From: a virus
Length of the DNA stretch: 26,045 nucleotides
Virus record (IMG/VR): IMGVR_UViG_3300028196_000076
Span: 1 to 26,045 of that record
Reading direction: 5' to 3' (one strand)
Position numbers and translations under genes: made by a program. Position 1 is the stretch's first letter. Each line of letters opens with the position of its first letter. Below, one piece after another: positions 1 to 26,045 of this stretch. The notes beneath the pieces were generated by a model. It was not told where the DNA came from, did not search any database, and worked only from the letters and a program-made list of their open reading frames with translations.

Positions 1-640
1 ACCCTTCTTCTTTTGTAGCCCTTTCTATAAGCTCCATAAAAGTGTCAGGAATAATAACACCATGGTGCAAATTAGTAGACTTGCGATTAATATCACCTCC
101 AGTCGGCTTTCGCATATCCAAGTACTCTTCAATCTCTGGGTGAGACATGGGCAAGTATGATGCATAGCTGCCTCTTCTTGTTACACCCTGAGAAAATGCA
201 AGCATTTCTGCATCTACAACTTTAAGAAAAGGTATAACACCCGTAGACTCAGATCCGTTACTGGTTTTCGAGCCTACTGAACGTATATCTCCCCAATAGC
301 CTCCAACGCCTCCCCCAACTGAGCTAAGAAATGCATTTTCTGTATAATGATCGGTAATGCCGGTTCTACTATCGTCCACATAATTAAGAAAGCAAGATAT
401 AGGTAATCCGCGTTTAGTTCCTCCATTACTAAGGATAGGGGTGGAGAACATAAACCAGAGTTTACTAGCATAATCATACAATCGCTGGGCATGTTCCTCA
501 TTATCTGCAAATGCCTTTGCTGCCCGTGCAAATGCTTGTTGCGGAGAGCCTTCTCCATCTACTAAGTATCTATCCTGTAATGTTTTTATACTAAATTGTG
601 AAAGATAACGATCTCTACGAAAATCAATGTCTATATTCAT
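1..640 (-). CDS. nrdA: Ribonucleotide reductase large subunit, N-terminal part
   Basis: This is the first 213 codons of the catalytic subunit that reduces ribonucleotides to deoxynucleotides for phage DNA synthesis. The reading frame is open to the window edge, so the gene is cut by the window and not broken. It starts at an ATG at 640 and overlaps the end of the flap exonuclease gene by 17 bases. Visible family features are FMFSTPILSNGG, then PISCFLNYVDDS carrying the redox-active cysteine, then VGGGVGGYWGDIRSVGS and QGVTRRGSYASYLPMSHPEI. There is no N-terminal ATP-cone domain: the catalytic region begins almost at once, so overall dATP feedback may be absent. The class (most likely I) cannot be settled without the C-terminal half. 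Confidence 0.93.
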   Translation of the reverse strand, partial: MNIDIDFRRDRYLSQFSIKTLQDRYLVDGEGSPQQAFARAAKAFADNEEHAQRLYDYASKLWFMFSTPILSNGGTKRGLPISCFLNYVDDSRTGITDHYTENAFLSSVGGGVGGYWGDIRSVGSKTSNGSESTGVIPFLKVVDAEMLAFSQGVTRRGSYASYLPMSHPEIEEYLDMRKPTGGDINRKSTNLHHGVIIPDTFMELIERATKEEG

Positions 641-1463
641 TTATTATACTCTCAATGTTAGCTATATTAGCTTGGCCTATTGCGTCATCGCAAAAAGTTA
701 TTAAATCCATTAGCTCATAATTTATTAAAATTTGATCTGCATTTGCATTAAGAGTTTGTATATACTTATACTTACTATCAATCGGTACTGCTTCATATAC
801 ATTAAATGCATTTCCAAATTGTTGTAATAGTTCTTGTGCTCGTTTTGGGCCTATGCCAGGTATTCCCGGGACATTATCGCCTTTATCTCCAGTTAAACAC
901 TTCAAAGAAATATATTGTTCCGGTCCAACATCGTAGTGGTCTTTCCAGTTTTCTAACGTGACTTCCTTCCTCGTTACATAAGAAAACCTACTTACATCTT
1001 CTTGAATAAGTAAATCCCAGTCTCTATCGCTTGATACTAACCAAACATCTTCTAGCTCATATTTATTTTTATGTTTTATAAGGTGTGCTGCAATATCATC
1101 TGCCTCTACTCCTTTATATCGAAGTATTGGATAATCTGCTGACAATACTTCAAGACTTGCCTCAAACTCTTCGAAAAATTCTTCGAAAGCAATTCTGTCT
1201 TCCTCACTTTGTTCTGCAAACTTTTCTTTACGATTTTGTTTGTACTCAGGGTACAGCTCTTTTCTGTAAGAAGAAGAACCCCAGTCTGATGTAATAATTA
1301 TTTCAGTACATTGGTACGAAGCTGCAAGAGACTGCACTGTTTTCTGATAGTCATACCTAAAGTCTGTTCTCCCTTGATGTTTCCATCGAAATGCAAGATT
1401 TAGTGCATCTACTACCAAAGTTGTTTTTTTATCTGATATTCTATCTTGGAACTTAAATGACAT
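624..1463 (-). CDS. 5'-3' flap exonuclease (T5 D15-like)
   Basis: A 279-residue structure-specific 5' nuclease that removes flaps and RNA primers during replication and recombination. Metal-binding acidic residues lie in TLVVDALNLAF near the N-terminus, in GVEADDIAAHL and in VSSDRDWDLLI. The helix-3-turn-helix DNA-binding element is LKCLTGDKGDNVPGIPGIG followed by PKRAQELLQQFG. The arch region carries a basic YKQNRKEK segment. The length fits the phage T5 D15 and T4 RNase H group. It lies directly downstream of the resolvase gene, separated by no bases, and its 3' end overlaps nrdA. A replication-operon role is consistent with the SbcCD and polymerase genes upstream. Confidence 0.93.
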   Translation of the reverse strand: MSFKFQDRISDKKTTLVVDALNLAFRWKHQGRTDFRYDYQKTVQSLAASYQCTEIIITSDWGSSSYRKELYPEYKQNRKEKFAEQSEEDRIAFEEFFEEFEASLEVLSADYPILRYKGVEADDIAAHLIKHKNKYELEDVWLVSSDRDWDLLIQEDVSRFSYVTRKEVTLENWKDHYDVGPEQYISLKCLTGDKGDNVPGIPGIGPKRAQELLQQFGNAFNVYEAVPIDSKYKYIQTLNANADQILINYELMDLITFCDDAIGQANIANIESIINEYRH

Positions 1464-1901
1464 TTATAAAAACTCCGGTTTTTCACGCTCTAACCATTCA
1501 TCTGCAAGTAATACAAAACACTGTAAAAAACATATAAACATATACTCTTTTGTTTCCTCGGGAGGAGTATCTGTAACTACAAATATTGGAGAACGATTAT
1601 ACTTAAAAAATAATAAAGGCTCTTGCTTCCCCTGCTCAGCTTGTTGCTTAAGTTTGTTCCACCATCGAATAAGATTATTTGTTTTTGGGGCCGTAAAAAT
1701 TTTATCTGTAAGAGGAGACTCAGAATAATTTTTTACTTCAATACAGTATTTATTTTTTTCGTGAGGAACATATATATCTCCTTTTAAATACTCAAGCGCT
1801 CCAGAGTTTGGGACCCTTTCAAACTGAAGATTGGTATGTTCTCTTAATAAATCTCTAACTAGATATTCACCGCGAGCACCTTTTGCTCTACTATCTACCA
1901 C
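1464..1901 (-). CDS. Hjc-like Holliday junction resolvase (PD-(D/E)xK nuclease)
   Basis: A 145-residue protein with the layout of archaeal-type Hjc resolvases. The N-terminus is basic (SRAKGARGEYLVRDLL, with E12 of the GxxxE helix). It is followed by FERVPNSGA, then GDIYV (the aspartate of the PD motif) and YCIEVKNY (the ExK pair). These residues form the metal site of the PD-(D/E)xK fold. It would cut four-way junctions made during phage recombination and replication. Translation probably begins at GTG (1899-1901), preceded by GAGAGGAG. It overlaps the gene upstream by 7 bases. The hydrophobic C-terminal stretch (FICFLQCFVLLADEW) is not typical of Hjc, so a different specificity within the fold is possible. 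Confidence 0.75.
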   Translation of the reverse strand: MVDSRAKGARGEYLVRDLLREHTNLQFERVPNSGALEYLKGDIYVPHEKNKYCIEVKNYSESPLTDKIFTAPKTNNLIRWWNKLKQQAEQGKQEPLLFFKYNRSPIFVVTDTPPEETKEYMFICFLQCFVLLADEWLEREKPEFL

Positions 1902-2131
1902 AAGCTCCTCTCTATTTGTCTAAGTACATCTAACTTTTCTTTGTACTCTGCGAGCTTTTCTAGCTCCGTTTCAATAGCGCCTACGATATCTGAGTGCTCT
2001 CCTATACCTACAGGATTTAAAAAATAAACTTTAACATTTGTTTCATGATATTTACACTTTCCGAATAAATATTCTTTCATATTCTCTAGCATGAGATGCC
2101 CTGTTGTAAGTGTCATTTCTTCTTTGCTCAT
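1895..2131 (-). CDS. Small conserved phage protein of unknown function
   Basis: A 78-residue protein with the core NVKVYFLNPVGIGEHSDIV followed by an amphipathic, probably coiled-coil C-terminus rich in Glu, Lys and Leu (about residues 50-78). The PVGIGEHSDIV segment looks like a conserved family signature, but no function can be assigned from sequence. Its start codon overlaps the stop of the SbcC-like gene in an ATGA arrangement (2128-2131), which implies translational coupling. Its place between the SbcC-like nuclease subunit and the resolvase suggests a small accessory factor for DNA processing; this is inference only. Confidence 0.8.
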   Translation of the reverse strand: MSKEEMTLTTGHLMLENMKEYLFGKCKYHETNVKVYFLNPVGIGEHSDIVGAIETELEKLAEYKEKLDVLRQIERSLW

Positions 2132-3921
2132 TCTAACCTCGATATATTTCCTGACTTAACCACTTCTATTTTTTCTAGTAGGGGATGGGTCCACCCATGA
2201 CTTACTACATATGTGTTTAAATCTTCTTTAAGTAAAACTTCTACCATCTTCTCCCTTCCTGCATCATCAAGTACATTGATTACTTCATCTAAAAAAAGCA
2301 CATTGATTCTCGACTTTGATATACTACTCATTAGCTTTCGAATAGCAATCAGTGTAGCTGTATTTACTCTTGCCAGCTCTCCGCTAGACAGCGCAAGAAT
2401 ATCTACTATGCTACCATTGTCGGTAATTTGTACATTTAATTTATCATTTGTAACAACAAATTCTAAAGTGAATCTACCGTCAGATAATTCTGCAAGATAG
2501 TAGTTTGTAAGTTCTTCAAGTTCTTTTACTAGATTTTCGATCTTATAGGCGATTAATCCGTTCGTGCTAAATGCTTTCTTTAACACCTCGAGATTTCCTG
2601 CAATTTCTTGCTCTTTCTCAAGAGCGATACGCCCCTCTTCCAACTGTTGTTGAAATTCTTCAGTTTGCTCCAGGATTACTTGAATTCGTGTATTTCTTTT
2701 TGTTATTTGTTCGTTTTTTCTAGCTACTTCGTTTAATCTTTTTTGCGCTTCATTAAGTTTTTTACGGACGTCCGACAAACTCTTATCAAGTTCTTCTTTG
2801 TCCAATAAACTCGCTGGCAAGTGGACGTCAATGCTTCGAAAAATTTCTTGCCATTCTTGTTGAGTTTTTTGAGAGTCGGAGTAAAGTTCATTGTTTTGTC
2901 TAATTTTTTGTATTCTTGTTTTAAGCTCATCTTGTTTACCTTCTGCCTCCGCAATTTTCATAGATTCATTTAAAATTAGCTCTTGTTTAAAATCTGAGTT
3001 CACTGATTGCTCACAGGTGGGGCAAGTGTCTCCTAATTTATTTAGCTTATCTAAAAGTTTCTTCGACCCCGTTACGACCCCGTTGAGATTTCCTAGCTCT
3101 GATTGAAGTTCATCATAAGATACTTTTTCTTTTATAGAACAGTTTCTTGCAGACTCTATATCAATCGAACTCAACAGATTTTTATAAGTATTATTCTCTT
3201 GAATTTTTTTATTTTTTTCGGAAATATTTTTAATTTCCATCGTAAGCCTGGCGGCTTCCTTATCATCTTCTTCCGTCTCGATTATAAGATTTTCTAGAGG
3301 CAGTATGGATGTATCACTCAATTTATTATCATTCAACCATTTTTCTACAGTTGCTATCTGAGATTCTATGCGTGTTAAATTGTAGTAATGTGTTTTTGAC
3401 TCGCCCTTAAAGACTTCAAATAGCTCTACATATTTCTCTAAGTGGAGAAGATCAATAAGAAACTTCTTGCGGTTCGTATCCGTTGCAGTAAGAAACTGCA
3501 AACTACTATTTGTATTTTGGTACACCAACTGAGAGAAGGTTTTGAAATCGATTCCAATAATAGCTTGGAGTGTCTTATATGTATTGGTCGCTGTATGAGA
3601 ACTAATATCTTCTCCATCTTCCAAAAGACGAAGCTTAATACTAGACTTACGATCAATAATGACGTCATAGTGTTTGCTATCCTTGGTAAACTCTAAGTGA
3701 ATGTGATATCCCGCATTATTATAACGATTCGGAATATCTGCTTTTTTAATTCCTTTGGAGTTTTTGTTAAATAGGGCTTCTTCTATAATTAACGGGATGG
3801 AGGACTTCCCCATCCCGTTAGTGCCAACAAGTTGAGTTACTATATTTTCTTCTAGATTTAGCTCGTTGTTTTCCCCATAACTAAAACAATTACTCCATTT
3901 CAATTTTTGTAGCGTAATCAT
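2128..3921 (-). CDS. sbcC: SbcC/Rad50-like recombination nuclease subunit (T4 gp46, T5 D13-like)
   Basis: The ATPase subunit (597 residues) of the phage Mre11/Rad50-type complex that resects DNA ends for recombination-dependent replication. Walker A is GTNGMGKS at residues 33-40. A coiled coil runs from about 180 to 460 and is interrupted near residue 300 by a zinc-hook CPTCEQS. The ABC signature LSSGELARVN lies near 509, Walker B NVLFLDEV near 540, and the H-loop histidine in VVSHGWTHP. The compact length fits phage gp46 and not bacterial SbcC. Its start overlaps the nuclease-subunit gene by 32 bases, as expected for a co-translated pair. Confidence 0.95.
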   Translation of the reverse strand: MITLQKLKWSNCFSYGENNELNLEENIVTQLVGTNGMGKSSIPLIIEEALFNKNSKGIKKADIPNRYNNAGYHIHLEFTKDSKHYDVIIDRKSSIKLRLLEDGEDISSHTATNTYKTLQAIIGIDFKTFSQLVYQNTNSSLQFLTATDTNRKKFLIDLLHLEKYVELFEVFKGESKTHYYNLTRIESQIATVEKWLNDNKLSDTSILPLENLIIETEEDDKEAARLTMEIKNISEKNKKIQENNTYKNLLSSIDIESARNCSIKEKVSYDELQSELGNLNGVVTGSKKLLDKLNKLGDTCPTCEQSVNSDFKQELILNESMKIAEAEGKQDELKTRIQKIRQNNELYSDSQKTQQEWQEIFRSIDVHLPASLLDKEELDKSLSDVRKKLNEAQKRLNEVARKNEQITKRNTRIQVILEQTEEFQQQLEEGRIALEKEQEIAGNLEVLKKAFSTNGLIAYKIENLVKELEELTNYYLAELSDGRFTLEFVVTNDKLNVQITDNGSIVDILALSSGELARVNTATLIAIRKLMSSISKSRINVLFLDEVINVLDDAGREKMVEVLLKEDLNTYVVSHGWTHPLLEKIEVVKSGNISRLE

Positions 3922-4849
3922 TAAATATGCTCATTATGTTAGGTATTCTGGCAACTGGTATTTCCAGAATATAGGTCAAGTACTCTACAAGCTCATCTTG
4001 TATAGTCATATCTTTATCTATAACTAAAGTTGCTTCAGAGCTTCGTTTTATTACTTTCTTGTCTAACAGCTCACTATTTTTTACATTTGCGAGTTCTTGC
4101 ATGTCTCCCTCTATCTCATAGATAGTATGATGATAGTCTGTAGGCACCATCTCATTTGGATTAATAGCTGTTTTTCTAATAAGTTGAGGAAGCTCAAAAG
4201 GTTCCCATATCCATTCCCAGTTTTCAGGATTTATAAGTAAATACCCAGTCTTAACTTCAGTTCTATGAAATGAAGTAGTCATAGGAGATCCAGGATATAC
4301 AATATTTTTTTGTGTGTTACTATGTGCGTGTAAGTCGCCTGCAAATACGATAGGAAAATCCTGAAATCTGTCTAAGTCCACCTCTGGCCTGACGTGGGGC
4401 GGTATTTCTCCTCGTACATGAGTAAACAATGGTTCTGTTTGTATAAATTTTTCAATGCTTTCTTTTCTATGTAAGTCGGCGTAAGGAAGAACACCAAAAC
4501 CAAAATCGGAATCATGATATGAAATATCCACTATTTTTACTAAAGGGTTAATATCTCTACTAACTTGTTTTAGTTGAGTAAAAAATGTTTTATTTTTCTT
4601 TGTAGCTTCGTGGTTGCCATCATAGATAAGAGTTGGAATCTGCACTTTCCGAATAAACGAGAAGTACAGCTCCAACTCTTCCATAGTCGGCAGACGGTCA
4701 AAAAGATCTCCGCCTATAATATGCATATTACATTGTTTTTCAAGACTGTGAATTTGCTCGAAAAACATTGTATAGCGGTTTAGTGCCCACTCTCGGGGCA
4801 CATTTTTTTGACCTAGCTTTAGATGCCAGTCTGCCGTAAATAAAATCAT
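3890..4849 (-). CDS. sbcD: SbcD/Mre11-like nuclease subunit (T4 gp47, T5 D12-like)
   Basis: A 319-residue metallophosphoesterase that cuts DNA ends within the SbcC/Rad50-type complex. The calcineurin-type metal motifs occur in order: TADWHL (residues 5-10), GGDLFDRL, YDGNHEAT and FAGDLHAHS. The C-terminal third is the likely capping and SbcC-binding region. The start codon overlaps the stop of the upstream gene (ATGA, 4846-4849) and the end overlaps the SbcC-like gene. Position and motifs support the function strongly; whether it has both exo- and endonuclease activity cannot be read from the sequence. Confidence 0.95.
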   Translation of the reverse strand: MILFTADWHLKLGQKNVPREWALNRYTMFFEQIHSLEKQCNMHIIGGDLFDRLPTMEELELYFSFIRKVQIPTLIYDGNHEATKKNKTFFTQLKQVSRDINPLVKIVDISYHDSDFGFGVLPYADLHRKESIEKFIQTEPLFTHVRGEIPPHVRPEVDLDRFQDFPIVFAGDLHAHSNTQKNIVYPGSPMTTSFHRTEVKTGYLLINPENWEWIWEPFELPQLIRKTAINPNEMVPTDYHHTIYEIEGDMQELANVKNSELLDKKVIKRSSEATLVIDKDMTIQDELVEYLTYILEIPVARIPNIMSIFNDYATKIEME

Positions 4850-5475
4850 GACATCTTAAACTCAGCTTCTAGCTCTTCGTCCATGTCTCCGGAAGCTTCT
4901 ACTCGAATTTCGTCAAGAAGACTCTTCTGAGCATCTGGAGTAGGCCTAGGCATTACGTCATCCATAGACTTTAGATCTGAGATTGCAGCCATTTCATCTT
5001 CGCTCAATGCACGCTGCTTACACTTCAATACTTGAAGTTGATACTCTACGTTGTAAGGTAGCGGTCCAGTTTTTACGCGCTTGAACTTAACATCCCAGCC
5101 CATCTCTGGATCAGTCGGGTCTCCTAGACCGTCTTGTGCCGCCTGTAGAATAGCTTCAAACAACTTCTTTTTGAGATTAATAATTTTTACCTGACCTTGG
5201 TCTAGGCACTGCATAGCGTAGCTCCAGCCACACTTTAAATCGGGGTAGTACTCACGAACCCAGTCTTTTTCTTTATTGTTGAATCGTTCCTCATTACGAT
5301 CAAATGATAAACACTCAAATGGAATGTTTTTACCGTTTTTCCCTTCAAGCCAGTATACATAACGTGCAAGAACATCGCCTACAAGTCTTACTTCATTCTC
5401 GCCATCACGGTAAGAAAAGGAAGTGATTGATGATTTTTTTGCGCCGCCTGCGGCTTCATTAAAGTTTAATGCCAT
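4846..5475 (-). CDS. Probable single-stranded DNA-binding protein (gp32-like)
   Basis: A 209-residue protein with two features of phage ssDNA-binding proteins. The globular core is rich in aromatic and basic residues (ARYVYWLEGKNGKNIPFECL, then VKIINLKKKLFEAIL and DVKFKRVKTGPLPYNVEYQL). It ends in an acidic tail (SGDMDEELEAEFKMS), the usual docking site for replication partners. The spacing of core and tail resembles gp32-type proteins of myophages, but the family call is by overall pattern, not a diagnostic motif. It sits next to the SbcD-like gene and downstream of an internal promoter, consistent with a need for high expression. Alternative: another replication accessory protein with an acidic tail. 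Confidence 0.6.
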   Translation of the reverse strand: MALNFNEAAGGAKKSSITSFSYRDGENEVRLVGDVLARYVYWLEGKNGKNIPFECLSFDRNEERFNNKEKDWVREYYPDLKCGWSYAMQCLDQGQVKIINLKKKLFEAILQAAQDGLGDPTDPEMGWDVKFKRVKTGPLPYNVEYQLQVLKCKQRALSEDEMAAISDLKSMDDVMPRPTPDAQKSLLDEIRVEASGDMDEELEAEFKMS

Positions 5476-5900
5476 TGTGTTTTCTCCTGTGGGACTTCTT
5501 CATACTCAAAAATAATTTCGTCTTCTTGAATACTAAGTAGCCTATTGTCTTCAAAAAATGATATGTCTATATCGAGTAAATTACGATCTAGACTAGTTTT
5601 CCCAGTTGTTAAGTAGTCCGAAAGTGGACGTAAGGAAGCCAAAGCGAGATACTGGGCTACCTCGACATGACTATACTTATATGAGTTATACAGAAGTACA
5701 TCGGGATGCACAAGAAATGACTCCCCAATAAAACGTAGATTATTAAATTTATATGTTTTATCGAACCTATTTCTAGGCACTTCATTATTTACTATCATTT
5801 TAAAGATAACAAAAATAGAGGAAGCATCGCCCCCACTTTTTTCATAGATCTTTTGCCAATCATATAAGAATATACTATTATACATTAAATTGGAACTCAT
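5466..5900 (-). CDS. Hypothetical phage protein, start uncertain
   Basis: A protein of up to 144 residues that I do not recognise. It has a Phe/Tyr-rich N-terminus (SIFLYDWQKIYEKSGG), a central NNLRFIGESFLVHPDVLLYN and an acidic C-terminus, with no membrane segment or catalytic motif. The stop overlaps the start of the ssDNA-binding protein gene by 10 bases. The start is unclear: the first ATG (5898-5900) and the second (5883-5885) lie inside, or just before, the -10 box of a good promoter at 5877-5905. Message from that promoter could begin translation only at the internal ATG near 5801 (about 110 residues). The longer form would need read-through from the helicase gene. Confidence 0.65.
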   Translation of the reverse strand: MSSNLMYNSIFLYDWQKIYEKSGGDASSIFVIFKMIVNNEVPRNRFDKTYKFNNLRFIGESFLVHPDVLLYNSYKYSHVEVAQYLALASLRPLSDYLTTGKTSLDRNLLDIDISFFEDNRLLSIQEDEIIFEYEEVPQEKTQWH

Positions 5901-5905
5901 GTCAA
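5877..5905 (-). promoter_or_regulatory. Sigma-70-type promoter
   Basis: Read on the minus strand, a -35 box TTGACA (5900-5905) and a -10 box TATAAT (5877-5882) are separated by 17 bases. It is preceded by the AATTC context seen at several other promoters in this window. It would drive the ssDNA-binding protein and downstream SbcD/SbcC genes. It overlaps the annotated N-terminus of the gene ending at 5466. Confidence 0.8.
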
Positions 5906-5921
5906 GAATTATTTTTGTACG

Positions 5922-7205
5922 CTATAGCTCTTTTATAGTGTACCCTTGTTTCATATAGTAGCCCATACGATTAGAGGCTTGTCTAGTAGCAGTCTTTCCT
6001 TTTAAGTGTATGTCAACAACTATTGGGGAGAGCTTTCCTTCTTGCTCTCTGATGACTCTTCCGATAAGTTGGGTAAGAAGCGGTTCGTTGTTGATAGGGG
6101 TACCGAGTATAAGCACAGAGAGGGAATTGACTGAAATTCCTTCACTAAATATCGCTTGAGTACCAAAAAGTATTTCTTTATCTCCATAATTTATCTCGTC
6201 AATGAGGCTTTCGCGCTCTTCATGGGGAACCTCTCCCGTTACACAAATTGCTTTTTCTCCTACTAATTGTGCACAAGTTTTGAGAAAATGCACTCTATCT
6301 GATACAACTAAAACTTTGTGTCCCCGTGCGGCATAAGTCGCTGCAAGCAGGGAAACACTGTGAACATACTCTTCATTATTTGCTAGATTGTTTACTCGAT
6401 TGGCCCATGGAATATTTGCACCATCCATAAAGCGCACTTCCGAGCGATAGATAGCAATACTTGGAGTCATAAAATTTTCTTTGGGAGGCTGAAATAGTTT
6501 ATTCCCAAAGTAATCTCGAAAGACTACATGTTTTCCGTCTTTTCGCTCGATTGTGCCACTGAGTCCGATTTTATATCTCGCATGGTTAGTGTCAATAATT
6601 TTTGCAAACGTTGGTGAAGATACGTGGTGCATTTCGTCCAATATAACTGTTCCGAATTCTTTTCGGATTTTATTAATATTACGGTAGAGTGTCTGGGTAT
6701 TACCAACCACAATACAAGAATCGGTATTGAAATTACCAGACCCAATAATTCCTGGGGTGATGCCATATACTTTTTCAACCTCTTTTGCCCACTGATTTCG
6801 TAGTGACACAGTGTGTGTAATAACTAATGTTTTTTGTCCTAATTTTCCAGCAATTGCCAGCCCTGTAAATGTCTTTCCCCAACTTACCCACGCGTTGATA
6901 ATACTGCTGTTGTCGAGTTCATCGTATACTGCCTGTTGAGACTCGCGTAGTACATATTGAAAAGAAGGAAAATCAACAGGCACAGTAATCCTTTTGTCAA
7001 CAATTTCATACTCATTTGGTATTAAGTCCTCTCGTCCGATTGGTATGGATACCAGATTTTCGCGCACCCGCTGCAGATTCTTAATAATGATCGGAGGATC
7101 GTTAGGATTATGTGGGGCAATTTTGTATGTTAATTCTTTAGATAACTTCTCTCGAAGCTCTAAGCTCGCATCCATATAAATACGATTACTAAGGACTGCT
7201 TTCAT
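5922..7205 (-). CDS. SF2 DNA helicase (T5 D10 / T4 UvsW-like)
   Basis: A 427-residue superfamily 2 helicase likely to remodel branched DNA and recombination intermediates. Walker A is unusual, WVSWGKT around residues 106-112 (K111), with Ser-Trp before the glycine in place of the usual GxGKT. Motif II is ILDEMHHV (DEMH at 190-193), motif III is GLSGTIERKD, and motifs V-VI are FSEGISVNSL and QLIGRVIRE. The N-terminal 80 residues form the family's short accessory domain. The start codon overlaps the stop of the gene upstream by 4 bases. Position next to the polymerase matches the T5 order (D9-D10). Confidence 0.92.
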   Translation of the reverse strand: MKAVLSNRIYMDASLELREKLSKELTYKIAPHNPNDPPIIIKNLQRVRENLVSIPIGREDLIPNEYEIVDKRITVPVDFPSFQYVLRESQQAVYDELDNSSIINAWVSWGKTFTGLAIAGKLGQKTLVITHTVSLRNQWAKEVEKVYGITPGIIGSGNFNTDSCIVVGNTQTLYRNINKIRKEFGTVILDEMHHVSSPTFAKIIDTNHARYKIGLSGTIERKDGKHVVFRDYFGNKLFQPPKENFMTPSIAIYRSEVRFMDGANIPWANRVNNLANNEEYVHSVSLLAATYAARGHKVLVVSDRVHFLKTCAQLVGEKAICVTGEVPHEERESLIDEINYGDKEILFGTQAIFSEGISVNSLSVLILGTPINNEPLLTQLIGRVIREQEGKLSPIVVDIHLKGKTATRQASNRMGYYMKQGYTIKEL

Positions 7206-7696
7206 ACTTTTCTTCTTGTGTCTTTAAGTTTATTTTCTGCGTAATCATACAAAATCCATGGAAGTCCATTGTAATGTAAAACTCCTGCATACGTCATATC
7301 AATATGCGGGGGCCTGGGTATAACAAAAGCATTTTTTACTTTATCTAACTTAAGTAAAGAACAGGTGTCCTTTTGAACTATATTTTTTATTCTATAGTAT
7401 TTTAGCTTACAAAACTCTGTTTTTTCATAAACAAAAGGTGTGCCATTAGTATCAATAAAGTGTCTATGACTAGACTTTACTATGCCCCTAAAAGTATCTA
7501 TTTGGGCTTTTAGAGACTTAATATTTTTATGGGGCGTTTGTAGCCTTCTTAACCCAAGCGTATCTCCCGCTTGATTTTTATCGTCCAGTATTTCGCCGTC
7601 TAAAAACAGTAGCCCGTCTTGCTTTGACCAATTTCCATTAGATAACTCATATACAGGAAATTTTATTTTGTTAATACCTTTATATTGTACTATCAT
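7202..7696 (-). CDS. Hypothetical protein between polymerase and helicase
   Basis: A 164-residue protein of unknown function. The start at the ATG 7694-7696 is preferred: an upstream ATG at 7747 would add 17 residues wholly inside the conserved C-terminus of the polymerase gene. A GGTAAG lies about 12 bases upstream of the preferred start. The protein is basic and beta-rich by eye (KIKFPVYELSNGNWSKQDG, then GTPFVYEKTEFCKLKYYRI) and ends with HYNGLPWILYDYAENKL. No catalytic signature is visible. The stop overlaps the helicase start (ATGA). A replication-accessory role is suggested only by location. Confidence 0.7.
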   Translation of the reverse strand: MIVQYKGINKIKFPVYELSNGNWSKQDGLLFLDGEILDDKNQAGDTLGLRRLQTPHKNIKSLKAQIDTFRGIVKSSHRHFIDTNGTPFVYEKTEFCKLKYYRIKNIVQKDTCSLLKLDKVKNAFVIPRPPHIDMTYAGVLHYNGLPWILYDYAENKLKDTRRKV

Positions 7697-9953
7697 ATAA
7701 TTTTGTGAACTTACCCATTGAGTAATCTTCTCCAACCTCAAAGTCACATCCTATTGGAGACCCGGGGATATATACTCCCCTATCTTTTTGTACAAACTTT
7801 TGCAGCATCTGACAATAGTATTTAATTTCTTTTTCTGGAACTTCCGCTAGAATTGAGTCATGAACTAATGCAAAAATTCTCGAATTTAATTTTTGACTTT
7901 TAATAAAGTTGCCCATGTCTATTGCTCCAAGAAGGTTAATGTCACTAGCAGTAGACTGTACCAGAAAGTTAAGACCAGAGCGAATGCTATGACTCTTGAT
8001 GCCCTTATCTGAGCTTTCGACATTGGGTAATCTCCTTTTTCTTCCAAAGAAGCTATAAACAAACCCATTTTGTTCAATAAACTTCTGCCTGTCTTCAATC
8101 CAAGATTTTAATTTATGAAATGCTTCAAAGTATTCATTAATAACTTCTGTAGCTTCATGCTTAGAAAAGTATTTTCCACTATCCTTAGTTACTTGCTCAC
8201 TAATTTTTGCCGGACCAGCACCGTACATAATACCAAAAGTAACAGCTTTTGCTGCCTGTCGTCTATCAGAGTATAATTCTGCTACATCCTCAACAGCGCA
8301 GGGGAGCCTAAAAACTTTATGTGCAATAGTACTGTGAAAATTTCCTCCAGAACTAAATACTTCCATAAGTGCTTTATCATTCGCCAATACGGCGGCTACA
8401 TATACTTCTGCAGTGGTTAAATCCATTGCAACAATCTTATGCCCTGGAGCTGCTTTGATACAACCTTTTACAGTAGGATTATCCCTAGGAAGTTGCTGCA
8501 TATTAAGTTTACCACTAGAACTAAGACGACCACTAGTGGTACTATGGAGGTTAAACCCAGTACGAAGACGAGAGTCTCTGTCCAGCTGAGGTATGATTTT
8601 GTCAAGATAAGTATTCTTGATTTTAGATTTTTGTCGTATATCCAAGATGAGTTGCGGTACATCGCTCTGAAGTGAGAGTTCCTTGAGCACTTCCGCATCA
8701 GTAGAGTCTGCACCCGTGCCTGTTTTCTTTCCAGTCGGTTTAAGCCCCAAATGGTCAAATAATAAAGTACGCAGCTGCACAGTGCTATTTGGATTAAAAG
8801 TTTTTCCATTTAACTCCTCAAATCGTCTTATCTTGTCATTTTCATACAGAGTATTTATAGCAATATCTATGTCTGTCTGCATAGCGTTTTGTGCTACGTA
8901 CAGCCTTTCTCTATCAAAAGGCACACCGTTATCCTGAATATCCGTTAAAAATCTAGTGCCTGGAATCAAAATATTATCATAAACATTTAAAAGTTTTTTG
9001 TTTTGTTTTATTTTAATAAACTTTTCATACAATAAAAAGGTACATACTGCATCCATTGCTGCATATGTTTTCATGGTATCAAAAGGAATTGAAGACCATT
9101 GGAAGTCTGCTTTTAATACTCCAGTCTCTTTCCTATATCGATCAATCCAATCATACATAGGCTTCTCATAGTCCCCATAGGGAGTATACTTTAAAGATAG
9201 CTGTTTTAGTCCATGTCCTCCAGGGTTTTCATCAATTAAATAGTGTAAGAGCATGGTATCTTCAAACTGGGGGAACTTGAAATTAAAATGATACTCAAAA
9301 AATGCCATGTCAAACTTAGCATTATGAAACACTACTATCTTTTTATCAAATAATTGCTGTAAAAGTGCTTCAGTGCGGTAATCAAAGCAGTCGGTATCAA
9401 TATAAGCCCCACACTTACCATTATAACTAAGACTAATCCCCAGCATATAACCATCTCTAGGATATAGCCCAGTTGTCTCAGAATCGAGAGCCACATATCC
9501 ACATGGATCTTTGATGGCAGCCTTGATAAATTCATTTGCCTCCTCCGTATCTTGTATACCGAAAGCAATCTCTTCGTTAATTACTACATCTTCAATTTCT
9601 CCAGAGATGTACTTTATAATATTATTTTTAGACTCTTCCCAAGTCCGTTTTGCTTCAGGCTTAAATGTGAGCATGGCAGGATTAATCACTGGTAAAAACT
9701 TTTCTTCTACCTTTTTACCTGAATATTCTGTAACAGAATTGATTTTAGTAAAGTATTTTAAGGCATCTGAGCCTACGAGAACAACCCAGTCATACTTATC
9801 TGGATCCATGTCTATATCACAGTCTCGTTTTAAAACTTTTTTGATACTAGGGTCTGAGCAAAGTTGGTATTGATCAAATTCAAACGCTCCTTCAAACTCT
9901 CTAGTGAAATTTGTTTTGCTTGGTTTGGTTTCTACTAATGCAACCTTAGGCAT
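7680..9953 (-). CDS. Family A DNA polymerase with 3'-5' exonuclease (T5-like)
   Basis: The replicative polymerase, 757 residues. The proofreading domain carries ALDSETTGLYPRDG (exo I, near residue 155), VFHNAKFDMAFF (exo II) and TYAAMDAVCTFLL (exo III). Polymerase motif A is AMDLTTAEVYVAA (near 509), motif B is RRQAAKAVTFGIMYG (near 562) and motif C is ALVHDSILAEV (near 697). Motif A has DLTTAE where most family members have DYSQIE, and motif C has HDS where HDE is usual. These variants match my recollection of T5-type polymerases. The motif B phenylalanine aligns with E. coli Pol I F762. The first ~140 residues are a phage-specific extension. The start overlaps the primase stop. Confidence 0.95.
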   Translation of the reverse strand: MPKVALVETKPSKTNFTREFEGAFEFDQYQLCSDPSIKKVLKRDCDIDMDPDKYDWVVLVGSDALKYFTKINSVTEYSGKKVEEKFLPVINPAMLTFKPEAKRTWEESKNNIIKYISGEIEDVVINEEIAFGIQDTEEANEFIKAAIKDPCGYVALDSETTGLYPRDGYMLGISLSYNGKCGAYIDTDCFDYRTEALLQQLFDKKIVVFHNAKFDMAFFEYHFNFKFPQFEDTMLLHYLIDENPGGHGLKQLSLKYTPYGDYEKPMYDWIDRYRKETGVLKADFQWSSIPFDTMKTYAAMDAVCTFLLYEKFIKIKQNKKLLNVYDNILIPGTRFLTDIQDNGVPFDRERLYVAQNAMQTDIDIAINTLYENDKIRRFEELNGKTFNPNSTVQLRTLLFDHLGLKPTGKKTGTGADSTDAEVLKELSLQSDVPQLILDIRQKSKIKNTYLDKIIPQLDRDSRLRTGFNLHSTTSGRLSSSGKLNMQQLPRDNPTVKGCIKAAPGHKIVAMDLTTAEVYVAAVLANDKALMEVFSSGGNFHSTIAHKVFRLPCAVEDVAELYSDRRQAAKAVTFGIMYGAGPAKISEQVTKDSGKYFSKHEATEVINEYFEAFHKLKSWIEDRQKFIEQNGFVYSFFGRKRRLPNVESSDKGIKSHSIRSGLNFLVQSTASDINLLGAIDMGNFIKSQKLNSRIFALVHDSILAEVPEKEIKYYCQMLQKFVQKDRGVYIPGSPIGCDFEVGEDYSMGKFTKLYDSTI

Positions 9954-10779
9954 ATAATTTACTCCGTAGCTTGTCTACTTGTTGTTGAGATAGTGCGCCT
10001 GCATCTAAAAATTTATCTCCAATACTAATAATGCGGGTGGTAAGGCCAATTTCCTCACATATCTCTTGTACTTTTCTTGCTCCTGTCTGTCCTGCTTCAT
10101 CATTGTCCAAAAATATATCTATATTTGTAACTCCTTGGACGGAGAGCATTTCTGCTTTTTGCTCATTAAAGTTACGCACCCCAAAACAGCACAACGCATT
10201 TGTAAGTCCCTTATCGTGCAGATTAAGAACATCAAAAATTCCTTCAACCATTATCACAGTGCTTTGTATAGGCTCAACTGTAGGAAACAAAGGCATTTTT
10301 GCCCCTGCAGGAGCATTATAATACTTTGGTATTTGATTTGTTTGAGTGCGCGCTTGTATGGCAACTACTTTTCCTGTTCTATCATGTATAGGAAAGCATA
10401 ATCTACCACTAAAGTCTTTTGCGGCACTTAGAAACGCCCCAAACTTTTTGTAGGTTTCTGGACGTATATTTCTCCAATTTCCAATGTAAGACGTGGCATC
10501 TATAGGCAATTCTACGCCGACACTGCTCTCTCGTACTTGTTTTATCTTTTTCTTTAACATCTGTCTTCGCATCTCCATTCTGTCGGCTCTATGCCCGAAG
10601 TGTGCAAAGACAGTGCCCTTATACCCACAAGAAAAACAATTAAATACACCAGTTACTTGATCTATTCTCATGCTAGGGTTTCTATCGTCGTGCTCAGGAT
10701 TTAAGCACCTAATAACGTAGTCTCTGCCTTTAGGGGTAAAGACTATACTTTTTTTGTTAAGTAAATCTTCTACATTCAT
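9946..10779 (-). CDS. DnaG-type DNA primase (T5 D7-like)
   Basis: A short primase of 277 residues that lays RNA primers for the lagging strand. The N-terminal CHC2-type zinc ribbon uses C25, H30, C48 and C51 (CLNPEHDDRNPS and FNCFSCGYKG). The TOPRIM catalytic domain shows VIMVEGIFDVLN with the catalytic Glu and DIFLDNDEAGQTG with the metal-binding aspartates. There is no helicase-binding domain of the long bacterial kind and no helicase fusion of the T7 kind, so it must act with the separate DnaB-type helicase encoded at 11380-12735. It overlaps the polymerase start by 8 bases. Confidence 0.93.
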   Translation of the reverse strand: MNVEDLLNKKSIVFTPKGRDYVIRCLNPEHDDRNPSMRIDQVTGVFNCFSCGYKGTVFAHFGHRADRMEMRRQMLKKKIKQVRESSVGVELPIDATSYIGNWRNIRPETYKKFGAFLSAAKDFSGRLCFPIHDRTGKVVAIQARTQTNQIPKYYNAPAGAKMPLFPTVEPIQSTVIMVEGIFDVLNLHDKGLTNALCCFGVRNFNEQKAEMLSVQGVTNIDIFLDNDEAGQTGARKVQEICEEIGLTTRIISIGDKFLDAGALSQQQVDKLRSKLYA

Positions 10780-11013
10780 TTAACAGTCCGGATCAAAAGA
10801 AGCCCACTCGTCCATTTCGCTAGGCTCATCATAGTCGTCATCTATACTACAAAACCAAGGCCCGCTGTCAGGCTCAGAGTACCACCAGTCCTCCTCTAAA
10901 GCGTTAGGGCATCGTATAGGATTCCCATTACTATACCCATCCCCCTCTAAAGTTTCTCCACAGTTCGGGCAGGTATCTCTAGTATTCCAATGTTCCATAA
11001 TCGCATCATGCAT
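10780..11013 (-). CDS. Small acidic zinc-ribbon protein
   Basis: A 77-residue, strongly acidic protein with a probable zinc ribbon: RDTCPNCGETLEGDGYS supplies two cysteines and IRCPNAL a third, with WFC later. The C-terminus is rich in Asp and Glu (DDDYDEPSEMDEW). The function is unknown. Its ATG overlaps the preceding gene's stop as TAATG (11011-11015) and its own stop abuts the primase gene, so it is co-translated with primase. It may bind a replication or transcription protein, but nothing in the sequence settles that. Confidence 0.75.
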   Translation of the reverse strand: MHDAIMEHWNTRDTCPNCGETLEGDGYSNGNPIRCPNALEEDWWYSEPDSGPWFCSIDDDYDEPSEMDEWASFDPDC

Positions 11014-11309
11014 TATCTTCTCATCCTAGCTAAATCTCTCATCTCTTCTTCATTGATAACTGGGACTGCATTGGATTTATGCATGGTTCCAATACCCTTA
11101 ACAAGGGTTCCGGTGTAACGTGGCGGTTCCACTCTAGCGGCAACTCCAGCTGTTTCGGGAGCTGAGGGGTACTCAGGCTCACTCCTGCGATAATTAACTC
11201 GTTGAGAGACATGAATACTCCCTCTCGTGCTAGCCTTAGTTTTTCGTGCATAATTACGCTTCTTTCTTCCCGCGACATCATAGCGTAGCGATCCATAAAT
11301 CATCCCCAT
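11013..11309 (-). CDS. Conserved phage protein with MHKSNAVPV motif, unknown function
   Basis: A 98-residue basic protein. The N-terminal part is RKKR/RKTK-rich, the middle is proline-rich, and the C-terminus TMHKSNAVPVINEEEMRDLA resembles a short protein I recall from many large phages, of unknown role. The ATG at 11309 is chosen because an ATG at 11336 lies at or before the transcription start of the promoter at 11339-11367; GGGAG sits 10 bases upstream of the chosen start. The ATG at 11303 is also possible. It is the first gene of an operon leading to primase and polymerase. Confidence 0.75.
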   Translation of the reverse strand: MGMIYGSLRYDVAGRKKRNYARKTKASTRGSIHVSQRVNYRRSEPEYPSAPETAGVAARVEPPRYTGTLVKGIGTMHKSNAVPVINEEEMRDLARMRR

Positions 11310-11338
11310 AAGTAAAAAACTCCCGTGATTAAGCATAT

Positions 11339-11367
11339 ATTATACACGAAATCGACGGGAGTGTCAA
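11339..11367 (-). promoter_or_regulatory. Sigma-70-type promoter for the primase-polymerase operon
   Basis: On the minus strand the -35 box TTGACA (11362-11367) and the -10 box TATAAT (11339-11344) are spaced by 17 bases and followed by ATATGC. Both boxes match consensus exactly. Predicted start of transcription is near 11332. Confidence 0.9.
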
Positions 11368-11379
11368 GCATTATTTTTA

Positions 11380-12735
11380 TCAGAGGTCGTGAATTTCTTC
11401 ATCCGATTTGTGTGAAGATTCATCACGTTCTTTAGGAGTTAAAGTAGTCTCTGGACCAATCTTTAAAGTCTCCCAATCCATAGTAGAAGAAAAAGACTTC
11501 ATACTATAAGAACGCATCTTTACACAGTTAAAAGTTATACACTTATCTTCTTGGTCCCAAGTTTCTAACGAATAAGCTGCATCTGCCGCATCTAATATAC
11601 CCTTTGCAAATCGGGCTTCGCCCGTCGCATCAGTTTGATAGGGAGAAAACACAGCACATTCATACTCTTGTGCCATTGATTTTAATGCTTTACTAACTTC
11701 AATCTGTTCCGTCCAGTCGTACTGGCCTCCCCTAGAGGGAAGGTGGGAACGTTTAACCTGGTTAATATAGTCTACTATAATAACTGAAGCTCCGATTCTA
11801 TCAACTTTTTTATCTAATTCTGCTCGTATTTTGGCAATAGTTAGACTAGGATCATAAATAACATCGAGCTGTTGAGTCGGGAGAAGCTCATGCTCGGTGG
11901 TCAATTTTTTATGAAACTCATTGTAGTCTCGTGCCGTGCTATTTTTATATTCTATAAGGCGTTCTTGCCCGTTTACAAAACGAGCTGCTTGCCACCCCGC
12001 TACTTTTTCCCACTCTACATTTGTTAAATTTCCATTGCGGATACGGGAGAAGGGAATACTGGTAGCGATCGAACAACATCGTTGCAATATTGCTCGACTA
12101 TCCATTTCAATAGTAAAATAAATAGCTGAACGGCCAGATTGAAAAATATTATTTGCAACATTAGCACAGGTAATAGATTTACCCGAGCCTCGCTTACCTC
12201 CTACGAGTATAAGGTCTCTAGGGCTGAATGTGATATTTTCATCATATAAACCATTCAAGCCCAGGCCGATATGTTTAGATAACTCCTCTTCAGGCTCCAT
12301 AAGATGTATACGCTGCATACTTTCTTGGGGAACTTCAAGATCAACTTTATCCTCTATATCAAGAACTATTTGATGTAGCTCTTGCACAGACTCATCGGCA
12401 CTTGCAAATAATACAGAATTATCAATATACTTATCAAGAGAGTTGAGTATCTCCTTCTGAGCATATTCATTTTTTAGATACTCTAATAAAGTAGGGGGCT
12501 CAATATCCACCTCTATAGACTCTAGTGCGTACACTTTGTCTTTAGTGGCGGGGTGCCGTATACTTAATTTGAGATCATCGAATGAGGGAAACTGGTGAAA
12601 TTTTTCACAATGAGTATCAATTGCCTCATAAATTAGGTGATACTCATTTGGAAGATACTCTTTGCGTAGATAACTCCACGTTTCAAAGTCTCCCACAGTA
12701 ACACACTGCTTTATCAAAGCACTAGAAATATTCAA
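11380..12735 (-). CDS. DnaB-type replicative helicase (T5 D6-like)
   Basis: A 451-residue RecA-fold hexameric helicase that unwinds the fork ahead of the polymerase. Walker A is VGGKRGSGKSITCANVA near residue 180. Walker B is SVIIVDYINQVKR near 318. A Q/R-rich region follows (FSPYQTDATGEARFAKGI). The N-terminal ~150 residues form a helical domain different from bacterial DnaB. Translation starts at TTG (12733-12735), well supported by GGGGGA five to six bases upstream. The weak start codon may set its dose below the upstream DNA-binding protein. A stem-loop at 12759-12780 separates it from that gene. Confidence 0.92.
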   Translation of the reverse strand: MNISSALIKQCVTVGDFETWSYLRKEYLPNEYHLIYEAIDTHCEKFHQFPSFDDLKLSIRHPATKDKVYALESIEVDIEPPTLLEYLKNEYAQKEILNSLDKYIDNSVLFASADESVQELHQIVLDIEDKVDLEVPQESMQRIHLMEPEEELSKHIGLGLNGLYDENITFSPRDLILVGGKRGSGKSITCANVANNIFQSGRSAIYFTIEMDSRAILQRCCSIATSIPFSRIRNGNLTNVEWEKVAGWQAARFVNGQERLIEYKNSTARDYNEFHKKLTTEHELLPTQQLDVIYDPSLTIAKIRAELDKKVDRIGASVIIVDYINQVKRSHLPSRGGQYDWTEQIEVSKALKSMAQEYECAVFSPYQTDATGEARFAKGILDAADAAYSLETWDQEDKCITFNCVKMRSYSMKSFSSTMDWETLKIGPETTLTPKERDESSHKSDEEIHDL

Positions 12736-12754
12736 TCTGTTCCCCCGAACATGA

Positions 12755-12782
12755 GAAAGCTGGCTCCCGAAAGAGCCAGCCG
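12755..12782 (-). terminator. Stem-loop with short U-run (partial terminator)
   Basis: On the minus strand GCTGGCTC and GAGCCAGC form an 8-bp stem (12759-12780) with a small loop, followed by TTTCTC. The U-run is weak, so it probably lets part of the transcription through to the helicase gene and lowers its level relative to the upstream HTH protein. Confidence 0.65.
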
Positions 12783-12798
12783 CTCAGAACTTAAAAAA

Positions 12799-13518
12799 TT
12801 ACTGGCTCTTGGCAGCTTTGGCCGCACCGTCATAGTCGGCAGCAGTCAAACCACGACGAGTCAACATGGTCTTAACACCACGAGCAGTCTTGCCAATAGC
12901 TTCGGCAATTGCTTCTACAGTCATAGAAGCAACGTCTACATCTGCAAGAGGATCGGCATTAGTTGAACCTTTTGTAGTTTCTTGACGGGGAATAGCAGCA
13001 ATATCGCCAGAGCGCAGGAGGCTCAAAGCTTTGCCACGAATGCTATTGACAGATCGGCCAAGAGCTTCTGCAATAGCTTCAACGAACGCCCCATTGTTTA
13101 CCATTTCAATAAACGTAGACTCTTGCTCTGGAGTGTAAGTGCGAACACTTTCTACTTTAGGAGCAGGTTTAACATGGTCAGTCAGCTCCATACTCAGAAT
13201 CTTGCCCTGAATAGATTTAGCAGAGAATGCTCCGCCTTCGAAATGCTCAGAAATTTGAGCATAAGTGTACTCTCCAGAGTTAGAAGTAACAAAGGCTGAA
13301 AGGGTAGCTTCTTGCTCTTCGCTAAAAGATTTGCCTGCAGCAGCAGAAGCTAATTCTACTTCGAAACCCATTTTTCGCAGTTTGCTAGAAACGGAACGAG
13401 CAGAGGTATCAAGTTGGTCTGCTGCTTCTGCAACAGTTGTTTGTGAGACGGGGCTTTCGCCTCCGACAAAATTTGTAAGCGCCTCGGTGCGCTCATCAGT
13501 CCACTTAGGAAGTGCCAT
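12799..13518 (-). CDS. Four-module HTH DNA-binding protein (T5 D5-like position)
   Basis: A 239-residue protein built of about four tandem helix-turn-helix modules. Each of the first three begins with an aromatic-Thr/Ser-x-Glu segment (KWTDERTEALTNFV, SFSEEQEATLSAFV, TYTPEQESTFIEMV) and ends in an SxxSVxxKLxxM-type recognition helix (SARSVSSKLRKMGF, SAKSIQGKILSMEL, SVNSIRGKALSLLRSG). The fourth is TVEAIAEAIGKTARGVKTML. The repeat layout suggests cooperative binding along double-stranded DNA. It sits next to the replicative helicase, where T5 carries the DNA-binding and transcription-control gene D5; homology to D5 is inference. GGAGAAAAAAT precedes the ATG. It overlaps LigB by 14 bases. Confidence 0.85.
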   Translation of the reverse strand: MALPKWTDERTEALTNFVGGESPVSQTTVAEAADQLDTSARSVSSKLRKMGFEVELASAAAGKSFSEEQEATLSAFVTSNSGEYTYAQISEHFEGGAFSAKSIQGKILSMELTDHVKPAPKVESVRTYTPEQESTFIEMVNNGAFVEAIAEALGRSVNSIRGKALSLLRSGDIAAIPRQETTKGSTNADPLADVDVASMTVEAIAEAIGKTARGVKTMLTRRGLTAADYDGAAKAAKSQ

Positions 13519-14281
13519 ATTTTTTCTCCAAATAGGATTGTAAATCCGTAATTATTTCAACGCCAGATTCTCTGGCCTGTTTAGTTTTTGCTGATTCAAT
13601 ACCACTTTCATTAACGAGAATCGTTACATCTTTGGTTAGACTCGTTTTTACTTTATAACCAAGAGTAGTTAGCCTGGCGCCTGCATCAGCTTTAGTTTTA
13701 AAACTTTTTAGCTTACCACTAATACAGACTACACCCCGATCAAAATGGGTAGGCAGAATGGCTGAGCGTAAAAATTTCATATCAAAAGGCAGGACGCCAT
13801 CATAGAAACAATAGAACTCTTTATTTAACCAGTTACATAAATTCTCAGTTGCTTTTGGACCTAATCCGGCACGCTCACAAGTGTCTGTAGTAATTTCAGT
13901 AATTGAGGTAACAGTCTCAGACAGCTTCTTCGTTGCCGTTTTTCCGATCAGTGGAATACCAAAAGCAGGTAATACCAAATCAAGAGGAGCCGAAGCAGAG
14001 TTTTGAATCTCTGCATGTAACTTTTTACCAAGCTTTTCGCCCAGCTTTTCAGTTAGTAGTACTTTATCATATAGATAAACTTGATCAAAATCATCTATCT
14101 CTAACTTCTCTATTGTTGAAGGGCCAAGCCCTTTAATTTTCAGAGTCTTTGCAAAATGCTCGATCTTCTTTTGCTTCTGTGCTGAACAGTTACTACTGTG
14201 ACAGTAGAACAAATTATTGAGCGCAGTAAGCGTGCCACCACAAGACGGACATTCCGTGGGCGGTACGATCTCTCTTAGCAT
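13505..14281 (-). CDS. ligB: NAD-dependent DNA ligase, C-terminal half (LigB)
   Basis: A 258-residue separate polypeptide equal to the C-terminal half of bacterial LigA. A four-cysteine zinc finger (C11, C14, C27, C32: TECPSCGG and FYCHSSNCSA) is followed by helix-hairpin-helix repeats (KIKGLGPSTIEKL, FGIPLIGKTATKKL, RAGLGPKATENL). The C-terminal BRCT domain starts near 180 (GVVCISGKLKSFKTKADAGA). It has no adenylation site and must pair with the protein encoded upstream. The same split is known in T5-type phages. GGAG sits before the ATG and the gene has its own promoter at 14309-14337. Confidence 0.92.
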   Translation of the reverse strand: MLREIVPPTECPSCGGTLTALNNLFYCHSSNCSAQKQKKIEHFAKTLKIKGLGPSTIEKLEIDDFDQVYLYDKVLLTEKLGEKLGKKLHAEIQNSASAPLDLVLPAFGIPLIGKTATKKLSETVTSITEITTDTCERAGLGPKATENLCNWLNKEFYCFYDGVLPFDMKFLRSAILPTHFDRGVVCISGKLKSFKTKADAGARLTTLGYKVKTSLTKDVTILVNESGIESAKTKQARESGVEIITDLQSYLEKKYGTS

Positions 14282-14308
14282 TTAAACTTCTCCGAAAATG
14301 TAGAATAT

Positions 14309-14337
14309 ATTATACGAAAAACTGAGGTAAAAGTCAA
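14309..14337 (-). promoter_or_regulatory. Sigma-70-type promoter between the two ligase genes
   Basis: On the minus strand -35 TTGACT (14332-14337) and -10 TATAAT (14309-14314) are spaced by 17 bases, in the context AGTTCTTGACT and TATAATATAT. The TGA stop codon of the upstream ligase half (14334-14336) forms part of the -35 box. Confidence 0.9.
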
Positions 14338-15278
14338 GAACTATTTTTTGGGATGTCTACTCTGCGAACGATTCGCGGAATAATGTCCCCACTACGTATT
14401 ACTTCTACTTTGCAGCCAATTTCCAGGTCTAAAGAGCGAATGTACTCGATATTGTGTAGAGTAGCCCTGCCCACAACGGCTCCTTCTACTTCGACTGGAT
14501 CAAGTATAGCAACAGGACTGACTACGCCCGACTTACCTACTTGCCACACAACATCGAGTAATTCTGTAATACTACCCTCCTTCTGCTCTTTGAGAGCAAA
14601 AGAGCCACGAGGGTGGTGGGCTGTATGTCCCATTTTTCTAAAAGCTCTTTGATCGCGCAGGCGATATACTAAGCCATCCGTAGGATAGTTAGTAGCGTCG
14701 AAGTCTGTCACGACATTGAAACTTTCATGGGCCAATGCTTTCATTGCTGCTTTATAGTCTGAGTAGTCACTCTCATACTGAAGATCGTATGCAACAAAAA
14801 CCAAATCCCGGGATCTATCCCGAAACTCTTGAAGGTCTTTGAGGTTTAACAACCCCGCTGCAACATTGCGAGCATTAGTGACGGACGAAGGCATAACTAT
14901 TTCACCAGTAATCTGCACCTGACCTTCCATAGGAATAGTCAAGGGCACCAGCTCTTCTAGTTTTAAGGTAATATCTCGGCCTAGATTACCGTCGCCTCGT
15001 GTCAATCCAAGTGCAAAGTGTCCACTTACATATAGTAGAGACACAGCCGCCCCATCCAACTTGGGAGTACAAACGTATTCCGTAGTATCGGGGGCGTCAG
15101 CTAATTCAAAATATTTTTGTAGAGAATACATCTTGTACAAATGAGGTACACCGTCTGTAACGATATGCCCCACCGCTTGATGATTCCACTTTGCTACAAG
15201 CGCGTCATACTCTTCGTCCGAGATTATCGGGTAGCCAGAGAAATACGCGGCTTCACATTTTTCAAAAAAATCTTTCAT
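14334..15278 (-). CDS. ligA: NAD-dependent DNA ligase, N-terminal half (LigA)
   Basis: A 314-residue catalytic half of a split NAD-dependent ligase, sealing nicks between Okazaki fragments. The adenylated lysine is K73 in CTPKLDGAAVS. Other nucleotidyltransferase motifs follow: TRGDGNLGRDIT, ITGEIVMP, NYPTDGLVYRL and SFALKEQ. An OB-fold lies at the end (VWQVGKSGVVSPVAILDPV and the EVIRSGDIIPRIV segment). The N-terminal Ia domain that binds NMN is short but present (SDEEYDALVAK). The ATG at 15278 is preferred over a GTG at 15290, because GAGGAA lies 5-6 bases before it and the GTG is only about four bases into the transcript. Zinc, HhH and BRCT domains are on the separate downstream gene. Confidence 0.93.
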   Translation of the reverse strand: MKDFFEKCEAAYFSGYPIISDEEYDALVAKWNHQAVGHIVTDGVPHLYKMYSLQKYFELADAPDTTEYVCTPKLDGAAVSLLYVSGHFALGLTRGDGNLGRDITLKLEELVPLTIPMEGQVQITGEIVMPSSVTNARNVAAGLLNLKDLQEFRDRSRDLVFVAYDLQYESDYSDYKAAMKALAHESFNVVTDFDATNYPTDGLVYRLRDQRAFRKMGHTAHHPRGSFALKEQKEGSITELLDVVWQVGKSGVVSPVAILDPVEVEGAVVGRATLHNIEYIRSLDLEIGCKVEVIRSGDIIPRIVRRVDIPKNSS

Positions 15279-15301
15279 ATATTTCCTCACTCAGACCATA
15301 T

Positions 15302-15330
15302 ATTATACAGAAAGAAGAAAGAAAAGTCAA
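15302..15330 (-). promoter_or_regulatory. Sigma-70-type promoter for the ligase operon
   Basis: Minus-strand -35 TTGACT (15325-15330) and -10 TATAAT (15302-15307) with a 17-base spacer and the shared AGTTC/ATATG flanks. Transcription would start near 15294, just before the chosen LigA start. Confidence 0.9.
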
Positions 15331-15333
15331 GAA

Positions 15334-15636
15334 CTATTTTGTATAAATGTCCTGAAGGAGATCAGAAAAATGCTCTTCTATAATTTCTTTACTCTCAGCC
15401 AGGCTCAGTATTTCTACTAAGCCACAGAAAAGCTCTCTAGTATTATTGAAATCTATAGGGAAGGCAATCCCGTCAGGAGTAGGGCACCACTCTTCATCAA
15501 AGCTTAGAAAGTATTTACGAAGATGTAAATATTCTATACCACGAAAAGCACTTACTGTTAATCGTATTTGAACTTCTTTATCTTCATCATAGTGCACAAC
15601 TTTTTCATATACTTCGGGCGACGCGTACAGTTCCAT
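15334..15636 (-). CDS. PC4-like single-stranded DNA-binding protein
   Basis: A 100-residue protein whose central part has the PC4/p15 coactivator pattern: a beta-strand VQIRLTVSAFRGIEYLHLRK, then SFDEEWCPTPDGIAFPI, then a helix (RELFCGLVEILSLA). In PC4 the R-G-x-x-Y-L-x-[IL]-R-K strand pair lines the ssDNA groove and the EW-PT-x-GIA turn follows. PC4-fold proteins occur in some bacteria and phages and bind ssDNA as dimers, affecting transcription and replication. The call is by pattern only. ACGGAGATTAAT precedes the ATG, and the gene follows its neighbour by one base. Its stop lies just before the ligase promoter. Confidence 0.72.
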   Translation of the reverse strand: MELYASPEVYEKVVHYDEDKEVQIRLTVSAFRGIEYLHLRKYFLSFDEEWCPTPDGIAFPIDFNNTRELFCGLVEILSLAESKEIIEEHFSDLLQDIYTK

Positions 15637-15637
15637 A

Positions 15638-15904
15638 TTAATCTCCGTTTTTAAGAACAGAAGATAAGGGAACTACACTTGTTACATTAAGCGGCTTTAA
15701 AAGTCGAAAAGAGTCAGTATCCCAACAAAACATAAGTAGTGTTTCGGAGGTTTCTTTTGCCCTATTCTTTTTCCCCTGAATGTAAGGCGTAGTAAAATCC
15801 AACGTGCAAACATTGTATTTTAACTTATGGCTATTTTCACTTCTATAGGTTATTACAGCATCGCCATAATTTTTTACGAAGTCTGCTAATTCTTCTTTTT
15901 TCAC
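15638..15904 (-). CDS. Conserved phage protein of unknown function, with SD-occluding leader
   Basis: An 88-residue protein starting at GTG (15902-15904). It has VCTLDFTTPYIQGKKNRAKE in the middle and LLMFCWDTDSFRLLKPLNV then SVVPLSSVL at the end, a pattern that looks like a conserved small phage family, but no function is known to me. The start is fixed by a strong TAAGGAG (15910-15916) five bases upstream. That ribosome-binding site lies in the 3' arm of a long hairpin (15912-15958). I see no clear promoter between it and the terminator at 15975-16004, so read-through may supply its message. Confidence 0.75.
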   Translation of the reverse strand: MKKEELADFVKNYGDAVITYRSENSHKLKYNVCTLDFTTPYIQGKKNRAKETSETLLMFCWDTDSFRLLKPLNVTSVVPLSSVLKNGD

Positions 15905-15909
15905 ATCTA

Positions 15910-15958
15910 CTCCTTAGGTAGCAGGTTAGTAAAATTTTTTACTGTCCAGCGTCTAAGG
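15910..15958 (-). promoter_or_regulatory. Leader hairpin covering the ribosome-binding site
   Basis: In the minus-strand RNA, CCTTAG (15953-15958) pairs with CTAAGG (15912-15917), GCTGG pairs with CCTGC (one mismatch), and AGTAAAA (15937-15943) pairs with TTTTACT (15928-15934) around a 2-base loop. The 3' arm contains most of the TAAGGAG ribosome-binding site of the gene starting at 15904. Translation would therefore need the hairpin to be opened or bound. Confidence 0.6.
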
Positions 15959-15972
15959 TGTTTTATTTTTAC

Positions 15973-16006
15973 AGCAAAAAACCACTCCCTTATCGAGAGT
16001 GGTTGA
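15973..16006 (-). terminator. Intrinsic terminator
   Basis: On the minus strand AACCACTC and GGAGTGGTT pair around a short loop (about 15979-16004) and are followed by six Ts. It ends the operon carrying the HTH protein at 16020-16388. Confidence 0.88.
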
Positions 16007-16019
16007 ATCTAAATTCTAT

Positions 16020-16388
16020 TTAGTTAGAGGCTACGTTACCGATAACACCAGCAAAATATTGAGCTGCTTTGCCAGTTAGCTTATCAAGGATCTCTTGGTC
16101 AACTTCTTGACCCGCATCAGAGATTACAGCAGACAAACTTTCAATAGCAGCAGCTTTTGATACTCGCCCACCGCCACTACCACCACTCGCGGAAGCTTTG
16201 CTGCCACCAGAAGCGGGGGCTTTCTTTACATATACGCCTGCTTTGGTAAGAATCATGCGAACACCGTTAGGGGATTCTTCGTGCTCCTCTGCAATATCTT
16301 TAACAATCTCCATGCTGTTTTCGGGGGTGGGGTCAGCGGCCTCGTATGCTTCAATAACCGCTGCTTTCTTTTCATCGTCCCATGCCAT
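16020..16388 (-). CDS. Single-module HTH DNA-binding protein with flexible linker
   Basis: A 122-residue protein. The N-terminal HTH module (WDDEKKAAVIEAYEAADP, then MEIVKDIAEEHEESPNGV, then RMILTKAGVYVKK) matches the repeat of the four-module protein at 12799-13518. A Gly/Ser/Ala linker (GGSKASASGGSGGG) joins it to a short helical C-terminus (EVDQEILDKLTGKAAQYF) that may oligomerise. The ATG at 16388 is chosen over upstream starts because GAAGGA sits before it; the frame further upstream is low complexity and overlaps a separate microprotein gene. Role: probably nucleoid-like or transcriptional; not proven. Its operon ends in a strong terminator, suggesting high expression. Confidence 0.82.
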   Translation of the reverse strand: MAWDDEKKAAVIEAYEAADPTPENSMEIVKDIAEEHEESPNGVRMILTKAGVYVKKAPASGGSKASASGGSGGGRVSKAAAIESLSAVISDAGQEVDQEILDKLTGKAAQYFAGVIGNVASN

Positions 16389-16474
16389 TTTTCTTTTCCT
16401 TCTTTGTTGTGAAATAGTAGCCCCAGGACAGTTTCCTGTGGCCGTTAGCTGTTGTTGATAAAACCTATGGCCCA

Positions 16475-16558
16475 TTAAAGTTCTTTTACCATTCCGACAT
16501 AAACTACAGTCATTGCGGCAACAGTGCAGAACAAGAACCATCCTACTAAAAATTCCAT
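16475..16558 (-). CDS. 27-residue single-pass membrane microprotein
   Basis: A very small gene with strong signals. It has an ATG at 16556-16558, AGGAGA seven bases upstream, and a promoter (16588-16616) about 30 bases upstream. The peptide is nearly all hydrophobic: it starts MEFLVGWFLFCTVAA, continues with a second hydrophobic half and ends VKEL. This fits one membrane-spanning helix. No known family can be assigned at this size. It is first in the operon with the HTH protein at 16020-16388. Similar tiny membrane peptides recur at 18.0-20.8 kb and 23.6 kb. Confidence 0.72.
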   Translation of the reverse strand: MEFLVGWFLFCTVAAMTVVYVGMVKEL

Positions 16559-16587
16559 TTATAAGTCTCCTATCAATTTATATACAT

Positions 16588-16616
16588 ATTATACTTGTAT
16601 TAGAAATAAAAGTCAA
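16588..16616 (-). promoter_or_regulatory. Sigma-70-type promoter
   Basis: Minus-strand -35 TTGACT (16611-16616) and -10 TATAAT (16588-16593) with a 17-base spacer; upstream flank AAATTTC. It drives the 27-residue membrane peptide and the HTH protein downstream. Confidence 0.9.
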
Positions 16617-16625
16617 GAAATTTTT

Positions 16626-17318
16626 TTAGATATGTGATAAGTCTACGCCGTACTTTTCGAGGTGAATGAGTTTCCCTAAATCATAGGCAAGCTGTGTTGC
16701 AGTGAAGCCCCCACCTTGCGCAGTAGTCCATCTCTCACTGTAATCATCATCTATTTTTTCAATCACCCAAATATTGTACGCCTTACTAGCGTACTTCTTT
16801 TCATAGTTTACATCTTTATAGCCTGCGAGCTCTGCTTGATAGTGTACTGATAGTTCCTGCTTAATTATGGCTGGGCCATGATATTTAGCCGACCATACTA
16901 TCTCTCCATTAGCAAAATTTTCTGCAACGCATTCATCCGGCAAGTAATCATAGAGCCCCTCTCCTTTCTGGGGGACTCCTGTACGTTCGATAATGGCTTT
17001 GACAAATCCTGATGATCTGTACAACCCCGCTGCGATTTCTGAAATTGTATCGCCAGACAGGAATCGAGTAACCGCATCTGCCACCTCTTCTTTTGTGGCC
17101 GCCCTGCCTTTGTTCTGGCTTTTTCTTTTTGAACGATATGCTTGCGTCTCTTCAAAGTCATCTATGATTCTCTGGAGCCGTGTTGTATTGTATGCTATAT
17201 TCAGGATATTGCAGGCTTCCTTCTTGGTTATAGGACTGCTGCCACTCAGAAGATCGATCACTTTCTGTATATTCGTATCGGACAAGTTCTCTGACTCTTT
17301 TTTCTTGATTCTTCTCAA
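16626..17318 (-). CDS. Double HTH regulator-like protein with unknown C-terminal domain
   Basis: A 230-residue protein. The first HTH lies near residues 28-55 (PITKKEACNILNIAYNTTR). A second lies near 74-117 (TKEEVADAVTRFLSGDTI, then SEIAAGLYRSSGFVKAII). The C-terminal ~110 residues (EIVWSAKYHGPAIIKQEL and KYASKAYNIWVIEKIDDDY) are an unassigned beta-rich domain. The only start that keeps the first HTH is TTG at 17316-17318, with AGGGAG ten bases upstream. That gives a 161-base out-of-frame overlap with the DUF3310 gene, which is unusual here. Possible transcription regulator or DNA-binding structural protein. Confidence 0.72.
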   Translation of the reverse strand: MRRIKKKESENLSDTNIQKVIDLLSGSSPITKKEACNILNIAYNTTRLQRIIDDFEETQAYRSKRKSQNKGRAATKEEVADAVTRFLSGDTISEIAAGLYRSSGFVKAIIERTGVPQKGEGLYDYLPDECVAENFANGEIVWSAKYHGPAIIKQELSVHYQAELAGYKDVNYEKKYASKAYNIWVIEKIDDDYSERWTTAQGGGFTATQLAYDLGKLIHLEKYGVDLSHI

Positions 17319-17544
17319 TTTTTGTTATCTCCCTATTTATATACCATACTGCTTTACTTAAATCATGCACAGGATCATCAGTTTTTAGTCCGGCTCTCCA
17401 AATATACTTTATTGCATTTCCTAAACAGAAACTCATGTGCTCTGTGATTTGAATACACTCGACCCCACTAGGGTGTGCTTTATAGTGGGGTGGGTGGTCT
17501 ACATTTAACAACTTAGAATTCCACTTTCCAAGAGTTACTCCCAT
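17158..17544 (-). CDS. DUF3310 family phage protein (nucleotide kinase-like)
   Basis: A 128-residue protein with the DUF3310 signature: VDHPPHYKAHPSGVECIQI, then SFCLGNAIKYIWRAGLK, then HDLSKAVWYINREI. The family is widespread in phages; a member in T7 (gp1.7) has been described as a nucleotide kinase. The family core ends near residue 78. The last ~45 residues are charged and low in conservation and are encoded in the region shared with the HTH gene, so this tail may be accidental or derived from an old frameshift. The start has a strong GGAGG seven bases upstream. Confidence 0.85.
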   Translation of the reverse strand: MGVTLGKWNSKLLNVDHPPHYKAHPSGVECIQITEHMSFCLGNAIKYIWRAGLKTDDPVHDLSKAVWYINREITKIEKNQEKRVRELVRYEYTESDRSSEWQQSYNQEGSLQYPEYSIQYNTAPENHR

Positions 17545-17546
17545 AG

Positions 17547-17723
17547 TTATACCTCCGGTTCTATTTGTGGTTGTTGTGTGCGCGCATTTACATAGTATTG
17601 AGCTTTCTCTCTGCTAGTAAGTCGTGCCACGTCCTGTATTTGTCCATCTGGTCTTTTTTCTACTACTCTATACACTCTTTCGTTTTGTGCATAAAATACT
17701 TCCACAATATCAAAAGTACTCAC
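17547..17723 (-). CDS. Small hypothetical protein
   Basis: A 58-residue protein beginning at GTG (17721-17723). This start is favoured over one 21 bases further upstream because it overlaps the preceding stop as GTGA and has GGAG seven bases before it. The sequence looks like a small beta-sheet protein (TFDIVEVFYAQNERVYRVVE, then DVARLTSREKAQYYVNAR). Nothing identifies a function. It lies between a membrane protein and the DUF3310 gene. Confidence 0.72.
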   Translation of the reverse strand: MSTFDIVEVFYAQNERVYRVVEKRPDGQIQDVARLTSREKAQYYVNARTQQPQIEPEV

Positions 17724-18055
17724 CCCTCTTTCTCCAGGTCCCACACACCTCTCCTGTTTTCTACTGGGGTAGGCTTAGCTCGCTGTACCCATAAATGACC
17801 ATTTTTTTCTGCATCTTGAAAAGTAAGGGCGGTAATAAAAAATGCACTAATTACTAATAAGTGCCCTCCGACACTGCCGATACCAAAATAAATACTATAC
17901 CCAGTCCAAAACGTAAATACGACAGTCCACATAACCGACAGATAAAACATCAGTATGTACTGTGTAAACGCATTTGGTATATGTCGTAAAGGGTTTGCTT
18001 TGAGACTGAAAAAGAAATTATAGGTGTCATACACCCAAAAGCCTAGTTTTTTCAT
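17720..18055 (-). CDS. Two-pass membrane protein
   Basis: A 111-residue protein with two long hydrophobic segments: about residues 32-56 (TQYILMFYLSVMWTVVFTFW) and 60-80 (GSVGGHLLVISAFFITALTF). Both ends are polar, and a basic stretch FFSLKANPLRHIPN precedes the first segment. The function is unknown; the size and topology would suit a membrane anchor or holin-like protein, but there is no direct evidence. The ATG overlaps the upstream stop (ATGA) and its own stop overlaps the next start (GTGA), so it is inside a coupled string of genes. Confidence 0.78.
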   Translation of the reverse strand: MKKLGFWVYDTYNFFFSLKANPLRHIPNAFTQYILMFYLSVMWTVVFTFWTGYSIYFGIGSVGGHLLVISAFFITALTFQDAEKNGHLWVQRAKPTPVENRRGVWDLEKEG

Positions 18056-18213
18056 TCTTCGTCTGGTTCTCCATACATTTCAGCAATTAATCTTGCTTGT
18101 TCTTCGATTTCTTCTTGTTGCTTTTCTAACTCTAAGTACTGCTCATCTACTTTTGATAAGCCGGAGCGAGAAGCTACCAGTTTAAGGTGATTGTAGCTTT
18201 TTTTATTTTTCAT
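18052..18213 (-). CDS. Small coiled-coil protein (53 residues)
   Basis: A 53-residue ORF that fits exactly between two genes: its ATG (18211-18213) follows a TAA directly (TAAATG) and its TGA overlaps the next ATG (ATGA at 18052-18055). The N-terminus is basic (KNKKSYNHLKLVASRSG) and the rest is a Glu/Gln-rich helix (YLELEKQQEEIEEQARLIAE), probably a coiled coil. The function is unknown. The perfect packing is the main support. Confidence 0.75.
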   Translation of the reverse strand: MKNKKSYNHLKLVASRSGLSKVDEQYLELEKQQEEIEEQARLIAEMYGEPDEE

Positions 18214-18810
18214 TTATTTTCTCGTGATCCTTGTCTCGTAATCTGCGAGAGAATCATCCCACCATGCGGGGGCAGATCTCCCAGTCCAACTGGCGAAAGT
18301 AGCCTTATCGAGATGATAGTAGTCACGATAAGACTGTATAGGATTGTCATAGTCTTTGAGCACGTCTGGCATTGCCAATCCGAAAGTGGTAAATCCAAGT
18401 CTTTCCATTTTGATAGGGTCGGGTAGCTCATTAATGACTGTGACTGATTTGTGTTGTTTTCCATATCGGTAACGATATTCTTCTCCAAGAGCATTACCAT
18501 AGCAGTGAGTCCACTCATAGTTATCAAGTGAGCTACGTGCCCAAATAGTGCAAGGGTGATTGTACATCATCGGTAGGTAAGGTGTAACGGTACGCTCTTC
18601 TGGCTTGAGTGGCTTTTCGGGAGCTTTCGCTTCATTCAGAATCGCCGTTTCCTCTTTAGTAAGAGCGCGAGGAACAAAGCCCAAGACTAGATCAATCCAG
18701 ATACAAGTGCAACATATCTGGGCTACTTCCAAGGGCATTTTTACAATGTGCTTGTCAACATGCGCTTCTGCGTTGTCGTCAAAGTCTTCGTCAAGATAAA
18801 AAAGATTCAT
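18214..18810 (-). CDS. Conserved phage protein of unknown function
   Basis: A 198-residue protein of a type I recall from many phages, but to which I can give no activity. Conserved-looking parts are MNLFYLDEDFDDNAEAHVDK and HIVKMPLEVAQICCT at the start, PMMYNHPCTIWARSS, YGNALGEEYRYRYGKQHKS, and a C-terminal FGLAMPDVLKDYDNPIQSY followed by SWTGRSAPAWW. Paired His/Asp/Glu residues hint at a metal or nucleic-acid enzyme. The ATG at 18810 is chosen: GGAGG lies 4-5 bases before it, and the ATG at 18828 is upstream of the expected transcription start. Confidence 0.8.
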   Translation of the reverse strand: MNLFYLDEDFDDNAEAHVDKHIVKMPLEVAQICCTCIWIDLVLGFVPRALTKEETAILNEAKAPEKPLKPEERTVTPYLPMMYNHPCTIWARSSLDNYEWTHCYGNALGEEYRYRYGKQHKSVTVINELPDPIKMERLGFTTFGLAMPDVLKDYDNPIQSYRDYYHLDKATFASWTGRSAPAWWDDSLADYETRITRK

Positions 18811-18830
18811 ACTACCTCCAGTTAGCATAT

Positions 18831-18859
18831 ATTATACACTAACTAGGAATAAGAGTCAA
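18831..18859 (-). promoter_or_regulatory. Sigma-70-type promoter
   Basis: Minus-strand -35 TTGACT (18854-18859) and -10 TATAAT (18831-18836), 17-base spacer, ATATGC downstream. The TGA stop of the lysozyme gene (18856-18858) forms part of the -35 box. Confidence 0.9.
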
Positions 18860-19299
18860 GTAACATTTTCTAGTCGGGTCATTAATCTTTCGGCTCGGTT
18901 CGTAACTTGTTTGTACCACAAAGAGTCTCGGCCTTCGACAGCGGCTTCTTTCCACTTGCCTTGAGACAGCATATTCTTCATGTTCATAAATCTTCCTAAA
19001 CGTGGGCCACCTAAATTAAATGCCATGTTTACTAGAATTAATTGAACCTCTTCTGGCCAATTGTGCCACTGTCCGTACAGTTGTTCGCAGTCCTTAATGG
19101 CAATCTGAATGTCTCTATCAAAACACTCTCTTGATCGCTCTGCTGTAATGGGAGTGCCGGTTGGCTCTCCAAACTCTTCATCTTGTTCTGTGACCAAGTG
19201 TCCAATACCAAAAGTATGGTAGCCCAAGTGGTCTTTATAAATTTCAAGAATTTCTCCTTCGTCTGATTTAATTTCTTCATAAAGTTTATCAATATTCAA
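18856..19299 (-). CDS. T4-type lysozyme (GH24 endolysin)
   Basis: A 147-residue muramidase that cleaves peptidoglycan at lysis. The T4 lysozyme triad is conserved: E14 in KSDEGEILEIYKD, D23 in YKDHLGY and T29 in GYHTFGIGHLVT. The C-terminal lobe includes LILVNMAFNLGG and WKEAAVEGRDSLWYKQVTNR. There is no signal peptide or signal-anchor, so export needs a holin, unless the protein is a virion component. The start overlaps the IscU stop by 4 bases (ATGA). It is the last gene of the cluster running from the M15 peptidase. Confidence 0.93.
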   Translation of the reverse strand: MNIDKLYEEIKSDEGEILEIYKDHLGYHTFGIGHLVTEQDEEFGEPTGTPITAERSRECFDRDIQIAIKDCEQLYGQWHNWPEEVQLILVNMAFNLGGPRLGRFMNMKNMLSQGKWKEAAVEGRDSLWYKQVTNRAERLMTRLENVT

Positions 19300-19670
19300 T
19301 GTTTGCTCCTATAGTCCGTGATTGCGGCTTTGATTGCGTCTTCAGCTAGTACACTACAATGTATTTTTACTGGCGGAAGTGATAATTCTTGAGCAATTTG
19401 GACATTGCTGATCTTTCCCGCTTCGTCAAGGGACTTTCCTCTAACCCATTCTGTGAGTAGTGATGAAGAAGCAATAGCACTGCCGCATCCGTAAGTTTTG
19501 AATTTAGCATCTTCAATAATTCCGTCGGTCGATACTCGGATTTGAAGTTGCATGACGTCTCCACATGCTGGAGCACCTGTGAGGCCCGTTCCGACATCTG
19601 GAGCATCTTTGTCAAGTTTTCCGACATTCCTGGGATTTTCATAATGATCTAATACCTTTTCTGAATACAT
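19296..19670 (-). CDS. iscU: IscU-type iron-sulfur cluster scaffold protein
   Basis: A full-length 124-residue IscU. All cluster-binding and handling residues are present and align with E. coli IscU within one position: C36 and D38 (GAPACGDVM), C62 (YGCGSAIASSS), H104 and C105 (KIHCS), and the HscA-binding motif LPPVK at 98-102. It would assemble Fe-S clusters from host IscS and deliver them through host HscA/HscB. No iscS, hscA or ferredoxin gene is in this window. It is coupled to the lysozyme gene (ATGA overlap) and follows the DUF6356-like gene by 3 bases, with AAGGA before the ATG. It is a host-derived metabolic gene carried by a phage. Confidence 0.95.
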   Translation of the reverse strand: MYSEKVLDHYENPRNVGKLDKDAPDVGTGLTGAPACGDVMQLQIRVSTDGIIEDAKFKTYGCGSAIASSSLLTEWVRGKSLDEAGKISNVQIAQELSLPPVKIHCSVLAEDAIKAAITDYRSKH

Positions 19671-19673
19671 AAA

Positions 19674-19856
19674 CTATTTCCTTGGAGCACCTACTTTTAT
19701 TAGTTCATGTAAAAGTAAATCGCTCGCTTTATCTTCCCATACATTTGGTAGAACCCCGTGCACAAGCAATATAAATGCTACTTTCCAGGCTCCTAACAAA
19801 TGTTCAAAGTACCCTTTATTTGTGTCTCTTAGATGCTTTGTCAGTCTTATCTCCAT
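19674..19856 (-). CDS. DUF6356-like small protein
   Basis: A 60-residue protein resembling the short DUF6356 family: YFEHLLGAWKVAFILLVHG, then VLPNVWEDKASDLLLHEL. It holds one amphipathic or membrane-associated helix. The family is of unknown function. GGAGGG lies seven bases before the ATG, within the 3' end of the preceding microprotein gene, with which it overlaps by 41 bases. The family call is by pattern and of moderate certainty. Confidence 0.7.
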   Translation of the reverse strand: MEIRLTKHLRDTNKGYFEHLLGAWKVAFILLVHGVLPNVWEDKASDLLLHELIKVGAPRK

Positions 19857-19926
19857 ACCACATCCCTCCTGCTATAAATATAGCGCCAATAAAAAATAAT
19901 AAAAATACTGCGTCCTGTTGTGTCAA
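19816..19926 (-). CDS. 36-residue single-pass membrane microprotein
   Basis: A short ORF with a probable TTG start (19924-19926) that overlaps the previous stop as TTGA. It begins LTQQDAVFLL, is followed by a hydrophobic helix (FFIGAIFIAGGMWYG), and ends in a positive tail (KTDKASKRHK). The topology (short N-terminus, one helix, basic C-terminus) is like pinholin or spanin-sized phage membrane peptides. The start is inferred from coupling; the ribosome-binding site is weak. Confidence 0.55.
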   Translation of the reverse strand: MTQQDAVFLLFFIGAIFIAGGMWYGDKTDKASKRHK

Positions 19927-20021
19927 AGTTTGTTTTCCACTGCTTTTTGAGATACTACAAATGTAAAGCCTCCTGCTATCATTGGAAGCATCATTATACA
20001 AAATATTCCTACTAATTCCAT
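19923..20021 (-). CDS. 32-residue membrane microprotein
   Basis: An ORF whose ATG (20019-20021) overlaps the preceding stop as TAATG and whose TGA overlaps the next start. It starts MELVGIFCIMMLPMIAGG and continues with FTFVVSQKAVENKL, a single hydrophobic helix with a short polar tail. An in-frame ATG 15 bases upstream is possible. No family is recognised. The exact stop/start packing on both sides is the main evidence that it is translated. Confidence 0.58.
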   Translation of the reverse strand: MELVGIFCIMMLPMIAGGFTFVVSQKAVENKL

Positions 20022-20164
20022 TACCATATCTCGCATTTTTGAAGGTGAGAGGCACTCTCATGAACAACACTACATTGTCTTTCCTTTGGAGTGCAAGTGA
20101 CCATTGATACTAAAATTAGTACAAAGGCTAAGGATACTGTTGCTTGTTCCGTAGGAAATTTCAT
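20021..20164 (-). CDS. 47-residue lipoprotein-like microprotein (possible outer spanin)
   Basis: A short ORF beginning MKFPTEQATVSLAFVLILV, with a hydrophobic segment ending in SMVTC, which could be a lipobox with lipidated Cys near residue 24. A polar tail with two more cysteines follows (TPKERQCSVVHESASHLQK). Its ATG overlaps the M15 peptidase stop as TAATG, and its own TAA overlaps the next start. A small lipoprotein next to two wall hydrolases suggests an Rz1-like outer spanin, but the lipobox is imperfect. Confidence 0.58.
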   Translation of the reverse strand: MKFPTEQATVSLAFVLILVSMVTCTPKERQCSVVHESASHLQKCEIW

Positions 20165-20655
20165 TACGCTATTGCTAGCTCAAAATGTGGAAGATCTAGG
20201 TGAATACGTGTACCGTTTTCTACACATTTTTCAATATACCAAGTTTGTAAATCCTCTATCATACCGTCATACTCACATAAATTTGAGCAATGCCATGCTC
20301 CACCCCAACGAATAGGTGTATTTAAATCTTGTGCAGCAAATTTCATTGACATAGCTACTTCATCGTAGCACTCAATTTCAAAGCACATTCTTCCCTCAAT
20401 TACGGGTACAATATCTACTGCAGCACCATATAAATGAGCACTGTGAGCACCTTGAGTTACTCCCTTCCTAAAAAACTCTTCTTGTTGATTTGCTGTTCTT
20501 TTTCCATGAATTACTTGCAGCTCGATATCAGAGATAGCAACCGCTCGTCTTACAACTTCAGCTAAAGCAGGGATTATTTCTGCTAAATATTCTTCTGATT
20601 GTTGATTCAAATAGTACATTTGATCTGGATGAGTTTCTTGATTATAATAATTCAT
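20164..20655 (-). CDS. M15-family peptidoglycan endopeptidase (T5 endolysin-like)
   Basis: A 163-residue zinc peptidase. The M15 signature SAHLYGAAVD supplies H74 and D81, and the third zinc ligand is H157 in DLPHFEL. The approach GKRTANQQEEFFRKGVTQGA is typical of L-alanyl-D-glutamate peptidase endolysins such as that of T5. It has no signal peptide. It heads a coupled set of genes that ends with a second hydrolase, the T4-type lysozyme. AAGGA lies six bases before the ATG. Confidence 0.92.
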   Translation of the reverse strand: MNYYNQETHPDQMYYLNQQSEEYLAEIIPALAEVVRRAVAISDIELQVIHGKRTANQQEEFFRKGVTQGAHSAHLYGAAVDIVPVIEGRMCFEIECYDEVAMSMKFAAQDLNTPIRWGGAWHCSNLCEYDGMIEDLQTWYIEKCVENGTRIHLDLPHFELAIA

Positions 20656-20663
20656 TATTTATC

Positions 20664-20692
20664 CTTGAAAAGGCGGGGTCGAAACCCCGCAT
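20664..20692 (-). terminator. Stem-loop, probable terminator
   Basis: On the minus strand GCGGGG and CCCCGC (20673-20690) form a 6-bp GC stem with a TTTCGA loop, followed by CTTTTC. It lies between the 31-residue peptide gene and the M15 peptidase, so it probably ends the hsp20 transcript in part. Confidence 0.65.
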
Positions 20693-20696
20693 AATA

Positions 20697-20792
20697 TTAT
20701 ACTACTAGTGGTGAGAGAGCCATTGTTATTACTGTAGCTGCCCAAAGGCAGAGAAAACACTCTCCACAACACTCAATTTTGAGATGATTCAT
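20697..20792 (-). CDS. 31-residue cysteine-rich membrane microprotein
   Basis: An ORF with AAGGATAAGT before its ATG (20790-20792). The N-terminal half has a dense cysteine cluster (IECCGECFLC) and the C-terminal half is hydrophobic (WAATVITMALSPLVV). It lies directly downstream of hsp20 and before a stem-loop. Four cysteines in seven residues could bind a metal, for example zinc or iron. No family can be named. Confidence 0.6.
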   Translation of the reverse strand: MNHLKIECCGECFLCLWAATVITMALSPLVV

Positions 20793-20800
20793 ACTTATCC

Positions 20801-21223
20801 TTATGAAATTGTAACCTTTATTGGTTGCAGTTCATTAGGGATTTCTTCATGTAAATCAATACATAGCAGTCCGCGTTCCATGTAAGCTCTATCTAGTTTT
20901 ACGTGCTCACTTACGCCGAATGTGCGTGAGAAGCACTTACCACTTAAGCCTTTGTAAACATAAGCTTCGTTGCTAGATTCTACCTGCTTTACAGTGCCCG
21001 ATACTGTCAACAAGCCCTTATGAAGGCTAATCTCAAGATCATCTTTATTCCAGCCAGGCACAGCTAATTCGACTCGAAAGCCTTGCTCGCCTACACGTAG
21101 AATATTGAATCGAGGATACCCACCATCGAGTGTGGGGGCAAAAACACTGGTGTCATTGAACATTCGGTCAAAACCTAACATAAATTTATGTAGGTCTGCC
21201 ACTGCTAGTTTAGCATTAGTCAT
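20801..21223 (-). CDS. Small heat-shock protein Hsp20 (alpha-crystallin)
   Basis: A 140-residue holdase of the Hsp20 family. The alpha-crystallin domain covers about residues 35-128: YPRFNILRVGEQGFRVELAV, PGWNKDDLEISLHKGLLTVS, YKGLSGKCFSRTFGVSE and a final strand. The C-terminal IKVTI is the IxI motif that mediates oligomer assembly. Phage Hsp20 proteins are known in myophages of marine bacteria and are thought to assist folding during infection or virion assembly. AGGAG lies six bases before the ATG, after two tandem GAAA-loop hairpins in the leader. Confidence 0.93.
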   Translation of the reverse strand: MTNAKLAVADLHKFMLGFDRMFNDTSVFAPTLDGGYPRFNILRVGEQGFRVELAVPGWNKDDLEISLHKGLLTVSGTVKQVESSNEAYVYKGLSGKCFSRTFGVSEHVKLDRAYMERGLLCIDLHEEIPNELQPIKVTIS

Positions 21224-21244
21224 AAAGTTCTCCTTTTATGAAGT

Positions 21245-21280
21245 GCGTCCTTTCGGTACGCTTGGGTTCTTTCGATACCC
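21245..21280 (-). promoter_or_regulatory. Two tandem GAAA-loop hairpins in the hsp20 leader
   Basis: In the minus-strand RNA two hairpins with the same design lie in a row: GGGU-A-UC-GAAA-GA-ACCC (21264-21280) and GCGU-A-CC-GAAA-GG-ACGC (21245-21261). Each has a 4-bp stem, a bulged A, two more pairs and a GAAA tetraloop. Stem sequences differ while the architecture is kept, which suggests selection on structure. They sit between a terminator and the hsp20 ribosome-binding site. Confidence 0.6.
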
Positions 21281-21283
21281 GGT

Positions 21284-21306
21284 TTAGAAAGGGGCCGCAG
21301 CCCCGG
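21284..21306 (-). terminator. Intrinsic terminator
   Basis: On the minus strand GGGGC and GCCCC (21291-21304) form a 5-bp GC stem around a 4-base loop, followed by TTTCT. It sits just after the stop of the secreted-protein gene. The U-run is short, so termination may be partial. Confidence 0.6.
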
Positions 21307-21309
21307 GAT

Positions 21310-21717
21310 TTAAGGAGCGCAAACTCCTCCGTCTTCAGATGAGTCGAACATATCGTCGCCACATCCGTATTTTCCATCATTATCAGTATCACAGAAACGT
21401 TGGAAAGCCTGCATATTAAATGTATAGCCCTCGCTCCAAGGAACGTATACTTGGCACCAACCGTGACTACCTACAGCAAAAGGATCTTGCGGTTGTGGAA
21501 CGTAGTCTCTTGAAGTCCAAGGCTTTTGAACCCTAAAAAAGGTATCCTTGTTTTTCATCAATTGTCGCTTAAACAACGCACTGCGTGGAGTGCTGATGTA
21601 AATTTCTTGCTCGTCCGTGAGTGTATACGTCGATCCATCGTCATAGTTGATTACAGTTTCTGCACTGATTCCGGCCGAGAGGCCGAGAAGTGCCAACCCT
21701 GCTATAATCTTTCGCAT
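21310..21717 (-). CDS. Secreted protein with signal peptide and calcium-loop-like motif
   Basis: A 135-residue protein starting at ATG 21717 with AGGAGG four bases upstream. The N-terminus is a clear Sec signal peptide: MRKIIAGLALLGLSAGISA, with probable cleavage after ISA. The mature part is acidic and aromatic, with paired cysteines (HGWCQVYV, QRFCDTDNDGKYGCGDDMF, GVCAP). DTDNDGKYGCGD resembles an EF-hand or excalibur-type calcium loop. It would go to the periplasm of the infected cell. Function unknown; superinfection exclusion or envelope alteration are possibilities without direct support. It lies immediately downstream of the tmRNA coding piece. Confidence 0.82.
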   Translation of the reverse strand: MRKIIAGLALLGLSAGISAETVINYDDGSTYTLTDEQEIYISTPRSALFKRQLMKNKDTFFRVQKPWTSRDYVPQPQDPFAVGSHGWCQVYVPWSEGYTFNMQAFQRFCDTDNDGKYGCGDDMFDSSEDGGVCAP

Positions 21718-21731
21718 ATAACCTCCTTTGG

Positions 21732-21898
21732 TTAACATGAGGATTTCTGTTGCCAGGCTCCTCGGACCCCGCACACCTAATTAGGCTGCAAGTGTATAAA
21801 CGTCATCATTGGCATTTATTAAGTTTGTTGCGTTAACGTAGCTTCCGCACGGATTCTCCATAAGTCTACTGTACGCCTGTCGAGTCTGTATCAGCCCC
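21732..21898 (-). ncRNA. tmRNA coding piece
   Basis: It begins with the acceptor 5' strand GGGGCTG (21892-21898) and the D-loop-like GATACAGACTCGACAGG, which parallels GATTCTGGATTCGACGGG of bacterial tmRNA. A hairpin CCGUGCGG lies before the tag. After the tag, GCA-G-CCU and AGG-UG-UGC pair across the stop codon (helix 5-like). An H-type pseudoknot follows: GAGGA (21759-21763) with UCCUC (21739-21743), and loop AACA (21748-21751) with UGUU (21734-21737). The 3' end is probably near 21732, just before the next gene's ribosome-binding site. Confidence 0.85.
21781..21813 (-). other. tmRNA tag reading frame (ANDDVYTLAA-stop)
   Basis: Ten codons from the resume codon GCC (21811-21813) to UAA (21781-21783). 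The tag keeps the AND start and the LAA end of bacterial tags (E. coli ANDENYALAA). In hosts these two ends serve SspB and ClpX recognition, so tagged proteins should be degraded by ClpXP. Confidence 0.9.
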
Positions 21899-22036
21899 GT
21901 CATAAAAAGTCTTTCTGCGTCGTTTATTGTACTTACGTTTGAGTGCTTTTCGCTCTCCAGATCTCCATCTAAGAAAACCTTTGCTTTTGCGATCAAGTCC
22001 GTCAAACTCATCACCACCTTTCATTGGTATACGCAT
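21866..22036 (-). CDS. 56-residue basic protein encoded in the tmRNA intervening segment
   Basis: Starts at ATG 22036 with a strong TAAGGAG seven bases upstream, directly after the CCA end of the acceptor piece. The N-terminal part, MRIPMKGGDEFDGLDRKSKG, and the strongly basic WRSGERKALKRKYNKRRRK resemble a small conserved phage protein of unknown role. The last 11 codons (DGADTDSTGVQ) are read from the first bases of the tmRNA coding piece, so gene and RNA overlap by about 30 bases. Processing of the tmRNA precursor would destroy this message, making the two outcomes mutually exclusive per transcript. Confidence 0.75.
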   Translation of the reverse strand: MRIPMKGGDEFDGLDRKSKGFLRWRSGERKALKRKYNKRRRKTFYDGADTDSTGVQ

Positions 22037-22050
22037 TATAAAACTCCTTA

Positions 22051-22105
22051 TGGTGGAGCTGTCGGGATTCGCACCCGAGTCCAACCGTCAGTTTATTACT
22101 TCAAC
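22051..22105 (-). ncRNA. tmRNA acceptor piece
   Basis: Contains, 5' to 3', AAGU and ACUGAC for helix 2, GGUUGGAC, a 5-bp T-stem (22062-22066 with 22074-22078) with the 7-base loop TGCGAAT, the acceptor 3' strand CAGCTCC (22055-22061), discriminator A and an encoded CCA (22051-22053). Relative to E. coli the outer T-stem pair is changed on both sides (G-C to T-A), keeping the pairing. Its 5' part overlaps the stop of the gene at 22096-22254. Confidence 0.87.
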
Positions 22106-22254
22106 AAATCATTAGAGTCCTCTATCTTAAGAGTACCACTTTCTATAAGGAAAGAAACAGTGTGTTCTATACCTACACGCCTTCCTAGGTGCCAGGCAGT
22201 AGCAGAGCACCCGACCATACAGATCCCGAATACAATGTAAGCTGATAACATCAT
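22096..22254 (-). CDS. Small membrane-anchored conserved phage protein (52 residues)
   Basis: A 52-residue protein starting at ATG 22254 (a second ATG follows at once) with GGAG upstream and a promoter at 22284-22312. A hydrophobic N-terminal segment (SAYIVFGICMVGCSATAWHL) is followed by GRRVGIEHTVSFLIESGTLK and a short acidic end. The second half looks like a conserved small phage protein with an N-terminal membrane anchor, of unknown function. Its 3' end overlaps the 5' portion of the tmRNA acceptor piece. Confidence 0.78.
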   Translation of the reverse strand: MMLSAYIVFGICMVGCSATAWHLGRRVGIEHTVSFLIESGTLKIEDSNDLLK

Positions 22255-22283
22255 TTATTTCTCCGATACTTTTCAGAACATAT

Positions 22284-22312
22284 ATTATACTGAAAAAAAG
22301 ATTAAAAGTCAA
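22284..22312 (-). promoter_or_regulatory. Sigma-70-type promoter for the tmRNA operon
   Basis: Minus-strand -35 TTGACT (22307-22312) and -10 TATAAT (22284-22289), spacer 17, with AAATTTC upstream. It points away from the plus-strand promoter at 22349-22377; the two -35 regions are about 36 bases apart, making a divergent control region. Confidence 0.9.
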
Positions 22313-22348
22313 GAAATTTTTTTAATTATGTGCTAAGAAAAATACTTC

Positions 22349-22377
22349 TTGACATTCAATGTAATTTCACATATAAT
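22349..22377 (+). promoter_or_regulatory. Sigma-70-type promoter, plus strand
   Basis: -35 TTGACA (22349-22354) and -10 TATAAT (22372-22377), both consensus, spacer 17. It drives the HTH, bS21 and MazG genes. The expected transcription start falls at or next to the ATG at 22385. Confidence 0.9.
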
Positions 22378-22384
22378 ACTAACT

Positions 22385-22564
22385 ATGAAAACTTATTCCA
22401 AAAAACCGTGGTCGATTCGAGAACGTGTACTACTTAAAGAGTATTACTATAAAAGCGATGAAGAAGAGCTTTTAAAGATACTCCCCGGAAGAACATATAA
22501 TTCGATTCGTAAACAAGTTTCGTATTTACGAAAAAGAGGGTGGACATTTAGTGCCTGCAGTTAA
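22385..22564 (+). CDS. Myb/SANT-like single-module HTH protein, probably leaderless
   Basis: A 59-residue DNA-binding protein with one module: KKPWSIRERVLLKEYYYKSD, then EEELLKILPGRTYNSIRKQV, then SYLRKRGW. The tryptophan at the start of helix 1 and the PGRTxxSIR turn are typical of Myb/SANT-like and phage HTH modules. The ATG is 7 bases after the -10 box, so the mRNA should start at or within a base or two of it, giving leaderless translation. A TTG at 22349 lies inside the promoter and is excluded. It overlaps the bS21 gene by 14 bases and may regulate the divergent promoter. Confidence 0.82.
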   Translation: MKTYSKKPWSIRERVLLKEYYYKSDEEELLKILPGRTYNSIRKQVSYLRKRGWTFSACS

Positions 22565-22754
22565 AGTAAGAAATAATAATGTAGAGGCCGCATTGCGAGT
22601 TTTTAAAAGAAAATGTGTTGAGCACATTTGGGACTATAAACAACGAGAATACTACGAAAAACCTTCAGAAAAGAAGAGAAAAGCAAAACAAGCTGGTATT
22701 GCTCGTGCTAGAAAAAGGAGAAGAGACAGTGAGCCTAAACGGAACAAATTTTGA
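22551..22754 (+). CDS. rpsU: Ribosomal protein bS21 homologue
   Basis: A 67-residue basic protein matching bacterial bS21 along its length: VKVRNNNVEAALRVFKRKC, the family core REYYEKPSEKKRKAK, and an Arg/Lys-rich C-terminal helix (ARARKRRRD). bS21 sits on the 30S platform near the anti-Shine-Dalgarno end of 16S rRNA and affects initiation. bS21 genes are known in some phages. The start is GTG, with GGTGG seven bases upstream. It overlaps the HTH gene before it and the MazG-like gene after it, so the three are co-translated. Confidence 0.92.
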   Translation: MPAVKVRNNNVEAALRVFKRKCVEHIWDYKQREYYEKPSEKKRKAKQAGIARARKRRRDSEPKRNKF

Positions 22755-23115
22755 GCTTGTAGGTGATTTCATGCAGGCCTTTGGTCAAGATGTAGAAGAT
22801 CAACCAACCTGGCCGGATTTTAACACTCGTGAACTACGGGTAGATTTAATACAAGAAGAAGTAGATGAGCTTGTGGAAGCGATTGCAAACAAAGACATGG
22901 TGGAAATTGCAGATGCTCTCACCGACATTCTCTATGTTGTGTACGGTGCTGGTCATACATTTGGTATTGACCTTGATGAGTGTTTTACTGAGGTACATGC
23001 TAGTAACATGAGTAAGCTCGGTGAAGATGGCACTCCAATCAAAAATGAAAGCGGTAAGGTAATGAAAGGCCCGGGGTTCTTTGCTCCTGATCTAGAAAGC
23101 ATACTAAATCCGTAG
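22729..23115 (+). CDS. MazG-like nucleotide pyrophosphohydrolase
   Basis: A 128-residue all-alpha NTP-PPase. The metal-binding motif is split as LIQEEVDELVEAI and VEIADALTDILYVVYGAG, giving the ExxE...ExxD pattern of MazG and phosphoribosyl-ATP pyrophosphohydrolase-like proteins. It ends in GKVMKGPGFFAPDLESIL, seen in phage members of this group. It could hydrolyse non-canonical or excess (d)NTPs; a role in lowering (p)ppGpp has been proposed for phage MazG proteins. GTG start (22729-22731) with AAGGAG eight bases upstream; an earlier in-frame ATG inside bS21 is unlikely. Confidence 0.9.
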   Translation: MSLNGTNFELVGDFMQAFGQDVEDQPTWPDFNTRELRVDLIQEEVDELVEAIANKDMVEIADALTDILYVVYGAGHTFGIDLDECFTEVHASNMSKLGEDGTPIKNESGKVMKGPGFFAPDLESILNP

Positions 23116-23206
23116 TTTTCCGTAGTTACAGAGAGAAATAAAACTTTTTTTCGTTTGCTTAAAAGCTCTGGGATCATTCTCAAGATCACCAAGGCAAAAA
23201 TAGTAT
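23116..23206 (+). other. Intergenic segment after the MazG-like gene
   Basis: Contains a short direct repeat (CCGTAGTTTT) around the MazG stop and a run of seven Ts at 23143-23152 without a strong stem before it. No gene is seen here. The inverted repeat at its right end overlaps the next promoter. Confidence 0.5.
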
Positions 23207-23213
23207 TTGCCTT
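23191..23213. promoter_or_regulatory. Inverted repeat over the -35 box (possible operator)
   Basis: AAGGCAAA (23191-23198) and TTTGCCTT (23206-23213) form a perfect 8-bp inverted repeat with a 7-base spacer. The right arm contains the -35 box of the promoter at 23207-23235. No U-run follows on the plus strand, so it is more likely a protein-binding site than a terminator. Confidence 0.5.
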
Positions 23214-23235
23214 GTGCCAAAAAGTGTGGTAAAAT
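23207..23235 (+). promoter_or_regulatory. Extended -10 promoter for a non-coding transcript
   Basis: -35 TTGCCT (23207-23212) and -10 TAAAAT (23230-23235), spacer 17, with TGG directly before the -10 box (extended -10). Less close to consensus than the other promoters in this window. Transcription would begin near 23242. Confidence 0.65.
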
Positions 23236-23241
23236 AAACAC

Positions 23242-23562
23242 ATATTTGATAGACAATCAAGTCAATCACTGATTCTTACTAACTAGAACGAAATCGTTTG
23301 AATTGGTGTTATTGGGATGGGGAACTAGCGAAGCGACGGGCCCCTAATCGTAACACCCAAATGAAACTGATTTCGGGAAACTTAATCTCTAATGACTACT
23401 GTCGTTCAATTAAGTATTGATTGTGACGTATGCTACGGTCATGATAATTAAATATGACCGTGCTACAATTAAATAACTAAAACATACAAACTGAATGACT
23501 ATAAATTTATTTTTTAATTGCGAACACATTGCCAAAATTATGTGCAATTCGCAAATTTTTTT
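23242..23562 (+). ncRNA. Candidate structured RNA of about 320 nt
   Basis: A gene-free stretch with a promoter before it and an intrinsic terminator at its end. A long interrupted hairpin covers 23289-23375: CGAAATC with GATTTCG (7 bp), GTTT with AAAC, GGTGTTA with TAACACC (7 bp), and GGGG with CCCC inside. A second hairpin pairs ACGGTCAT (23435-23442) with ATGACCGT (23454-23461), flanked by direct TGCTAC copies. Only very short ORFs without ribosome-binding sites are present. No known RNA family is recognised. It could also hold an origin or regulatory region, since it is AT-rich outside the hairpins. Confidence 0.6.
23516..23562 (+). terminator. Strong intrinsic terminator
   Basis: On the plus strand TTGCGAA (23518-23524) pairs with TTCGCAA (23548-23554) and CACAT (23525-23529) pairs with ATGTG (23540-23544), followed by seven Ts. 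It ends the plus-strand transcript just as the converging minus-strand gene ends. Confidence 0.85.
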
Positions 23563-23713
23563 ATTGGGTAAAGATCAAAGGAAATAATACAAGACCTGCC
23601 CATGAAAGAAAAATTGCCATTAATTCCGTTAGATTATCAGGTGGTGGCTTGTAATCGAGTACAGTTATAGTGACATATGTCCACCAGCCCCCAATTAATA
23701 CTAGTTTAATCAT
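23561..23713 (-). CDS. 50-residue two-helix membrane microprotein
   Basis: An ORF of 50 residues with two hydrophobic segments: MIKLVLIGGWWTYVTITVL and, after a short polar turn (DYKPPPDNLTE), LMAIFLSWAGLVLFPLIF. The helix-turn-helix hairpin topology is like small class II holins, but identity is unproven. Its ATG (23711-23713) overlaps the end of the upstream HTH gene. Its stop lies in the U-run of the plus-strand terminator. Confidence 0.65.
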   Translation of the reverse strand: MIKLVLIGGWWTYVTITVLDYKPPPDNLTELMAIFLSWAGLVLFPLIFTQ

Positions 23714-24041
23714 CTTCGTAACCCCGCTCCGACCCCGTTATAGCTTTCTCTAGATTCCTAAGAGTCGTTTTTGGACTCTTGTCTAGCCCCAGTAATGCCC
23801 CCATTTCAAGACCGAGACTTTCAGCAATGCTTGAGACAATCTCCACTTTTGTTATAGGCTTTTCTCCTGTCTTCGACATGTATACCTCTCTTCGATATAC
23901 ACCTTCGCGTGATAACTTTCCGATTATAGACTTTTTACTCCTTCGTAGTTGTTCTACCAGAATGCTTACAGTTTCTGCACAGGGGTTATCTTTATATAGC
24001 TGAACCATATAAGTTGTTTCGCTATCCGAATAATTACTCAT
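23706..24041 (-). CDS. HTH-module DNA-binding protein
   Basis: A 111-residue protein whose N-terminal part repeats the HTH module of other proteins in this window: NYSDSETTYMVQLYKDNP, then SILVEQLRRSKKSIIGKLSR, then EGVYRRE. The C-terminal half (KPITKVEIVSSIAESLGLEM, then LGLDKSPKTTLRNLEKAI) is a second helical region, as in phage DNA-binding proteins of unknown role. The ATG at 24041 is chosen because GAGGA is eight bases upstream and it overlaps the previous stop; an ATG at 24047 is too close to that site. Confidence 0.8.
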   Translation of the reverse strand: MSNYSDSETTYMVQLYKDNPCAETVSILVEQLRRSKKSIIGKLSREGVYRREVYMSKTGEKPITKVEIVSSIAESLGLEMGALLGLDKSPKTTLRNLEKAITGSERGYEDD

Positions 24042-24339
24042 TTTCATCTTCCTCAGATGAGATTATATACTCAATCTCACCAGTTTCCATATTAATTTTA
24101 ATGTTGTCACTTACATAGTCTAGAAAGCCTATCTCAATATTTTCTATGCCTCGTACTTTAACATAGGTTCCAAACTGGTCATTGTACAAATTTTCATATT
24201 GATTGATCTTAGCGTCGACTTGTTCCAGGGTTTCATAGCACAAAGCCTGTGCCTTGTATAGCTCTTCTAGCTCTGCTTGTGTTTGTTCTAGTTTAGCTTT
24301 TACACAGCGGTCTTCTGGAAATTGTAAAATGTTACTCAT
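24034..24339 (-). CDS. Coiled-coil conserved phage protein
   Basis: A 101-residue protein starting at ATG 24339 with GGGAG upstream. After MSNILQFPEDRCV comes a coiled coil (KLEQTQAELEELYKAQALCY, continuing to about residue 50), then a short beta-rich region (FGTYVKVRGIENIEIGFLDY) and an acidic tail (SSEEDENE). The function is unknown. An upstream in-frame extension to 24411 is hydrophobic but lies in and before the promoter, so it is not translated. Its stop overlaps the start of the HTH gene. Confidence 0.78.
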   Translation of the reverse strand: MSNILQFPEDRCVKAKLEQTQAELEELYKAQALCYETLEQVDAKINQYENLYNDQFGTYVKVRGIENIEIGFLDYVSDNIKINMETGEIEYIISSEEDENE

Positions 24340-24361
24340 ATATTTCTCCCATAGAACACAT

Positions 24362-24390
24362 ATTATACAGCATATATACAAAAAAGTCAA
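24362..24390 (-). promoter_or_regulatory. Sigma-70-type promoter
   Basis: Minus-strand -35 TTGACT (24385-24390) and -10 TATAAT (24362-24367), spacer 17, with ATATGTG downstream. It lies directly after the terminator of the large RNA and starts the next operon. Confidence 0.9.
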
Positions 24391-24411
24391 GTAAATTTTT
24401 TTAGGACACAC

Positions 24412-24448
24412 AAAAAAATCCCCACATATTTCTATGCAGGGATTTTAC
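24412..24448 (-). terminator. Intrinsic terminator of the large RNA
   Basis: On the minus strand AAAATCCC (24439-24446) pairs with GGGATTTT (24415-24422) around a 16-base loop and runs into seven Ts (24412-24418). It ends transcription from the promoter at 25015-25044. Confidence 0.85.
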
Positions 24449-25008
24449 AGTTAGGTTTAGAGCCGCGAACTGCCACTAGGCTATATAATGCCTTTCGTTA
24501 TGGTCAAGGGTTTCGACGCCTTTTTGCAATAAGAGACCACTAATAAAAAGGGCTTCCTCCTATAGTTTAGATGATACGCACCACCTTCCTCACGTACCTG
24601 AAGTCGTACCGCGAATACAACCTCACCGCGTTTTTGTTTTTAGTAACCCAGAATACAAATCGCACTAACTGGTAACTGGGCAGAAGCTATACGTCTTCTG
24701 AACGTACACCGACTGTACCCTTCGGCGTAGAGGGAGCCGATATAGAACCTCGGCTAAGGAAAGTGCTGTCAGTAGCACAAAGCTAAGATGGTACTTTTTA
24801 AAGTGCTTTGCCATCTCACATTAGCACTACAAACGATGCCTTCTTCTCCCGTCGGAGAGACAGGTCAACGATTGCTCGGTTGTAAGCATAACGGCTTACA
24901 AAAATAAGGTTGGGGCTCCGGATAGGCATGGAACTTTTACCGGGATCTTTACTGCCTCATCGCGAGTGGGTAGCAACACTCATGGCGTCCTTGGCTTCCC
25001 CCATTTGA
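24413..25008 (-). ncRNA. Candidate large structured RNA of about 590 nt
   Basis: A stretch of about 600 bases without an ORF of 60 codons on either strand, bounded by a promoter and a terminator. Many short perfect hairpins occur: 24964-24981 (5 bp), 24924-24957 (5 bp), 24881-24900 (7 bp, TGTAAGC/GCTTACA), 24845-24858 (5 bp), 24787-24815 (5 bp plus inner 5 bp), 24763-24778 (5 bp), 24735-24755 (6 bp), 24681-24700 (6 bp), and CCCAG/CTGGG between 24647 and 24680. By eye it is richer in G+C than its neighbours. Size and setting recall large phage RNAs such as GOLLD and ROOL, but I cannot confirm membership. It lacks tmRNA or RNase P signatures. Confidence 0.8.
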
Positions 25009-25014
25009 ATAGAT

Positions 25015-25044
25015 ATTATACATGGTTTTTGGACTGAAAGTCAA
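25015..25044 (-). promoter_or_regulatory. Sigma-70-type promoter of the large RNA
   Basis: Minus-strand -35 TTGACT (25039-25044) and -10 TATAAT (25015-25020), spacer 18. AGTTC lies upstream as at sister promoters. The TGA stop of the gene ending at 25041 forms part of the -35 box. Predicted RNA start near 25008. Confidence 0.85.
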
Positions 25045-25232
25045 GAACTTTTTTTCCTCACCCCTGAAATTTTTTCAAATCTTTTATACCCAGTGCCCTT
25101 CTCATTGTACTCCAGGACCAACCCATCATTGTTCATATGCAGTTTAGGCAAGAACTTTTCTACGTCAGCTTCGTACACACAAAAAGTACGCAGACGCCAC
25201 GCTATATTCTCTGCACCGCTTTTAAGTTCCAC
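25041..25232 (-). CDS. Small hypothetical protein
   Basis: A 63-residue protein beginning at GTG (25230-25232), with AGGTG seven bases upstream and an 11-base overlap with the previous gene. It is basic with alternating hydrophobic residues (WRLRTFCVYEADVEKFLPKL, then NNDGLVLEYNEKGTGYKRFE). No family is recognised. Its stop codon is part of the promoter of the large RNA, so the end of this operon and the start of the RNA are fused. Confidence 0.7.
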   Translation of the reverse strand: MELKSGAENIAWRLRTFCVYEADVEKFLPKLHMNNDGLVLEYNEKGTGYKRFEKISGVRKKSS

Positions 25233-25431
25233 GATGTGTCACCTGTAAATCAGCGATACGAGCAAACAAATCAGCTTCATCCCCTACTAAGTACAGCTCT
25301 TTACGAGTTGTGTAGTTGCCATCAATTCTTCCACTAAACTCAAGCACTGTTCCATTAGCACAGAATTGAATAGCTACTTGGTCTACTTCTTTTATGTCGT
25401 GTCCACCGTTCATTGAAAAGTTCTCCCTCAT
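25222..25431 (-). CDS. Small hypothetical protein
   Basis: A 69-residue acidic protein of unknown function: a beta-rich core (DQVAIQFCANGTVLEFSGRI, then TRKELYLVGDEADLFARIAD). The start is uncertain between ATG 25431 (GAGG eight bases upstream) and ATG 25413 (GGGAG nine bases upstream); the outer start is given. It overlaps the next gene by 11 bases. Confidence 0.68.
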   Translation of the reverse strand: MRENFSMNGGHDIKEVDQVAIQFCANGTVLEFSGRIDGNYTTRKELYLVGDEADLFARIADLQVTHRGT

Positions 25432-25442
25432 GTTAGTAACCT

Positions 25443-25661
25443 CTACCAGTTTGCCATTTCTGTTGAATAATCTATAATCAGACCCTGGCGTTTCATAGAC
25501 TCAATACTTTGTTCAATTTGAACAACATTGAAGCACCAGTTATGCCATAACTCAGTGCGAATGGCCTCAATATTTGTAAAAGTAATTTTGCGGCCATCGG
25601 GGTTAAGCAGGGTTTGAGTCGCCCGATCCGCCACTCTTAGCATTTCTTCGTAGCTCAGCAT
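25443..25661 (-). CDS. Small hypothetical helical protein
   Basis: A 72-residue protein starting at ATG 25661, with a strong AAAGGAG upstream. Helical, with LSYEEMLRVADRATQTLLNP, then FTNIEAIRTELWHNWCFNVV and QIEQSIESMKRQGLIIDY. The last part has the look of a winged-helix wing or a small regulator, but this is not conclusive. Its 5' end overlaps the 3' end of the neighbouring gene in another frame by about 59 bases. Confidence 0.7.
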   Translation of the reverse strand: MLSYEEMLRVADRATQTLLNPDGRKITFTNIEAIRTELWHNWCFNVVQIEQSIESMKRQGLIIDYSTEMANW

Positions 25662-25812
25662 ATTTTCTCCTTTGCAGCTCTTCGTCCTCTCCTCTTTCAT
25701 AGTAAATTTGAGCAATGTTAGCATTTTCACTTACTAAAATTAAGGAGCCTCTTGAGTCGTATACTTTGTATTTGTACCTGCCTACATCTACAAATTCTCG
25801 AATCATGTGCAT
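25603..25812 (-). CDS. Small hypothetical protein
   Basis: A 69-residue protein whose ATG (25810-25812) overlaps the preceding stop as TGATG, with GAGG seven bases upstream. The N-terminal part is beta-like (IREFVDVGRYKYKVYDSRGS, LILVSENANIAQIYYE) and the end is charged (EDEELQRRKYAELRR), followed by a Gly/Ser-rich tail. That tail is read out of frame through the start of the next gene, so it may be under weak selection. Confidence 0.7.
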   Translation of the reverse strand: MHMIREFVDVGRYKYKVYDSRGSLILVSENANIAQIYYERGEDEELQRRKYAELRRNAKSGGSGDSNPA

Positions 25813-26027
25813 CACTGTACCTCGATGCCATAGATTTCAAACTTGAATCCCGGGTCTTTTCCGAACATTGCGGCAGCTTTTGTTCTCTCGGCTTGTTTAA
25901 TTAAAGGCGAGTTTGGCTTACGCTTCGCACGATACGCACCGTGAGAAGTTACTTTCTTTCCTGCCATAGCAGCATTGGCCTTGTACTTACGAGTCAAAGC
26001 CGCGTCATAGATTAATGTCTTTGCCAT
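25812..26027 (-). CDS. Small basic conserved phage protein
   Basis: A 71-residue, Lys/Arg-rich protein with AAGGAG before its ATG (26025-26027). Segments are MAKTLIYDAALTRKYKANAA, then VTSHGAYRAKRKPNSPLIKQ, and a C-terminus KDPGFKFEIYGIEVQ. The basic, disordered middle suggests nucleic-acid or virion-protein binding. No family can be named. It is the last gene before the window edge; its promoter lies outside or at the edge. Confidence 0.72.
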   Translation of the reverse strand: MAKTLIYDAALTRKYKANAAMAGKKVTSHGAYRAKRKPNSPLIKQAERTKAAAMFGKDPGFKFEIYGIEVQ

Positions 26028-26045
26028 TAAAATTCTCCTTATATC

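Follow-up and report, generated by a model that had tools for sequence, protein, structure and literature searches.

Organization of the RNA locus

The window, by which we mean the whole stretch of DNA analysed (26,045 nt), is a virus record of 26 kb that carries a T5-like set of replication genes; the DNA polymerases of T5-like Aeromonas and Escherichia phages share 44% identity with that of the window. Between two small genes at 25041–25232 and 24034–24348 lies a non-coding RNA gene, which is listed here with its signals and its downstream surroundings.

24412–25008, minus strand: non-coding RNA gene of about 597 nt, with a predicted start 7 nt after the −10 box and its end at the T-run of the terminator
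25015–25044, minus strand: sigma70-type promoter of the RNA (TTGACT, 18-nt spacer, TATAAT; 11 of 12 matches)
24415–24446, minus strand: intrinsic terminator hairpin followed by a T-run (stem of 14 positions, 12 of them Watson-Crick)
24362–24390, minus strand: separate promoter of the downstream operon
23706–24047, minus strand: downstream helix-turn-helix-like gene, a synteny anchor outside the RNA

The sequence-only reading had described an RNA gene of about 600 bases with its own promoter and terminator, and both its coordinates and its anatomy were right; the gene is on the minus strand, the promoter running from 25044 to 25015 and the terminator from 24446 to 24415. The stretch was also correctly described as free of ORFs, as none of at least 50 aa was found on either strand between promoter and terminator. 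Promoter, terminator and the lack of a conserved ORF mark this, on sequence evidence, as a stand-alone, intrinsically terminated RNA gene. Elsewhere in the window, a promoter region at 16576–16627 (minus strand) is 79% identical to that of the RNA, which suggests a promoter class common to both in this phage.

The window also carries a tmRNA gene, which accounts for its only Rfam matches at gathering score (21736–22157).

21690–22143, minus strand: permuted two-piece tmRNA of the alphaproteobacterial type, with the tag ANDDVYTLAA

The spacer from its acceptor piece to its coding piece holds a 56-codon ORF beginning MRIPMKGGDEFDGL, and the versions in L088 and L097 start nearly identically (L numbers are our handles for other loci and contigs). 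Genes for a NifU-like iron-sulfur scaffold and an Hsp20 were found at 19296–19670 and 20801–21223 (minus strand), and a gene for a MazG-like pyrophosphohydrolase at 22615–23115 on the plus strand, opposite to most of the window.

Homologues and coding potential

Relatives were fetched from IMG/VR with the neighbouring small genes as anchors and then with patterns from the most conserved stretch, and duplicates were removed. The downstream protein at 24037–24348, used as an anchor, retrieved no relatives. The same RNA occupies this slot in the window and in 14 IMG/VR loci, which gives 15 sequences of 441–686 nt, and in all 15 a TTGAC..TATAATAT promoter stands directly ahead of the RNA and a terminator behind it. 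The RNA is most constant over its first 100 nt or so and varies in its 3′ half. This 5′ core is identical to that of the window in L083 and L084, the remainder of the RNA being 92% and 98% identical, respectively; the first ~100 nt are 83–90% identical to those of the window in L088, L090, L091 and L094. Larger differences also occur: about 110 nt of the 3′ part are missing from L084, L100 is longer by more than 100 nt, L088 is without the pseudoknot domain, and L094 and L108/L109 have a different terminator stem in the same place. When a model of the 5′ domain (R1) was run on contigs fetched via the downstream helix-turn-helix gene, 14 distinct divergent copies were found (E from 1e-14 to 2e-3), which brought the total to 29 sequences and the range of RNA sizes to about 345–686 nt. 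In this analysis the RNA was met only in marine T5-like phages. Nine further contigs retrieved with a 3′ hairpin pattern (L115–L123) look protein-coding and lack the core, and they were set aside.

Open stretches of 45–115 codons are present in some members, as might be expected if the region were a pseudogene or held several small coding genes in a cluster. However, frames and stops differ among the homologues, many of their indels are not multiples of three, and pairing is preserved by compensatory changes, so that we give the coding reading almost no credence. The sequence-only reading had named conservation of a reading frame rather than of pairing as one observation that would speak against an RNA; the opposite was seen, with no conserved frame and with pairing kept by compensatory changes.

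Covariation and overall fold

The minimum free energy of the RNA is −192 kcal/mol (z = −2.7), and no shuffled sequence was as low; since the mean z over the 15 homologues is only −1.6, folding energy is modestly unusual and by itself weak evidence, and stability would not carry the claim of a structured RNA. The "at least nine perfect hairpins" reported earlier were an overstatement, as only two perfect inverted repeats of at least 7 nt with arms less than 30 nt apart are present (24880–24887/24894–24901 and 24519–24525/24545–24551), and most helices of the RNA are of 4–7 bp.

It is covariation in the homologues, and not energy, that points to structure beyond chance. The count for 11 close sequences took in 19 helices with 95 pairs; pairing holds in 92.8% of cells, and 20 of the 95 pairs show a change on both sides. 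Double-changed cells number 43, against 14.8 ± 3.4 in shuffled controls and at most 13 in slid controls, although the helices were named by eye on the very sequences counted, which favours them in these counts. Shuffling removes no relatedness among the sequences, and the slid controls retain it. In the wide set, a MAFFT alignment made independently of the model gave 55 double-changed cells (14.5 ± 4.0 shuffled; at most 11 slid), and the model-fitted wide alignment gave 93 (22.9 shuffled). Compensatory changes in the RNA exceed both kinds of control, and the search for homologues in metagenomic phages that had been proposed from the sequence was borne out by the 14 IMG/VR loci and the 14 divergent copies, with covariation above shuffled and slid controls. 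The following elements lie downstream of the 5′ domain.

24803–24827, minus strand: stem a of an H-type pseudoknot (24823–24827 with 24803–24807), invariant in the 11 sequences and as such neutral evidence
24785–24817, minus strand: stem b of the pseudoknot (24811–24817 with 24785–24791), every cell paired, one pair changed on both sides
24735–24755, minus strand: hairpin P8 (24750–24755 with 24735–24740), 3 of 6 pairs changed on both sides
24573–24598, minus strand: hairpin P12 (GGTACGTG/TGCGTATC), every cell paired

A scan of our own over the wider set gave six covarying pairs for stem b, and in P12 a C-G pair becomes U-A or G-C in three sequences (L088, L090 and L094).

The 5′ three-way-junction core

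The conserved core is a domain of about 85–140 nt composed of P1, P2/P3 and P4, in which the unpaired positions GAUAAG, CAGUAAAGAU and GUAAA are near-invariant and the helices vary. Its elements in the window are as follows.

24906–25003, minus strand: conserved 5′ three-way-junction core domain (123.5 bits with model R1; compensatory changes)
24998–25001 (GGGG) with 24912–24915 (CCCC), minus strand: helix P1, with GC, AU, UA and CG pair types in relatives
24993–24995 (GCC) with 24954–24956 (GGC), minus strand: helix P2, whose middle pair is UA in 13, CG in 11 and AU in 3
24985–24987 (CGC) with 24961–24963, minus strand: helix P2b, invariant in the close set, with 2 of 3 pairs covarying in the wide set
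24964–24981, minus strand: hairpin P3 of variable length (stems 24977–24981/24964–24968), 4 of 5 pairs changed on both sides
24918–24943, minus strand: hairpin P4 with loop GUAAA (stems 24940–24943/24918–24921, CCGG/CCGG), both sides of the outer pair differ in 12 of 27 rows (CG, GC, UA)

One relative has GAGG/CCUC as its P1, P2 occurs as GUC/GAC, GCC/GGC or GAC/GUC, and the variants of P4 are CCGG/CCGG, GCGG/CCGC, CCAG/CUGG and others.

Portability of the core

In most members (the window class, L152, L167, L184, L200 and L201) the core occupies the 5′ end of the RNA. L134/L145 carry it within another type of RNA, between stretches that are present without the core in L131, and in L151, L165 and L162 it follows a small ORF and precedes a terminator, so it is not always a gene of its own. 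In L183, L185 and L196 the core follows, or belongs to, a permuted tmRNA and sits on the tip of a stem; these copies score low by model alone and were accepted on matching anatomy, with P1, P2 (a third pair type, A-U), P3 and P4 all present, as well as CAGUAAAGAU in L196. A comparison of L185 with L201 is instructive, as the two agree over 42 nt ahead of the insertion point and about 26 nt behind it; the point is occupied by the core in L185 and by a different loop of about 30 nt in L201. Identical flanks with the core or with another loop, together with the core in L134/L145, argue that the core is a transferable, autonomous module, with P1 as the apparent graft stem.

In L184, an abiF RNA motif (RF03085, above gathering score) was found at 3180–3211, beside two tRNA genes and less than 300 nt ahead of a member of the present RNA family.

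Comparison with known RNAs

No Rfam 15 family, HEARO, OLE, raiA, GOLLD and ROOL included, matched within the RNA at gathering score, and none of these five appeared in 24350–25100 at E ≤ 10; the divergent member L151 gave no match to the GOLLD and ROOL models at E ≤ 3. The resemblance to GOLLD and ROOL proposed by the sequence-only reading extends to size and phage setting, and membership of either family is unsupported, with no covariance-model match. Its reading of a structured non-coding RNA gene is strongly supported, as is its other suggestion, that the sequence could be a new class. The best sub-threshold match was to the Bacillus sRNA ncr1575 (RF02452; 29.8 bits against a gathering score of 60, E = 0.028); the likeness comes largely from the terminator hairpin and was treated as chance.

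Several other candidates were considered and rejected. A sponge of the CsrB/RsmZ type was dismissed because 7–15 GGA per 441–686 nt, counted over the whole RNA, is close to chance (estimated at one per 64 nt), and a resemblance to RNase P and group I introns was judged by eye, their models being unmatched. BLASTN of stretches from the window, L107, L151 and L185 against 50,697 GenBank phage records gave nothing or short chance matches, and L107 had no match among 72,556 plasmids. The DNA pattern of the core found nothing in GTDB genomes, and the model did not confirm the sites of two matches from a relaxed pattern. The bacterial genomes scanned by model were 289 of one class and one further genome, that of L113; in the 289, from the class of G001 (Chelatococcus, Alphaproteobacteria), model R2 detected no core under stricter filters and with no positive control. 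A literature search matched the GOLLD/ROOL paper and none describing the present RNA.

GOLLD resembles our RNA in general character: both are large, complex, phage-encoded and non-coding, with one conserved and one variable region, and some members of the present family lie near tRNA or tmRNA genes (L184, L201). However, GOLLD conserves its 3′ region and many of its members exceed 800 nt (PMC12286853), whereas the present RNA conserves its 5′ ~100 nt, the reverse polarity, measures about 345–686 nt and leaves the GOLLD model unmatched. ROOL is likewise a large phage RNA with pseudoknots, of unknown function (PMC12286853); its model is also unmatched, and our RNA differs in lacking a fixed global architecture and in being met here only in marine T5-like phages. 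The permuted tmRNA (RF04321; alpha_tmRNA, RF01849) occurs in the same phages, within a few kilobases of the RNA in several members, and L183, L185 and L196 have the core grafted next to it. It is nevertheless a separate gene in the window (21690–22143), and neither ARAGORN nor the tmRNA models matched the RNA.

Discussion

Phages have repeatedly posed the puzzle of large structured RNAs with no known function, and to our knowledge few classes of them have been described. In this study, we concluded that the locus belongs to a new family of structured phage RNA with a portable core, which is absent from current Rfam and for which no describing paper was found. That the RNA is structured is, in our judgement, very probable.

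Considering the above results, we propose a plausible model for its mode of action. To judge from the promoter, host RNA polymerase with sigma70 would transcribe an RNA of about 600 nt that ends at the intrinsic terminator and presumably works in trans as RNA. In the folded transcript, peripheral domains that can be exchanged, a pseudoknot among them, would come after the 5′ three-way-junction core, and phages would graft the core onto different RNAs through the P1 stem. The near-invariant, unpaired centre of the core may serve as the surface that a protein or a ribosomal component binds, with the RNA outside the core as a scaffold. A fixed, binding-like centre, interchangeable surroundings and a stand-alone, terminated gene are most simply read as a trans-acting binding RNA, and the sequence pattern suggests that it is probably a protein- or ribosome-binding hub. 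Taken whole, with its mechanism, the reading as a stand-alone, trans-acting structured RNA whose modular core is the binding surface is held tentatively, at somewhat less than an even chance.

The same conservation could reflect an activity of the core itself. It is possible, if doubtful, that the core is a new catalytic or ligand-binding class of RNA, carried by P1 onto unrelated RNAs, the stem tip beside tmRNA among them, with a shared activity; a core shown to be catalytic or ligand-sensing would form a new class by itself. The narrower proposal of a small self-cleaving ribozyme or a processing signal that trims the transcripts carrying it would suit the compact, near-invariant junction nucleotides with free stems and the several RNA contexts, including that beside the permuted tmRNA. 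However, known ribozyme models are unmatched, and cleavage in the window class, where the core is at the extreme 5′ end, would free little, which makes this rather unlikely. A cis-acting riboswitch or attenuator, in which the core senses a ligand and controls whether transcription runs past the terminator into the operon downstream, would explain why the conservation pattern is aptamer-like and why the terminator lies just upstream of a gene. Yet that operon is served by a separate promoter, the RNA exceeds the required length by hundreds of bases, and L094 and L108/L109 have a wholly different terminator stem but no corresponding changes in the core; we regard such regulation as quite unlikely.

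Other explanations turn on the RNA as a whole. A decoy against a host defence or a host RNA-binding factor, whose fast-changing periphery would record an arms race, accords with the gain and loss of modules and with the mutually different, ORF-free, RNA-like units that occupy the same slot in related phages; it is an unlikely explanation, as conservation of the core is higher than would be expected from an arms race alone and no target or defence system was identified. Size, phage setting, a multi-domain fold with a pseudoknot and the gene's own promoter and terminator recall the RNA-only oligomers or cages formed by GOLLD and ROOL, but neither sequence nor structure matches them, and homologues of about 345–686 nt in which domains are gained and lost are unlike a fixed assembly interface, so a cage seems improbable.

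Returning to the trans-acting binding RNA, its function is made testable by 29 sequences, a small core and a natural graft experiment in the form of identical flanks with and without the core, and a covariance-supported core of about 100 nt fits in vitro work.

The slot upstream of the helix-turn-helix gene is itself of interest. In L131, L138, L142, L143, L146, L148, L149, L154, L156 and L163 it holds other, mutually different units running from promoter to terminator; those that were measured are 205–303 nt long and ORF-free, and they may be further RNA families. In marine T5-like phages, the analysis brings to light a locus at which RNA-like units of differing architecture take one another's place.
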